DNA of 64,000 bases from a bacterium (GTDB lineage: Bacteria > Pseudomonadota > Gammaproteobacteria > Pseudomonadales > Moraxellaceae). Position numbers and translations under genes: made by a program. This document shows positions 1 through 64,000 of the stretch, one piece after another (position 1 is the stretch's first letter; each line of letters starts with the position of its first letter). The notes under the pieces are model-generated. The model worked only from the letters and a program-made list of their open reading frames with translations, was not told the DNA's origin and did not search any database. The stretch is from contig JAQSDB010000002.1 in assembly GCA_029945725.1 (NCBI GenBank), positions 310,001-374,000 on the forward strand. Direction: 5' to 3'.

Positions 1-1
1 C

Positions 2-955
2 AAGCTTGATAACGAAAACCCCGCCACTGTGGACACCGACACCACGCGCCTGCAGAGCAATGCCTCGCGTTTTGGCGTGAAAGGCGAAGACGAGCTGACC
101 GCGACCTTGAGCGCCGTCTACCAGATCGAATGGGAAGTGGCTGCCGACGGTGAAGACGCTACAGGCGCTACCGCCTCGACCAAGTCTGACCTGACCCAGC
201 GTAACCGTTACCTCGGTATCAAGAGCACTGACTTCGGTACGGTCAAGCTCGGCAAGTATGACTCCTACACCAAGCTCGCCCAGGGCGAAATTGATCTGTT
301 CAACGATTTTGAAGGCGACATGAAGTATGTGATCGCCGGTGAAAACCGTCTGAACAACGTGGTTGGCTACGAAAGCCCGAAGTTCTTTGATGCGCTGACC
401 TTCAATGTCCTGACGCAGACCCAGGATGCCGGCAGGACTTCCGGTTCCACTCCGAGCAACAAGAACGGTTCTTCTGCTTCCATCGTGTACAACAATGAAG
501 AGCTGGGTCTTTACCTTGCCGTTGCTGCCGATCTTGGCATCGAAGGCGCTACCGCTGTCAGCGGCACGCGTGAAAGCGACAACCTGCGCCTGGTTGCCGC
601 CTACACCATTGCCGGTTTCGGCGTGAACGGCATCTACCAGACCAGCAGCGCTACGGTTCCGGTTTCGGCTGCTGCTGCTGCGTCTGGCACCAATGACAAG
701 GAAACCGGCTGGCAGCTGGGTGTTTCCTACAAGCTGGGTGATGAAACCCTCAAGGGCCAGTACGGTGCTGCCAAGGCTGACGGTTCGAAGGCCACGATTC
801 AGGAACATACCCAGTGGTCGGTCGGTGTTGACCACAACTTCAGCTCCAAGACCAAGGCTTTCGTCTGGTACACCGCCAAGAACGAAGACAAGCTGGCCGT
901 CAATGCGGACAGCGACATCCAGGTTCTGGCTGTTGGCCTCGAACACAAGTTCTGA
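2..955 (+). CDS. Outer-membrane porin, C-terminal part (5' end outside window)
   Basis: The frame is open from base 2, so the signal peptide and first strand lie upstream. The visible 317 residues are typical of a 16-stranded Gram-negative trimeric porin that lets small solutes through the outer membrane. They include an early RFGVKG-type strand, LGIKSTDFGTVKLGKYDS (the usual strand before the constriction loop) and many alternating polar/aromatic strands. The protein ends in LEHKF, and a terminal Phe is the signal read by the BAM assembly machinery. Substrate preference cannot be read from sequence. A strong terminator follows, so it is probably the last gene of its transcript. Confidence 0.85.
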   Translation, partial: KLDNENPATVDTDTTRLQSNASRFGVKGEDELTATLSAVYQIEWEVAADGEDATGATASTKSDLTQRNRYLGIKSTDFGTVKLGKYDSYTKLAQGEIDLFNDFEGDMKYVIAGENRLNNVVGYESPKFFDALTFNVLTQTQDAGRTSGSTPSNKNGSSASIVYNNEELGLYLAVAADLGIEGATAVSGTRESDNLRLVAAYTIAGFGVNGIYQTSSATVPVSAAAAASGTNDKETGWQLGVSYKLGDETLKGQYGAAKADGSKATIQEHTQWSVGVDHNFSSKTKAFVWYTAKNEDKLAVNADSDIQVLAVGLEHKF

Positions 956-2956
<2,001 letters not shown>

Positions 2957-2975
2957 TTTGGCAGGTTGGCGTTGA

Positions 2976-3920
<945 letters not shown>

Positions 3921-3988
3921 TTTCCGGCGCTGTCCTTCCCGCGAAGGCGTAACGACGGCGCAGAAGATTTTATTTTTTGAGGAGTTGA

Positions 3989-5284
<1,296 letters not shown>

Positions 5285-5300
5285 AGGTTTAAACACCGCC

Positions 5301-5648
5301 ATGCAAAAAACCCTCTTCGGCAAACTGCTGCTGGTCATCGCCCTCGTGGCGTTCGGCTTTTTGCAGTTCAGTCTCTGGTTCGGCGAGGGTGGGGTGCGCG
5401 ATGTGCGCGCACTGAAGGCTGCGGTGGCCGAGCAAGTCCAGGCCAATGAAAAGCTGGCTGAGCGTAATCGTGTGCTTGAGGCTGAGGTCAAGGATCTCAA
5501 GGTCGGTCTTGAGGCAGTGGAAGAACATGGCCGCCTTGATCTCGGCATGATCAAGCAGAACGAAACGTTTTATCTCGTCACCGGCAATCCGGACGCCAAA
5601 AAAGCGCCGGAGCCGGCTCCGGTTCCGGCGCCACAGGGAAAACGCTGA
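5301..5648 (+). CDS. ftsB: Cell division protein FtsB
   Basis: This is a small bitopic inner-membrane protein of the divisome that pairs with FtsL and FtsQ at the septum. One membrane helix is visible (about residues 6-24, LFGKLLLVIALVAFGFLQF). A periplasmic leucine-rich coiled coil follows (about 34-75). Then comes the conserved GMIKQNETFYLV segment typical of the FtsB/DivIC family. The last 15 residues are a low-complexity Pro/Ala tail. It sits 16 bases after eno and one base before ispD, the standard order in this clade. Confidence 0.93.
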   Translation: MQKTLFGKLLLVIALVAFGFLQFSLWFGEGGVRDVRALKAAVAEQVQANEKLAERNRVLEAEVKDLKVGLEAVEEHGRLDLGMIKQNETFYLVTGNPDAKKAPEPAPVPAPQGKR

Positions 5649-5649
5649 C

Positions 5650-6345
5650 ATGGCGCTCTGGTGCGTGGTACCCGCCGCCGGCCGCGGCCTGCGCGTAGGG
5701 GGCGATCTCCCGAAGCAGTACCTGCATTTGAATGACCGCACGGTGATCCAGTGCACGCTGGATCGCCTCAGCATGCTGCCGGTCGAAGCCATTATTGTGC
5801 CGGTGGCGGCAGATGATGCTCGTGCCGGTGTCCTCGACTATCGCGATGCCAGCCTGATCCGGTTTGTCACCGGTGGTGCCGAGCGTGCCGATTCGGTACT
5901 GGCGGGGCTTGAGGCCATTGCCAATCAGGCATCGGACGAAGACTGGGTGCTGGTACACGATGTGGCGCGCCCCTGTGTGCGTATCGAGGATATCGAGCTG
6001 TTGCTGGCCGCGATTGCCGATCACCCCGTGGGCGGCTTGCTGGCCAATCGCGTGCGCGACACCATGAAGCGCGGCATGGGAGACGAAGTGGCCGAAACCC
6101 TTTCGCGAGACAATCTCTGGCATGCCCTGACGCCTCAGGTATTCCGTTTTGCTCTCCTGCGTGATGCGCTGCTGGCCGCAAGAGAGCAGGGCATTGTGGT
6201 GACAGACGAGTCTCAGGCCATTGAGTTGCGTGGTGAAAAGCCGCTGCTCATCGAGGGCGCACGCGACAACCTGAAAATCACCTGGCCGGAAGACCTGCAA
6301 ATGGCCGAAGCGTTTCTCAAGCTGCAAGTCGAGTCCGGCCTATGA
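5650..6345 (+). CDS. ispD: 2-C-methyl-D-erythritol 4-phosphate cytidylyltransferase
   Basis: IspD transfers CMP from CTP to MEP in the third step of the MEP isoprenoid pathway. The N-terminal nucleotide-binding loop [18 protein letters not shown] (residues 8-25) is present with its catalytic Arg and Lys. [11 protein letters not shown] (near residue 100) and the C-terminal TDESQAIE and IKITWPEDL-type segments are also diagnostic. Its 231 residues are the family length. Its last four bases overlap the start of ispF (ATGA), so the two are probably translationally coupled. Confidence 0.96.
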
Positions 6346-6830
6346 GCACAAAAAGCCCGCGCATCGGTCATGGCATTGATGTGCATCGGTTTGGCGAGGG
6401 CGATCATGTCACGCTCGCTGGCGTAAAAATTCCGCATGAGCAGGGGCTGGTGGCCCATTCCGATGGCGATGTGGCGCTGCACGCACTGTGTGATGCCATT
6501 CTCGGTGCGCTGGCGCTGGGCGATATCGGCAAGCACTTTCCGGATACGGATGCGGATTACCGCGGTGCCGACAGTCGTGTGCTGCTGCGCCATGTGATCA
6601 CGCTGATGACGGCGCGCGGTTATCGTGTCGGCAATGCCGATATCACGGTGCTGGCCGAGCGTCCGAAGCTGGCCGTGCATATTGCGGCCATGCGTGAATG
6701 CATCGCCGCCGACCTGCAGCTTGGCGTGGATGATGTCAGCGTGAAAGCCACGACGACAGAGAAGCTCGGCTTTGTCGGGCGCAGCGAAGGTATTGAGGCA
6801 CATGCGGTGGTGATGTTGCTGCCTGTTTAA
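6342..6830 (+). CDS. ispF: 2-C-methyl-D-erythritol 2,4-cyclodiphosphate synthase
   Basis: IspF cyclises CDP-ME 2-phosphate to MEcPP, two steps after IspD. The 162-residue protein shows GHGIDVHRF (Zn ligands Asp and His near residues 11-13), [19 protein letters not shown] (Zn-binding His near residue 45), [10 protein letters not shown] and the C-terminal [16 protein letters not shown] motif. It overlaps ispD by four bases. A REP-type repeat pair follows the stop codon. Confidence 0.97.
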
Positions 6831-6845
6831 CGCAACAATAATTCT

Positions 6846-6925
6846 GTTCGCGGCTAAAGCCGCTCCTGCGAAAACCCTGTTTTACAGACGTCCTGTTTTG
6901 CGTAGGAGCGGCTTTAGCCGCGAAC
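6846..6925. repeat. REP-like inverted repeat pair, family A
   Basis: Two 25-base palindromic units face each other: bases 6846-6870 (GTTCGCGGCTAAAGCCGCTC then CTGCG) and 6901-6925 (CGTAGGAGCGGCTTTAGCCG then CGAAC). Each can fold alone, and the pair can form one long hairpin. The same unit recurs near 13.7, 16.5 and 21.4 kb, with a sequence variant near 20.3 kb, always between genes. It probably acts as an mRNA 3'-end stabiliser or is a REP/BIME-type mobile palindrome. Confidence 0.85.
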
Positions 6926-6961
6926 CTTTTTGCAGTCCCACTCTATTTTGAAAAGACCTCA

Positions 6962-8029
6962 ATGAACTGGTCCCCTTTTTTGCTGACCAATCTGCCTTTT
7001 GTGCATGGCGAGCCCGTGTGTTCCGCCGTGCTGCGCGCGGAGCCCGAAGATTTCCAGGTGGACGAGATTCTCGGCTTTCCCCCCAGTGGCGAAGGCGAGC
7101 ATGTGTTTTTGCAGATTCGCAAACGCAACCAGAATACGGCCTGGGTGGCGGAGCAGCTGGCCAAAGCAGCCGGGCTCAAGCCTGATGCGGTGAGCTATGC
7201 CGGTCTCAAGGACCGGCGCGCCGTGACCACGCAATGGTTCAGCCTGCATCTGCCGGGCAAGAGCCTGCCGGATTTGTCGGCGTTCTGGAGCGAAGACATC
7301 CAGCTCGTCACGCAAACCTTCAATCAGCGCAAGCTCAAGCGCGGTGCCCATCAGGGCAACCGCTTCGTGATTACGCTGCGCGATGTCGAAGGCGACCACG
7401 CGGCCGTTGAATCGCGTCTGGAGCAAATAGCGGCGCAGGGCGTGCCCAACTATTTTGGCCCGCAGCGTTTCGGACATGACAATGGCAATCTGCAGGCCGG
7501 CGAAGCCCTGCTCCAGCAAAAGCCGAGGCGCCGGCTGAATTACCGGGAAAGCATTGCCTTGTCGGCGCTGCGTTCGGCACTGTTCAATGGCGTCCTCGGA
7601 GAGCGTATCCGCCAGAAAAACTGGAATACGGCATTGCCGGGTGACGTCCTGATGCTGGACGGTCGCGGCAGCTTTTTCCGGCCGGAGGCCGATGACACGG
7701 CCATTGGCCAGCGCCTTGAAAACATGGAGCTGCACCTCACCGGCCCGATGCCGGGCAAGGGCACTCCGGTGGTGAGCGCCGATGTGGCCGCGCTGGAGCA
7801 GGGCGTGTTGAGTGACTGTGCCGATCTGCTGCGGGCACTCGAGGCTTTCGGGGTGGATGCACAGCGCCGGGCCCTGCGTTTGCGTGCCGCTGATCTTGGC
7901 TGGGAGTGGCTGGACGAAAGCAGCCTGAGGCTGGCATTTGCATTACCATCAGGAGCCTTCGCCACCAGTGTGTTGCGCGAGCTGGCAACGCTTCGCCAGA
8001 CCGGGCTTGACGCCATCCCGGTTGAGTAA
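6962..8029 (+). CDS. truD: tRNA pseudouridine(13) synthase TruD
   Basis: TruD converts U13 of tRNA-Glu to pseudouridine. The 355-residue length is normal. Diagnostic motifs are YAGLKDRRAVTTQWFS near residue 78, which carries the catalytic Asp of the TruD family, and NYFGPQRFGHDNGNL near residue 160. The insertion (TRUD) domain lies between about residues 180 and 310. It sits between ispF and surE, the usual gammaproteobacterial position, but is separated from ispF by a REP pair. Confidence 0.95.
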   Translation: MNWSPFLLTNLPFVHGEPVCSAVLRAEPEDFQVDEILGFPPSGEGEHVFLQIRKRNQNTAWVAEQLAKAAGLKPDAVSYAGLKDRRAVTTQWFSLHLPGKSLPDLSAFWSEDIQLVTQTFNQRKLKRGAHQGNRFVITLRDVEGDHAAVESRLEQIAAQGVPNYFGPQRFGHDNGNLQAGEALLQQKPRRRLNYRESIALSALRSALFNGVLGERIRQKNWNTALPGDVLMLDGRGSFFRPEADDTAIGQRLENMELHLTGPMPGKGTPVVSADVAALEQGVLSDCADLLRALEAFGVDAQRRALRLRAADLGWEWLDESSLRLAFALPSGAFATSVLRELATLRQTGLDAIPVE

Positions 8030-8119
8030 AGTAGTTGCGCCTGAGGCTTTGGACTCGGGAAGAAGTGTCTTGTGTCGCTGTTTTCCGGCGATCACACCCC
8101 ACAGTGACAGGATGAAAAA

Positions 8120-8881
8120 ATGCGGTTTCTGGTAAGCAACGATGACGGTGTGCAGTCACCCGGCCTGGTGGCGCTGGCGGAAGCGCTGGCGGAGCTGGGC
8201 GAAGTCACCGTGGTGGCGCCCGACAGCGAGCGCAGCGCCTTTTCCAGCGCCCTGACGCTGGATCGCCCCTTGCGTCCTGTACAGCAGCCCAATGGTTTCT
8301 GGGCCGTGAATGGCACGCCGGCGGACTGCGTGCATCTGGCCCTGAACGGCTTTCTTGATTTTGAACCGGACATCGTCGTCTCCGGCATCAATGCCGGCGC
8401 CAATCTCGGCGATGACACGCTGTATTCCGGGACGGTGGCGGCCGCTCTGGAGGCCCGCTTCCTTGGCAAGACCGGCATCGCCGTTTCGCTGGCCGGTGCG
8501 CATGGCAAGGGTTACGGTATCGAGGCCTATCGTCCGGCCGCACAGATGGTTTCCCGCCTGATCCGCAGCTGGCCCCGGCTCAATCTGCCGGCACGCACGA
8601 TCCTGAACGTCAATGTGCCGGATCTTCCGCTGGAGGCGATTCGCGGTTTCCAGGTCAGCCGTCTTGGCCATCGCGGGCGCGCCAGGGATGTGCTGGCGCT
8701 GGATGATCCGCGCGGTCGCAAGGTTTACTGGATTGGTATTGCCGGCAATCCGGCGGATGCAGGCGAGGGCACCGATTTTCATGCTGTCGCCGATGCCTGC
8801 GTCAGTGTCACTCCCCTGCTCACGGATCTCACGCGCCATGATGCGCTGGAGGATGTGTCGAGCTGGCTGGATGAGGTTTAA
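8120..8881 (+). CDS. surE: 5'/3'-nucleotidase SurE
   Basis: SurE is a metal-dependent phosphatase acting on nucleoside monophosphates and short polyphosphate, linked to stationary-phase survival. The start MRFLVSNDDGVQSPG contains the Asp-Asp metal site. VVAPDSERSAFSSALTL (Ser metal ligand), VNGTPADCV and VSGINAGANLGDDTLYSGTVAAA (Asn ligand, split here for reading) follow. The 253-residue length fits. It belongs to the surE-pcm-nlpD-rpoS stationary-phase block. Confidence 0.96.
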   Translation: MRFLVSNDDGVQSPGLVALAEALAELGEVTVVAPDSERSAFSSALTLDRPLRPVQQPNGFWAVNGTPADCVHLALNGFLDFEPDIVVSGINAGANLGDDTLYSGTVAAALEARFLGKTGIAVSLAGAHGKGYGIEAYRPAAQMVSRLIRSWPRLNLPARTILNVNVPDLPLEAIRGFQVSRLGHRGRARDVLALDDPRGRKVYWIGIAGNPADAGEGTDFHAVADACVSVTPLLTDLTRHDALEDVSSWLDEV

Positions 8882-9016
8882 GTTTTTATCCGTTCAGCGC
8901 TGCCGCACACACGGCTGCGCTGTTGTGTCACCGGAGGTACGCGGCGCGATCCTGATTGCCGGCGCCGAATGCTTCCGGTATGTATCCATGCAACAAGAAA
9001 ACAGATTTTCTGAAAA

Positions 9017-9679
9017 ATGACTTCACTTGATCTTCTTGGTTCCGGCATGACGTCATCGCGTACGCGCGAACGCATGATTATCCGCCTGATGGAGCAAGGC
9101 ATCAGCGATCTCAACGTGATCGACATCATGCGCCGCACCCCCCGCCACATTTTTCTCGATGAGGCGCTGGCGCATCGTGCCTACGAAGACACTTCCCTGC
9201 CGATCGGCCATGCCCAGACCTTGTCGCAGCCCTATATCGTGGCGCGCATGACCGAGGTATTGCTGGCGGAAGGCCCGCTGAATCGCGTGCTGGAGATCGG
9301 TACGGGGTCGGGCTATCAGACATCCATTCTGGCGCAGCTTTGCGGCCAGGTTTTTTCCGTGGAGCGCATCAGGGCGCTGCAGGAAAAAGCGCGGACGCGC
9401 CTGCAATTGCTCAAGCTGCACAACGTCCGTCTGCGTCATACCGATGGCGGCATGGGCTGGCCGGAAGAGGCCGGCTTTGACGGCATCATTGCCTGTGCGG
9501 CTCCCCTGGGAATTCCCAAGGCGCTGATCGCGCAGCTGAGTGAAGGCGGGCGTCTGGTCATCCCGGTCGGCGGTGGTGAAGTGCAGGATCTCCTGCTCAT
9601 CATCCGGCGCGGCGACAGCCACGAAACGCAGGTGCTGGAGAAAGTCCGCTTTGTACCCATGCTGGGCGGGGTACTCTGA
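9017..9679 (+). CDS. pcm: Protein-L-isoaspartate O-methyltransferase
   Basis: Pcm methylates isoaspartyl residues in aged proteins, using S-adenosylmethionine, so that they can be repaired. The 220-residue protein has the SAM-binding [18 protein letters not shown] motif (residues 94-111), the upstream [13 protein letters not shown] substrate segment and the family motif [16 protein letters not shown]. Its TGA overlaps the GTG that starts nlpD (TGAGTG). The 135-base gap after surE holds no recognisable feature. Confidence 0.95.
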
Positions 9680-10501
9680 GTGCGGTTTTTCCGCCGTACG
9701 CTGATGCTGCTGGCACTGATGCTGCTGGCACTGATGCTGCTGGCAGGCTGCGCCAGCAGGCACTCGCCGGTGGTGGTTGAGCGCTCGCTGAGCGGCGCCA
9801 GCGCCACTGAACACAAGGTGGTGGCCGGCGAGACGCTGTATGCCATTGCCCTGCGTTACGACAAGGATTATCGCGAGCTGGCCCAGCTCAACGCCCTCGA
9901 TCAAAACTTCACGATTCATCCCGGGCAGCGTCTGCGCCTCCGGGCCGCAGCCGCCACGCCTCCGGTGAAAACCGGCAAAGTCTCCCCTGCCAGCCCCGGA
10001 CCCAGGCCGGCAAAGAGGGCGGCTGGGGGGGCGATGCCGGGTGAAAACAAAACGTTCGTCGTAAAAAACCCCGTCCCCATCCCGGCAAATATTCCGCCTG
10101 TCACCGAGGCGTCACGCCCAAGTGCTTCATTAGCTTGGGTTTGGCCTGCCAAAGGCGCGCTCATCGGCAGTTTTGGCTCGCAGGGCGTGACTGGAAAGGG
10201 GCTGGACATCAGTGGAAAGCGGGGGGATTCTGTTCTGGCTGCTGCTTCCGGCACCGTTGTTTATGCGGGTTCGGGACTGGTGGGTTACGGAAAGATGCTC
10301 ATCGTGCGCCATGATGACAACTACATCAGCGCGTATGCCCACAATGACCGTTTTCTGGTCAAGGAAGGGGATCGTGTAACCGCAGGCCAGACGGTGGCGG
10401 TGATGGGCTCCACGGGTACGGATCGCGAAAAGCTGCACTTCGAGATTCGTGAGCGCGGCAAACCGGTAGACCCCTTGCGGTTTCTTCCCGCAAGCCGATA
10501 A
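9680..10501 (+). CDS. nlpD: NlpD-type murein hydrolase activator lipoprotein
   Basis: This outer-membrane lipoprotein activates the amidase AmiC at the septum in well-studied relatives. Residues 1-22 form a signal peptide with lipobox LAGC (Cys near residue 23). A LysM peptidoglycan-binding domain covers about 38-82 (VVAGETLYAIALRYDKDYRE). A Pro/Ala/Lys-rich linker follows. The M23/LytM domain covers about 150-270. Its active site is degenerate: the first metal-binding His is absent in GKGLDISGKRG, although LHFEIR is kept, as expected for a non-catalytic activator. GTG is the start, overlapping the pcm stop. The signal peptide contains three perfect 15-base repeats. Confidence 0.93.
   Translation: MRFFRRTLMLLALMLLALMLLAGCASRHSPVVVERSLSGASATEHKVVAGETLYAIALRYDKDYRELAQLNALDQNFTIHPGQRLRLRAAAATPPVKTGKVSPASPGPRPAKRAAGGAMPGENKTFVVKNPVPIPANIPPVTEASRPSASLAWVWPAKGALIGSFGSQGVTGKGLDISGKRGDSVLAAASGTVVYAGSGLVGYGKMLIVRHDDNYISAYAHNDRFLVKEGDRVTAGQTVAVMGSTGTDREKLHFEIRERGKPVDPLRFLPASR
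9701..9745 (+). repeat. Three perfect 15-base tandem repeats in the nlpD signal sequence
   Basis: The unit CTGATGCTGCTGGCA occurs three times without mismatch at 9701, 9716 and 9731. It encodes (LMLLA)x3, the hydrophobic core of the lipoprotein signal peptide. Copy-number change would lengthen or shorten the core by five residues without shifting frame. Confidence 0.95.
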
Positions 10502-10602
10502 GGAATTAAAAAAGACAGATAGAAAAGGAGAGCATGCGAGGAACGCATGCCATGACGACTGGGTGATCAGCGTCATGCATTGACCAGAACGAGGGATTGA
10601 TC

Positions 10603-11590
10603 ATGGACAACAAACCGGGAGTTGCATCCCGCAGCAAGAAAGTTGCCAGCATTGCCGTGGCGATTGATAGCAAAAAGCCCGTAAAACCCGCCCCCATTGC
10701 CGTAAAAAAAGCGGCTGTTGCAAAGCCGGTTCGCACCCGGGTCAGCGCGCTCCAGTCCAGTCTGGATGCCACCCAGCTTTATCTCAATGAAATCGGTTTT
10801 TCTCCCCTGCTCTCCGCAGAAGAAGAAGTCTTTTATGCGCGCCGCGCCCGGCAGGGCATAGAAACGGCGCGCAAGCGCATGATCGAAAGCAATCTGCGTC
10901 TGGTGGTGAAAATTGCCCGGCGTTACATCAATCGCGGCCTGACCCTGCTTGACCTTATCGAGGAGGGCAATCTCGGCCTGATCCATGCCGTGGAGAAATT
11001 CGATCCGGAGCGCGGTTTCCGGTTTTCGACCTACGCCACCTGGTGGATACGCCAGACCATGGAGCGCGGCCTGATGAACCAGACGCGTACGGTGCGTCTG
11101 CCTATTCATGTGGTGAAGGAACTGAATCTTTACCTGCGGGCGGCGCGCGAGCTCAGTCACAAGCTGGATCACGAGCCCAGTGCCGACGAGATTGCCCGTC
11201 TGCTGGATCGCCCGGTAGAAGACGTGCAGCGCATGCTGGGCCTGAATGAGCGTGTCAGCTCGATTGATGCTCCGATGGGGGGGCGATACGGAAAGGACGC
11301 TGGGCGACACTCTTGCCGATGTCAATGCTTCCGATCCGGCCGACAAGGTGCAGGACGATGACATGCGCGTGAGTCTGGATCACTGGCTGGACGAGCTGCC
11401 GGACAAGCAGCGCGAGGTGCTGGCCAGGCGTTTCGGCCTGCGCGGTCATGACGTGGCCACGCTTGAGGCCGTCGGCGAAGAAATTGGTCTGACGCGCGAA
11501 CGGGTGCGGCAGATCCAGGTGGATGGTTTGAAACGCCTGCGCGAGGTGCTGGAAGGCCAGGGCCTTTCCAGCGAAGCGATCTTCAACTGA
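10603..11590 (+). pseudogene. rpoS: RNA polymerase sigma factor RpoS, frameshifted
   Basis: RpoS is the stationary-phase and general-stress sigma factor. Its position after nlpD, the sigma region 1.2-like stretch [22 protein letters not shown] and region 2 ([35 protein letters not shown]) identify it. The first frame runs from ATG 10603 (Shine-Dalgarno GAGGGA at 10591-10596). It leaves the family sequence after SSIDAPMGG and stops at 11361. The remaining coding sequence ([13 protein letters not shown], then region 4 with [20 protein letters not shown]) continues in another frame to 11590. The switch maps to a run of seven Gs at 11277-11283 where six would keep the frame. As written, region 4 (-35 recognition) is lost. 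Real mutation, phase variation and a sequencing error are all possible. Confidence 0.9.
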
Positions 11591-11613
11591 GCTCTGGCGT
11601 CGTGTTGTGCGGG

Positions 11614-11647
11614 AAAACAGGGTCCGGTTTCCGGGCCCTGTTTTTTT
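11614..11647 (+). terminator. Rho-independent terminator after rpoS
   Basis: An inverted repeat CAGGGtCCGG-ttt-CCGGgCCCTG is preceded by As and followed by seven Ts. It lies 24 bases after the rpoS stop. Confidence 0.9.
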
Positions 11648-11730
11648 ATGCCGGAAATCCCTGCTTTCCCCGGCTCCGGCGCTTTGGGGGCTTGCTGTGG
11701 CCGGCTCCTGCGGCGAGAATCCGCGCCCAT

Positions 11731-11807
11731 GCCTTGGTAGCTCAGATGGATAGAGCAGCCCCCTCCTAAGGGGCAGGTCGGACGTTCGAATCGTCTCCAG
11801 GGCACCA
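11731..11807 (+). tRNA. tRNA-Arg (anticodon CCU)
   Basis: The 77-base cloverleaf includes an encoded CCA. Acceptor arms GCCTTGG/CCAGGGC pair over seven positions with one G-U. The D arm (GCTC/GAGC), anticodon stem GCCCC/GGGGC and T arm GGACG-TTCGAAT-CGTCT are all present. The anticodon loop CTCCTAA places CCT at 11765-11767, which reads AGG arginine codons. Confidence 0.95.
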
Positions 11808-11819
11808 TGAATGCCTGAG

Positions 11820-11851
11820 TCCGGGCCCCTGCACAGGGGTCCGGATTTTTT
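11820..11851 (+). terminator. Rho-independent terminator after tRNA-Arg
   Basis: TCCGGgCCCCT and AGGGGtCCGGA pair around a GCAC loop and are followed by a T run. The structure lies 12 bases past the tRNA CCA end. Confidence 0.88.
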
Positions 11852-11991
11852 ATGCGCTGTAATGGCCGCCATCGGGCGGCATAGTCGAAACCGCAGGCGG
11901 ATCACCTGAGGATGCGCTACGGGGCTGTACCCCGGTGTACTGGCGACATCCTGATCGATCAGTTCATCAATTGCCGCCCGCAGGAGTTGTC

Positions 11992-12837
11992 ATGACCGAG
12001 CTTGTCACCATCACCGTCAGTGACCATGTCGCCGATGTGCGCCTCAACCGCCCCGAAAAAATGAATGCCCTGAGCATGCCCATGTTCGAGGCGATCAACG
12101 CGGCCGCTGAAAGCATCATGCGGGATCGCAGCATCCGCGCCGTCGTGCTCTCCGGTGAGGGCCGTGCTTTTTGTGCCGGACTTGATCTGGCCAACTTCAG
12201 TGATACGGAAACCATTGGCGGCGATGCCTTCGGCGGTGGCCGCGGCGGCTACTGGCCGAATTTTTACCAGAAGCCGGGTTATCTGTGGAAAGACGTGCCG
12301 GTGCCCGTGATCTGCGCCCTGCACGGTGTTGTGTTTGGCGGTGGCCTGCAGATTGCCCTGGGTGCGGACATCCGCATTGCGCATCCGCAAACGCGGCTGT
12401 CACTGATGGAAATAAAGTGGGGCCTGGTGCCCGACATGAGCGGCTCGCAGACACTGCGTGATCTCGTGCGTCTGGATGTTGCCAAGGAGCTGGCTTTCAC
12501 GGGCCGTATTGTTGAGGCACCGGAAGCCAGGGACATCGGTCTTGTCACGCGGCTTGACGAGAATCCGCGCGAGGCAGCACTGGCCATGGCTCGCGAGATG
12601 GCGCAGAAGAATCCGCAGGCCATCGCCCTCGGCAAGTTGCTGCTGGAATCGGTCTGGCACGGCGATGATGCGCGCGGACTGGAAGTGGAAGAAAAGCTTC
12701 AGGCCACCCTGTTGATGAGCCCCAACCAGAAAGAGGCCGTGATGGCCGGCATGCAGAAGCGCGCGGCGAATTTCACCGAGCGCAGCTTTGACCGGCTGGA
12801 TCGCGCTGATCCGCTCAATACGTTGCAAGCGAAGTAA
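11992..12837 (+). CDS. Crotonase (enoyl-CoA hydratase/isomerase) family protein
   Basis: It is a cytoplasmic acyl-CoA enzyme of the crotonase fold, 281 residues from the ATG that has an AGGAG box at 11982-11986. An upstream in-frame start exists but lacks such a box. The first oxyanion segment is GRAFCAGLDLANF, and the second is LHGVVFGGGLQIALGADIRI. The acidic residues in SLMEIKWGLVPDMSG resemble the Glu and Asp of dienoyl-CoA isomerase-like members, so a double-bond isomerase is as likely as a hydratase. It is alone between a tRNA gene and a convergent rlmA, so context does not fix the substrate. The C-terminus carries the usual helical trimerisation region. Confidence 0.85.
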   Translation: MTELVTITVSDHVADVRLNRPEKMNALSMPMFEAINAAAESIMRDRSIRAVVLSGEGRAFCAGLDLANFSDTETIGGDAFGGGRGGYWPNFYQKPGYLWKDVPVPVICALHGVVFGGGLQIALGADIRIAHPQTRLSLMEIKWGLVPDMSGSQTLRDLVRLDVAKELAFTGRIVEAPEARDIGLVTRLDENPREAALAMAREMAQKNPQAIALGKLLLESVWHGDDARGLEVEEKLQATLLMSPNQKEAVMAGMQKRAANFTERSFDRLDRADPLNTLQAK

Positions 12838-12879
12838 TAACTTTCGGCATCGTTTCTTGATGAAAAAAGCAGCGGTTTT

Positions 12880-13692
12880 TTACGAGGCCGTTTTTTTGCA
12901 GAACTGCAAAATCCGGAAGTTGACCTGTGTTGAAAACGCCGGCAAGGCTTCCACTGCCGTGCGCCGTTCGCGCGGCGCGCGCCAGTAGTGCGGTGTCATC
13001 TGCAGCAGGTTTTTCAGCATGGCATTGTCCGCCAGCTCAATGCGGAAACTGATTTCTGCTTCGCTGTGAAAGCGGAAAGCCGGTGCCAGTTCTTCCTGCC
13101 ATTTCTCGGCCTGGTGCGGGCGGACTTCCTCATACAGCGCTTCGCGCAATTCCCACAAATGCTTTTCACCCGGCGCCGCAATGAACAAGTGGCCGCCCGG
13201 CTTGAGCACGCGCGCCGCTTCTGCGGTGGGCAGCGGGCTGAAGATCGCCGTCATCACGTCCACGCAGGCATCCTGCAGCGGAATGTCCTGGCTGCTGGCG
13301 ACCAGCCAGGTGATGTCGCGGCTGCGCTTTGCGGCACGCTTGACGGTTTCTTTGCTGATGTCAAAGGCCGTTGTTTTTTGCGCCGTCTTGCCCAGCTCGG
13401 TGCTGTACCAGCCTTCGCCGCAGCCGCTGTCCAGCAGGTGCGTGGCTTGCAGCGGGGCAAACAATCCCCGCAGGGTGTCGCGAAACGGTGTGTAAAAACC
13501 GGCCTCGAGAAAGCTCGTGCGCGCGGCGACCATGGCGGCATCGTCGCCGGGATTCAGGCTGTTCTTGTTCTGTACCGGCAGCAGGTTGAAATAGCCTTCG
13601 CGGGCGCGATCAAAGCTGTGGCCCTGCGCGCAGACGGCGGTTTTTTCACCGGCTTGCAGCGCGTTATGGCAGAGGGGGCAGCGCAGGCTCAT
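12880..13692 (-). CDS. rlmA: 23S rRNA (guanine(745)-N(1))-methyltransferase
   Basis: RlmA methylates G745 in helix 35 of 23S rRNA. The N-terminal zinc finger has CPLCHNAL, followed by C and H in CAQGHSFDRAREGY. A linker with NPGDDAAMVAARTSFLEAG is typical of the family. The SAM-binding Rossmann domain begins LLDSGCGEGWYS (near residue 87). ARVLKPGGHLFIAAPGEKHL and the NLLQMTPHYWRA motif near the C-terminus are also diagnostic of RlmA-type enzymes. The 270-residue length is normal. It is convergent with the crotonase gene, with only 42 bases between the stops. Confidence 0.93.
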   Translation of the reverse strand: MSLRCPLCHNALQAGEKTAVCAQGHSFDRAREGYFNLLPVQNKNSLNPGDDAAMVAARTSFLEAGFYTPFRDTLRGLFAPLQATHLLDSGCGEGWYSTELGKTAQKTTAFDISKETVKRAAKRSRDITWLVASSQDIPLQDACVDVMTAIFSPLPTAEAARVLKPGGHLFIAAPGEKHLWELREALYEEVRPHQAEKWQEELAPAFRFHSEAEISFRIELADNAMLKNLLQMTPHYWRAPRERRTAVEALPAFSTQVNFRILQFCKKTAS

Positions 13693-13704
13693 GGTGTCAG
13701 ATCC

Positions 13705-13796
13705 CGTAGGAGCGGCTTTACCGAAGGGTATGCTTTAGTGCAGCCGCGAATGCCTTTCATAACAAGCAGATGTTCGCGGCTAAAGCCGCTCCTACG
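13705..13796. repeat. REP-like repeat pair, family A, with an enlarged-loop unit
   Basis: The unit at 13705-13750 begins CGTAGGAGCGGCTTT and ends GCCGCGAA, but its loop is replaced by about 23 bases (ACCGAAGGGTATGCTTTAGTGCA). A standard unit (GTTCGCGGCTAAAGCCGCTC then CTACG) follows at 13772-13796. The same enlarged loop recurs in inverse orientation at 16492-16538. Just downstream (about 13797-13830) is a degraded copy of family B. Confidence 0.82.
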
Positions 13797-13863
13797 CCCC
13801 GAAGGAAGTACCCTTGGGGTGCGACCAAAGGAAATCCCAGTGGGACGAAAAACAGATAAAAAG

Positions 13864-15012
<1,149 letters not shown>

Positions 15013-15200
15013 TTATAAAAGTGGGTTTCGCGGCGGCTGCCGCGAACGGAATGGCCGCTAGTGTAACGGGCTTGCGTCCGGACGTCAGTGCAGTGCCGCT
15101 ATGCAGGCGCCGATTGCCGGGCAATAATCCGGCCCAGCTCCATGCCGGGCCAGCCCCGGCATGCGTCACTTTATCCGCTTGATCAGAACAGGGACGCCCC

Positions 15201-16418
15201 ATGAAAAAGGTACTGACGCTGGCTGTGCTGGCCGCTGCCATTGGCCTCGCGGCTTGCAGCAAAAAGGAAAACGAAGGCGCCGCTGCTCCGGCAGCAGCGG
15301 CCGGTGCCCTTGTCGTGAAGATTGGCCATGCCGCGCCGCTCACCGGGCCGCAGGCGCATCTTGGCAAGGACAATGAAAACGGCGTGCGTCTGGCCATCGA
15401 CGAGCTCAATGCCAAAGGCTTTGAAATCGGCGGCAAGAAAGTGCAGTTCGAGCTGCTCTCGGAAGACGACCAGGCCGACCCGCGCGTGGCCACCACGGTC
15501 GCCAAGAAATTCGTGGACGACGGCGTCAACGCCATCATCGGACATCTCAATTCCGGCACCACCATTCCGGCCTCGCGCATTTACAACGAAGCCGGCATTG
15601 TCGAAGTGTCGCCTTCGGCCACCAACCCCAAATACACGCAGCAGGGCTATGCCAATGCTTTCCGTGTGATGGCCAATGACGTGCAGCAGGGTGCGGTACT
15701 GGGCGAGTTTGCCGTGAAGGAAATGGGCGCTAAAAACGTCGCCATCATTGATGACAAAACCGCTTACGGTGCCGGTCTTGCCGCCGAGTTTGAAAAAGCT
15801 GTCATCGCCAGTGGCGGTGTGATCGTTGTGCATGAGTACACCAACGACAAGGCCTCGGACTTCACCGCCATCCTCACCCGCATCAAGGGCAAGAAGCCCG
15901 ACCTCCTGTTCTACGGCGGCATGGACGGGCAGGGCGCACCCATGGCCAAGCAGATGAAGACGCTGGGCCTGACCTCAAGGTTCCTCGGCGGCGACGGTAT
16001 CCATACCGCCGAGTTCATCAAGCTGGCCGGTGCCGCCGCCGAAGGCACCACGGCGTCTCTGCCGGGCGTGCCACTGCAGGACATGCCCAAGGGACCGGAT
16101 TTCAAAAAACGCTTTGAAGCCAAATACGGCGTCATCCAGCTTTATGCGCCGTATTGCTACGACGCCATGATGGTGGTGGCCGAAGCCATGCAGCGTGCCG
16201 GCTCCATCGAACCGGCCAGATACCTGCCGGAAATGATGAAGACCCATCATGATGGCGTCACCGCCAGCATCGGCTTTGATGCCAAAGGCGATCTCACCGG
16301 CGGTGCCATCACGGTTTACCGCATCGTTGATGGTGACTGGAAAGTGATCAAGACGATTGCTGGCGCGCCTGTGGTGCCGGCTGCTGCGGAAGCAGCGGCA
16401 GTGCCTGCGGCCAGGTAA
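15201..16418 (+). CDS. Branched-chain amino acid ABC transporter, substrate-binding lipoprotein
   Basis: This is a periplasmic type I binding protein of the LivK/LivJ family. The signal peptide MKKVLTLAVLAAAIGLAAC ends in a lipobox (Cys19), so it is probably membrane-anchored, which is less usual for Gram-negative LivK. The mature part has the family motifs HAAPLTGPQAHLGKDNENG, ELLSEDDQADPR, IIGHLNSGTTIPASRIY and DDKTAYGAGLA. Its 405 residues include an Ala/Pro-rich tail. The rest of the transporter follows at 16740-20292. Leucine, isoleucine and valine are the expected substrates, but related amides cannot be excluded. The 200 bases upstream contain the palindrome ATTGCCGGGCAAT near 15113. 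Confidence 0.9.
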   Translation: MKKVLTLAVLAAAIGLAACSKKENEGAAAPAAAAGALVVKIGHAAPLTGPQAHLGKDNENGVRLAIDELNAKGFEIGGKKVQFELLSEDDQADPRVATTVAKKFVDDGVNAIIGHLNSGTTIPASRIYNEAGIVEVSPSATNPKYTQQGYANAFRVMANDVQQGAVLGEFAVKEMGAKNVAIIDDKTAYGAGLAAEFEKAVIASGGVIVVHEYTNDKASDFTAILTRIKGKKPDLLFYGGMDGQGAPMAKQMKTLGLTSRFLGGDGIHTAEFIKLAGAAAEGTTASLPGVPLQDMPKGPDFKKRFEAKYGVIQLYAPYCYDAMMVVAEAMQRAGSIEPARYLPEMMKTHHDGVTASIGFDAKGDLTGGAITVYRIVDGDWKVIKTIAGAPVVPAAAEAAAVPAAR

Positions 16419-16435
16419 GCCGGACTCACTCGCAA

Positions 16436-16459
16436 CAAGGCCCGCGGATGCGGGCCTTG
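16436..16459 (+). terminator. Hairpin after the substrate-binding gene
   Basis: Perfect 10-bp arms (CAAGGCCCGC/GCGGGCCTTG) surround a GGAT loop, 18 bases after the stop. There is no T run. It may attenuate transcription so that the binding protein is made in excess over the membrane subunits, as is common in ABC operons. Confidence 0.6.
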
Positions 16460-16491
16460 TGCATTGTGCGGCCAACGCCAGATCAGGAACG

Positions 16492-16578
16492 GTTCGCGGC
16501 TGCACTAAAGCATACCCTTCGGTAAAGCCGCTCCTACGAGAAGCGCGGGATTTTGTAGGAGCGGCTTCAGCCGCGAAC
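16492..16578. repeat. REP-like repeat pair, family A, with an enlarged-loop unit
   Basis: The unit at 16492-16538 starts GTTCGCGGC and ends GCCGCTCCTACG, with the insert TGCACTAAAGCATACCCTTC then GGTAAA. A standard unit lies at 16554-16578. The insert is the reverse complement of that near 13720-13745, so the enlarged form is a defined subfamily. Together with the hairpin at 16436 it fills most of the 321-base gap before livH; I see no gene there. Confidence 0.85.
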
Positions 16579-16739
16579 CCGCGCGTTCCCCACCCCGTTG
16601 AGTCCGGCATGAATCCTGCGTAACCTTCGCCACACTTCGCGCGGCCCCGGAAGCATGCTGCGCTGCTTTGTTTGTCCGTACTTTTGCCCGCACTACAGGC
16701 CCAGCCGCAAGGCCGGGTCCTTGATTTCAGGAATCGCGT

Positions 16740-17669
16740 TTGGACACTCTGGTACAGCAACTCATCAACGGACTGATCCTCGGCAGCATCTATGCCCTGA
16801 TCGCGCTGGGTTACACCATGGTGTACGGCATTCTCGGCCTCATCAATTTCGCCCACGGCGAAATCGTCATGATCGGCGCCATGATCACCATCACCTGCCT
16901 CAATATCCTCGTGGGCCATGGCGTGCATCTGCCGGGGCTGGTGCTGGTGGCGATCAGTCTGCTCATGGCGATACCGGCCTGTGCGCTGCTCGGTTACACC
17001 GTCGAGCGCGTGGCCTATCGCCCCCTGCGCAATGCGCCACGGCTGGCGCCGCTGATTACCGCCATCGGCGTGTCCATCGTCCTGCAGAATCTCGCCATGA
17101 TCATCTGGGGCCGGCAATACGTGGCCTTTCCCGCCGTGCTGCCCGGTGCGCCGCACGAATTTCTCGGTGCGTCCATTACCTCGCTGCAAATCCTCATCAT
17201 CGTGCTCGCCGCTGCCATCATGGGCGGCCTCATGCTGCTGGTGAACCGCACCAAACTCGGCCGCGCCATGCGTGCCACCGCGCAAAGCCCTCAGGTGGCA
17301 CAACTGATGGGTGTGAACGTGAATCACGTGATTTCCATGACGTTCATTCTCGGCTCCTGCCTCGGCGCCACGGCCGGTGTCATGGTGTCGGCCAATTACG
17401 GCCAGGCTCATGCCTATATGGGTTTTCTGCTTGGTTTGAAGGCGTTTTCAGCCGCCGTGCTGGGGGGCATCGGCAATCTCGGCGGTGCGGTTATCGGCGG
17501 ACTCCTGCTCGGCATCATCGAATCGCTCGGTGCGGGTTACATCAGCGATTTCACCGGCGGTTTTCTCGGCAGCCAGTATCAGGACGTGTTTGCCTTCATG
17601 GTGCTGATCCTGGTGCTGGTGTTCAGGCCTTCGGGGCTGATGGGTGAACGTGTGGCGGAGCGTCCATGA
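16740..17669 (+). CDS. livH: Branched-chain amino acid ABC transporter permease LivH
   Basis: It is an inner-membrane permease with about eight hydrophobic segments. The start is TTG at 16740, with a CAGGA box at about 16729-16733 and the family beginning DTLVQQLINGLILGSIYALI; no upstream ATG fits. Family motifs include GYTMVYGILGLINFAHGEI, TAIGVSIVLQNLAMIIWG and the ABC-coupling region SAAVLGGIGNLGGAVIGGLL. The 309-residue length is normal. It pairs with LivM to form the translocation pore. Confidence 0.95.
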   Translation: MDTLVQQLINGLILGSIYALIALGYTMVYGILGLINFAHGEIVMIGAMITITCLNILVGHGVHLPGLVLVAISLLMAIPACALLGYTVERVAYRPLRNAPRLAPLITAIGVSIVLQNLAMIIWGRQYVAFPAVLPGAPHEFLGASITSLQILIIVLAAAIMGGLMLLVNRTKLGRAMRATAQSPQVAQLMGVNVNHVISMTFILGSCLGATAGVMVSANYGQAHAYMGFLLGLKAFSAAVLGGIGNLGGAVIGGLLLGIIESLGAGYISDFTGGFLGSQYQDVFAFMVLILVLVFRPSGLMGERVAERP

Positions 17670-17696
17670 TGTTTATCGCCAACAAATTTTTTTCTA

Positions 17697-17749
17697 CTGT
17701 CATCCCCGCGCACCCCAGGAAGTGCCCTTGGGGTGCGCGGGGACGACAG
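17697..17749. repeat. Palindromic repeat, family B, between livH and livM
   Basis: It is a near-perfect inverted repeat: CTGTCATCCCCGCGCACCCC pairs with GGGGTGCGCGGGGACGACAG around a short AGGAAGTGCCCTT-type centre. It sits inside an operon, only 11 bases before the livM start, and its last bases (CAGGA) may serve as part of the livM ribosome-binding site. Related copies lie near 13.8, 22.43-22.54 and 37.43 kb. Confidence 0.85.
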
Positions 17750-17760
17750 GAACAAGTGAT

Positions 17761-18814
17761 ATGACGAAAACTCCCGTCAAAATCTGGATGAGTGTTTTTG
17801 GCATTGCACTGGCCCTGTTCATCGCTCCCTTTGCCATGGGTGCCGGTTTTGGCAATTCCTGGGTGCGCATTCTCGATTTCGTGCTGCTCTACACGATTCT
17901 CGCGCTCGGCCTCAATATCGTGGTGGGTTATGCCGGCCTGCTCGATCTGGGCTATATCGCTTTCTATGCCGTCGGCGCCTATCTCTTCGCCATCCTTGCC
18001 TCGCCGCATTTCGACTGGCATGTGTCTGCCTGGATCATTCTGCCGCTGGGCGCGACGCTGGCCTGCATTGCCGGCGCCACCCTCGGCGCACCGACGCTGC
18101 GTTTGCGCGGTGATTACCTCGCCATTGTCACGCTGGGTTTTGGCGAGATCGTGCGCCTGTTCATGAATAATCTGGATCAGCCGGTCAACATCACCAACGG
18201 TCCGCAAGGCATCAACCTGATCGACAGTGTCTCGCTGTTCGGTTATCGCCTCGAAAGCGGCTTCAGCTTGTTTGGTCACCGTTTCAGCGGTGATTACGCC
18301 TACTACTATCTTTTTCTTGCCCTCGCGCTGCTCGCCATTTTTGTCTGTGTGCGGCTGGAAAATTCCCGCATCGGTCGCGCCTGGGTGGCGATACGCGAAG
18401 ATGAAATTGCGGCGCAGGCCATGGGCATCAACACGCGCAACGTGAAGCTGCTGGCCTTTGCCATGGGCGCCAGTTTCGGCGGTGTCGCCGGCGGCCTGTT
18501 TGCTTCCTTCCAGGGTTTTGTCAGCCCCGAATCCTTCACCCTGATGGAATCGGTGATGGTGGTGTGCATGGTGGTGCTGGGCGGCATGGGCAATATTCCC
18601 GGCGTCATTCTCGGTGCGGTGCTGCTCACCATTGCCCCGGAATTCCTGCGCGACATCATCAATCCCCTGCAGCGCCACCTGTTCGGCCGCATGGTGGTGG
18701 ACCCGGAAAACCTGCGCATGCTGTTGTTCGGCCTGGCGCTGATTGTCGTCATGCTGTTCCGCCCGGCGGGCCTCTGGCCGTCGAAGCGACGTCGTGAAGA
18801 GCTGGAGTCGGCCC

Positions 18815-18822
<8 letters not shown>
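17761..18822 (+). CDS. livM: Branched-chain amino acid ABC transporter permease LivM
   Basis: It is the second membrane subunit. I take ATG 17761 (353 residues), because the longer frame upstream only translates the family B repeat. About nine membrane segments are visible. Diagnostic motifs are LNIVVGYAGLLDLGYIAFYA (near residue 50), LRGDYLAIVTLGFGEI (near residue 115), VAIREDEIAAQAMGIN and VMVVLGGMGNIPGVILGA-like sequence near residue 270. It overlaps livG by eight bases. Confidence 0.94.
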
Positions 18823-19581
<759 letters not shown>

Positions 19582-19585
<4 letters not shown>

Positions 19586-20292
19586 GCCTGCTCGCGATTG
19601 AAAACCTCAGCATCAGTTACGGCGGCATTCAGGCCGTGAAAGGCATCAGCCTGAGCGTGGAAGAAGGCGAGCTGGTGACGCTGATCGGTGCCAATGGCGC
19701 CGGTAAAACCACCACGCTGAATACGCTTGGCGGTTTGATCAAACCGGCGGCAGGCAGTATCCGCTATGCCGGTCAGGATCTTGCCAGCCTGCCGGCGCAT
19801 GACCGGGTGCGTCACGGTCTGGCGCTGGTGCCGGAAGGGCGCGGTATTTTCGGCCGCCTCAGTGTCGGCGAGAATTTGCTGATGGGCGCTTTTCATCGCC
19901 ACGACAAGGCAGGCATCGCCAGTGATCTTGAAAAATCCTACGAACTTTTTCCGCGTCTGCGCGAGCGCGAACACCAGCTCGCCGGCACGCTGTCCGGCGG
20001 CGAGCAGCAAATGCTGGCGATGGGGCGCGCACTGATGAGCCGGCCGCGCCTGCTCTTGCTTGATGAGCCGTCCATGGGGCTGGCACCGATCATGGTCGAG
20101 AAGGTGTTCGAGATCATCCGCATGATCAACGCCGAAGGCGTCGCCATTTTGCTGATCGAGCAGAATGCGCGTCTGGCGCTGGCCGCCGCGCGCCGTGCCT
20201 ATGTCATGGAAACCGGCCGCATCACGCTGTCCGGCCCCGCCACCGAGCTGGCCGCTGACGAACGCGTGCGCGCGGCGTATCTCGGACATTAA
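19582..20292 (+). CDS. livF: Branched-chain amino acid ABC transporter ATP-binding protein LivF
   Basis: It is the second ATPase, 236 residues, overlapping livG by four bases (ATGA). Motifs are Walker A GANGAGKTTTLNTLGGL, LVPEGRGIFGRLSVGENL (LivF-specific), signature LSGGEQQMLAMGRALMS, Walker B LLLLDEPSMGLAP and the switch region ILLIEQNARLAL. It ends the liv cluster; a variant repeat pair follows. Confidence 0.95.
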
Positions 20293-20325
20293 CCAGGATT
20301 AACCCGGCTTTCATGCAGGCAATAC

Positions 20326-20414
20326 ATCGCGGGCATGGCCCGCTCCTACGAGACAGCGGCGCCATCCCCCCAACGGTCTTGTCTCCACACGTAGGAGCAG
20401 GCCATGCCCGCGAT
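20326..20414. repeat. Variant palindromic repeat pair between livF and the LysR gene
   Basis: Units at 20326-20350 (ATCGCGGGCATGGCCCGCTC then CTACG) and 20390-20414 (CGTAGGAGCAGGCCATGCCC then GCGAT) are inverted relative to each other. They share the terminal CTCCTACG/CGTAGGAG of family A, but the stem core is GCGGGCATGGCCCGC instead of GCGGCTAAAGCCGC. It lies between convergent stop codons and may act as a bidirectional terminator. Confidence 0.8.
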
Positions 20415-20424
20415 ATCGGCTCGT

Positions 20425-21327
20425 TCAGGCGGTATGAGCCTGCGCAAACTGCAAAAATGCTTCAGCCGCCGGTGACAGCCGGCGGCCTTCGCGCATCACA
20501 AAACTGAAGCGGCCCGGCAGCGGAAAGCCGGCCACCTTCAGCTCCACCAGCCCGAGTTCCCCCGCATCCTGACGCAGGGCATGCCGCGACAGCACGGTAA
20601 TGCCGAGGCCGCCGGCGACGGCATGCTTGATGGCCTCGTTACTGCCCAGTGCCATGGCGATACGTGGTGAAAAGTTTTCCTGCTTGAAATGCGCCTCCAC
20701 AATCAGGCGGCCGCCCGAGCCCGGTTCGCGCAGCAGCCAGCGCTCTTCCTGCAACTGTTTCAGCGTGCATTTTTTTCCGGCCAGACGATGCCCTGCGGCG
20801 GCAATCACCACCAGCGGGTTTTCGGCAAAGGGCAGCACGCGCAGGCGCTTGTCGTCGGGCGGAATCATGATCACGGTCAGGTCATCCGCATCGCGTTCCA
20901 GGCGCTGCAGTATTGTGCTGCGGTTTTCCACCGCCAGCTCCACCTCCACGCCGGGGTAAGCCTCGCAGAAGGGGCCGAGCAGCTGCGGCAGCAGGTATTC
21001 CGCCGTGGTCACGGCCGCCAGCCTGAGCCGGCCGCGCTGCACGCCACGCAGCTCCGAGATGCGTGATTCAAAGCGCGCCCAGTGGCTGAAGATCTCGCGC
21101 ACGGTTTCCTGCAGCTCCAGGCCGGCCTCGGTCAGGCGCAGGCGCTTGCCCTGCTGCTCGAACAGCGGCATGCCCACGCTTTCCGCCAGATCACGCAGCT
21201 GGATGGAGATGGTGGGCTGGGAGCTGTGCAGCTCCCGGGCAGCCTGCGTCATCGAGAGCAGGCGGGCCGTGGTCTCGAAAGCCAGCAACTGCTGGTTGGT
21301 GGCACGGATGACAGCCTGGCGGTGCAT
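20425..21327 (-). CDS. LysR-type transcriptional regulator
   Basis: It is a DNA-binding regulator of 300 residues from the ATG at 21327. A longer frame adds 14 residues with no family match. The winged helix-turn-helix covers about 5-65 (LLSMTQAARELHSSQPTISI). The effector domain (about 90-295) resembles CbbR-type members. It is divergent from cysD, so it may regulate cysDN, but it lacks the clear signature of CysB and its effector is unknown. An inverted repeat at 21350-21370 is a fair operator candidate. Confidence 0.85.
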   Translation of the reverse strand: MHRQAVIRATNQQLLAFETTARLLSMTQAARELHSSQPTISIQLRDLAESVGMPLFEQQGKRLRLTEAGLELQETVREIFSHWARFESRISELRGVQRGRLRLAAVTTAEYLLPQLLGPFCEAYPGVEVELAVENRSTILQRLERDADDLTVIMIPPDDKRLRVLPFAENPLVVIAAAGHRLAGKKCTLKQLQEERWLLREPGSGGRLIVEAHFKQENFSPRIAMALGSNEAIKHAVAGGLGITVLSRHALRQDAGELGLVELKVAGFPLPGRFSFVMREGRRLSPAAEAFLQFAQAHTA

Positions 21328-21349
21328 AGATGAAAACCTATAGGTCTTA

Positions 21350-21370
21350 TATGAAATACATATTTTCATA
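21350..21370. promoter_or_regulatory. Candidate LysR operator between the regulator gene and cysD
   Basis: TATGAAA-N7-TTTCATA is a perfect 7-bp inverted repeat with the T-N11-A spacing style of LysR boxes. A perfect ten-base palindrome (ACCTATAGGT, 21336-21345) lies next to it, closer to the regulator start. Both are inside the divergent intergenic region. Binding is inferred only. Confidence 0.5.
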
Positions 21371-21419
21371 AATGACAGAAAATGCCTAGAGTGGCGACCT
21401 CCCAGCGGGCTACGCGTTT

Positions 21420-21490
21420 GCAGGAGCGGCTTTCGCCGCGAACCTTACCCAGCCCTGCCCTGACGTTCGCGGCGAAAGCCGCTCCTACGG
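21420..21490. repeat. REP-like repeat pair, family A, upstream of cysD
   Basis: Units at 21420-21443 (GCAGGAGCGGCTTTCGCCGC then GAAC) and 21465-21490 (GTTCGCGGCGAAAGCCGCTC then CTACGG) face each other. The second ends ten bases before the cysD ATG, so the cysD leader RNA would carry a strong hairpin, and the trailing ACGGGA is the only visible ribosome-binding element. Confidence 0.85.
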
Positions 21491-21499
21491 GATTTATTG

Positions 21500-22426
21500 A
21501 TGAATCTTTCCGAGCACCGCCTCACCCATCTCAAGCAGCTCGAGGCCGAGTCCATCCACATCATTCGTGAAGTGGCCGCCGAGTTTGAAAACCCGGTCAT
21601 GCTGTATTCCATCGGCAAGGATTCCGCCGTCATGCTGCATCTGGCACTGAAGGCCTTTGCCCCCGGCAAGCCGCCGTTCCCGCTGATGCATGTGGACACC
21701 ACCTGGAAATTCCAGGAAATGATCGCTTTCCGCGATTACATGGTGAAAAAGCACAACTGGAATCTCATCGTTCACATCAATGAAGAAGGTGTGGCTGCCG
21801 GCGTGAATCCCTTCACCTCCGGTTCCGCCAAACACACCGACGTGATGAAGACCGAAGGGCTCAAGCAGGCGCTGAACAAGTACAAGTTTGATGCCGCGTT
21901 TGGTGGCGCCCGCCGCGACGAAGAAAAATCCCGTGCGAAAGAGCGCGTGTATTCCTTCCGCGACAAGAACCATCGCTGGGACCCTAAGAACCAGCGCCCG
22001 GAGCTCTGGAATATCTACAACTCGAAAATCGACAAGGGCGAGAGCATCCGCGTGTTCCCGCTGTCCAACTGGACCGAGCTGGATATCTGGCAGTACATCT
22101 ATCTGGAAAACATCGAGATCGTGCCGCTGTATTTTGCCGCCGAGCGTGAAGTGATCGAGCGTGACGGCACCCTGATCATGATTGATGACGAGCGCATCCT
22201 CACCTACCTCAGTGACGACGAGAAAAAGCAGATCCAGAAAAAATTTGTGCGTTTCCGAACGCTGGGCTGCTACCCGCTGACCGGTGCCGTGGAATCAAAA
22301 GCGGCAACACTGCCGGAAGTGATCCAGGAAATGCTGCTGACGCGCACTTCCGAGCGCCAGGGGCGCGTGATTGATCACGATTCCTCCGGCTCCATGGAAA
22401 AGAAAAAGATGGAAGGCTATTTCTAA
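21500..22426 (+). CDS. cysD: Sulfate adenylyltransferase subunit 2 (small subunit)
   Basis: CysD catalyses ATP + sulfate to adenosine 5'-phosphosulfate, with its GTPase partner CysN. I use ATG 21500; a TTG lies one codon upstream. The 308-residue PAPS-reductase-like fold has the PP-loop [20 protein letters not shown], then [33 protein letters not shown] and [11 protein letters not shown]. cysN follows after a repeat-filled gap of about 140 bases. Confidence 0.97.
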
Positions 22427-22431
22427 AACAA

Positions 22432-22542
22432 CTGTCGTCCCCGCGCACCCCAAGGGCACTTCCTGCGGGGCGCATGCGGGGACCTGGCGACTTTAGTGGC
22501 ACAAATCAAAGGCACTGGATCCCCGCCTTCGCGGGGATGACA
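22432..22542. repeat. Two family B palindromic repeats between cysD and cysN
   Basis: The first (22432-22487) begins CTGTCGTCCCCGCGCACCCC and has an imperfect right arm (CGGGGCGCATGCGGGGACC). Its centre, AAGGGCACTTCCT, is the inverse of the centre of the copy in livH-livM. The second (22515-22542) is a compact form, CTGGATCCCCGCCTTCGCGG then GGATGACAG, that recurs inverted at 37433. Both lie within an operon. Confidence 0.8.
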
Positions 22543-22565
22543 GTAGCAAGGCAAAGGTAAAAAAT

Positions 22566-23984
22566 ATGTCTCATCAATCCGATCTGATCGAAAGCGACAT
22601 TCTCGGCTACCTCAAGCAGCACGAGAACAAGGACATGCTGCGCTTCATCACCTGCGGCAATGTCGACGACGGAAAATCCACGCTGATCGGCCGCCTGCTG
22701 CACGATTCCAAGCTGATTTTTGAAGACCAGCTGGCGGCCATTCAGAAGGATTCGCAGAAGTACAACACCACCGACCAGGAAATCGACCTGGCGTTGCTGG
22801 TGGACGGCCTGCAGGCCGAGCGCGAGCAGGGCATTACCATTGATGTGGCCTACCGTTATTTCTCCACGGAAAAACGCAAGTTCATCATTGCCGATTGCCC
22901 GGGCCACGAGCAGTACACGCGCAACATGGCGACAGGTGCGTCCACCTGCAATCTCGCTATCATCCTGATCGATGCCCGTTACGGCGTGCAGACACAAACG
23001 CGCCGGCACAGCTATATCGTCAGCCAGCTCGGCATTCGTCACGTCATCGTCGCCATCAACAAGATGGACATCGTCGATTTCAGCGAAGCCACCTATCAGC
23101 GCATTCGCGATGATTACCAGCGCTTCGCCAGCGAACTGCAGATTACCGACGTGCACTTTGTGCCGATGTCAGCCCTGCGCGGCGACAATGTGGTCACGCC
23201 CAGCGAAAAAATGCCGTGGTACACGGGCGAAACGTTGATGCAGTTGCTGGAAGGCATACAGATCACCAACGATGTCCCGCTCGATGCCTTCCGCCTGCCG
23301 GTGCAGTACGTGAATCGCCCGAACCTCGATTTCCGTGGTTTCTGCGGCACCGTCGCGGCAGGCGTGATCAATGTCGGTGATGCCGTAACCGCCATGCCGT
23401 CCGGTCGCCAGAGCCGGGTCAAGCAGATCCTGACCGCCGATGGCGATGCCGCGCAGGCTTTTGTCGGCCAGGCCATCACGCTGACGCTGGAAAACGAGAT
23501 CGATATTTCCCGTGGCGACATGATCGTGCGCAGCAACGAACAGACGCCCTGCATTTCACAGGCCTTTGATGCGCATGTGGTGTGGATGAATGAAGCGCCG
23601 CTGAAAGCCGGCAAGGAATACAGTTTCAAGCTCGGTGGCAAGACCGTGTTCGGTCGTGTCGAAAAAGTCCTGCACCGCATCGACATCAATTCGCTTGAGC
23701 ATGTCGATTCCACCGAGCTGGCCCTGAACGAAATGGGGCTCTGCCGTGTCGTGGTCAACGCCCCGGTGGCCTTTGATACCTACCGCGATTGTCGCGGCAC
23801 CGGCAGCTTCATCATCATTGACCGCCTCAGCAACGCCACCGCCGGCGCCGGCATGATCGCCAGCGCCGCCCAGGCCGACATGGTGCTGGAGCGTGCCCGC
23901 ACCGAAGCCCTGCTCAGGGAAATTTCCGAGCAGGAGCTGCGCGCCTTCGTCGTGGCGCATTACCCGCACTGGGGCGTGAAATAA
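22566..23984 (+). CDS. cysN: Sulfate adenylyltransferase subunit 1 (GTPase subunit)
   Basis: CysN is an EF-Tu-like GTPase whose hydrolysis drives APS formation by CysD. At 472 residues it ends after the GTPase and beta-barrel domains, so it has no fused APS kinase; a separate cysC is found at 35359. G motifs are GNVDDGKST (near residue 34), the switch ITIDVAYRYFST, DCPGHEQYTRNM and NKMDIVDF. EREQGITIDVAYRYF is typical of CysN/NodQ. Confidence 0.97.
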   Translation: MSHQSDLIESDILGYLKQHENKDMLRFITCGNVDDGKSTLIGRLLHDSKLIFEDQLAAIQKDSQKYNTTDQEIDLALLVDGLQAEREQGITIDVAYRYFSTEKRKFIIADCPGHEQYTRNMATGASTCNLAIILIDARYGVQTQTRRHSYIVSQLGIRHVIVAINKMDIVDFSEATYQRIRDDYQRFASELQITDVHFVPMSALRGDNVVTPSEKMPWYTGETLMQLLEGIQITNDVPLDAFRLPVQYVNRPNLDFRGFCGTVAAGVINVGDAVTAMPSGRQSRVKQILTADGDAAQAFVGQAITLTLENEIDISRGDMIVRSNEQTPCISQAFDAHVVWMNEAPLKAGKEYSFKLGGKTVFGRVEKVLHRIDINSLEHVDSTELALNEMGLCRVVVNAPVAFDTYRDCRGTGSFIIIDRLSNATAGAGMIASAAQADMVLERARTEALLREISEQELRAFVVAHYPHWGVK

Positions 23985-24431
23985 GCGGCGTGAAACAAGC
24001 GGTGTGAAGCTGCTCGCCTGAGCCTTCTCCTCCCGCGACCGGAAGGAAAGTCCTTGCGGGGAAATTTTTTTGCGGCCTGTGTCCGGCTGCTTTCCATCTC
24101 AGTCCGGCGGTTCACAGGCCCGGGCTCCAGAGGCGGACAGGGCGACGCATTCACACAGCGGACAAGCCGGGACTGCCCGCTGTGTCCGTTTGCCCATCAG
24201 CATCCAGTATCTTTAACTTTTTCTGTCCTGTGCAGGGGCGCCGGCCATGTCGCATGGCAGTGGTTATGCGCGCCAGACGCATTCCTGATCCGGCGGTTGG
24301 CCTGCAGATCAATATTGCATGTAGCAGTCGGACGCTTGCATTCTGCCAGTGTCGAATGACTAATGCAGGAAACGAATCTGCACTCTGAACGAGGCTGGCG
24401 CGACAAAAACCGCCGCTCAGGAGCAAGGACC
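23985..24431. other. Intergenic region before the hybrid kinase gene, with an inverted repeat
   Basis: No credible gene is visible. Near 24031-24062 is a weak hairpin resembling a degraded family B repeat, followed by a T run that could end cysN transcripts. At 24153-24161 and 24177-24185 a perfect 9-bp inverted repeat (ACACAGCGG/CCGCTGTGT) with a 15-base loop may be an operator or leader hairpin for the kinase gene. Confidence 0.5.
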
Positions 24432-27278
24432 ATGAAAGACAGCGGGGCACGTCCGTCTGATCTTCCCGCGGGATGGCCGGCCCGCTGGCAGGACAGCCTT
24501 GATGCCATTGCCGGTGTTGGCGACATTCCGACGGTGCTGGTTTGCCGGCGGGAAGACCGGCACATCGCTATTGTCGTCAGCAATAGTTCCAGCACGGCCC
24601 CACTGTCCGAGGGCGACCTGCTTCCGATGGAAGATGTGCACTACCTCGATCCGGTTTTCAGTTGTGCCGATGTCTGGCATGTGGCCGACACGCACCCGGG
24701 CTCCCTGTCGGGCATCAACGGGCCGGTCAGCCTTATCGGTTTTCCGCTGCACCGCCCTGATGGTTCGGTGTTCGGAGCGCTCTGTGCGCTGGATGGAAAA
24801 CCGAATGAGTTTTCCGGGAATGCACGGGCTCTCATGGCGCGGGTTCGCCGTGCCATGGAAACCGAGCTGGTGGCGCATGAAGAAAACCTGTGCCTGCAAC
24901 GCGAGATTGCTGCGCACGAAGCAACAACACGTGCATTGCGCGCCAGCGAGGCTCTGCACGAGGAGGCGCAAAGGATTGCCAGGCTCGGGCACTGGTTTCA
25001 CGATCTGGTCTCCGGCGAGCTGATCTGGTCTGACGAACTGTTCCGGATCTACGAAATAGACAAGACGCGCTTTCCCGCCTCCTACGCGGCCTTTCTCGAC
25101 CTTGTTCATCCGGATGACCGGCTGGCGCTCGATGCCGCCTTCAGCCATTCGATAATGGAACGCAAGGATTTCCTGTTTGATTACCGTTTGCTGATGAAGG
25201 ACGGTCGCATCAAGTGGATGAATGCGCAGGCCGTGACGCATTACGATGCCAGCGGCATCCCGCTGTCTTCGGCCGGAACCACACAGGACATCACTATCCG
25301 CAAAGAGGTCGAGTGCGCATTGCGCGAGAGTGAGGCGCTGCACCGTACGGCACAGTCCCTGGCGCAGATCGGCCACTGGCAGCGCGATCTGCTGACCAAT
25401 GAGCTCGCCTGGTCTGACGAATTGTTTCGCATTTTCGAGATCGACCCGCAGCGGTTTCCCGCCAGCTACGAGACCTTTTTGCAGCTCGTTCATCCTGACG
25501 AGCGCGACGCACTTGATGCGGCCTATGCCGGTTCCATTGCAGGGCGAACGGATTACCATTTCGAGCATCGCCTCGTCATGCCGGATGGCCGCATCAAGTG
25601 GGTCATCGAGTGCGCTGTTACCCGCTATGCGGACGACGGCACGCCTCTGCTTTCAATCGGTACCACACAGGACATCACGGTCAGCAAGGAGGCCACGCGT
25701 GAGCGTGACATTCTGGCCGAGGTGGTACGTCACAGCCGGGAGTTCGTTAATGTCGCCGATCTTGACGGGCGCATGGTGTTTCTCAATGAGGCAGGTGGCA
25801 GGATGACGGGGATCGAACCTGCTCACGCGACGCGCCACCTGATTACCGAGGTTGTGCCGCCCCACCTCCTGCCTCTGGTTGAACAGGAGTTGCTGCCGAC
25901 ACTGAAAGGCGATGGCTACTGGGAAGGCGATCTCCAGTACCGGCATCTTGACACTGGCGAGTTGCGCGATGTCCGCGCCACCTGCTTCCTTATTCTTGAT
26001 CGCAAGACCGGTGCGCCTGCCTATCTGGCAAATGTTTCCATCGACATGACGGAACGCAAGGCCGCCGAACAGGAAAAGGCAGCGCTACAGCACCAGTTGC
26101 TGCATGTGCAGAAGCTGGAAAGCCTCGGCATCATGGCCGGCGGCATCGCCCACGATTTCAACAACATCCTGCAGGTCATCATCGGAAGTCTGGATCTGGT
26201 CAGCCCGGCGCGCGCCGATGACCGGCACAGCCACGATGCCCTGGCGTGCGCACGCCAGGCCGCCGTCCGTGCAGTGGACATCACCCGTCAGCTGCTGACA
26301 TTTGCCGGTCGCGACCTGCAGCCCCGCCAGCCTGTCGATCTTGGCCAGATCATTGAAGAGTCAGCCAGCCTGATGCGAACGGTGATCGACAAACGCGTTC
26401 ACCTGCACATCATTCCGCCGCCGGGCGCGTTAACCGTTGACGCCGTGCCTGGTCAGCTCCAGCAGGTGCTGATGAATCTTGTCAGCAATGCGGCCGAAGC
26501 GATCAGTGATGGCAAAGGTGCAATTACCGTTTCCTGTGGCTGTCTGCTGGCGGGTAGTACGGTGCCGTACCGGCTGACGTCGTTGATGGCGACCCGGACC
26601 AGCACGGCTGATGTGGCCTGGCTTGAAGTTCAGGATAACGGTCAGGGCATGGACCGCGACACACTGGCGCGCCTGTTTGATCCTTTCTTTACCAGCAAGG
26701 CGCATGGTCGCGGGCTTGGCATGGCTTCTGTGCTTGGCATCGTTCGTGCTCACGACGGAGCGCATGAAGTCGTCAGTGAACCTGGACACGGAACAACGGT
26801 GCGCATCCTGCTGCCCATGACCGCCACGAGGCTTGAGGTTATTCAGGTGCAGCAGACAGGCCGGCAGGAATCCTGGCGTGTCGGCCGGGTGTTGCTGGTT
26901 GATGATGATGCATCCATCCGCATGGTCTGCCAGGAGTTACTCAGGCGGCGCGGTTTCAGCGTGACCTGCGCCGCAGGAGGTGCGGAGGCCATCGCCCTGT
27001 TGAGTGACGGCGCCCCGAGTTTTGACTGCGTCATTCTTGATCTGACCATGCCCGGCATTGATGGTGGCGAGGTGTTCCGCTTCCTGCGCGAACGCCACCC
27101 GGCGTTGCCCGTCCTGCTGGCAAGTGGTTATGACCACGCCGAAGTCATGCGCCGCATTCCGGCATCGGGCAACACGGCATTCATCAGCAAGCCCTGGAGT
27201 ATTGAAAGCCTGTTCAATGCCATCGCGCTCCTGCTGCCGTTGCAGGATCAGGGCGAGGCGGCTACGCCGGCATCGTAA
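24432..27278 (+). CDS. Hybrid sensor histidine kinase with tandem PAS domains and receiver
   Basis: This soluble signalling protein has 948 residues and no membrane segment. I choose ATG 24432, which has AGGAG at 24418-24422; an earlier ATG at 24363 lacks one. It starts with a GAF-like region (about 20-155). Two very similar PAS/PAC units follow (both contain WSDELFRI, RFPASY, LVHPD and GTTQDIT), then a third PAS. The histidine box GGIAHDFNNIL has His574. An HATPase domain contains NLVSNAAEAIS, DNGQGM and GRGLGMASV. A C-terminal receiver has Asp870 in ILDLTMPG. The target is unknown, and no DNA-binding output is present. It converges on another kinase gene with 20 bases between stops. Confidence 0.9.
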   Translation: MKDSGARPSDLPAGWPARWQDSLDAIAGVGDIPTVLVCRREDRHIAIVVSNSSSTAPLSEGDLLPMEDVHYLDPVFSCADVWHVADTHPGSLSGINGPVSLIGFPLHRPDGSVFGALCALDGKPNEFSGNARALMARVRRAMETELVAHEENLCLQREIAAHEATTRALRASEALHEEAQRIARLGHWFHDLVSGELIWSDELFRIYEIDKTRFPASYAAFLDLVHPDDRLALDAAFSHSIMERKDFLFDYRLLMKDGRIKWMNAQAVTHYDASGIPLSSAGTTQDITIRKEVECALRESEALHRTAQSLAQIGHWQRDLLTNELAWSDELFRIFEIDPQRFPASYETFLQLVHPDERDALDAAYAGSIAGRTDYHFEHRLVMPDGRIKWVIECAVTRYADDGTPLLSIGTTQDITVSKEATRERDILAEVVRHSREFVNVADLDGRMVFLNEAGGRMTGIEPAHATRHLITEVVPPHLLPLVEQELLPTLKGDGYWEGDLQYRHLDTGELRDVRATCFLILDRKTGAPAYLANVSIDMTERKAAEQEKAALQHQLLHVQKLESLGIMAGGIAHDFNNILQVIIGSLDLVSPARADDRHSHDALACARQAAVRAVDITRQLLTFAGRDLQPRQPVDLGQIIEESASLMRTVIDKRVHLHIIPPPGALTVDAVPGQLQQVLMNLVSNAAEAISDGKGAITVSCGCLLAGSTVPYRLTSLMATRTSTADVAWLEVQDNGQGMDRDTLARLFDPFFTSKAHGRGLGMASVLGIVRAHDGAHEVVSEPGHGTTVRILLPMTATRLEVIQVQQTGRQESWRVGRVLLVDDDASIRMVCQELLRRRGFSVTCAAGGAEAIALLSDGAPSFDCVILDLTMPGIDGGEVFRFLRERHPALPVLLASGYDHAEVMRRIPASGNTAFISKPWSIESLFNAIALLLPLQDQGEAATPAS

Positions 27279-27298
27279 ACCGGCAACCTGCGTCCACC

Positions 27299-29191
27299 TT
27301 ACTCATTCAGGCAGTCGGTTTTTTCACTGCTGCCCGGCTTCAGTGGCAGGCAGACCAGCGCACTGACGCCCGCAGGCTGGCGAGGCTTGAGTTGCACACT
27401 GCCGCCCATCGTTTCGGCCAGACTGCGACACACGGAGAGTCCCAGGCCAAGGCCGGCTCCCTGAAAAGTTTTTTTGGTGGTGTAGAACGGCTCGAAAATA
27501 TTCGCATCAATATGCGTGGGCAAGCCATGGCCTTCGTCGTCAATCAGGATGTGCAGGCAATCATCAACAAGCTCGGTGTGTACATACACCACGCCATTGT
27601 CATAGCTCGCCTCAATGGCATTGCGCAGCAGGTTGTAGAGGATCTCCCGTACATACTGCTCCGGCAGGTGTGCAGTGACGGCCGACATGGCACTGACTTC
27701 CACACGCACACCACGTTCTCCTCCCAGTGGTTGCATCAGAAAGCAGCACTCATTGATCAGGGATGCGAAATCAACCGCCGTTGTTGACGGAGTCCCTGGT
27801 TTGTAGAGACCGTACATCTGGCGAATGATGCCCGAAAGCCGGTCAATTTCTTTTTCAATCATGCACAGGTATTTATAATTATCATCGTCGGCTGGGGTAT
27901 CCATTTTTACCAGCGCGATAGCCCCCTTGATACCGGCCAGGGGATTGTTGAACTCATGTGCAATGCGTGCAGCCATGCGTCCTGTTGTCGCAAATTTTTC
28001 CATCGCATCGGAGCGCTGACGGATGGCGTGTTCGCGACTGATATCGGTAATTACCCAGGTAATGCCCTGTGATTCATCCTGTCTTCTCAGGTGGCTGGCC
28101 AGCCAGAAGCAATAATAGCGAGACCCGTTTGGAAGAATGAGCTCGGCCTCGATCGAGTCATGCATGCGTTCGCCAGAGGCTACCCTGTTGGCAAGGGAGC
28201 GCATTTTTTCCTTCAGCTGAGGGGGTGTCAGCGCATCAGGAAGGCTCAATCCGATCAGGGGGAGTGTGCTGTTTTCCAGAAAGCCGCGATTGCAATAATG
28301 AACAATGCCTTCGTTGTCAGTAACCAGCACCAGACTCTTGTTGTACTCTACCAGTGAGCGCCAGATTTCCTGGCTGTAATAAAGCTGGTCCTTGTTTTCG
28401 CGGATAACGCGTGATTGCTCGCCAAGCAGGGTGAGTAATTGTTCGGAGGGATGTGCATTCGCACTGCCTGTGGCGGTGTCGGCGACTTCCCGCGAGATTG
28501 AGCTGAAATAAGTATGACCCAGCAATGCCTGGGTATGCGCCATGACGGTCTGTTCAACCGTATGTGCCAGATTCGTGCTCATGTTCCTGATGTGGGAAAT
28601 GACATTGATCGGGCCGGATTCACTGGCCAGCAGCAGTGCTTCTTTGGTGTCCATGCCGCCAATGCCGTCAGGCTGCAGACCGGCCACCGTCAGTGTGTGA
28701 AGATCAGTCTGTTCGGCCAGTCCGGCCATTCTGCGCGCGCTAGGGTTCAGGTAGATGACATGATGGGTGTCACTGGCGATACCAACAGGCTCGGAAGAGC
28801 TCTCTACCAGTTCGGCCAGAATTTCATTGATCACCAGGCGCTCACCTTCCTGTTCCAGGGGGGACACGATAAGCGCCATGCGCTTGTCCAGATGCCTGAG
28901 GATTACGCGGTGGATGGCACCATCCGCTGAGCGCATCAGGTGATGAGTCTTGCCCTGGCGCAGACAGGCGAATACATGGTGCCCCCCCTCCTTGCCCAGC
29001 AGCTTTTCCAGTATCGGCATCAGCAATGTCAGGGAGGAGTCCTGCAGGTATTCCTGCAAGAGCGGGTTGATAAACTGCAGCATGCCGGAGCTGTCGAACA
29101 GGCCGAGTCCCCACTTCATTTCCGCGAAGAAGGAGGAATAGATATCATTGTTGTTATTCATGATCAGGCGATAATCCTTCAAATATGCCAT
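27299..29191 (-). CDS. PAS-domain sensor histidine kinase
   Basis: This cytoplasmic kinase has 630 residues, or 620 if ATG 29161 is used; neither start has a clear ribosome-binding site. There is no membrane helix. PAS-like regions lie near residues 25-110, 125-200 and 280-385 (LVTDNEGIVHYCNRGFLENS). The phosphoacceptor motif is RIAHEFNNPLAG with His412. The ATPase domain has NLLRNAIEASYDN, DDEGHGL, FEPFYTTK and GLGLGLSVCRSLAETMGG. It is divergent from a response regulator gene (211-base gap), its likely partner. The adjoining GTPase/globin operon suggests a shared pathway. Confidence 0.9.
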   Translation of the reverse strand: MAYLKDYRLIMNNNNDIYSSFFAEMKWGLGLFDSSGMLQFINPLLQEYLQDSSLTLLMPILEKLLGKEGGHHVFACLRQGKTHHLMRSADGAIHRVILRHLDKRMALIVSPLEQEGERLVINEILAELVESSSEPVGIASDTHHVIYLNPSARRMAGLAEQTDLHTLTVAGLQPDGIGGMDTKEALLLASESGPINVISHIRNMSTNLAHTVEQTVMAHTQALLGHTYFSSISREVADTATGSANAHPSEQLLTLLGEQSRVIRENKDQLYYSQEIWRSLVEYNKSLVLVTDNEGIVHYCNRGFLENSTLPLIGLSLPDALTPPQLKEKMRSLANRVASGERMHDSIEAELILPNGSRYYCFWLASHLRRQDESQGITWVITDISREHAIRQRSDAMEKFATTGRMAARIAHEFNNPLAGIKGAIALVKMDTPADDDNYKYLCMIEKEIDRLSGIIRQMYGLYKPGTPSTTAVDFASLINECCFLMQPLGGERGVRVEVSAMSAVTAHLPEQYVREILYNLLRNAIEASYDNGVVYVHTELVDDCLHILIDDEGHGLPTHIDANIFEPFYTTKKTFQGAGLGLGLSVCRSLAETMGGSVQLKPRQPAGVSALVCLPLKPGSSEKTDCLNE

Positions 29192-29402
29192 CGATTTATA
29201 AAAATCAATGGCTTGCGTTATCAGGTTGCAGGCAGTGGCTCACTGCATCGCAGCCAGTATCTGAATTAATCGGCAATATTCCGGATTTCGCGCAATGAAA
29301 TTGCCGTCATTTTGATGTGCAGGCGCATATCCTGCTGGATAAGCGGTAGAGGCCAGCATAGCATTCTCAATAATCAAGTATCGCTAGCGGAGTGCAAAAA
29401 CG

Positions 29403-30149
29403 TTGAGTGAAGCCTCAATACTATTGGCGGATGACGAAGAGGTCTTCGGACAGACCACGGCAGAGCTGATACGGCGGGCGGGCTATCATTGCGACGTCGT
29501 CGTGTGCGTTGACGGTGCACTGGCACGGCTGGAGGAAACCCGTTACGACGTATTGGTGGCCGACATCATGATGCCCGGCAGTGCGCAACACGATTTGCTC
29601 TCCACGGCACGACAACGCTTTCCGGATATGCAGATTATTCTGGTGACGGGCTTTCCCTCCGTGGAAACTGCCGTGAAATCCCTCGATAAAGGCGCCTTTG
29701 CCTACAAGATCAAGCCTTTCGATCTGGACGACTTCATCAGCACGCTGGGGCTTGCGGTCAAGCGTTCCCGTCTGCAGCGCGGCATGCGTCATGAGGTGAT
29801 TCGAGGCGAGGCCATTGCGCAACGCTTGCGCGAGCTATTGGCGGCACTGGATACCGGAGGGGCGTCGGGTGGACTCAGTCTGACGGCCCGTCAGTACATC
29901 AAGGTTGTCATGGCCAATGTCTCCGAGTCCATGCTGGACGCCCTTGATGTGATGGCGCTGGTCGACATGCCGGCGGCCGATGTTCCGGTGCGTCGTCTGG
30001 CGCAACATCCGGATTCGGTTGTGTTTCGCGAGGCCATTCGCGAAACCATTGCCGTGCTTGAGTCGACCAAAACAGCGTTCAAGTCACGAGAGCTTGCAGA
30101 GTTGCGGCGCAAGCTGGACGTATTGATGACGGTGATTGATTCGCCCTGA
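29403..30149 (+). CDS. Response regulator with receiver domain and unrecognised C-terminus
   Basis: The start is TTG 29403, with GGAG at about 29389-29392. The receiver (about 1-120) has the acidic pair in ILLADDEEVFG, phosphoacceptor Asp in VLVADIMMPG, Thr in LVTGFPS and Lys in YKIKPFDLDD. The following 125 residues are helical and contain no helix-turn-helix, GGDEF, EAL or CheB-type motif that I recognise. It may act through protein contact. It is divergent from a histidine kinase gene and sits just upstream of the GTPase operon; a strong hairpin separates them. Confidence 0.88.
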   Translation: MSEASILLADDEEVFGQTTAELIRRAGYHCDVVVCVDGALARLEETRYDVLVADIMMPGSAQHDLLSTARQRFPDMQIILVTGFPSVETAVKSLDKGAFAYKIKPFDLDDFISTLGLAVKRSRLQRGMRHEVIRGEAIAQRLRELLAALDTGGASGGLSLTARQYIKVVMANVSESMLDALDVMALVDMPAADVPVRRLAQHPDSVVFREAIRETIAVLESTKTAFKSRELAELRRKLDVLMTVIDSP

Positions 30150-30309
30150 TCCGCCACTGGGGTCATTTTTTTTACCGACGGTCGTCATGCCGGCGGTGGT
30201 TGTTGCAGTTTTGTATGCTCTGACGGTATGGTCGGGGCCTGATTTTTTCGGATTATTCCGAGTGGTCTTGTCGGTCTGCGGACGAAGTTGGTCGCGCAAG
30301 AAAGTCGAA

Positions 30310-30362
30310 GATCCACAAGCCTGTCGTTTTTATAAACGGCAGGCTTGTGGGTCTTTTTTTTT
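30310..30362 (+). terminator. Strong rho-independent terminator or leader hairpin before the GTPase operon
   Basis: Nineteen-pair arms (GATCCACAAGCCTGTCGTT and AACGGCAGGCTTGTGGGTC, with two G-U pairs) enclose a short AT loop and are followed by ten Ts. It ends about 20 bases before the start of the next gene, leaving no room for a promoter in between. It may be the terminator of the response regulator gene, an attenuator, or both. Confidence 0.88.
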
Positions 30363-30383
30363 GGCCAAAAAAAGAGGTGTGTG

Positions 30384-31430
30384 TTGGCCGATGTATTTCA
30401 AACGGAATTGCGGGTCGCGATAAGGATATTTGATGGCCGGGAGCAAAAGCATCTCAGCCAGATTCTGTCCATGTCCAGCAAGCGCAGTGAGGTATCCGTG
30501 CTTTCTGTTCCGGCCGCCACGGCAGACGTTATTTTCATCAGGCATGATGAGCCGGGGGCATCGGTATTTCTGCAGCCGGGCAGGCAGGGAAAACGGCCAA
30601 TCGCCGTGCTTTATGGTGATGAGAAGGATAATCACGCCTGGTTTTTGCGCCGGCCTGCCACCAGTACGGATCTGATTCCTCTGCTCAAGTCATTACAGGC
30701 GGCGGTTGGTGCCTTGCCTTCGCAGGCTCTCCTGCCAGTGGATAATGTGTCAGGGGTGGCAAGCGTGCAGCCGCTGCCTGCAGAAAAAATGCTGGCGGCA
30801 ACGCCCATCGTGCCAACCATTACCGGGCAGTCCTTGCTGGAAAGATTGAAGGTTTGTCTGGAAACCGGCCGTGTTCTTTCTGTTCAGCTCGATATGAACA
30901 GCTATCTGGTTATTGATGGCAAAAAGAAAACAGTCTTCGTGCCGTCGCGCTATATGGAAATGCAGCAAACGCTGCTTGATGTGCTCGTCATGTTCAGGGC
31001 ATCCGACTATGTCGAGCTCAGTGATGGCGAGCTTGCGCGCTTGCTGGAGCATGCGCAGATGTCATCCCTTCCGCTGGAGCAGTTCACGTGGGTGGCCTGC
31101 CACCACGTTGAGCCGCAACTCCCCATTCCCGAATCGATTGCCAATCTGGCATTCATGCTTACGCGCTGGCCCAGCTTCACGCGGCTTCGTTACAAGCCTG
31201 TTCACATGCAGTGGGCGGGGCGGCTGGTCAAGACCGCTAGCAGCATGAGTAATCTGACGCTGGGCGTAGTGGACGACATGATTGATGCCGCCAAATTCTA
31301 CAACGCCTGTGTGGTCGGTGGCCTGGTCATGGTTGATGTTGGCATCACGGTAGCGGCTGCAACGAACCCAGGCTCCCGGAGTGAAAAGAAAGGTGTTTTC
31401 CAGAGGATTTTGCAGAGGCTCAAGAAATAA
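30384..31430 (+). CDS. Uncharacterised protein, first gene of the GTPase/roadblock/globin operon
   Basis: I do not recognise a family. Starts at GTG 30381 or TTG 30384 follow AGAGG at 30373-30377; an ATG at 30471 has no such box. The TTG start gives 348 residues. The N-terminal half (to about 105) looks like a small alpha/beta domain ending GKRPIAVLYGDEKDNHAWFLRRP. A linker of about 40 residues follows. The C-terminal half has conserved-looking MEMQQTLLDVLVMFRASDYV, LPLEQFTWVACHHVEPQLPI and FMLTRWPSFTRLRYKP. No membrane segment or catalytic motif is obvious. It lies three bases before the GTPase gene, so an adaptor or effector of that GTPase is a reasonable guess. Confidence 0.75.
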   Translation: MADVFQTELRVAIRIFDGREQKHLSQILSMSSKRSEVSVLSVPAATADVIFIRHDEPGASVFLQPGRQGKRPIAVLYGDEKDNHAWFLRRPATSTDLIPLLKSLQAAVGALPSQALLPVDNVSGVASVQPLPAEKMLAATPIVPTITGQSLLERLKVCLETGRVLSVQLDMNSYLVIDGKKKTVFVPSRYMEMQQTLLDVLVMFRASDYVELSDGELARLLEHAQMSSLPLEQFTWVACHHVEPQLPIPESIANLAFMLTRWPSFTRLRYKPVHMQWAGRLVKTASSMSNLTLGVVDDMIDAAKFYNACVVGGLVMVDVGITVAAATNPGSRSEKKGVFQRILQRLKK

Positions 31431-31433
31431 GCC

Positions 31434-31955
31434 ATGGCAGAAATAAAAATAGTGATAACCGGAGCCGTTGGTTCCGGCAAGACGACCGCCATTCAGGCTA
31501 TTTCAGAAATTCCCGTCATTGCGACCGAAGTGGATGCCTCGGACGAGGTTCGTGAACAAAAGGAAACCACTACCGTTGCCATGGATTACGGCGAACTGTC
31601 GCTGGATGACGGCAATGTCCTGAAAATATACGGCACGCCAGGACAAAAGCGTTTTTCGTTCATGTGGGAAATTCTGGCAGAAGGCGCGCTCGGTTTCGTG
31701 ATTCTGGTAAATAACCAGCGCAGCAGTCCACTGGATGACCTTGCCATGTATCTGGAGAACTTTGAGATTTATATCAAGGAATCAACAGTGGTGGTGGGCG
31801 TCACCCATGTGGATGAAGAGCAGTGTGGAATGGAGAAATACCACGACTACATGATTAATCAAGGTTTGAGTTATCCGATTTTCCCCATTGATGCGCGTAG
31901 CCCGTCAGACGTGAAAGTCATGATTGAGGCTATGGCCGCCATGATGAATGGCTGA
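31434..31955 (+). CDS. Small GTPase of the MglA/conservon-like group
   Basis: It is a single-domain P-loop GTPase of 173 residues. The P-loop is GAVGSGKTT (residues 10-18). Switch II is KIYGTPGQKRFSFMW (64-78), where the usual DxxG Asp is replaced, as in the YGTPGQ/FGTPGQ type seen in actinobacterial conservon GTPases. The base-recognition motif appears as VGVTHVDE (near 121-128) instead of NKxD, and switch I region TTTVAMDYGE is near 45. Two Roadblock/LC7 proteins follow, and such proteins commonly act as GTPase regulators (MglB-MglA). The role in polarity, motility or stress signalling is inferred, not seen. Confidence 0.88.
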   Translation: MAEIKIVITGAVGSGKTTAIQAISEIPVIATEVDASDEVREQKETTTVAMDYGELSLDDGNVLKIYGTPGQKRFSFMWEILAEGALGFVILVNNQRSSPLDDLAMYLENFEIYIKESTVVVGVTHVDEEQCGMEKYHDYMINQGLSYPIFPIDARSPSDVKVMIEAMAAMMNG

Positions 31956-31963
31956 GAAATAAC

Positions 31964-32356
31964 ATGTCCATAGAAAGAATAAAGCTCGTACTCCAGACCC
32001 GCCTGGAAGAACTCGTGAATGAGGGTGGTCAGGTTGAAGCAGCGCTGGCGGTAACCACGGATGGTCACATGGTGGCAAGTGCCCAGCGCAAGGAATATTC
32101 CCTCAAGCGGCTCGCTGCCATGGGCAGCACCTTGATGTCTCTTGGAGACACCATTACCAAGGAGCTTCAGATGGGATCGTGCAAGAACATCATTTCTGAA
32201 AACGAAGACGGAATCGTGGTGTTCATGCATATCACAAAGAATCTTGTCATGGTGTCGCTGACATCATCGCGCGGTGGCCTCGGGCTTCTTCTCAGCTCCA
32301 GTCGAAACTGCATCGGTAGCATCATTCAGGATATAAAAAACCAAAACACTGTTTAA
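31964..32356 (+). CDS. Roadblock/LC7 domain protein 1
   Basis: This 130-residue protein covers one Roadblock/LC7 fold. An N-terminal helix (RIKLVLQTRLEELVNEGGQV) leads into the strand-turn AALAVTTDGHMVAS, then a helix LKRLAAMGSTLMSLGDTI, and the last strands GIVVFMHI and NLVMVSLTSSRGGLG. Family members dimerise and bind Ras-like GTPases as activators or scaffolds. It is eight bases after the GTPase gene. Confidence 0.85.
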   Translation: MSIERIKLVLQTRLEELVNEGGQVEAALAVTTDGHMVASAQRKEYSLKRLAAMGSTLMSLGDTITKELQMGSCKNIISENEDGIVVFMHITKNLVMVSLTSSRGGLGLLLSSSRNCIGSIIQDIKNQNTV

Positions 32357-32376
32357 AAAAACCGGAGATTAAAAAA

Positions 32377-32784
32377 ATGGCAAATCTTAATGATGTCTGC
32401 AAGGAAGTCTTGTCTGAAGTTGACGGCGCTGTGGGTTGTGCAGTGGTTGATCTTAATAACGGCCTCATGCTGGCCAGCGCCCACAATGTGCCGTATTTCT
32501 CGCAAACCTACATTGATGCCGTGGCGGCAGCGGCGGTTGAAATGTTTCGTGGCAAGAATATTTCGGCCGTGGAAAAGCTGCTGGCTGCCCAGCGAGGCCA
32601 TGCGGTTGAAAAATCCATGCAAGAAGTCCAGATGACCACGGCTGGTACCTATCACTTCATGTCGGTGGTGCCAGGCAAGACGGACAGCCTGATGGTGCTC
32701 ATCACCACGCGCAAGGCCAATCTCGGTATGGGCTGGGCCGCTCTGCGCCGCGCCATGGTCACTGCCGCGCCGATGTGCCCGTAA
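32377..32784 (+). CDS. Roadblock/LC7-like protein 2
   Basis: It has 135 residues and the same predicted fold as its neighbour, but only distant sequence similarity. Visible parts are GCAVVDLNNGLMLASAHN, a helix IDAVAAAAVEMFRGKNISAVEKL (given here in part) and strands YHFMSVVPG and SLMVLITTRKANLGMG. GGAG precedes the ATG. Two unlike Roadblock proteins next to one GTPase suggest a heterodimeric regulator. A hairpin follows its stop. Confidence 0.78.
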   Translation: MANLNDVCKEVLSEVDGAVGCAVVDLNNGLMLASAHNVPYFSQTYIDAVAAAAVEMFRGKNISAVEKLLAAQRGHAVEKSMQEVQMTTAGTYHFMSVVPGKTDSLMVLITTRKANLGMGWAALRRAMVTAAPMCP

Positions 32785-32794
32785 TATAAAAGGC

Positions 32795-32822
32795 TGCGTG
32801 CGCGCAGGCGCACGCACTTTTT
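32795..32822 (+). terminator. Terminator-like hairpin abutting the next start codon
   Basis: Perfect 9-bp arms TGCGTGCGC/GCGCACGCA with a GCAG loop are followed by CTTTTT, and the ATG of the next gene begins at the next base. The hairpin occupies the place where a ribosome-binding site should be, so it could lower both read-through and translation of the downstream pair. Confidence 0.75.
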
Positions 32823-34343
32823 ATGGAAACCCGGATTGCCGGCACGATCGGCCCTGCAGTATGTATTACCGAAGCCGACGTTGATGCCGTTCTGTCCTGC
32901 CCGATTGTTATCGGACAGGACAGCGAGTTCCGAGGCAAGGTATCCACACGTCTTTTTGCCAATGACCGGCATGTTCTTAAGCTGAAATCAGGATTTGCCC
33001 TGGCTGAAAAAAGCGCACAACGCTGGTGCCAGATCCAGCTTGAGCGGGAGCGCCTGTTTGGCATCTATCCGCCCCACCGTCACTGGGTTGTGCTCGTGCA
33101 GCCCGAAGGCTGTGCCGTGGCCAATATATCGCTCAGGGGTATTACCCTTGAGGCTACGCTAACCGAGCCCGGGATCAGCACTGATACTGAAGTTGTGACA
33201 GCGCTGATGTCAGGGTTCTTTGCCTGTTATTTCACGTTCTGGAAGCGACACGGTTTGCGCCAGGACGAAGGACTCACCAATTACATTGTTGAATCTGGCC
33301 ATATCTATTACATCGATGACGACATTTATTCCCACGACAATATGCTCTCGTTTGCACATTCACTCTGCGGCATATTGCGGCGTCTTGATTATCTGGATAA
33401 AGCCCAGGTAGCGGCCATCGCGCAACATCTGCGTGCCGAGTTGCTTGTCATTGGCAGCATGATGCCGGCTGTGCTGGCGGAACAATTACGCGATGTCTTT
33501 CTGCCGCCCGATGGCGCGGTGCTGCGGCATGAAATCATCAGTGTGCTGGAGCAGTCCGGCGAGCGCTCGCATGCCGGTTGCCATGACCGGGTTGCCATCC
33601 TTGCTGATATTCACGGCAACCTGCCGGCGCTGCAGGCAGTCCTGGCCAGCATGAAGGAGCAGGGGCTTGAGCATGCCATTGTGCTGGGTGACATCGTTGG
33701 TTACGGCCCCTTTCCCGGAGAGTGCGTGGATTTGCTCAGCACGCGTCCGTGGATATTCTTGCGCGGAAATCATGATCATGCCGCCGCCATGGGCGAGGCC
33801 GGCCCCGGTTTCAGTTTTGCAGCGCGCTGGTCGACGCCATGGACGGTGAGTGTGCTGTCGGCCGGCCAGCGTCAATGGCTGGGCCAGTTGCCGCTGATCT
33901 GGCGTGAAGACGGCTTGTGTGCGGTGCATGGTGCTCCCGTCGATCCCACTTTTTTCAACGGCTATGTGTACGCCGGCACATCGGAACGCAATCTGGATGC
34001 CATGGTGGAAAAAAACATGTTCCTGTGTTTTCACGGCCACAGTCACATGGCCGGGTGCTTTCACCGTAACCGCACCGGCATGGATGAGCGGCTGAGCACG
34101 ACCACCATCAGCATTGACAGCAAGTCACGCTATCTCATTTGTCCCGGTTCCGTGGGTCAGCCGCGTGACGGCTGCCTCGCGGCACAGTACGCCATCTACG
34201 ACAAACGAAAAAACAGCGTTGAATTCAAACGGGTCGACTACGACAGGAAACCCCTGGGTATGGCCATAGTGCAGCACGGCTTTCCCGAATTCATTGCCAG
34301 GCAGTTTCAGATTGAACCAGTTGATCAGGGAGAGTGGACATGA
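32823..34343 (+). CDS. Fusion of a kinase-like domain and a calcineurin-like phosphoesterase
   Basis: It has 506 residues. The N-terminal half resembles a protein- or small-molecule kinase fold: a Lys in HVLKLK (near 53-55), Glu in ERERLFG (near 74-76), a catalytic-loop-like QDEGLTN with Asp148 and Asn153 at the canonical five-residue spacing, and an Asp cluster YYIDDD at 165-167, about where DFG falls. The C-terminal half is a metallophosphoesterase of the YfcE/MJ0936 type: ILADIHGN (Asp262, His264), VLGDIVGYGP (Asp290), RGNHDHA (Asn316, His317), HGAP and FHGHSHM. Having kinase-like and phosphatase domains in one chain suggests opposing or coupled activities. No Shine-Dalgarno is visible; a hairpin touches the ATG. 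Confidence 0.8.
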   Translation: METRIAGTIGPAVCITEADVDAVLSCPIVIGQDSEFRGKVSTRLFANDRHVLKLKSGFALAEKSAQRWCQIQLERERLFGIYPPHRHWVVLVQPEGCAVANISLRGITLEATLTEPGISTDTEVVTALMSGFFACYFTFWKRHGLRQDEGLTNYIVESGHIYYIDDDIYSHDNMLSFAHSLCGILRRLDYLDKAQVAAIAQHLRAELLVIGSMMPAVLAEQLRDVFLPPDGAVLRHEIISVLEQSGERSHAGCHDRVAILADIHGNLPALQAVLASMKEQGLEHAIVLGDIVGYGPFPGECVDLLSTRPWIFLRGNHDHAAAMGEAGPGFSFAARWSTPWTVSVLSAGQRQWLGQLPLIWREDGLCAVHGAPVDPTFFNGYVYAGTSERNLDAMVEKNMFLCFHGHSHMAGCFHRNRTGMDERLSTTTISIDSKSRYLICPGSVGQPRDGCLAAQYAIYDKRKNSVEFKRVDYDRKPLGMAIVQHGFPEFIARQFQIEPVDQGEWT

Positions 34344-35269
34344 CGCAGACAGATAATGTGATCAGGGAGTCGGTCGAACGCATACGCAAGAACATCGACC
34401 GCTTTGCCGGTACTTTCTATCAGACACTCTATGAAAAAGCGCCGGATTTGCGTCGCTTGTTCACCAGCCCCGAGCTGGAGCGCCGCAAGCTAGGCGCCAT
34501 GCTGGCCACGCTGTCGCATATTCGTGACTGGGAAAAGATCGAGCCGGCCATACGCAAGCTGGGTGAACGTCATGTCGGTTATGGCGTGCAGGTCGAGCAT
34601 TATCCGAGTCTGAAAGAGGCTTTTCTGGCTGCGGTGGAAGCGGTGGACGCCGAGCAGTCTCGTCACAGTTTTCCTGCCTGGCAAACACTGCTGGCGCTGG
34701 TGATTGCCACCATGACCGAGCGCCTGACCACGCCGAAGTTGCCGCCTGTGCTGCTCAGTGAGCTGCTTGCCCCGGTATTGCCGGCCGGCACGCACACGCT
34801 GTTTGCCGAAGTGGGCGGTTATGACGTTGTCGAGCGGGTGCACCAGCGTTTTTACGACAGCATCTTTGCCGAGGCATGGCTGGGCGGTTTTTTTGCCACC
34901 AAGAGCCAGCAGTCGCTTGTACTCAAGCAAACCCGCTTCATGGTCGCCGCCTTTGGCGGCCCGGACGAATACCGCTGGGAGAGTCCTGCGCTGGCGCACA
35001 TGCACATGATGGTCACCGATGAGCAGGCGGATATACGCGAGATCCTGCTGCGTAATGCCATCCGTGCCGAAGGCTTGTCGCAGGATATTGAAGACCGCTG
35101 GCTGGCCACGGATCAGGCTTTCCGCCCGGCCATAGTCAAGCAGAGCGATGCCGAGTGCGTGATCCGTTGTCCCGGGCAAATGGCCGTGGTGGTGAAAAAG
35201 CCCATCGGTTACCGGCCGCCAGTACTGCTGGCGCGGTGCACGGCAGGTGAAGATGTGCTGGCCGTGTGA
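34340..35269 (+). CDS. Protein with two tandem globin domains
   Basis: From ATG 34340 (AGGGAGAG box) it has 309 residues. The first domain (about 5-140) looks like a bacterial single-domain or flavohaem-type globin: FYQTLYEKAPDLRRLF with CD1 Phe41, and LGERHVGYGV with proximal His78. The second (about 150-265) looks like a truncated haemoglobin: LFAEVGGYDVVERVHQRFYD, an FGGP turn and AHMHMMVT with His220 as probable proximal ligand. A tail of about 45 residues follows. No reductase or output domain is present. It overlaps the phosphoesterase gene by four bases, so it is part of the operon. O2, NO or redox sensing is inferred. Confidence 0.8.
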   Translation: MTQTDNVIRESVERIRKNIDRFAGTFYQTLYEKAPDLRRLFTSPELERRKLGAMLATLSHIRDWEKIEPAIRKLGERHVGYGVQVEHYPSLKEAFLAAVEAVDAEQSRHSFPAWQTLLALVIATMTERLTTPKLPPVLLSELLAPVLPAGTHTLFAEVGGYDVVERVHQRFYDSIFAEAWLGGFFATKSQQSLVLKQTRFMVAAFGGPDEYRWESPALAHMHMMVTDEQADIREILLRNAIRAEGLSQDIEDRWLATDQAFRPAIVKQSDAECVIRCPGQMAVVVKKPIGYRPPVLLARCTAGEDVLAV

Positions 35270-35358
35270 CAAGGCACAGGCGTCGCTGCCGCTTTTTATG
35301 ATAGTTTTCCCGCCAGAGGCCCGGGCGGCCCGAGACTGTCGGCGAGTGGAGCACAGGG

Positions 35359-35973
35359 ATGAAGTCCAGCAATGTAGTGTGGCAACCAGTGGCCGTTACC
35401 AAGGCGCAGCGCGAGCAGCGCAACGGCTATCGCGCCGCCACCCTCTGGTTTACCGGCTTCTCCGGTTCCGGCAAGTCCACCCTGTCTTATGCGGTGGAAG
35501 AGCGTCTCTTTGCCATGGGCTGCAACACCTATGTCTTTGACGGCGACAATATCCGTCACGGCCTGTGCCGGGATCTGGGTTTTTCCGACACCGACCGCAC
35601 AGAGAACATCCGCCGCATCGGCGAGGTGGCCAAGCTGACCAACCAGGCCGGCGTGATCGCGCTGACCGCCTTCATTTCGCCCTTCCGCAAAGACCGCGAT
35701 CTGGTGCGTGCTTCCATGCCGGAAGGCGACTTCATCGAGATTTTTGTCCAGTGCTCACTGGAAGAGTGCGAGCGGCGTGATGTGAAGGGGCTCTACAAGA
35801 AGGCGAGGGCGGGCGAAATCACCGCCTTCACCGGCATCTCTTCCCCGTATGAGCCACCGCTTGCCCCCGAGCTGGTGGTCGACACCGAGTCCAGCAGCTA
35901 TGCCGACGGCGTGAACCGCATCATCGATTTCCTCTGCCAGCGCGGTATTCTTCCTCCCAGTGCCCGGGCCTGA
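35359..35973 (+). CDS. cysC: Adenylyl-sulfate kinase
   Basis: CysC phosphorylates APS to PAPS, the second step of sulfate activation. The 204-residue protein has P-loop GFSGSGKST (near residue 33), [17 protein letters not shown], the [14 protein letters not shown] helix, [13 protein letters not shown] and [13 protein letters not shown]. It complements the cysD and cysN genes 12 kb upstream, where CysN has no kinase fusion. It could also supply PAPS for sulfation, but no sulfotransferase is seen in the neighbouring polysaccharide locus. Confidence 0.96.
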
Positions 35974-36041
35974 ATGCCCGTCCGGCCTGCGTTCATGGTG
36001 CGCCCAGGGGCTTGTCGTTCAGTCTTCCCCCTGCGCTGCGG

Positions 36042-36070
36042 TAACGAAAACCCCCTGATTTTGCTATAGT
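36042..36070 (+). promoter_or_regulatory. Candidate promoter of the polysaccharide locus
   Basis: An extended -10 element TGCTATAGT (hexamer TATAGT at 36065-36070) is preceded at 17 bases by a weak -35 (TAACGA). It lies 50 bases before the first sugar dehydrogenase gene and points towards it. Confidence 0.45.
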
Positions 36071-36119
36071 CCGCCGCCTGATCGGCAGCAGCCACTTCAT
36101 CCCAAGGGACGCTTTTACA

Positions 36120-37415
36120 ATGTCTGATATCTCCACCAGGACCGTGGCCGTAGTGGGCCTTGGTTATGTCGGTTTGCCCCTGGCACTGGCCTTTGGCCGC
36201 AAGCTCAACACCATCGGTTTTGACATCAGCGAAGCCAAGCTCGGCGCCTACCGCTCGGGCGTTGACCCCACCGGAGAAATGGAGGCCGAGCGGTTTCAGC
36301 AGGCCAGCCGCATCCGCTTTACCAGCAATGCCGCCGACCTGGCTCAGGCAGATTTCATTGTGGTGGCCGTGCCCACGCCGATTGATAGCGCCAAGATTCC
36401 TGATCTTTCGCCGGTGGAAGGTGCCACCCGCGCCATCGCGCCTTACCTCAAGCCCGGCGCCATCATTGTTTATGAATCCACGGTTTATCCCGGCGTTACC
36501 GACGATGTGTGCGGCCCCCTGCTGGAAAAGGTTTCCGGCAAAAAGCGCGGTGTCGATTTCAAACTCGGTTATTCGCCGGAGCGCATCAATCCCGGCGACA
36601 AGGAACACCGCCTGGAAAACATCACCAAGATTGTGGCCGGTGAGGATGCCGAAACCCTGGAGCAGGTCGCCGCGCTCTACGGCACCGTGGTAGAGGCGGG
36701 CGTGTACCGCGCCTCCAGCATCAAGGTGGCCGAAGCCGCCAAGGTGATCGAGAACACCCAGCGCGATGTGAATATTGCCCTCATCAACGAGCTCGCCCTG
36801 ATTTTTCACCGCATGGGTATTGATACCCGCGAAGTGCTGGAAGCGGCCGGCACCAAGTGGAACTTTCTTAAATTTTCGCCCGGTCTTGTCGGCGGCCATT
36901 GCATTGGTGTCGATCCCTACTACCTCACGCACAAAGCCGTTGAGCTGGGTTATCACCCTGAAGTGATTCTCGCCGGCCGCCGCATCAACGATGGCATGGG
37001 CGCCTATATTGCCCAGAAGACCATCAAGCTCATGGTCAGGAATGGCGCGCTCGTAAAAGGTGCCACGGTGCTGGTGATGGGGTTGACCTTCAAGGAAAAC
37101 TGCGCCGATGTGCGCAACAGCAAGGTCATCGACATCATTCGCGAACTGCAGGATTACGGCGCCAAGGTGGTGGTGTGGGACCCGGTGGTCGATGCCGAAG
37201 AAGCACTGCATGAATACGGCGTTACGCTGTCCGACTGGCAAGGCGAAAAAGATATTGCCGGCGTGGTGGCCGCGGTCAGCCACAAGCAGATTCTGGGGCT
37301 TGATCTCGATGCGCTCGCCAGTCGCTGCCAGCCAGGCGCGCCTTTCATGGATGTGAAATCGGTCTTTGATCGCCAGGCCGTCACACAAAAAGGCTTCAAT
37401 CTCTGGCGGCTGTGA
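36120..37415 (+). CDS. UDP-N-acetylhexosamine 6-dehydrogenase (TviB/WbpO type)
   Basis: It oxidises a UDP-HexNAc to the uronic acid using NAD. The 431 residues contain the Rossmann motif VVGLGYVGLPLALAFG, VAVPTPID, YESTVYPGVTDDVC, SPERINPGD, the catalytic Cys in GLVGGHCIGVDPYYL and GLTFKENCADVRNS. The HCIGVDPYYL form and strong TviB likeness favour UDP-GlcNAc/GalNAc over UDP-glucose. The next gene is a matching C4 epimerase, as in wbpO-wbpP and tviB-tviC pairs, so the end product is probably UDP-GalNAcA. Confidence 0.92.
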   Translation: MSDISTRTVAVVGLGYVGLPLALAFGRKLNTIGFDISEAKLGAYRSGVDPTGEMEAERFQQASRIRFTSNAADLAQADFIVVAVPTPIDSAKIPDLSPVEGATRAIAPYLKPGAIIVYESTVYPGVTDDVCGPLLEKVSGKKRGVDFKLGYSPERINPGDKEHRLENITKIVAGEDAETLEQVAALYGTVVEAGVYRASSIKVAEAAKVIENTQRDVNIALINELALIFHRMGIDTREVLEAAGTKWNFLKFSPGLVGGHCIGVDPYYLTHKAVELGYHPEVILAGRRINDGMGAYIAQKTIKLMVRNGALVKGATVLVMGLTFKENCADVRNSKVIDIIRELQDYGAKVVVWDPVVDAEEALHEYGVTLSDWQGEKDIAGVVAAVSHKQILGLDLDALASRCQPGAPFMDVKSVFDRQAVTQKGFNLWRL

Positions 37416-37432
37416 TCGCCCATTCCATATTT

Positions 37433-37459
37433 GTCATCCCCGCGAAAGCGGGGATCCAG
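37433..37459. repeat. Compact family B palindromic repeat
   Basis: GTCATCCCCGCGAAAGCGGG then GATCCAG is a short hairpin, inverse to the copy at 22515-22542. It sits in the 149-base gap between the dehydrogenase and epimerase genes. Confidence 0.8.
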
Positions 37460-37564
37460 CGCCTTGATGTGGTTCGCGTATTTTTGTGAGAAAAAATACG
37501 AATCAGTCGGACCTTTTTAGTGCGTGACCAGCGTGTCTGGCTGAATTTCAAATGGATATAAAAG

Positions 37565-38605
37565 ATGAGTGTGTATCAAGAGCGACTGGAGCAACTCAAG
37601 CAGCAGCCACACGTATGGCTAATCACCGGTGTCGCTGGCTTTATCGGCTCCAATTTACTCGAAACCCTATTGCAGCTCGGCCAGAAAGTGGTGGGCCTTG
37701 ATAACTTTGCGACGGGGCATCAGCGCAATCTGGATGAAGTGCAGTCAATGGTAAGCCCGGAACAGTGGGCCAGCTTCCATTTCATCAAGGGCGATATCCG
37801 CCATCTTGAAGACTGCCGCGCCGCCATGCGCTTTTCCGAATCTGCCCCCGTTGACTATGTCTTGCATCAGGCTGCCCTTGGCTCCGTTCCCCGCTCCATC
37901 AATGACCCTATCACCAGCAATGCCACCAATATCGACGGCTTTCTCAACATGCTGGTGGCCGCGCGTGATGCCGGGGTGAAAAGTTTTACCTATGCCGCCA
38001 GCAGCTCCACCTACGGCGATCATCCCGGCCTGCCCAAAGTGGAAGACATTATCGGCAAGCCGCTTTCGCCCTATGCCGTCACCAAATACGTGAACGAGCT
38101 TTATGCGGATGCGTTCGCGCGCTGCTACGGCTTCAACACCATCGGCCTGCGTTACTTCAATGTATTCGGCAAGCGCCAGGACCCGGATGGCGCCTATGCG
38201 GCCGTTATTCCCAAATGGACCGCCGGCATGATCAAGGGCGAAGACGTATTCATTAATGGCGATGGCGAAACCAGCCGCGATTTCTGTTTCATAGAAAATA
38301 CCGTGCAGGCCAACCTGCTCGCGGCCACGGCAACAGACGAGTCTGCCCGCAACCAGGTGTACAACGTAGCCGTCAGTGGCCGCACCACGCTCAATACCTT
38401 GTTCGAGCAGATCAAGCTGGCACTGGCCAGCAACGGCATCGGGTATGAAAAAAGCCCGGTGTACCGGGATTTCCGGGCCGGCGATGTGCGGCACTCACAA
38501 GCGGATATCAGCAAGATAAAAAACATGCTGGGGTATTCCCCTGCGTATGACATCAAGAATGGTATTGCCAGAGCAATGCCCTGGTATGTCGGGTTTCTGA
38601 AATAA
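37565..38605 (+). CDS. UDP-N-acetylhexosamine C4-epimerase (WbpP/TviC type)
   Basis: It is an extended short-chain dehydrogenase of 346 residues. The NAD loop is [17 protein letters not shown] (near residue 20), with [19 protein letters not shown] following. The catalytic Ser/Tyr/Lys set is in [15 protein letters not shown] and [22 protein letters not shown] with a Ser in that loop is typical of epimerases that accept N-acetylated sugars. It probably acts with the upstream dehydrogenase to make UDP-GalNAc or UDP-GalNAcA. Confidence 0.92.
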
Positions 38606-38654
38606 AAATTTGTCGTGAAGCACGGTTGCTTGTGCAAGAAGCGGGGATTGCATA

Positions 38655-39065
38655 GTGAGCTTGATAAAGTGGATCGATTTCCAGAGTCTGGGTGATGAGC
38701 GGGGGAGTCTGGTTGCGCTTGAAATTGGCATGGAAAAAGCCGTGCCCTTTGTAATCAAGCGCGTGTACTACATATACCATACGGCGAAATCGGTAAGTCG
38801 TGGATATCACGCTCATCGTGATCTGAGGCAGGTTGCCATTTGTGTGGCAGGCAGGTGCCGGATGGTATTGGACAACGGAACTTCTCGCGAAGAGGCATGG
38901 ATGGACAGCCCAACCAAAGGTCTATTGATCGAGAGCATGGTCTGGCGAGAGATGCATGACTTTAGCGATGATTGTGTTCTGCTTGTTTTGGCCAGCGAAC
39001 ACTACGATGAGAGTGATTACATTAGAAGCTATGAGGATTTCACAGGGCAGGCAAGAAATTCTTAA
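38655..39065 (+). CDS. fdtA: FdtA/QdtA-type dTDP-6-deoxyhexose 3,4-ketoisomerase
   Basis: It is a small cupin enzyme of 136 residues that isomerises dTDP-4-keto-6-deoxyglucose to the 3-keto sugar. GTG is the start. The core is DERGSLVALEIGMEKAVPF, KRVYYIYHT, GYHAHRDLRQVAICVAG (active-site His residues) and the partner strand SMVWREMHDFSDDCVLLVLAS. FdtA makes the galacto isomer and QdtA the gluco isomer; sequence reading alone does not settle which. The required RmlA and RmlB are not in the window. A remnant acetyltransferase and an aminotransferase follow. Confidence 0.85.
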   Translation: MSLIKWIDFQSLGDERGSLVALEIGMEKAVPFVIKRVYYIYHTAKSVSRGYHAHRDLRQVAICVAGRCRMVLDNGTSREEAWMDSPTKGLLIESMVWREMHDFSDDCVLLVLASEHYDESDYIRSYEDFTGQARNS

Positions 39066-39066
39066 A

Positions 39067-39204
39067 ATGCATTTTCTTGCTGATACAGAACACGCCGGGG
39101 TCAGAAAGAGCTCGTGGGCCTGGCAGTACAGCATTACAAAAGATGTGCCGCATCGTGAAGTAGTAGCTAGTGGGCTGGCCAGAATTATCAGGCATGTAGA
39201 GTAA
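39067..39204 (+). pseudogene. Remnant of an FdtC-like sugar N-acetyltransferase (internal deletion)
   Basis: This 45-codon frame begins MHFLADTEHAGVRKSSWAWQ, which fits the first 22 or so residues of hexapeptide-repeat sugar acetyltransferases (MIHxLADV...GxGTRIWQF). It then jumps to [20 protein letters not shown], which fits the usual end (VTKDVPPxAxVVGNPARII). The whole left-handed beta-helix core, about 100 residues, is missing, in frame. It lies exactly where fdtC stands in fdtA-fdtC-fdtB clusters and overlaps the fdtB start by one base. It is unlikely to be active. Confidence 0.65.
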
Positions 39205-40313
39205 TGATAGATTTCCTGGATTTGAAAAGCATTAATGAAACTTGCCGTGATGAGCTTGTTGATGCCTGTGCGCGCGTGATTGATTCAGGCTGGTATGTCA
39301 CTGGTAATGAGTTGTCACGTTTCGAGGCGGAGTTCGCCAATTACTGTGGCAGCAAGCATTGTATCGGTGTGGCTAATGGCCTCGATGCCCTGACGCTAAC
39401 GCTACGCGCCTGGAAAGAACTTGGAAAACTCAGGGAGGGTGACGAAGTCATTGTCCCAGCCAATACCTATATCGCCAGTATTCTCGCCATAACGGAAAAC
39501 AAGCTGACGCCAGTGCTGGTTGAACCTGATGAGGCCAGCTTTAACCTTTGCCCGCACAAGACCGCAGCGGCCATTACGCCGAAAACCAGGGCCATTCTGC
39601 CGGTGCATTTGTATGGTCGCCTGGCAGACATGCCGGCACTGATTGGTCTTGCCGATCGCCATAACCTGCTGGTGCTGGAAGATTCGGCACAGGCACATGG
39701 TGCCAGTACCAATGGTCAAAAAGCCGGCAACTGGGGGCATGCTTCCGGCTTCAGCTTCTATCCGGGAAAAAATCTTGGCGCGCTGGGCGATGCCGGCGCC
39801 ATTACCACCAGCGATGACGAGCTGGCGCAAACCCTGCGCGCACTGCGCAACTATGGTTCGCACGAGAAATACAAAAATATCTACCAGGGTGTGAACAGCC
39901 GCCTTGATGAAATTCAGGCCGCCATGTTGAGCGTGAAGCTCAAATATCTTGACGAGCATACGGCCCGGCGTCGACAGATCGCGGATCTTTACCTCAATGG
40001 CATCAATAATCCGGCGATTGGCCTGCCGCAGCCGGGCAGCGAGGGGCGGCACGTCTGGCACTTGTTTGTTGTTCGCTGCAAACAGCGTGCAGCGCTGCAA
40101 AAGCATCTGACCGGGTGTGGCGTGCAAACGCTTATCCACTATCCGGTGCCACCACATAAGCAGCAAGCATATACACAATGGGGTACACAGAGTTATCCGC
40201 TGACCGAGCAGATTCATGAGGAGGTGCTGAGCCTGCCAATGGGGCCGTTAATGAGACCCGAAGATATCGCAGTTGTCGTAGATGCTTGCAATAGTTATTC
40301 AGTTGATGGCTAA
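39204..40313 (+). CDS. fdtB: DegT/DnrJ/EryC1 aminotransferase (FdtB/QdtB type)
   Basis: It is a PLP-dependent sugar aminotransferase of 369 residues that should put an amino group on C3 of the FdtA product. The family start [57 protein letters not shown] and the PLP Lys in [18 protein letters not shown] are present, followed by [12 protein letters not shown]. The product would be dTDP-3-amino-3,6-dideoxyhexose. Its usual N-acetyltransferase is broken upstream. Confidence 0.9.
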
Positions 40314-40451
40314 GCCGATAATGAGTGCGGTAATTTGGCTCGCCTTTTTTTCAAGATGGAAAAGTCTTTTTGGCAAATTTTCAAGGCTATGAATTTTAAT
40401 GCGTTATTGTGGAAGTGACGGTCTTTGTCATGCAGGTATGAGGAATATGGG

Positions 40452-41159
40452 ATGAAGGATTTTTTGCGTCGGCATCTGAAGGCTGGGTCTTTGGCTAGAT
40501 GGTTGGCTGTCGGTTTTTATTGGCATCCATGGCTATTCATTTTTGCAGTCATTAAAAGCGTAATTGCCACAAAAAAATTAACGGGGCGATACTATCCTGT
40601 TAAGGTGCGAATTGGGGCTGGTCAAAGTCTAAAGGTTTCTGTTGAAAATGATGCCTCTATAAAGATTGATGGAATATTTTCGGTTGATGCCTGGGGTGGT
40701 AGTTGTGCAAGTAGTTCGATAGTTTGTGGAACCGGATCTGCTTTTATCACAATGGGTGATTTTCAAATTGGACCGAATGTGCATATTAGTGTTTCTGATG
40801 GTGCAAAACTTTCGTTGGGTGGAAAAAAATATTCAAGTGGTAGTGGTGTGACGTGTGATTCTCGAATTATGGTCGAGCGCTCATTGGATATTGGTTATGA
40901 CTGCATCATTGCGTGGAACGTTTATATTACCGATTCGGATTGGCATAACATATCTGGAGTTGATCGATGCTCCCCCGTATTGATCGGTGATCATGTTTGG
41001 ATTTCGCACGGTGTTTCCATTTTGAAGGGGGCGGTGATCCCTTCGGGTTGTATTGTCGGAGCTAAAAGCCTGGTTGCAAATGTTTTCGAAGCTGAAAAGT
41101 CTCTTATTGCTGGGGTGCCAGCAAAGGTTATAAAAGCCCAGATGGAGTGGTCCCGGTAG
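40452..41159 (+). CDS. Hexapeptide-repeat acyltransferase
   Basis: From ATG 40452 (GAGGAA box near 40440) it has 235 residues. A hydrophobic N-terminal stretch (about 18-40) may contact the membrane. The C-terminal half has left-handed beta-helix repeats and the active-site-like YITDSDWHNISG, then VLIGDHVWISHGVSILKGAVI and GVPAKVIK, as in WbbJ/Maa-type O-acetyltransferases. The acceptor is presumably a sugar of this polysaccharide. The gene is clearly AT-richer than its neighbours, suggesting recent transfer. It might replace the broken FdtC-like enzyme, but it belongs to a different subgroup. Confidence 0.82.
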   Translation: MKDFLRRHLKAGSLARWLAVGFYWHPWLFIFAVIKSVIATKKLTGRYYPVKVRIGAGQSLKVSVENDASIKIDGIFSVDAWGGSCASSSIVCGTGSAFITMGDFQIGPNVHISVSDGAKLSLGGKKYSSGSGVTCDSRIMVERSLDIGYDCIIAWNVYITDSDWHNISGVDRCSPVLIGDHVWISHGVSILKGAVIPSGCIVGAKSLVANVFEAEKSLIAGVPAKVIKAQMEWSR

Positions 41160-41330
41160 CTTTGTAATAGCTCTTGCTGCTGTCTGAAAGGTCGTTAGCT
41201 TGGGCTTGCTCGTGTGTTGCGGAGCCATAATGATGAGCGTTATCTCCTTGAAAAAGAAACCTGAATGCATGGATTGGCTCACTACCCTGCAGGTTATGCA
41301 GCTTCTGGAAAATAGGGCGGCTAAAGCGGC

Positions 41331-42845
41331 ATGAGCAAGGATGGCTCATATCGCCAGATTCTCCGTAGCTCATCGATCATTGGCGGAGCGTCGGTGATTA
41401 ATATTGCCGTTGGGTTGCTGCGCCTCAAGGTGGCGGCAGTACTGCTGGGGCCTGCGGGTGTCGGCCTGATCGGGCTGCTGACCAGCCTTGCCGGTACGGC
41501 ATCGGCGGTTGCCGGCTTGGGGGTTGGCAACGTGGGGACGCGCCAGATAGCGGAAGCGGCCGCGCGCAATGATGTTGCAAGCTTGGCAGCAGCGCGGCGG
41601 GCGCTTTTCTGGGGCTCACTGCTGCTGGCATTACTGGGCGGTGCCGTATTTTGGTTGTTGCGCGGAGTACTGGCGGTACGTGTGCTGGGTGACGCGACAC
41701 AGTCGGTCAATGTGGGGTGGCTTGCCCTGGTTGTAACACTCATGGTGGCAGCGTCTTCTCAAACGGCGCTGTTAAACGGGATGCGCCATATTGGCGATCT
41801 GGCTCGGGTGAGTGTGTTGTCCGCGCTGCTTTCTACCGTACTGGGTGTCGGCGCACTGGTGTTGTGGGGACAGGGCGGTTTGATGGCCTTCGTTATCGCG
41901 GCCCCGCTGGCCAGTTTTTTGCTGGGCCATATCTATGTGGCTCGACTGCCAAAAATAGAGGCCCAGCGTACGCCATTGCCCGTATTGGCCGGGCAATGGC
42001 GAATATTGGCCAGGCTGGGAGCGGCCTTTATGGTCGCTGGCCTTGCGGGTACATTGGGCCAGTTACTGGTACGCACCCTGGTGCAGCGGCAGTTAGGGGT
42101 GGATTCTCTGGGTTATTTTCAGGCCGCCTCTGCCATCTCAATGACCTATATCGGTTTTGTGCTGACGGCGATGGGTACTGACTACTATCCGCGCCTCACG
42201 GCGGCCATCCACGATCACTCGGCCGCCAATCGTATGGTGAACGAGCAAACCGAAGTTGCGTTGCTGCTGGCGGGCCCTGTTTTTCTGGCCATGATGGGGC
42301 TGGCTCCATGGGTGATCAAGCTGCTGTACTCCGGCAGCTTTCATGTTGCAGCGGATGTGCTGCGCTGGCAGATACTGGGCGATTTACTGAAGGTGGCGAG
42401 CTGGCCGCTGGGCTTCATTATTCTGGCGTCTGGCGCCGGGCGCACATTCATATTTACCGAAACCATGGCGATTAGTGTGTTCGTGTTGCTGACTTGGCTG
42501 GGGCTTCCTTTGCTGGGAATAACGGCAACTGGCATGGCATTTTTCGGGATGTATATTGTTTTATTGCCAATGGTGTACTGGCTTGCAAAGCGTAAAACGG
42601 GCTTTTGCTGGGCATCAAGAGTCTGGTACCAGCTTGCTGGTTTAATGCTTGCCGCATTTGCAGTATTGATTATTGCTGAGTGGAGCATTCTCGCCGGGGC
42701 TGCGGCGGGGCTGATCTTGAGTGCTGCTTTTGGGCTTTACAGCTTTAGCCGATTGGCACACAAGACGAATTTAGCGGGGCCTTTAGGTCGAGTGGCGGTG
42801 CTTGGCAAGACGTGGATGATAAGGGCAGGGGTGTGGCGTGAGTAA
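41331..42845 (+). CDS. Oligosaccharide flippase (Wzx/MATE-like)
   Basis: It is an integral membrane protein of 504 residues with about 12 hydrophobic helices. The N-terminus SIIGGASVINIAVGLLRLKV followed by LLGPAGVGLIGLL is typical of the Wzx/WzxE group that moves undecaprenyl-linked repeat units across the inner membrane. A central loop IEAQRTPLPVLAGQWRILARL separates the halves. It is the only flippase candidate in the locus. The 171 bases upstream have no visible gene. Confidence 0.88.
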   Translation: MSKDGSYRQILRSSSIIGGASVINIAVGLLRLKVAAVLLGPAGVGLIGLLTSLAGTASAVAGLGVGNVGTRQIAEAAARNDVASLAAARRALFWGSLLLALLGGAVFWLLRGVLAVRVLGDATQSVNVGWLALVVTLMVAASSQTALLNGMRHIGDLARVSVLSALLSTVLGVGALVLWGQGGLMAFVIAAPLASFLLGHIYVARLPKIEAQRTPLPVLAGQWRILARLGAAFMVAGLAGTLGQLLVRTLVQRQLGVDSLGYFQAASAISMTYIGFVLTAMGTDYYPRLTAAIHDHSAANRMVNEQTEVALLLAGPVFLAMMGLAPWVIKLLYSGSFHVAADVLRWQILGDLLKVASWPLGFIILASGAGRTFIFTETMAISVFVLLTWLGLPLLGITATGMAFFGMYIVLLPMVYWLAKRKTGFCWASRVWYQLAGLMLAAFAVLIIAEWSILAGAAAGLILSAAFGLYSFSRLAHKTNLAGPLGRVAVLGKTWMIRAGVWRE

Positions 42846-42976
42846 GTCTGCTGGTAAAGCTTGTTGATGGATTGCACCGTTGGTACGTAGGGCTTTATTT
42901 AAAAATACTCTCTATGCAAACCCACTTGGAATTTCCGGGTGTAACACCCTTTGGTCACTAGAGACAAAAAGTAAAA

Positions 42977-43957
42977 ATGACTAATAATTCTGAGCCACTG
43001 GTAAGTGTTTGCATCCCTGTTTACGGTCACGAAGACTACGTAAAAGAATGCATTGAAAGTGTCATTAACCAGACTTACAGGAATATTGAGTTAATCATCA
43101 TTGATGATGGGTCACCAGATGGATCAAAACAAAAAATTGAAGAGCTATTGCCTCAGTGCAAATCCCGCTTCAATCGCTTTGAATTCAGAAGCCGGCCCAA
43201 TAAAGGGCTTTGCAATACATTAAATGAAGCATTGGATTGGTGTCGTGGCGATTTTTTTTGTGCCATAGCGTCCGATGATGTCTGGTTGCCAGATAAAACC
43301 AGACAGCAAGTTGATATTTTCCTGGACTCAGGCAGGGCGGCTCTCAATATTGGTGTTGTTGCGGGTGAAATGTTAACAATCACCCATGAGGGCGTTGTCC
43401 AGCCTGCCGCATCTTATCGCCCTCCTGTAGAGTCAATATATGATTTTGATAAAATTTATCACCGCGAGGCGAGAATAACCGCCCCCACAGCGATGATAAA
43501 AATGGAGGCTATAAGAAAAACAGGTGGATATAACGCAGAGGTAATAACGGAAGATTATTTTATGTGGCTTGCGCTTTCAAAGCTTGGCTACACTGTTTTA
43601 GCTACTGACACGTACTATGCAAAATACAGGGACCATGGAAATAATACCTATAAAAAAATACAGGAAATGCATGCTTCGGTAGAAAAAATCCTTGTCATCT
43701 TTTCCCGGGATGCGAGTGAGTTGGCAGGAGCGTTGGCCGACAATAACGAGAGAGCCTATAAGGCTGCCGCAGTTTATCGAAAGAAATACGCTGTAGAGCT
43801 TGCTGTAAAAGGAAAAATTAATCCTTTTTCAAGGCGGTTGATATTTTCTACTATCAATATAATGATTCCTGAGCGGGTTTTCTTCGCGATTGTAATGGTG
43901 TACAGGAAAACTATAAGGCCCTTGGTGTCAAGCTGGTTCAGGAAAAAAGCGCCCTAA
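42977..43957 (+). CDS. Family 2 glycosyltransferase
   Basis: It is an inverting GT-A glycosyltransferase of 326 residues. VSVCIPVYGHEDYVKECIES opens the nucleotide-sugar domain. IELIIIDDGSPDGS, the NKGLCNTLNEAL helix and the DxD-like IASDDVWLPDKT (near residue 95) follow. A catalytic ED is in VITEDYFMWLAL. The C-terminus has a weak hydrophobic stretch (INIMIPERVFFAIVMVY). Donor and acceptor are unknown. The gene is AT-rich compared with the flanks. Confidence 0.88.
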   Translation: MTNNSEPLVSVCIPVYGHEDYVKECIESVINQTYRNIELIIIDDGSPDGSKQKIEELLPQCKSRFNRFEFRSRPNKGLCNTLNEALDWCRGDFFCAIASDDVWLPDKTRQQVDIFLDSGRAALNIGVVAGEMLTITHEGVVQPAASYRPPVESIYDFDKIYHREARITAPTAMIKMEAIRKTGGYNAEVITEDYFMWLALSKLGYTVLATDTYYAKYRDHGNNTYKKIQEMHASVEKILVIFSRDASELAGALADNNERAYKAAAVYRKKYAVELAVKGKINPFSRRLIFSTINIMIPERVFFAIVMVYRKTIRPLVSSWFRKKAP

Positions 43958-44569
43958 AAAAGAGATGATATTGCTGGGTAAGTTGTGGGGCCTGATCGCC
44001 GGTACGCGTAGTTTTTTATCTGCGATCTTGTGTGGTTGGCAGGGAGCTTTTAATGGAAGTATTGATGCGGGATCAGGCGCTTTTATTTATTTTATTGCAT
44101 CATTTTATTGTGGCGGAGTCGATTCGTGCATGATTGTTCTTGCTGGAAATTCAGTGGGTGCTGAGTGTCATGATGGTATCTGCGCTATTCATGGTGGCGG
44201 ATCAGGTTTTGAGGGAATAAATGCGCAGTGCTCCTGGCTCCTGTATGCGGCCTGAAAAAAGAGTCTCCCACGTCGTCCGGATATTTTTAAATTGCGTTAT
44301 TTCTTCTTGAAAGAACGGACTTTTATTGTTTGTACGCATGGTGCCGAAGCTGGTTTTCATGTGCTGGCCGTGCTTTGGCGGGCTTTTTTGCTGCCAAGGT
44401 TGCCGGTGCTCCAGGCGTGGTGAACTGACTTGTTTTTCCCTTCCTGCTTTTGTCTGGGGGGGCTGCCAACAGGTTTTTACCTGCCATGTGTGAAGTATTC
44501 ATCTTTTTACCGGGTTCTCGGCTTTTCGGCATAACCCGGTGTTACAGGGTCAACAAGCGGTGAAGAAGC
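43958..44569 (+). other. Unassigned stretch between glycosyltransferase genes
   Basis: An ATG frame at 43965-44255 (96 codons) has hydrophobic and Gly/Ser/Cys-rich sequence with no family I recognise. Another frame of the same DNA gives short hydrophobic runs (for example SVMMVSALFMVADQVLRE near 44163). This pattern fits a decayed or frameshifted membrane-protein gene, or non-coding filler left by locus reshuffling. From 44256 to 44569 no coherent frame is seen. Confidence 0.4.
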
Positions 44570-45679
44570 ATGTCTGAGCAGCGTATGGCCTTGTTTGTCC
44601 CTTCGCTTCGCGGTGGCGGAGCGGAGAGGGTTATGGTGAATGTTGCCAATGGCCTTGCTGATCGCGGCTATTTTGTCGATTTGGTAGTGGCTGATGCCGT
44701 TGGTACTTATCGAAAGGATGTTTCTCCCGCAGTAAGGCTGGTTGATCTCCACGCATCACGAGTCAGCTTGAGCCTGTTTCCACTCATGAAGTATCTGTGG
44801 CAGGAGCGACCGGGTGTGCTGCTCTCTGCGCTTAACTATGCCAATGTCATTGCGGTCTTGGCCTGTAAATTGGCCAGGGTGAAAACGCGAGTGATTGTGT
44901 CTGACCACAGCATGCTTTCCAGTTCGCTATCTGCCGCACGCCTGAAACGAGCAAGTCCTGTTAAATGGTTGATGCGAAAAACATACCCCTGGGCTGACGG
45001 GATTGTGGCTGTTTCCTCGGGGGTCGCTGATGATTTGGCGCAGGAGATCGGTATTCCACGGCATCGTGTCAGCGTAGTCCATAACCCGGTTATCACGGAC
45101 CGGCTTTATGACCTTGCTGCCCAGCCTGTTGCGCACCCCTGGTTTTTGCCCGGACAACCACCCGTCATTATCGGTGTGGGGCGCCTGACCGCCGCAAAGG
45201 ATTTTCCGACGCTGATTTCTGCTTTTGGAATTTTGAAAAAAAACCGTTCTGCAAGGCTCGTTATTCTGGGGGACGGTGAGCTCAGGCCTGAGCTTGAGAA
45301 ATTGGTAGCAGAGCTGCGTCTTGAGAATGATGTTCAACTGCCTGGATTTCTTGAGAATCCGTACTCATGGATGCGTTCGTCATCATTGTTTGTTCTTTCC
45401 TCTGCGTGGGAAGGATTTGGAAATGTGCTCGTGGAGGCCATGGCCTGTGGTACGCCTGTGGTCAGTACGGATTGCCCCGGCGGCCCCGCTGAGATTCTGG
45501 CGCAGGGTCGTTGGGGGCGGCTGGTGCCGGTTGGTGATGCGACAGCACTGGCGAGTGCAATGCGCATGACGCTTGATGATGCCGCGCATCCTGCGGTTTC
45601 ACTCCGGGCCGCTGAGTTTGGTGTTGCGCAGGCCGTGGATGGGTATTTGCGGGCAATGGGGCTGGATCAGTCTTGTTGA
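44570..45679 (+). CDS. Family 4 glycosyltransferase
   Basis: It is a retaining GT-B glycosyltransferase of 369 residues. LFVPSLRGGGAERVMVNVAN is the acceptor-side N-terminal motif of GT4 enzymes. The donor side has VIIGVGRLTAAKDFPTLI, then the catalytic EX7E region in SSAWEGFGNVLVEAMACGTP and VSTDCPGGPAEIL. It is similar in layout to GalNAc-transferring PglJ/PglH-type enzymes, but the sugar is not fixed by sequence. Confidence 0.9.
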   Translation: MSEQRMALFVPSLRGGGAERVMVNVANGLADRGYFVDLVVADAVGTYRKDVSPAVRLVDLHASRVSLSLFPLMKYLWQERPGVLLSALNYANVIAVLACKLARVKTRVIVSDHSMLSSSLSAARLKRASPVKWLMRKTYPWADGIVAVSSGVADDLAQEIGIPRHRVSVVHNPVITDRLYDLAAQPVAHPWFLPGQPPVIIGVGRLTAAKDFPTLISAFGILKKNRSARLVILGDGELRPELEKLVAELRLENDVQLPGFLENPYSWMRSSSLFVLSSAWEGFGNVLVEAMACGTPVVSTDCPGGPAEILAQGRWGRLVPVGDATALASAMRMTLDDAAHPAVSLRAAEFGVAQAVDGYLRAMGLDQSC

Positions 45680-45794
45680 TTGTGAGCGTGCTCCGGGTTC
45701 CCCCTGTTTACGTGCCTGTTCAAGGCTGTGTTTTTTTGTCGCGCGATTCCGGCTGCGCCCTGTTTTTTGAGACACGACTGATGGAGCAGCTCCA

Positions 45795-46937
45795 GTGAAG
45801 ATTTTGCACATCATTATTGGTCTTAATGTCGGTGGCGCCGAATTAATGCTCAAACGACTGATTGAGTCCCATAGGAAAAATTCGGGTTATGAGCACTCGG
45901 TTGTTTCATTGACGGATCTTGGGAAAATCGGCCCTTTACTGCAGGAGAGCGGCATTGAGGTCACCATGCTTGGCATGCGTAGCGGCCTTGATGCTCCAGT
46001 CATTTTGTACAGACTGGTCAATATCATTCGGATAAAAAAACCGGATATTGTGCAGACATGGATGTATCACGCAGATCTTCTGGGCGGCCTGGCGGCCCGG
46101 CTGTGCGGTTGCAGGAGCATCATATGGGGCATTCGTACTACCGATGTCAGTGCCGGGGGCAGCAAGGTCACCATTGTTATCCGGAAACTGTGCGCATTGC
46201 TTTCCCGTGTTGTTCCCAGTGTCATCATCTGCGCGGCGGAAGCGTCACGTCGTTCCCATGTGGCCATTGGTTACGATGAGGAACGAATGATTGTCATACC
46301 TAACGGGTTTGATCCTGCTGTTCTCGTGGCAACGGATGAGCAGCGGGCCGCTATTCGTTTGCAGCATGGCATTGCACCGGATGAGCTGGTTGTCGGGAGC
46401 GTGGGCCGGTTCAACCCGGACAAGGATCATGGCAGCTTTATACGGGCGGCAGGCCTGCTTGCGGCCAGGTTTTCACCTGTAAAATTCATGCTTGTCGGTC
46501 GCGATCTTGATGCCGGTAACCGGCCTTTGATGGATTTGGTTGCTGCAAGCGGCTGCCCCGAGCGTTTTATTCTTGTGGGCGAACGCCAGGATATTCCTGC
46601 CTGCCTGAAGGCCATGGATATTTTCTGTCTGCATTCTCGTACGGAAGGCTTTCCCAATGTACTGGGTGAAGCCATGACTATGGGGTTGCCCTGCGTAGCA
46701 ACGGATGTCGGCGATGCCGGTTATTTGCTGGATGAAGCCGGTATCCTTGTTCCGCCCCTGAATCTTTTGGCGCTGGCCGGAGGATTGGAAAAAATGATCA
46801 TGTTGAGCAAGACAGAACGGGCGGAGTTAGGGCAGAAAGCACAAGACCGTATCCACTCTTTTTTTACCATGCAGCGAACCAGCGAGCGGTTTGCACAGGT
46901 TTACGATGGCCTTTTCTCGGGCAAGGGGGCTGTCTGA
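45795..46937 (+). CDS. Family 4 glycosyltransferase
   Basis: It has 380 residues. LHIIIGLNVGGAELMLKRLI opens the acceptor domain, and DIVQTWMYHADLLGGLAAR is typical of capsule GT4 enzymes. The donor domain has VGSVGRFNPDKDHGSFIRA and the catalytic LHSRTEGFPNVLGEAMTMG. It overlaps the amidotransferase gene by one base (TGATG), so the two are coupled. The donor sugar is unknown. Confidence 0.9.
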   Translation: MKILHIIIGLNVGGAELMLKRLIESHRKNSGYEHSVVSLTDLGKIGPLLQESGIEVTMLGMRSGLDAPVILYRLVNIIRIKKPDIVQTWMYHADLLGGLAARLCGCRSIIWGIRTTDVSAGGSKVTIVIRKLCALLSRVVPSVIICAAEASRRSHVAIGYDEERMIVIPNGFDPAVLVATDEQRAAIRLQHGIAPDELVVGSVGRFNPDKDHGSFIRAAGLLAARFSPVKFMLVGRDLDAGNRPLMDLVAASGCPERFILVGERQDIPACLKAMDIFCLHSRTEGFPNVLGEAMTMGLPCVATDVGDAGYLLDEAGILVPPLNLLALAGGLEKMIMLSKTERAELGQKAQDRIHSFFTMQRTSERFAQVYDGLFSGKGAV

Positions 46938-48889
46938 TGTGTGGTTTTGCAGGATTTATTGGCAGCAGTCAGTCTGCGGATGCATCCCGTGTGGTTTCCG
47001 GCATGACGGCGGCGATCTCGCATCGGGGGCCGGATGATGCGGGTATCTGGGTTGACGAGGCAGCGGGTCTGGCGCTGGGTCATCGTCGCCTGTCGATTCT
47101 TGATCTTTCTCCTGCGGGCCATCAGCCGATGCATTCGGCTTGCAACCGTTATGTCATTGTCTTTAACGGCGAGATTTACAATCACCTGGAGTTGCGTAGC
47201 CGCCTGAGCGCCGAGAGCAAGGCGCCTGCCTGGCGCGGACACGCAGATACCGAAACCCTGCTGGCCTGTTTTGCTGCATGGGGAATTGAAAAAACCCTGC
47301 AAGCCACGGTGGGCATGTTTGCCCTTGCGCTGTGGGATCGTGAGCAAAAAATGCTCACGCTGGCGCGTGACCGCATGGGCGAAAAGCCGCTGTATTACGG
47401 CTGGCAAAACAGCCTGTTTTTATTCGGCTCCGAGCTCAAGGCGCTCAAGGCGCACCCGGATTTCAGGGGTGAGGTGGATCGCAATGCCCTGACCCTGTTG
47501 TTGCGGCATAACTGTATTCCGGCGCCTTACAGCATTTACAAGGGCATAGCCAAACTGATGCCCGGCCATTACCTGAATATTCCCGTGCTCGATTCGGCGG
47601 CCGCCAGGCTGACGCGGCCGCAGGCGTACTGGCGCATGAACGATGCCGTGGAACAGGGGCTGGCCAATCCGTTCACGGGGAGTGCCGGCGAGGCCGTTGA
47701 CCTCTTGCAGGCGCAACTCGGCAAAAGCATTGGCGACCAGATGCTGGCCGATGTTCCGCTGGGGGCTTTTCTCAGCGGGGGGGTCGACAGCAGCACCATT
47801 GTGGCCTTGATGCAGGCACAGAGCCGGCAGCCTGTACGTACCTTTACCATCGGTTTTGACGAGGGCGGCTACGACGAGGCGGTACATGCCAGGGAGGTTG
47901 CCCGCCATCTCGGCACCGAGCACACCGAGTTGTATGTACGCCCGCAGGATGCGCTGGATGTCATTCCCCGCCTGCCTTCCATGTATTGCGAGCCGTTCAG
48001 TGACAGCTCGCAGATCCCCACGTTTCTGGTGAGCCAGATGGCGCGCCAGCATGTCACCGTAGCCTTGAGTGGTGATGGTGGCGATGAGCTGTTCGGGGGC
48101 TACAACCGTTACCTCAGTGCGCGCAAGGTGTGGGGGAAAATGCAGGGCTTGCCGCTGGTTGCCCGCCACTCGATGGCGGCCATGCTGCGCGCCCTGCCAC
48201 CGGCCACATGGGATCGCTTGTTTGAAATGTTCAAACCGCTGCTGCCTCGCAGGTTTCACCTTGCGACACCGGGTGACAAGGCGCACAAGCTGGCAGCCGT
48301 GCTGGCCCTATCCGATGGCCACGAGTTTTATCATCAGCTCACCAGTCACTGGAGTGATCCGGCCAGCATTGTCATTGGCGGCCATGAACCGCAAACCCTG
48401 CTGACCAATCCGGCGGCCTGGCCCGGAACCGACGGTTTCGAGCACTGGATGATGGCCATGGATGCACAGACCTATATGGCCGACGACATTCTGGTGAAGG
48501 TGGATCGCGCTGCCATGGCTGCCAGTCTGGAAACCCGCGTTCCCCTGCTGGATCATCGGGTGGTGGAGCTGGCCTGGCGCATGCCGCTGGGCATGAAAAT
48601 CCGTAACGGTCAGGGCAAATGGCTGCTGCGGCAGGTACTGTACCGCCATGTGCCGCAGGCGCTTATCGAGCGTCCGAAAATGGGTTTCGGCATTCCGCTG
48701 GACAGCTGGTTGCGGGGGCCGCTGCGGGCCTGGGCCGAAGACCTGCTGGATGAAAGCCGTTTGCGTCAGGAGGGATATTTCCGGCCTGAACCGGTCCGGC
48801 AGATGTGGGCAGAGCATCTGAGTGGCCGGTATAACCGGCAGCATCATTTATGGGATGTGCTGATGTTTCAGGCGTGGTTGCGTTCATAA
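46937..48889 (+). CDS. Asparagine synthase-like amidotransferase (WbpS type)
   Basis: It is a class II glutamine amidotransferase fused to an ATP-pyrophosphatase, 650 residues. The N-terminus MCGFAGFIG exposes the nucleophile Cys2. ISHRGPDDAGIW, NGEIYNH and ADTETLL complete the glutaminase domain. The synthase domain has SGGVDSSTIVALM (PP-loop, near residue 280), ALSGDGGDELFGGYNRY and KVDRAAMAASLETRVPLLDH. In polysaccharide loci such proteins amidate hexuronic acids (for example GalNAcA to GalNAcAN). The dehydrogenase and epimerase at the locus start would make that substrate. Confidence 0.88.
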   Translation: MCGFAGFIGSSQSADASRVVSGMTAAISHRGPDDAGIWVDEAAGLALGHRRLSILDLSPAGHQPMHSACNRYVIVFNGEIYNHLELRSRLSAESKAPAWRGHADTETLLACFAAWGIEKTLQATVGMFALALWDREQKMLTLARDRMGEKPLYYGWQNSLFLFGSELKALKAHPDFRGEVDRNALTLLLRHNCIPAPYSIYKGIAKLMPGHYLNIPVLDSAAARLTRPQAYWRMNDAVEQGLANPFTGSAGEAVDLLQAQLGKSIGDQMLADVPLGAFLSGGVDSSTIVALMQAQSRQPVRTFTIGFDEGGYDEAVHAREVARHLGTEHTELYVRPQDALDVIPRLPSMYCEPFSDSSQIPTFLVSQMARQHVTVALSGDGGDELFGGYNRYLSARKVWGKMQGLPLVARHSMAAMLRALPPATWDRLFEMFKPLLPRRFHLATPGDKAHKLAAVLALSDGHEFYHQLTSHWSDPASIVIGGHEPQTLLTNPAAWPGTDGFEHWMMAMDAQTYMADDILVKVDRAAMAASLETRVPLLDHRVVELAWRMPLGMKIRNGQGKWLLRQVLYRHVPQALIERPKMGFGIPLDSWLRGPLRAWAEDLLDESRLRQEGYFRPEPVRQMWAEHLSGRYNRQHHLWDVLMFQAWLRS

Positions 48890-48932
48890 TCCAGCTCCTA
48901 TTTTCTTCTGATAAAACGGTCTTCTCGACATC

Positions 48933-50147
48933 ATGGAACTGCTTTCTTCTCCCTGGGGCTTCATTAGTGCCTTGCTGGTTTTCTTGATCGGCGCTGCAGT
49001 TTCACTTGCTGCCGGCAGGGGGTTTGCCGTCGGCAGAGGGCGCAGCATTGCCCTCTATGGCTGGCACACGTTGCTGTGCCTGAGCTACTACTGGTATGTG
49101 CAGGAGTATGGTGGTGATGCCCTTGATTATTATCAGGCTGCGTTGCGGGGTAATGTCGACCTCTACGTGGGTACTGCCGCCGTCAGCTTTCTTACGTCGT
49201 TGCTTGTCCAGTTCCTGGGCTTGTCCCTTCTGGGCGCGTTCCTGGTGTTCAATATTTTCGGCTCGATTGGGCTGTTAGCGGTCGATGGCTGCCTGCGTAT
49301 TGCGACTCGCGACAAGACGCGAAACACCCGTCGCCTGGCTACGCTGATCATCTTCCTGCCCTCGGTCAGCTTCTGGTCTTCGGCGATTGGCAAGGATGCA
49401 ATCTCGTTCATGTCGGCTGGTCTGGCCTTGTGGGCTGTCCTGGATCTGAATCGCCGTACTCCCCTGATAGTCGTTGCCGTGGTTTTGATGGTGCTGGTGC
49501 GTCCGCATATGGCCGGCATGATGCTTGCCGGACTGACCGGGGCCTTGCTGGTGGAGCGCAGGTTTTCATTGCCGAAAAAGCTTTTACTGGGCGCCATGGC
49601 GGTGGCGGTTGCCATTCCGATGGTCCCGTTTGCCCTTGATTACGCGGGCCTGGGCGAAGCCAGCAATGCGGAGGCGCTGGTGAGTTATGTTGAAACGCGT
49701 CAGGCGTACAACATGGAGGGAGGTGGTGGCGTGGACCTGCAGTCCATGAGCCTGCCCATGAAACTGTTTACCTATATGTTCCGTCCTTTAATTTTTGAGG
49801 CCCAGAGTATCTTCGGGCTGGCGGCCGCCATTGATAATCTGGTCCTGCTCTATCTGTTTGCGATGGGCTGGCGGGCATTGATCGGCGCGGGTGACCAGAT
49901 CCAACGCGGGGGGCGTACTTTCCTCTGGATATACTCGCTGGTTGCCTGGCTGGCGCTGTCTGTGACCAGCGCCAACCTCGGCATTGCCATGCGCCAGAAA
50001 TGGATGTTTGCCCCCATGCTGATCCTCCTGTTCATTTCGGCGATGGGCACGGCCCGGGTTCAACCGGTTGCATCGCGGAATTTGCCTGCTGGCGGCATTG
50101 CTCCGCGTGCAATTTCTTTTTCCCGTTCGCCACTGCGCAAGCCATGA
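48933..50147 (+). CDS. Probable polysaccharide polymerase (Wzy-like) membrane protein
   Basis: It is an integral membrane protein of 404 residues with about ten hydrophobic helices and a periplasmic loop near residues 240-275. QEYGGDALDYYQAAL near residue 50 and LPSVSFWSSAIGKDAISF near residue 145 are like EpsG/Wzy-type polymerases, and a polar RPHMAGMM follows a long helix. Wzy proteins are poorly conserved, so the call rests on topology and on being the only such candidate in the locus. Its stop overlaps the next start (ATGA). Confidence 0.72.
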   Translation: MELLSSPWGFISALLVFLIGAAVSLAAGRGFAVGRGRSIALYGWHTLLCLSYYWYVQEYGGDALDYYQAALRGNVDLYVGTAAVSFLTSLLVQFLGLSLLGAFLVFNIFGSIGLLAVDGCLRIATRDKTRNTRRLATLIIFLPSVSFWSSAIGKDAISFMSAGLALWAVLDLNRRTPLIVVAVVLMVLVRPHMAGMMLAGLTGALLVERRFSLPKKLLLGAMAVAVAIPMVPFALDYAGLGEASNAEALVSYVETRQAYNMEGGGGVDLQSMSLPMKLFTYMFRPLIFEAQSIFGLAAAIDNLVLLYLFAMGWRALIGAGDQIQRGGRTFLWIYSLVAWLALSVTSANLGIAMRQKWMFAPMLILLFISAMGTARVQPVASRNLPAGGIAPRAISFSRSPLRKP

Positions 50148-51304
50148 CCTTTCTGCTGCTGGCCGGGTTCCCCGATTCCCTCCTGAACTTTCGCGGTCCC
50201 CTGCTGCAGGCGCTGCTTGCGCAAGGGCTTTCCGTGCATGTGGCTGCTCCGGATTTGCCGGTGGGCAGCGCCATGCGTCTGCGTCTCGAATCCAGAGGCA
50301 TCACGGTGCATGAGATTTCCCTGCACCGTACCGGCATGAACCCGCTGGCCGATGTAGCCAGCCTTCTGGACTTGTGGCGTTTGATGCGCCGCATTCAGCC
50401 GGACTATGTACTGGGTTACACCATCAAGCCGGTGATTTACGGAACCCTGGTGGCCACGCTGGCTCGTGTGCCGCATCGTTTTGCCCTGATTACGGGGCTG
50501 GGCTATGCCTTCCAGGGCCAGGATGATGGTGCGGAACCGGCAGGAAAAGACCAGCGCGGGCTATTGCGTGCCCTGGTGCAGGGGCTTTATGCGCTGGCGC
50601 TTCGCGGCGCGCTGAAAGTTTTTTTCCAGAACCCGGATGACGAAGCCTTGTTTCGCCAGCAGGGCATTCTTCGCGCCAGCGCCGCCAGTGTTGTGGTGAA
50701 CGGCTCCGGTGTGGATGTTTCCGAATACGCGGTATCGGCCTTGCCGCCGGTCACGGCGGAATCAGGCCCGCATTTTCTGCTGATTGCACGCTTGCTGGGT
50801 GGCAAGGGCGTGCGTGAATACGCCACTGCTGCACGGCGAATCAAAGCCCGTTATCCGCAGGCCGTGTTTCGCCTGGTGGGATGGATTGATGAAAATCCCG
50901 ATGCAATCCGGCAGCAAGAGCTGGACACCTGGGTGGCGGAGGGAGTGCTTGAGTATCTGGGGCGGTTGAGTGATGTGCGCGCTGCCATTGCGGATTGCTC
51001 GGTGTATGTATTGCCTTCTTACCGTGAAGGAACGCCGCGCACGGTGCTGGAGGCCATGGCCATGGGCCGCGCCATTATCACGACCGATGCACCGGGTTGC
51101 CGTGAAACCGTGGTGCAGGGTGATAACGGGTTTCTGGTTCCGGTAAAATCAGTGGATGCGCTGGTGGCGGCAATGGAGCGCTTGATAAACGAGCCTGAAT
51201 TGATTGCCCGCATGGGGCAGCGTTCTCGCCGGATTGCAGAAGAAAAATATGATGTAAATGCGGTCAATGCAGTGATGTTGCGGGAAATGGGTATTACGGC
51301 GTGA
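50144..51304 (+). CDS. Family 4 glycosyltransferase (PglA/WbpX-like context)
   Basis: I choose ATG 50144 (386 residues), overlapping the polymerase stop; a longer frame translates the polymerase gene out of frame. FLLLAGFPDSLLNFRGPLLQ opens the acceptor domain, with DYVLGYTIKPVIYGTLVA and FALITGLGYAFQG following. The donor domain has FLLIARLLGGKGVREYATAA and the catalytic LPSYREGTPRTVLEAMAMG. The sequence and its place next to a PglC-like transferase suggest it adds the second sugar, as PglA does. Confidence 0.88.
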   Translation: MTFLLLAGFPDSLLNFRGPLLQALLAQGLSVHVAAPDLPVGSAMRLRLESRGITVHEISLHRTGMNPLADVASLLDLWRLMRRIQPDYVLGYTIKPVIYGTLVATLARVPHRFALITGLGYAFQGQDDGAEPAGKDQRGLLRALVQGLYALALRGALKVFFQNPDDEALFRQQGILRASAASVVVNGSGVDVSEYAVSALPPVTAESGPHFLLIARLLGGKGVREYATAARRIKARYPQAVFRLVGWIDENPDAIRQQELDTWVAEGVLEYLGRLSDVRAAIADCSVYVLPSYREGTPRTVLEAMAMGRAIITTDAPGCRETVVQGDNGFLVPVKSVDALVAAMERLINEPELIARMGQRSRRIAEEKYDVNAVNAVMLREMGITA

Positions 51305-51397
51305 GTTTCCGGGGCCGGTTTTGCGGGCGCAGTCATGCGTTCCCGGGCCCCATCACGGTAATGATCCTGGGTTGTACTTGATACTGGGCAGATAACG

Positions 51398-51997
51398 ATG
51401 CTGAAACGTTTTTTCGATGGTGTGGCGGCAGGCACGGCACTGGTACTGCTTTCGCCGGTACTGGCCAGTGTGGCACTGCTGGTGCGGGTGAATCTGGGCG
51501 CGCCGGTATTATTCCGGCAGATACGCCCCGGCCTGCATGGCAAACCTTTCCGCATGGTGAAGTTCCGTACCATGCGCGATGCGGTGGATGCCCGCGGCCA
51601 TGCATTGCCGGATGAGCAGCGGCTGACCCGCTTTGGCCAGTTCCTGCGCTCGGCAAGTCTGGATGAGTTGCCGGAGCTGTGGAATGTGTTCACGGGAGAC
51701 ATGAGCCTGGTCGGCCCGCGCCCCTTGCTGATGGAATATCTGCCGTTGTATTCGCCGGAGCAGGCGCGTCGTCATGAAGCCAGGCCGGGCATTACGGGCT
51801 GGGCGCAGGTGAATGGCCGCAATGCCATCAGCTGGGAAGAAAAATTCAGGCTTGATGTGTGGTACGTGGATAACCAGTCCTTGTGGCTGGATATAAAAAT
51901 CCTGTTCATGACCGTGAAAAAGGTTCTGGTGCGAGATGGCATCAGTGCCGAAGGTGAGGCCACGATGTCAAAATTTACCGGATCGAAATCAGCATGA
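51398..51997 (+). CDS. Initiating sugar-phosphate transferase (PglC type)
   Basis: It is a small monotopic phosphoglycosyltransferase of 199 residues that loads the first sugar phosphate onto undecaprenyl phosphate. A re-entrant hydrophobic N-terminus (about 3-28) is followed by FRQIRPGLHGKPFRMVKFRT, the catalytic Asp-Glu in SLDELPELWNVFTGDMSLVG, GPRPLL and RPGITGWAQVNGRN. The short length fits PglC rather than WcaJ. PglD, PglE and PglF relatives downstream point to UDP-diNAcBac as substrate. It overlaps the acetyltransferase by four bases. Confidence 0.92.
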   Translation: MLKRFFDGVAAGTALVLLSPVLASVALLVRVNLGAPVLFRQIRPGLHGKPFRMVKFRTMRDAVDARGHALPDEQRLTRFGQFLRSASLDELPELWNVFTGDMSLVGPRPLLMEYLPLYSPEQARRHEARPGITGWAQVNGRNAISWEEKFRLDVWYVDNQSLWLDIKILFMTVKKVLVRDGISAEGEATMSKFTGSKSA

Positions 51998-52653
51998 GCC
52001 TGCCTCTTTATGCGGTATATGGCGGGAGTGGCTGCGGCAGGGGCATCATGCCTTTGGCGCGTGAGATGCTGCGCTCGCAAGGTGTTTCTGCGGATCGGCT
52101 GGTTTTTATTGACGATAATCCAGCGGCTGAAAAAGTTAATGGCCAGCTCGTTTGTCGTTATGCCGAGTTTCTGGCCATGGATGCATCTGCCCGTTATGCA
52201 GTGATCGGTATTGCCAATAGCGGTATCCGCGCAAAGCTGGCTGACAGGTTGCGGGAGGATGGCGTGCGAGCATGGTCGGTGCAGGCTGCAAATGTGGTCA
52301 TCATGGATGATGTTCAGGTGGGTGAGGGTGCAGCATTGAGTCCGTTTGTGACGCTGACCTCCAATATCCGTATCGGCAAGCACTTTCAGGCCAATCTCTA
52401 CAGTTATGTGGAGCACGATTGTGTGATCGGGGATTTCGTCACGCTGGCGCCGCGCGCATGCATCAACGGCAATACCGTCATTGAAGATCATGCCTATATC
52501 GGCACCGGTGCGATTCTCAGGCAAGGCAGCCCGGGCAAACCTCTGGCCATAGGCCGTGGTGCCGTGATTGGCATGGGAGCTGTTGTCACGAAGGATGTGC
52601 CACCCGGCGTGACGGTGGTAGGCAATCCGGCGCGTCCCTTGGTCAAGTCGTGA
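51994..52653 (+). CDS. PglD-type sugar N-acetyltransferase
   Basis: It has 219 residues. A small N-terminal Rossmann-like domain (YAVYGGSGCGRGIMPLA, LVFIDDNPAAEKVNG) is followed by a left-handed beta-helix with YSYVEHDCVIGDFVTLAPRA, whose His is the general base of PglD enzymes, and VVTKDVPPGVTVVGNPARPL. It should acetylate the C4 amine made by the aminotransferase at 54814, giving UDP-N,N'-diacetylbacillosamine. Confidence 0.9.
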   Translation: MSLPLYAVYGGSGCGRGIMPLAREMLRSQGVSADRLVFIDDNPAAEKVNGQLVCRYAEFLAMDASARYAVIGIANSGIRAKLADRLREDGVRAWSVQAANVVIMDDVQVGEGAALSPFVTLTSNIRIGKHFQANLYSYVEHDCVIGDFVTLAPRACINGNTVIEDHAYIGTGAILRQGSPGKPLAIGRGAVIGMGAVVTKDVPPGVTVVGNPARPLVKS

Positions 52654-52698
52654 CTTTTCTGGATTATTTTGTGTTACTTGGATATTGGGTGGAAGTTA

Positions 52699-54744
52699 AT
52701 GACAGCGAAGAATAAAAGCTTCAGGCAGGACATCAATGGCCTGCGAGCTTGGGCTGTTGTGGCAGTCATTCTTTATCACTTCGGGATCACGGGATTTTCC
52801 GGCGGCTTCGTCGGGGTTGATGTTTTTTTTGTTATTTCCGGCTTCCTTATGACGGGAATTATTGGCAGCGGGCTGGAAAAATATTCCCGGGTCGAGATGG
52901 CGAAGCCTTTTTCTGTGATTGATTTTTATCTGTCGCGCGCGCGCCGAATAATTCCCGCTTTGCTGGTCCTGTGTCTCGCCGTGATGATTTCCGGATGGTT
53001 TTTCTTGTCCGTTGAGGAATACAAGACTCTTAGTGCTGATGCCATCAGTGCGCTGGGATTTTTTTCCAATATCAATTTCTGGCATGGGGTTGATTATTTT
53101 GAAACGTCATCCCACGACAGGTTGCTGCTGCATACGTGGTCCCTTTCCGTTGAGTGGCAGTTCTATCTGATTCTTCCGCTGTTTCTGCTTGTTGCATGGA
53201 GGCTTCGACCTGGCCGAGCCCCCCTGATCATCATGATCACGCTGGCTCTGATGTTGTCGCTGCTGCTTTCTATCACTCTTTCTCCAATCATGCCGGTTGC
53301 TGCTTTTTATCTGTTGCCAACCAGGGCCTGGGAAATGCTTTCTGGGGGTCTGGTTTATTTTCTTGCCAACCCTCTGCCGCTTTCTGCGCGAGTGAAAGCA
53401 GTCTTTGAAGTCAGCGGTTTTGCCCTGATTATTGCCGCTGTCATGTTGTTCAATGCCGACAGTAGCTGGCCTGGCTGGCGGGCATTGGTGCCTGTCGTCG
53501 GGTCCATGCTGGTGCTTGTTGCTGCCCGCCAAGGCTCGTTATGGAGTGGCACTCGTCCTGCCCAGTGGCTTGGCGACTGCTCCTATTCGCTTTACTTGTG
53601 GCACTGGCCTTTGGTGGTTGGTCTGGGTTATCTGCAACGGCAAGATAATGCAGTGGCTATTGTTGTTGGCTTGGCACTGACAGCATTATTAGGCGGGCTG
53701 TCTTACCGGTTTGTTGAGACTCCGGCCCGTACTGCTCTGGGCGCGATGCCCAAGTGGCGCGGTGCAGGTGTATTGCTGGTTGCCACTTTGGTAGTGGCGC
53801 TACCAATGGTGCTGATTTTCTTGGATCAGGGTGTTCCTGGGCGGCTTCCGGCACAGATTGAAGCGGTTTTTAATGAGAGCATGAATGTCGATCCGCGTCG
53901 TGGTGAGTGCCTTGTTGATGAGAGCAGGCATGTTCCTGAGTGTACTTATGGAGGTAATAAACTAGGCGCCATCGTAATTGGTGACAGCCATGCCGCAGCG
54001 GTAATTCGATCAGTTGAAAAAGCACTCCCGGATCGGAATTTGTACATCCTTGGCTGGACGGTTATTGATTGCCCAACCATTGCCGGAGTAAAGAGAACTT
54101 ATAATTCGAACCGAGGCTGTGGTGAGTTTGTAAAGCAGGCTCTGAGCAAACAAAAGAAAATTCCAGGCAATATACCTGTAATCATTGTCAGTCGAATGTC
54201 CAGATATACTTCTGGTCCAAATGAAAAGAACAATATTGATGAACTTCCCCCCAGCTTTTATGTGAGCTCTCCCTACCGGCACCGAAATGCTGCGTTCTTG
54301 CAGGAAATGCGCGAGGGAGTTATCAGGACTGCTTGCGAGTTTGCCGCAACAAGACCGGTATATATGGTGCGTCCGATCCCTGAGCTGAAGATTAATGTCC
54401 CGACATTCATGGGGCGCGGGCTTATATTGGGCACGCCACGAGAGGTTTCTGTTTCTTTGGCAGAATATCGCGAGCGTGAGGCATTTGCCTGGGAAACCCA
54501 GGATATGGCAGCGAAGCGTTGTGGTGTGAAGATCCTCGATCCCTTGCCCTATTTGTGCCGTGATGGTCGCTGCTGGGGTGATATAAATGGTTTGCCCGTT
54601 TACTCTGACGATGATCATCTGAATGAGCGCGGAGGAGGCCTCTTGATTCCAATGTTTCGTCGGGTATTCGAAGACCTGGCTGAATCATATGATGGCCATT
54701 CGACGCATGGCATGCCCTCTGTAGGTAATCATTCCGGTCCTTAG
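52699..54744 (+). CDS. Acyltransferase 3 family protein with C-terminal SGNH domain (OafA type)
   Basis: It has 681 residues from ATG 52699; a GTG ten codons upstream is less likely. Residues 1-370 contain about ten membrane helices and the acyltransferase-3 signature: VVAVILYHFGITGFSGGFVG with the catalytic His, then GVDVFFVISGFLMTG and RRIIPALL. The C-terminal periplasmic SGNH hydrolase-like domain has GDSHAAAV (block I) and YSDDDHLNERGG (Asp-His). Such proteins move acyl groups, usually acetyl, across the membrane onto O-antigen or capsule sugars. Confidence 0.9.
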   Translation: MTAKNKSFRQDINGLRAWAVVAVILYHFGITGFSGGFVGVDVFFVISGFLMTGIIGSGLEKYSRVEMAKPFSVIDFYLSRARRIIPALLVLCLAVMISGWFFLSVEEYKTLSADAISALGFFSNINFWHGVDYFETSSHDRLLLHTWSLSVEWQFYLILPLFLLVAWRLRPGRAPLIIMITLALMLSLLLSITLSPIMPVAAFYLLPTRAWEMLSGGLVYFLANPLPLSARVKAVFEVSGFALIIAAVMLFNADSSWPGWRALVPVVGSMLVLVAARQGSLWSGTRPAQWLGDCSYSLYLWHWPLVVGLGYLQRQDNAVAIVVGLALTALLGGLSYRFVETPARTALGAMPKWRGAGVLLVATLVVALPMVLIFLDQGVPGRLPAQIEAVFNESMNVDPRRGECLVDESRHVPECTYGGNKLGAIVIGDSHAAAVIRSVEKALPDRNLYILGWTVIDCPTIAGVKRTYNSNRGCGEFVKQALSKQKKIPGNIPVIIVSRMSRYTSGPNEKNNIDELPPSFYVSSPYRHRNAAFLQEMREGVIRTACEFAATRPVYMVRPIPELKINVPTFMGRGLILGTPREVSVSLAEYREREAFAWETQDMAAKRCGVKILDPLPYLCRDGRCWGDINGLPVYSDDDHLNERGGGLLIPMFRRVFEDLAESYDGHSTHGMPSVGNHSGP

Positions 54745-54813
54745 TCAGGCTGTAAGCAGTTTATTCGCAGTTTGGGCCGCTCCCACAAACAAGACCAGAA
54801 TAGTCAAACCATC

Positions 54814-55995
54814 ATGCTCAATACGCCGTTTTCTCCCTGGCCCAGCTTCACGCAAGAAGAAGCCGATGCCGTTTCGCGGGTACTGCTTTCCAACAAGGTG
54901 AATTACTGGACGGGCCAGGAGTGCCGTGAATTCGAAAAGGAATTTGCCTCGTGGTGTGCGGTGCCGCATGCGATAGCCCTGACCAATGGCACGGTGGCGA
55001 TTGATCTGGCGCTGAAGGGCCTGGGCATCGGTGCCGGCGATGAAGTGATCGTGACCTCGCGCACGTTTCTGGCTTCCGCCAGCAGCATTGTTTCCGTGGG
55101 CGCCGCGCCGGTGTTTGCCGATGTGGATGCCGATTCGCAGAACATCACTGCAGAAACGGTGGCGCGCGTGATCACGCCGCGCACGCGGGCCATTATTGCC
55201 GTGCACCTGGCCGGCTGGCCCTGCGAGATGGACGGGCTGGCGGCACTGGCACGCGAACACAGGCTGCTGCTGATTGAAGATTGCGCGCAGGCGCACGGGG
55301 CGCTGTATCACGGCAAGCCGGTGGGCGGTCTGGCGGATGCAGCGGCCTGGTCGTTCTGCCAGGACAAGATCATGAGCACGGGCGGTGAGGGCGGCATGCT
55401 GACCACGGCCGATCCGGCCCTGTGGGAGCGTGCCTGGGCCTACAAGGATCATGGCAAAAGCTTTGATGCCGTTTACCGTCGCCAGCACCCGCCCGGATTC
55501 CGCTGGGTGCATGAATCCTTTGGTACCAACTGGCGCATGCTGGAAATGCAGGCGGTGGTGGGGCGCATCCAGCTCGGCCGTATGCCGGCCTGGCATGCGG
55601 CGCGCAAGGACAATGCCCTGGCGATCCTGGCGGCCTGCGCTGAATCGGCAGCATTGCGCGTGCCGGAACTGCCGGCGCATATCGAGCATGCCTTCTACCG
55701 CGCCTATGCCTTTGTCAGGCCGGAGGCGCTGGCGGCCGGCTGGAGCCGCGACCGCATCATGGCGGAGATCACGGCGGCAGGGGTGCCCTGTTATTCCGGC
55801 TCCTGCTCCGAGGTGTATCTGGAGAAGGCCTTCGACGGTACTCCATGGCGCCCGAACGAGCGCCTGCCCGTGGCCCGTGAGCTGGGCGAGACCAGCCTGA
55901 TGTTCCTGGTGCATCCCACCCTGACACCCGCTGAAGTGGGCAAAACCTGCGACGTGATTCGTCAGGTCATGCAGCAAGCACAACGCCCGGCATAG
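54814..55995 (+). CDS. DegT/DnrJ/EryC1 aminotransferase (PglE type)
   Basis: I take ATG 54814 (393 residues); a TTG 42 bases upstream is possible, and neither has a clear ribosome-binding site. PLP-fold motifs are ALTNGTVAIDLALKGLGIG, VIVTSRTFLASASS, IEDCAQAHGALY and WSFCQDKIMSTGGEGGML, where the Lys of CQDK binds PLP. WRMLEMQAVVGRIQL follows. It probably aminates the 4-keto sugar made by the PglF/WbpM-like enzyme encoded next. Confidence 0.9.
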   Translation: MLNTPFSPWPSFTQEEADAVSRVLLSNKVNYWTGQECREFEKEFASWCAVPHAIALTNGTVAIDLALKGLGIGAGDEVIVTSRTFLASASSIVSVGAAPVFADVDADSQNITAETVARVITPRTRAIIAVHLAGWPCEMDGLAALAREHRLLLIEDCAQAHGALYHGKPVGGLADAAAWSFCQDKIMSTGGEGGMLTTADPALWERAWAYKDHGKSFDAVYRRQHPPGFRWVHESFGTNWRMLEMQAVVGRIQLGRMPAWHAARKDNALAILAACAESAALRVPELPAHIEHAFYRAYAFVRPEALAAGWSRDRIMAEITAAGVPCYSGSCSEVYLEKAFDGTPWRPNERLPVARELGETSLMFLVHPTLTPAEVGKTCDVIRQVMQQAQRPA

Positions 55996-56200
55996 CAGGT
56001 CACCTTGTGCGCACCCGGGGCCGTTGTCGTCTACGCTGATGGCTCGTGCCTTCAGGAGCAATGGGGTGCTGCGTCACAGAATGGCATCGTTGCGGTTTAC
56101 CGGGGCTTTCCCTGACTCCTCCAAGCGACTATGTTTCGCCTCCCTGCTGGCTTGTGGCCCTGGTCACTGTTTTTTCCACATGGATGGATAACCTGTTTTT

Positions 56201-58204
56201 ATGAAGGCTTTTCTCAAGACCCTGCTGGCGCTGCCGCGCCACACCAAGCAGCTGGTGCTGGTGGCCGCTGATCTTGTGGCCCTGCCGTTCCTGCTCTGGG
56301 CGGCCCTGGCCCTGCGCTATGACAGTGCGACGCCCCCCACCCTGCCCGGTATTCCCTTTGGCCTGCTTCTGGTTGGCGCTTTTGCCGTGCTGGTGTTGTT
56401 CCTGTGCGGCGTTTACCGCGCGGTGGTGCGCGCCTTCGACGAGAAGTTCCTGCAGGATATCCTGCTCGCGGTTGCGCTGATTGTGGCGGTGCTTTTTACG
56501 GCGACAGTGTTGCACTGGCTGCCGATGCCGCGCAGCACGTCCTTTGTTTTTGGGTTTTTTGTGTTCATCTGGGTGTGGGCCAGCCGCTCCAGCATCCGTG
56601 CGCTTGTGCGCATGCTGGTGCAGATGCAGCAGCCGGCAGTGCGTGTCGCCATTTACGGTGCGGGTGCGGCGGGGCGGCAGATCCTGCTGGGCCTGCGCGC
56701 ATCGCCGGAATATTTTCCGGTGGCTTTTTTTGATGATGGCCCCGGCATGGCCGGCGCCATGGTGCAGGGCCTTCGCGTTTACGCGGGCAAGAGTTTTGCC
56801 GAGGTATTTTCCCGTATTGCCATCGACGAAGTGCTGATTGCCCTGCCTTCCTCCTCGCGGGCGCGCCGGCGTGAAGTCATTGAGCGGCTGGAACCTTTCA
56901 AGGTGCGTGTGCGTACGCTGCCGGCGTTCAGCCAGCTGATGAACGGGCAGGTATCCATTTCCGATATCCGTGAAGTCGACATCACCGATCTGCTCGGGCG
57001 TGATGCGGTGCCGCCTTCGGTACAGTTGCTGGGCAAGGACATCAATGGCAAGCGCGTGATGGTGACGGGTGCCGGGGGCTCCATTGGCAGCGAGCTGTGC
57101 CGGCAGATTCTGGCTGCGCAGCCTTCGGTGCTGCTGCTGTGCGAGCTGAGCGAATTTGCCCTCTACCGCATTGAGCAGGAAGTGCAGGCCCTGGCGGTGA
57201 ACGTGCAAATCATTCCGGTGCTGGGTTCGGTGCTGCATCAGGAGCGCATGACGCACCTGATGCAGCATTACCGTGTGGACACGGTGTATCACGCGGCCGC
57301 TTACAAGCATGTGCCGATTGTGGAATGGAATCCGTTTGAAGGCCTGCTCAATAACGCGGCCGGCACCTGGAATGCGGCGCGTGCAGCGGTTGCTGCCGGC
57401 GTTTCCACGTTTGTGCTGATCTCCACGGACAAGGCGGTGCGCCCGACCAATGTCATGGGCGCTTCCAAGCGTCTGGCTGAAATGCTGTTGCAGGCCATGG
57501 CGCTGCAAGCCGGCGTTAAAACACGTTTCTGCATGGTGCGCTTTGGCAATGTGCTGGGCTCCTCCGGTTCTGTGGTGCCGCTGTTCCGTACCCAGATTGC
57601 TCGCGGCGGCCCGCTCACGGTGACGCATCCGGAGGTCACGCGTTTCTTCATGACCATTCCCGAAGCCGCGCAGCTGGTGATTCAGGCGGGTGCCATGGGT
57701 GCCGGCGGTGACGTGTTTGTGCTGGACATGGGCGAGTCCGTAAAGATTGTTGATCTTGCCCGAAAAATGATTCGTCTCAGCGGCATGTCGGTGAAGGAGG
57801 CGGGTACTCCCGATGCGGATGGCGATATCGAGATTGTTTATTCGGGATTGCGTCCGGGCGAAAAACTTTATGAGGAGCTGCTGATCGGCTCGAACGTCAC
57901 CGGAACCGATAATCCCCGCATCATGCGCGCCACGGAAGCCACGCTGCCTTATGCCGAGCTTGAGCAACTGATGGAGAAGGTCTACGAGCTGGCCCGCCGC
58001 TACGACGTGCCGGGCCTGAAGCAGTTGCTGCAGTCCTGTGTGGAAGGTTATGTCCCGGACATGACGACTTCCGGCCTGATGGACCTGCGCGCCGATGCCG
58101 ACATGGATGAGGGCAGCAGGATCAGTGCCGAGGTGACGGGCGATGCTCTTGTGGGCGATGCCCCGGCCGACAGCAACGTCGTTCCGCTGAAGCGCGGTGT
58201 TTGA
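56201..58204 (+). CDS. UDP-GlcNAc 4,6-dehydratase, membrane type (PglF/WbpM family)
   Basis: It is an inner-membrane enzyme of 667 residues that makes UDP-2-acetamido-2,6-dideoxy-4-hexulose, the first step to bacillosamine or related sugars. Four membrane helices lie within residues 10-125. A first Rossmann unit (VAIYGAGAAGRQILLGLRA) is followed by the catalytic SDR domain: VMVTGAGGSIGSELCRQIL (near residue 285), HAAAYKHVPIVEWNP and STDKAVRPTNVMGASKR. Met replaces the usual SDR Tyr and the Lys is kept, as in WbpM/FlaA1. RPGEKLYEELL is near the C-terminus. Confidence 0.94.
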   Translation: MKAFLKTLLALPRHTKQLVLVAADLVALPFLLWAALALRYDSATPPTLPGIPFGLLLVGAFAVLVLFLCGVYRAVVRAFDEKFLQDILLAVALIVAVLFTATVLHWLPMPRSTSFVFGFFVFIWVWASRSSIRALVRMLVQMQQPAVRVAIYGAGAAGRQILLGLRASPEYFPVAFFDDGPGMAGAMVQGLRVYAGKSFAEVFSRIAIDEVLIALPSSSRARRREVIERLEPFKVRVRTLPAFSQLMNGQVSISDIREVDITDLLGRDAVPPSVQLLGKDINGKRVMVTGAGGSIGSELCRQILAAQPSVLLLCELSEFALYRIEQEVQALAVNVQIIPVLGSVLHQERMTHLMQHYRVDTVYHAAAYKHVPIVEWNPFEGLLNNAAGTWNAARAAVAAGVSTFVLISTDKAVRPTNVMGASKRLAEMLLQAMALQAGVKTRFCMVRFGNVLGSSGSVVPLFRTQIARGGPLTVTHPEVTRFFMTIPEAAQLVIQAGAMGAGGDVFVLDMGESVKIVDLARKMIRLSGMSVKEAGTPDADGDIEIVYSGLRPGEKLYEELLIGSNVTGTDNPRIMRATEATLPYAELEQLMEKVYELARRYDVPGLKQLLQSCVEGYVPDMTTSGLMDLRADADMDEGSRISAEVTGDALVGDAPADSNVVPLKRGV

Positions 58205-58632
58205 GCAAGCATCCTGAGCGCGCCTTGATACGGCTCCGGCGAGCCGGGCAAGGCGCATAAAGCCTCCGTTACCCCCTGCATCAGGTTTAATCCCCACGCC
58301 CGCGCCTCATTCCCGGGCAGGCTTTTCCCTCTGTTTTTTCTGCAAACCGTCTTTTTCTGCTTTTTAGTTGCCCGCTTGCCCCGCTTTTTAGAGGTCTCTC
58401 CGGGGCTGCCTGGGGTAAAGTCGCGGCAGCCCTTTGCCCGTGGCAACGGCGGGCGGAGGGTCAGGTTTGCCGGAGCGGAATTTTCCTTCAGCCGGCCAGG
58501 CATGCCAGTGAAAACAAGCGTGGTTATCAAGCCACCCCGTGAAAACATTCCCGGGATAAAAGCCTCTTCAGGGAGCTTTTCCATGATCGGATTTCTGCTG
58601 GCGGGATGCCGGCTGTTGCAAGGGGATGTCGA
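58205..58632. other. Intergenic region between the dehydratase and manC-like genes
   Basis: At 58220-58256 there is a bulged hairpin (GCGCCTTG...CAAGGCGC with inner GGCTC/GAGCC) just after the dehydratase stop. It has no T run but may mark the end of the locus transcript. The rest is pyrimidine-rich on the plus strand. A frame at 58376-58636 shows no family features and I do not call it a gene. Confidence 0.45.
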
Positions 58633-60048
58633 GTGATTCCTGTCATCATGTCGGGCGGAGCGGGTACGCGTTTGTGGCCCCTTTCCCGTGCGCTTTTTCC
58701 CAAACAGTTTCACTGCCTCTCGGGCGAGCACACCTTGCTGCAGCAAACGCTGAGACGGCTTGACGGCCTGGCGCTGGCCGCTCCGATGGTGGTCTGCAAC
58801 CAGGAGCACCGTTTTCTGGTGGCAGAGCAGCTGCGTGAAATCGGCGTGCAGCAGGCCGTCATCCTGCTGGAGCCGGCGGGCCGCAATACCGCGCCGGCAG
58901 CGGCGCTGGCCGCCGTGCAGGCGATGGCGGACGGGGCCGATCCTGTTTTGCTGGTGTTGCCGGCTGACCAGATGATTGAAAACGAAGCGGCACTGCATGC
59001 CGCCATACAGGCGGGCATGCAGGCGGCGGCGCAAGGCAGGCTGGTGACCTTCGGCATCGTGGCAAGAACGCCGGAAACGGGCTTTGGTTATATTTCCCGC
59101 CGGCCGCAGGCGCTGGAGGGAATGCCGCAGGTTTTCCCGGTTGAGTCTTTTGTGGAAAAGCCGGATCTGGCAAGGGCCCAGGCCTGGGTTGCGTCGGGCC
59201 GGTATTACTGGAACAGCGGCATCTTCATGTTCCGGGCTTCGCGCTATCTGGCGGAGCTGGAGCGTTTTTCTCCGGCCATTGTGCAGGCCTGCCGTGCAGC
59301 GGTTGCGGCGGCCACCGCTGATCTTGATTTCATTCGTGTGGATGCCGCCGCTTTTCATTCCTGCCCGTCAGACTCCATTGATTATGCGGTGATGGAAAAA
59401 ACCGCTGATGCTGTCGTGATTCCCCTGGATGCCGGCTGGAGTGATGTGGGCTCGTGGTCAGCCCTGTGGGACGTGTCTGCCCGGGATGAACAGGAGAATG
59501 TGCTCAGGGGTGATGTGCTCGCGCTGGATGTACACGGCTGTTATGTGCACGCCACCGGCAAGCGCCTGATTACCGCGCTGGGCGTGGATGATCTGGTCAT
59601 TGTCGATACCGACGATGCCCTGCTCGTGGCCAGCAGGCACCGTGTTCAGGAAGTGAAGACGCTGGTCGGGCAACTGAAGGCCGGGCAGCGTGCGCAGACG
59701 GAAACCCATCGCAAGGTGTACCGCCCCTGGGGTTATTACGATTTCATTGACCAGGGCGAACGGCATCAGGCCAAGCGCATTGTGTTGCGCCCGGGCGCAC
59801 GCCTTTCGCTGCAAAAGCACCAGCATCGCGCGGAGCACTGGATTGTTGTCCGGGGGATCGCTCTGGTCACCCGGGGCGAAGAAACGTTCACGCTGGCCGA
59901 GAACGAGTCGACCTATATTCCGCCGGGAACGGTTCACTGCCTTGAAAACACCGGTGCCATTCCCCTGGAAATGATCGAGGTGCAGTCGGGCAGTTATCTG
60001 GGCGAGGATGATATCGTCCGGCTGGAGGATCGTTATGGGCGCCAGTAA
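58633..60048 (+). CDS. Mannose-1-phosphate guanylyltransferase / mannose-6-phosphate isomerase
   Basis: It is a bifunctional ManC/AlgA/CpsB-type enzyme making GDP-mannose. The start is GTG 58633, with AGGGG at 58621-58625; this places the family N-terminus VIPVIMSGGAGTRLWPLSRA directly at the start (471 residues). Other motifs are FPKQF, ILLEPAGRNTAPA, VLPADQMI, the sugar site FVEKPD, and WNSGIFMFRAS. The C-terminal cupin isomerase domain starts at RPWGYYDFID and has RLSLQKHQHRAEHWIVVRG and IPPGTVHCLEN. No GDP-mannose-modifying gene is visible downstream, so GDP-Man itself may feed one of the glycosyltransferases. Confidence 0.93.
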   Translation: MIPVIMSGGAGTRLWPLSRALFPKQFHCLSGEHTLLQQTLRRLDGLALAAPMVVCNQEHRFLVAEQLREIGVQQAVILLEPAGRNTAPAAALAAVQAMADGADPVLLVLPADQMIENEAALHAAIQAGMQAAAQGRLVTFGIVARTPETGFGYISRRPQALEGMPQVFPVESFVEKPDLARAQAWVASGRYYWNSGIFMFRASRYLAELERFSPAIVQACRAAVAAATADLDFIRVDAAAFHSCPSDSIDYAVMEKTADAVVIPLDAGWSDVGSWSALWDVSARDEQENVLRGDVLALDVHGCYVHATGKRLITALGVDDLVIVDTDDALLVASRHRVQEVKTLVGQLKAGQRAQTETHRKVYRPWGYYDFIDQGERHQAKRIVLRPGARLSLQKHQHRAEHWIVVRGIALVTRGEETFTLAENESTYIPPGTVHCLENTGAIPLEMIEVQSGSYLGEDDIVRLEDRYGRQ

Positions 60049-60223
60049 GCAGCAAGCATCCGGTGCAAGCCGGTTCAGCCCTGCCGGGCCTGGCAGCGCT
60101 GCGCTCAGGGCTGCGTCAGTATTGTTGAGGGATCAGGCGTGATGGGCGGTACGGAGGCTGGCGCGACAACGGCGCTCGCCTGTCAGTACAATCTGCGCCG
60201 GCCCTGTCCAAGGAGTTTTTGCG

Positions 60224-61078
60224 GTGACCATTGATGTTGTTGTTCTTCCCGTTGCCGGTCTTGGCAGCCGCTTTCTGCCGGCCACCAAGGTCATTCCCAA
60301 GGAAATGCTGCCGATCGTGGATGTGCCGCTGATCCAGCTGGCGGTGCACGAAGCGGCCCGCGCGGGCGTGCGCCAGGTGGTGCTGGTCACCAGTGGCAGC
60401 AAGCGCGCCATCGAGGATCACTTCGATCACTTCTGGGAACTGGAAACCCAGCTGGCCAACCGCGGCAAGCACGAGCAGCTGGCACAGGTACAGGCCGTAC
60501 TGCCCGAGGATGTGTCGATCGTGGTGGTGCGGCAGCCGCAGCCGCTGGGTCTCGGCCACGCCGTGCTTTGCGCGAAGGACGTGGTGGGTAATCGCCCTTT
60601 TGCGGTGATGTTGCCCGATGACCTGATCGACGGCCCCGGCGCCGGTTGCCTGGCGGACATGGTGGCGCTGTATGAAAGCAGCGGTGCCTGCTCGCTGGCG
60701 GTAGAGGAAGTGCATCGTGATCACACCGATCGCTATGGCATCGTTTCCCTGCTGGGCGAGCGCATTTCCGGCCTGGTGGAAAAGCCGTTACCCGCTGTGG
60801 CGCCGAGCACCCTGGCGGTGGTGGGCCGCTATATTCTGCCGCCGCAGGTTTTTGCCGCGCTGCAGCACGTGCAGCCGGGCTCCGGTGGCGAGATCCAGCT
60901 CACCGACGGCATTGCGGCCTTGCTGGCCGATATTGAATTCCGTCCCCACCGTTTCCGTGGCACTCGCTACGACTGTGGCACCAAGCTTGGCCATCTTCAG
61001 GCCAATCTGGCTTATGCCTTCAAGGACCCGGTGCTGGCAACGGCGCTGCTGGCCTGGATGCACGAGCATCTGCTGTGA
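60224..61078 (+). CDS. galU: UTP-glucose-1-phosphate uridylyltransferase
   Basis: GalU makes UDP-glucose. GTG 60224 is the start (284 residues), with AAGGAG about 12 bases upstream. Motifs are LPVAGLGSRFLPATKVIPKE, EMLPIVDVP, VRQPQPLGLGHAVLCA, VMLPDDLID, VEKPLP and GTRYDCGTKLGHLQAN. The first loop has V-A-G-L-G-S where A-A-G-L-G-T is usual, a mild change. It is followed by pgi, as in Moraxellaceae polysaccharide loci. Confidence 0.95.
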   Translation: MTIDVVVLPVAGLGSRFLPATKVIPKEMLPIVDVPLIQLAVHEAARAGVRQVVLVTSGSKRAIEDHFDHFWELETQLANRGKHEQLAQVQAVLPEDVSIVVVRQPQPLGLGHAVLCAKDVVGNRPFAVMLPDDLIDGPGAGCLADMVALYESSGACSLAVEEVHRDHTDRYGIVSLLGERISGLVEKPLPAVAPSTLAVVGRYILPPQVFAALQHVQPGSGGEIQLTDGIAALLADIEFRPHRFRGTRYDCGTKLGHLQANLAYAFKDPVLATALLAWMHEHLL

Positions 61079-61091
61079 TGAGGCCGTCCTG

Positions 61092-62738
61092 ATGTCCCAA
61101 CGCTCCGCGCTGCCCGAATGGCAGCATCTGCAACAGTGCGCGCTCAGGGCGCGTTCCCGTCATCTGCGCGACATGTGGCAATCGGGTGATCGCGCTGCCG
61201 AATTTTCCCGGCAGGCGGGGCCGTTTTTCATGGATTTCAGCAAGCAGCGGCTGACAGGCGCAGACCGCGACGGGCTGCTGGCGCTGGCGCGTGCCTGCGG
61301 GCTGGAACAGGCCATCGGGGATTTGATGGCGGGCGTTGCCGTCAACAACACGGAAGAGAGGGCGGCACTGCACACGGCCTTGCGCGCCGATGCGCATGAG
61401 CAGGTTTTTGTCGATGGCCGCAATGTGGTGCCGGCAGTGCATGCCAGCCTTGAGCGCATGGACACCATGGTGACGCGCATTCACTCGCGGCAGTGGCGCG
61501 GTTATTCCGGCAAGCCCATTCGTGATGTGGTGAACATTGGCGTGGGCGGCTCTGATCTCGGGCCGGTCATGGTCTGCAATGCCCTCGGCGAATTCACGCC
61601 GCCGGAAGCACACGAACTGAAGCTGCATTTTGTCAGCTCCATTGACGGTACCCAGATCGCGGATCTGCTGGGTTCGCTCAAACCCGAAACCACGCTGTTC
61701 ATCATTTCCTCAAAATCCTTCACGACAGTCGACACCCTCTCGAATGCGCGTACGGCCCTGCAATGGATGCTGGAAGAAACCGGCGATCACGCCATGACGC
61801 TGAATCATCATTTCATCGGCGTTTCCACGCGCGCGGACCGCATGAGTGAGTGGGGCATTCCGGCCGCCAACCAGATCGAATTCTGGGAGTGGGTGGGCGG
61901 GCGGTTTTCGCTGTGGTCCGGCATCGGTTTGCCCGTGGCCCTGCAGATCGGCATGAAAGGTTTTCGCGACATGCTCGCGGGCGCGCGCTTCATGGACCAG
62001 CATTTCCGCCATACGCCGCTGGCCGACAACCTGCCGGTCCTGCTCGGCCTGATCGGCGTGTGGAATGCCACCTTTCTCGATATCCGCGCGCACGCCGTGC
62101 TGCCGTATGACGGCCGCCTGAAAGTGTTTCCGTCCTACCTGACGCAGCTGGAAATGGAGAGCAACGGAAAATCAGTCAGCCGTGCCGGCGAGACACTGGA
62201 TTATTCCACCTGCCCGGTGCTCTGGGGTGATGTCGGTCCGAATGCCCAGCATGCGTTTTACCAGTTGCTGCATCAGGGCACGCAGGCGGTCTCCAGCGAT
62301 TTCATCGCGCCGCTCAAGCGTTACGGTGATCATCACAGCAGCACGGATTTGCAGGTGCAGCATCAGCTCGCGCTGGCCAACTGTCTGGCGCAATCGCGCG
62401 TGCTCATGCTGGGCGATGCCTGTGTGGAGAACGGTGATTCTGCACCGGAATTCCGGCGTTACCGCGGCAACCAGCCATCGACCACCCTGCTGATTGACGA
62501 GCTGACGCCCTACACGCTGGGCGCGCTGGTGGCGCTGTATGAGCACAAGGTTTTTGTGATGTCGGTGATCTGGGACATCAATCCTTTCGATCAGTGGGGG
62601 GTCGAGCTTGGCAAGCAGATTGCCGATGCCACCTTCCTGGCCATGAAGTTTTCCGGCAGCGGCGACGCTGCTGCTTTTGACGGATCTACGGCGGCCTTGC
62701 TGGCACGCATCAAAAAAGCCGGCAGGAAGCCATCATGA
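61092..62738 (+). CDS. pgi: Glucose-6-phosphate isomerase
   Basis: Pgi interconverts glucose 6-phosphate and fructose 6-phosphate, feeding both GalU (through Glc-1-P) and ManC. I use ATG 61092 (548 residues); the longer open frame upstream only reads galU out of frame. Motifs are NIGVGGSDLGPVMVCNAL, SKSFTTVDTLSNA, the signature WVGGRFSLWSGIGLP (matching the FSLWSAIG-type box), LPYDGRLKVFPSYLTQLEME and DQWGVELGKQIA. It overlaps the next gene by four bases. Confidence 0.97.
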   Translation: MSQRSALPEWQHLQQCALRARSRHLRDMWQSGDRAAEFSRQAGPFFMDFSKQRLTGADRDGLLALARACGLEQAIGDLMAGVAVNNTEERAALHTALRADAHEQVFVDGRNVVPAVHASLERMDTMVTRIHSRQWRGYSGKPIRDVVNIGVGGSDLGPVMVCNALGEFTPPEAHELKLHFVSSIDGTQIADLLGSLKPETTLFIISSKSFTTVDTLSNARTALQWMLEETGDHAMTLNHHFIGVSTRADRMSEWGIPAANQIEFWEWVGGRFSLWSGIGLPVALQIGMKGFRDMLAGARFMDQHFRHTPLADNLPVLLGLIGVWNATFLDIRAHAVLPYDGRLKVFPSYLTQLEMESNGKSVSRAGETLDYSTCPVLWGDVGPNAQHAFYQLLHQGTQAVSSDFIAPLKRYGDHHSSTDLQVQHQLALANCLAQSRVLMLGDACVENGDSAPEFRRYRGNQPSTTLLIDELTPYTLGALVALYEHKVFVMSVIWDINPFDQWGVELGKQIADATFLAMKFSGSGDAAAFDGSTAALLARIKKAGRKPS

Positions 62739-64000
62739 AAATATGTGTTTACGGCAATACCCATTACGCGTGGGTGGCGGCGGCCAAGCTTGCCGAGAAA
62801 GGCAATCAGGTTGTGCTCTGCACCGGCGTGCGCGACGGCCAGGGCGTGCGCGGTACGGGATTCGATGCGGCGCGCGAATGGATGCTGCCCGAGTTGCTCA
62901 GCGAGCAGCAGGCATCGGGTCATCTGCTGATTCAGGATAGCTGCTCTGGCGAGGGACAGGTGCATTTGCTGGCAGAGGATTACACGCCGGCCTCGCTGCG
63001 TATGGAGCTGCAACCCGTTCTGGATGCTTTGCAGGGTGATACGTTTGTACTGGTGCTGACGCAGCTGCCGGTGGGCGAGTTGAAGAAAGTCCAGCTCGAA
63101 ATGGATGAACGCCTTGCGGGGAAAAATGCGGCGGGCCACGTTTATCTGGCAGCACTGCCGCTGTTTATCCGGGAAGGTTCCGCACTGGCCGATTTCGAGC
63201 ATCCGCAGCTTTTCCTGCTGGGCTCGGAAGAAAAGCCGGTGATTGATTGCGTCAAGGAATTCATGCGCCCGTTCATGCGCCAGGCCGCCGAAGTGATGGT
63301 GGTGCCGGTGGCGGCAGCCGAGCTGATCAAGTTCGGCATCAACGCCATGCTCGCCACGCGCATCAGTTTCATGAATGAAATGGCAGCCTTGTCGGAAAAA
63401 ATCGGTGTCGATATCGAGCTGGTGCGTCAGGGCATGGGCGCTGATCCGCGTGTGGGGCGCGATTATCTGCAGGCCGGCTGCGGTTTTGGCGGCCCGAGCT
63501 TTGCCGGTGACTTGCTGAGTTTTGCCCGCACCATCAAGGAGGAGCTGGATACCGAAGGCCTGATTGATGCCGTGCTGGCCATCAATGAATCCCAGTCTGA
63601 AATCCTCTTCCGCAAGATCTGGCGTTTTTTTCGCGGCGATCTGGCCGGCAAGACGGTGGCCATCTGGGGCGCTGCCTTCAAGCCGGGAACCTCCAGCGTC
63701 AATAATTCGGTCGTGCATCCCTTGTTGCTGGCGCTGTGGGCACAGGGCTGCCGGACGCGGGTTTATGATCCGCTGGCCATGGACGCGCTGCAGAAAATGT
63801 ATCCCGCCGAGGTGCTGCTCACCTTCGCGGCATCGGCGCAGGACGCCGCAAAAGGTGCCGATGCGATTGCCCTGGTGACGGCCTGGGATGAATTCTGGAG
63901 CCCTGATTTTGATGCGCTGGCGGCGAGCATGGTGTCGCCCGTGTTTTTTGACGGTCGCAACCTCTACGAGCCCGAGCAGATGCAGGCGCATGGTTTCCGT
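62735..64000 (+). CDS. UDP-glucose dehydrogenase homologue lacking catalytic residues (3' end outside window)
   Basis: The frame opens at ATG 62735, overlaps pgi and runs off the window (422 residues seen). The overall pattern is UGD: FMNEMAALSEKIGVDIELVR, then RQGMGADPRVGRDYLQAG, and a C-terminal Rossmann VAIWGAAFKPGTSS. The active-site box reads GFGGPSFAGD where UGD has GFGGSCFPKD, so the catalytic Cys and the Lys are gone. The N-terminal dinucleotide loop is YGNTHYAWVAA instead of GxGYVG, and the Arg-containing TDDxRxS box is TSSVNNS. Reading frame and length are intact, so this looks like a retained pseudoenzyme rather than decay. Its role is unknown; a regulator or altered binding protein is possible. 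Confidence 0.82.
   Translation, partial: MKICVYGNTHYAWVAAAKLAEKGNQVVLCTGVRDGQGVRGTGFDAAREWMLPELLSEQQASGHLLIQDSCSGEGQVHLLAEDYTPASLRMELQPVLDALQGDTFVLVLTQLPVGELKKVQLEMDERLAGKNAAGHVYLAALPLFIREGSALADFEHPQLFLLGSEEKPVIDCVKEFMRPFMRQAAEVMVVPVAAAELIKFGINAMLATRISFMNEMAALSEKIGVDIELVRQGMGADPRVGRDYLQAGCGFGGPSFAGDLLSFARTIKEELDTEGLIDAVLAINESQSEILFRKIWRFFRGDLAGKTVAIWGAAFKPGTSSVNNSVVHPLLLALWAQGCRTRVYDPLAMDALQKMYPAEVLLTFAASAQDAAKGADAIALVTAWDEFWSPDFDALAASMVSPVFFDGRNLYEPEQMQAHGFR

Follow-up and report, generated by a model that had tools for sequence, protein, structure and literature searches.

A fusion of an F-type globin with a truncated haemoglobin as a candidate input of a bacterial small-GTPase circuit

A globin tied to a Roadblock domain has been described in HGbRL of Methylacidiphilum infernorum (PDB 3wfw/3wfx), a fusion of an F globin with a Roadblock domain for which the authors, in the available part of their report, propose a sensor role with signalling by movement of the globin (PMC4476040). 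Small GTPases with Roadblock proteins are found in the MglA/MglB/MglC system of Myxococcus and in the conservons (Cvn) of actinobacteria. The inputs of the conservon GTPase–Roadblock circuits are poorly understood according to the available text of one account (PMC13343842), and the available portions of the Mgl and Cvn descriptions name neither a diglobin nor a kinase/phosphatase partner (PMC13343842, PMC10329633). Chains with several globins are known from algae, namely Guillardia theta and an 837-aa protein of Chlamydomonas (PMC1457004, PMC4101818); the available part of one report gives six domains for G. theta, all of the 3/3 fold and distributed over two proteins of more than 1000 aa (PMC4101818). 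Standalone truncated haemoglobins (trHbs) have been reported in iron oxidisers, in an account whose available part does not mention a fusion of an F globin with a trHb (PMC3770913). Our literature search, which covered few subscription journals and whose sources were available in part, found neither such a fusion nor a diglobin beside a GTPase operon among the matches listed. Multi-globin chains and a globin–Roadblock fusion are thus already known, and what appears to be new, having no literature match, is the joining of an F globin to a trHb together with its tie to a GTPase operon. A diglobin that co-occurs with a GTPase–Roadblock circuit provides a testable candidate for an input.

The window, by which we mean the whole analysed stretch of 64,000 nucleotides, contains an open reading frame of 309 codons plus stop with an ATG start (34340..35269, forward strand), whose product, hereafter the diglobin, consists of an F-type 3-over-3 globin, a linker, a group I trHb and a conserved tail. 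The first-pass annotation had read it as a chain that joins globins of two classes, both with a proximal histidine, and this description holds: Pfam Globin (PF00042) matches residues 30-125 (E 2.8e-7, 31.5 bits vs a cut-off of 22) and Bac_globin (PF01152) residues 153-255 (E 1.5e-11, 44.9 bits vs a cut-off of 21), both halves matching globin models and not one half alone. When 44 diglobins were scanned singly, Bac_globin was matched in 44/44 and Globin in 43/44 at E<=0.001. The domain limits lie at about 1-130 for the F-type globin, about 152-265 for the trHb (with a fold match to 273) and about 254-292 for the conserved tail. An AlphaFold2 model, haem-free and built from the alignment of 44 diglobins (pLDDT 88.8, pTM 0.83), recovers the 3-over-3 and 2-over-2 folds that the first-pass annotation had predicted. 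Among the matches listed in VIA comparisons of this model with the PDB, Hell's Gate globin I (HGbI) is found for residues 1-127 with Z 18.1 (rmsd 1.9 over 127 residues) and a group I trHb for residues 153-273, also with Z 18.1 (rmsd 1.1 over 116). In profile searches of the PDB, the N-terminal half finds HGbI (3s1i) best, followed by HGbRL, and the best matches of the C-terminal half are M. tuberculosis HbN-type trHbs (1idr/5ab8).

The Pfam and profile scans found no reductase domain in the chain, and with HGbI and HGbRL as the best solved relatives of the N-terminal half, the earlier wording of a flavohaem-type globin lacking its reductase is apt; the family NF009805 covers only residues 3-114 (40 bits vs a cut-off of 432). 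Globin and Bac_globin are the sole domains detected; no transmitter domain of the kind expected in globin-coupled sensors (HemAT type) was found, and a Protoglobin match stays below its cut-off (14.5 vs 25 bits). Nor did the Pfam scan find in the chain the Roadblock domain that characterises HGbRL, the Roadblock proteins being encoded by adjoining genes. A chance or artefactual reading frame is ruled out by 42 named homologues and by both Pfam cut-offs having been passed. We also rejected a defence system, since PADLOC found nothing for the diglobin and, elsewhere in the operon, only weak matches (GTPase E 0.005, Rbl1 E 0.006).

Residue counts were taken from the alignment of 44 diglobins, which leaves out L093 (the same gene as P0002); 40 of these rows make up two further diglobin alignments (A4 and A5). 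In the window, the N-terminal globin (residues 1-134; 34340..34741, +) has Tyr27 at B10, Phe41 at CD1, Glu47 at E7, Lys50 at E10, Leu51 at E11 and His78 at F8, and the trHb with its tail (residues 150-309; 34787..35266, +) has Tyr172 at B10, Phe185, Gln197 at E11 and His220 at F8, followed by Cys273 and Gln280; Phe41, His78, the FGGP turn (205-208) and His220 all lie where they had been placed on first inspection. The C-terminal half is invariant in 44/44 at Tyr172, Phe185, Gln197 and His220 and so combines the 2-over-2 fold with the His F8, Tyr B10 and Gln E11 of group I trHbs. It is unlike them in lying behind an F globin and in its tail, in which Cys273, Gln280, Lys267 and Trp254 are invariant (44/44), the Cys being present in 5/23 and the Gln in 0/23 of the nearest standalone trHbs.

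The N-terminal half shares with HGbI its 3-over-3 fold, profile match and proximal His and lacks the distal pair of Tyr B10 and Gln E7 of that kind (the window has Tyr at B10 and Glu at E7). His78, Arg77 and Lys50 are invariant in 44/44, B10 is Tyr in 28, Phe in 15 and Ile in 1, CD1 is Phe in 39, Leu in 3 and Met in 2, E7 is Leu in 34, Arg in 7, and Gln, Glu (the window) and Ile in 1 each, and E11 is Phe in 42 and Leu in 2, one of them the window. HGbI and other single-domain F globins mostly have Gln E7 and Leu E11, whereas diglobins mostly have Leu E7 and Phe E11. HGbRL, as far as the available part of its description extends, resembles the N-terminal half as an HGbI-kind F globin tied to Roadblock/LC7 with Lys E10 and His F8; it differs in that its single globin, which has Tyr B10 and Gln E7, shares a chain with the Roadblock domain, whereas in diglobins the F globin is fused to a trHb, Gln E7 occurs in 1/44 and separate genes encode the Roadblock proteins. 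A control set from related genomes holds 17 F-globin domains that are not from diglobins, two of them possibly out of register; Gln E7 is found in 13, Lys E10 in 13 and Leu E11 in 15. Judged from these alignments, Lys E10 is no special mark of diglobins, and the loss of Gln E7 and the Phe at E11 are such marks. We therefore rejected Lys E10 as proof of HGbRL-like Lys-His ligation, since it is common in other F globins, and the loss of Gln E7 argues against plain O2 storage by the N-terminal half. Mean identity among diglobins is 37% in the N-terminal half and 55% in the C-terminal half. In the diglobin of a genome of the same genus (G005), the N-terminal half has neither Tyr B10 nor Phe CD1, and therefore it may not bind haem there.

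The diglobin is the last gene of a tightly packed operon on the forward strand, and the same gene order is kept in G005. The operon opens with U361 (30345..31430, +), for which no Pfam match was found at E<=0.01; a relative that occupies this position in G005 shares 25% identity with it. Its true start probably lies downstream of 30345, because this position falls within a terminator-like hairpin (30308..30355, +; 20-bp stem and T run, a consensus match only) between a response regulator and the operon. A small Ras-like GTPase of 173 aa (31434..31955, +) follows, with a P-loop, a TT..D.G switch and TPGQ; the glycines and lysine of the P-loop are kept in 10/10 aligned sequences, as is the G-x-PGQ motif, and TPGQ in 9/10. 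Next are Rbl1, a Roadblock/LC7 protein of 130 aa (31964..32356, +) whose profile matches CvnB5 and MglB in the PDB, and Rbl2, a divergent Roadblock-like protein of 135 aa (32377..32784, +) that has no Pfam match. The best PDB profile match of Rbl2 is MglC (E 1.7e-4), and a profile–profile comparison with Rbl1 gives 70% probability; with moderate confidence, these comparisons suggest that Rbl2 is a divergent, MglC-like Roadblock protein. The operon thus has the MglA/MglB-type make-up of a small GTPase with Roadblock partner genes, unlike conservons, which use a histidine kinase and CvnC.

Between Rbl2 and the diglobin lies the gene for a 506-aa protein (32823..34343, +), whose last 4 bp overlap the start of the diglobin gene and include its ATG. 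Pfam places a calcineurin-like metallophosphatase at residues 256-460, and motifs and a model point to a kinase fold at about 1-245. For an alignment of the latter domain, 32 sources were scanned, of which 5 gave no usable start, and 15 distinct rows were kept; the row that holds an unknown residue was dropped, and in the remaining 14, K53, E76, D148, N153, D165 and D166 (Lys, Glu, Asp-x4-Asn, Asp-Asp) are invariant. By sequence, nothing in the PDB matches this domain at E<=0.1, and the window's copy has no Pfam hit at E<=1. Its model (pLDDT 90.9) has PknG as best Foldseek match (E 2.2e-4), and the best of the VIA matches listed is an Arabidopsis KEOPS complex chain (Z 11.3, rmsd 4.2 over 183), followed by PRPK and Bud32. 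The model thus predicts a protein-kinase-like fold, and we regard the domain as a putative kinase. This uncharacterised kinase-fold/metallophosphatase protein is a frequent member of the circuit. The earlier statement that the protein has no output domain stands for the chain; it does not extend to the operon, in which the GTPase, Roadblock and kinase/phosphatase proteins are likely partners.

The fusion is rare in the window's own family and order, as had been supposed. In a sample of the window's family, diglobins occur in 2/249 genomes, namely the window genome and one of the same genus, two more matches being trHb only; in the order sample, a match spans both halves in 1/390 genomes. A sample of the phylum gave 15/398, of which the 14 others fall in two families outside the window's class, and a sixteenth (G846) is cut by a contig end. 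A scan of named genomes found no loci with the window diglobin sequence alone as query and 47 loci with an alignment as query, 42 with both halves, in 42 different genomes, and 5 with the trHb only; some of these loci are the same contigs as sampled genomes. Because its patterns were drawn from the trHb half, the scan would overlook fusions whose trHb has diverged. According to record titles, the 42 hosts include Mariprofundaceae and Ghiorsea (Zetaproteobacteria), Thiomargarita, Candidatus Venteria and other Thiotrichales, Methylococcales including Methyloprofundus, Chromatiales, a Marinobacterium, a Nitrospira MAG, strain 005FR1 and a 'Moraxellaceae' MAG (UBA8513). Mariprofundaceae, Ghiorsea, Thiomargarita and Methyloprofundus are organisms of oxygen gradients. 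A restriction to iron oxidisers was discarded, since sulphur oxidisers, methanotrophs and others also carry the diglobin.

In an unrooted tree of 85 short trHb domains (41/42 trHb-only and 44/46 diglobin reading frames after length and duplicate filters), the 44 diglobins form one side of a branch with support 100/99, and the nearest outside group as drawn is standalone trHbs of Zetaproteobacteria and others. An unrooted tree of 62 F-globin domains, also short and with long-branch warnings, places 46 diglobin rows on one side (97/98), with long branches in G005, L131, L127 and the window clade. Because the diglobins are one-sided in the tree of each half, both sequence trees are consistent with a single fusion. 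The algal multi-globin chains resemble the diglobin, in the available parts of their descriptions, in carrying more than one globin domain per chain. Both globin domains of the 837-aa Chlamydomonas protein are of the 2/2 type.

We used Rbl2 as a marker of co-occurrence. It lies in the fetched flank of 14/42 named diglobin loci (at least 56% identity) and not in that of the other 28, some flanks being short, so that linkage to the diglobin as a rule was rejected. Of the 14 linked loci, 11 have a relative of the GTPase and 13 one of the 506-aa protein. A whole-genome search, which left out L123 and L109, found Rbl2 (at least 53% identity) elsewhere in 22/26 further diglobin genomes and no match in 4/26; within 1.5 kb of these 22 unlinked copies, a 506-aa relative occurs in 16 and a GTPase in 12. 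The flank of L123 holds a GTPase and a Roadblock relative without Rbl2. In total, Rbl2 is present in 36/40 named diglobin genomes tested (14 linked and 22 elsewhere), and the background at E<=1e-20 is 14/390 genomes in the window's order, the window's own included, and 34/398 in the phylum sample. Within the phylum sample, Rbl2 occurs in 14/15 diglobin genomes vs 20/383 others, the contig-cut G846 being counted among the latter; the Fisher p of 9e-16 ignores kinship and is too small, since one family accounts for most of these genomes. Diglobin and circuit co-occur in Gammaproteobacteria, Zetaproteobacteria and a Nitrospira MAG, and a common habitat could be the cause.

Rbl2 is also found without a diglobin, in 13/14 Rbl2-bearing genomes of the order and 20/34 of the phylum sample. 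In 12-13 kb stretches from 8 such genomes, the GTPase, Rbl2 and the 506-aa relative stand together in 5, the latter being split into two frames in L201 and reduced to its N domain in L204; the remaining 3 stretches gave poor ORF tables, and none of the 8 yielded a globin ORF. Since the set exists without the diglobin, the diglobin is an add-on and not essential, and the circuit is older or wider than it. Diglobin and Rbl2 distances correlate weakly across 36 genomes (Spearman 0.13, with 136/2000 permutations as high), and co-divergence was therefore rejected.

We consider it slightly more probable than otherwise that the diglobin is a soluble haem-based gas or redox input of the small-GTPase circuit. 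This proposal starts from what was observed, namely the domain make-up, the haem-ligand residues that are invariant, the clades confined to one side of a branch, the operon and the co-occurrence. In the mechanism that we infer, from haem binding and the identity of the ligand to the direction of signalling, the contact between the proteins and the output, the trHb site, whose Tyr B10/Gln E11 would suit O2 or NO, would bind a ligand or change its redox state, as might the N-terminal globin, and the two-globin unit would change shape. The conserved Cys/Gln tail would form part of the interface, and an altered contact of the diglobin with Rbl1, Rbl2 or the kinase/phosphatase protein would then shift the on/off state of the GTPase. 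The input role is favoured because both halves are globins that keep the proximal His in 44/44, because the diglobin gene overlaps the GTPase-Rbl1-Rbl2-kinase/phosphatase set, in an order kept in G005, and because Rbl2 is present in 36/40 diglobin genomes vs 14/390 genomes of the order. It is further favoured by precedents, namely HGbRL, as described in the part of its report available, and, as detailed below, a ferredoxin-trHb protein beside a GTPase–Roadblock operon and a trHb-PAS-MCP protein. It is weakened by Rbl2 lying outside the fetched flank in 28/42 loci and giving no match in 4/26 further genomes, by the frequent occurrence of the set without a diglobin and by the weak distance correlation, as well as by the long-branched N-terminal half in some lineages, the loss of the B10 and CD1 residues in G005 and the habitat explanation for co-occurrence. 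A more far-reaching and less probable possibility is that the diglobins are a family of two-haem receptors in low-oxygen bacteria that weigh two haem signals against each other, with O2 read at the trHb site and NO or the redox state at the Lys/His N-globin as one example, and feed the outcome into a Ras-like GTPase–Roadblock circuit with its own kinase-phosphatase protein; if this were true, the globin-coupled G-protein system would be a distinct class of bacterial gas sensing.

The same data could reflect an enzyme or carrier instead of a sensor, such as an NO dioxygenase, a peroxidase or an O2 buffer with transfer of electrons or ligand from one of its globins to the other; the GTPase genes would then lie nearby because both serve low-oxygen life. 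The invariant Tyr B10/Gln E11 of the trHb is shared with M. tuberculosis HbN, which has an NO dioxygenase role, and on a Methylococcales contig (L123) a complete ferredoxin-FNR-trHb protein adjoins the diglobin; the 28/42 loci with Rbl2 outside the fetched flank also agree with such a function. However, the chain has no reductase, its N-globin has lost Gln E7 in 43/44 and has Phe at E11 in 42/44, and NO detoxification would not predict co-occurrence with one particular Roadblock protein in 36/40 genomes, so that we regard this explanation as rather unlikely. The lower conservation of the N-terminal half, its long branches, including that of the window clade, and the loss of Tyr B10 and Phe CD1 in G005 would also suit a sensor with a single haem, in which only the trHb half binds haem and the N-globin is a haem-free docking domain, as in Bacillus RsbR, whose globin is haem-free in the available part of the account (PMC4476040). 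Such an arrangement can be reconciled with a GTPase-circuit input, but with His78 and Arg77 invariant in 44/44, Tyr or Phe at B10 in 43/44 and Phe at CD1 in 39/44, it seems improbable. We think it very improbable that the diglobin is an output, its activity or placement being governed by the GTPase circuit. Its last position in the operon and the 13/14 order genomes with Rbl2 and no diglobin would fit this direction, whereas globins tied to signalling modules elsewhere are inputs, as in HGbRL, for which a sensor is proposed in the part of the report available (PMC4476040), and in the trHb-PAS-MCP protein of the same genus.

Other globin-signalling arrangements occur in related genomes. In another genus of the window's family (G027), a ferredoxin-trHb protein stands beside a second kind of GTPase–Roadblock operon, which includes a fusion of an ABC-ATPase with a dual-specificity phosphatase, and in a further genus (G020) the same ferredoxin-trHb arrangement is indicated by tblastn and the ORF table alone. 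Both kinds of GTPase–Roadblock system occur in strain 005FR1, with ferredoxin-trHb by the second kind, and this strain carries a diglobin elsewhere. Two genomes of the window's own genus have trHbs in reading frames of about 680-710 aa, and the long trHb frame examined, in G007, encodes a trHb-PAS-MCP chemoreceptor.

In the window operon, the kinase-fold domain at window 32823-33587 is fused to a metallophosphatase and returned no match in a Pfam search, and a metallophosphatase-fused kinase-fold domain of this type was found repeatedly next to the divergent Roadblock-like protein Rbl2. Between rbl2 and the 506-residue fusion gene, a 9-bp hairpin followed by CTTTTTATGG (window 32795-32816) could, as a candidate, be an attenuator. 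Immediately 3' of the diglobin gene, window 35359-38605 encodes an APS kinase (Pfam) together with a nucleotide-sugar dehydrogenase and an epimerase (translations judged by eye), and this gene content suggests that the region is perhaps the beginning of a polysaccharide gene cluster.

Globins also occur in other fusions. In the Methylococcales genome RS_11_22, a diglobin gene is followed immediately by a gene for a 533-residue ferredoxin-FAD/NAD reductase-truncated haemoglobin (trHb) fusion (locus L123:4831-6432). A ferredoxin-trHb protein, along with an ABC-ATPase/dual-specificity-phosphatase fusion, is part of the second GTPase-Roadblock system (L025:3878-11151, L026 and L209:5673-9798); compared by eye, the L025 ferredoxin-trHb protein may be a decayed-reductase version of the L123 type. 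In L025, a histidine kinase and a response regulator (identified by eye) lie after this system. In genome G615, a 577-residue chain (L033:637-2370, minus strand) carries two F-type globins in tandem with pentapeptide repeats behind them, a two-globin make-up that differs from the F-type globin plus trHb of the diglobin.

Within the window's genus, a 679-residue ORF of G007 (L024:3909-5948) encodes, by Pfam, an N-terminal trHb, a PAS domain and an MCP signalling domain. Its product is a putative globin chemoreceptor which, in contrast to HemAT, carries a trHb-type globin. A 707-residue trHb-bearing ORF in G001 (L029) resembles it and is a candidate; of these two ORFs, the Pfam scan covered the one in L024.
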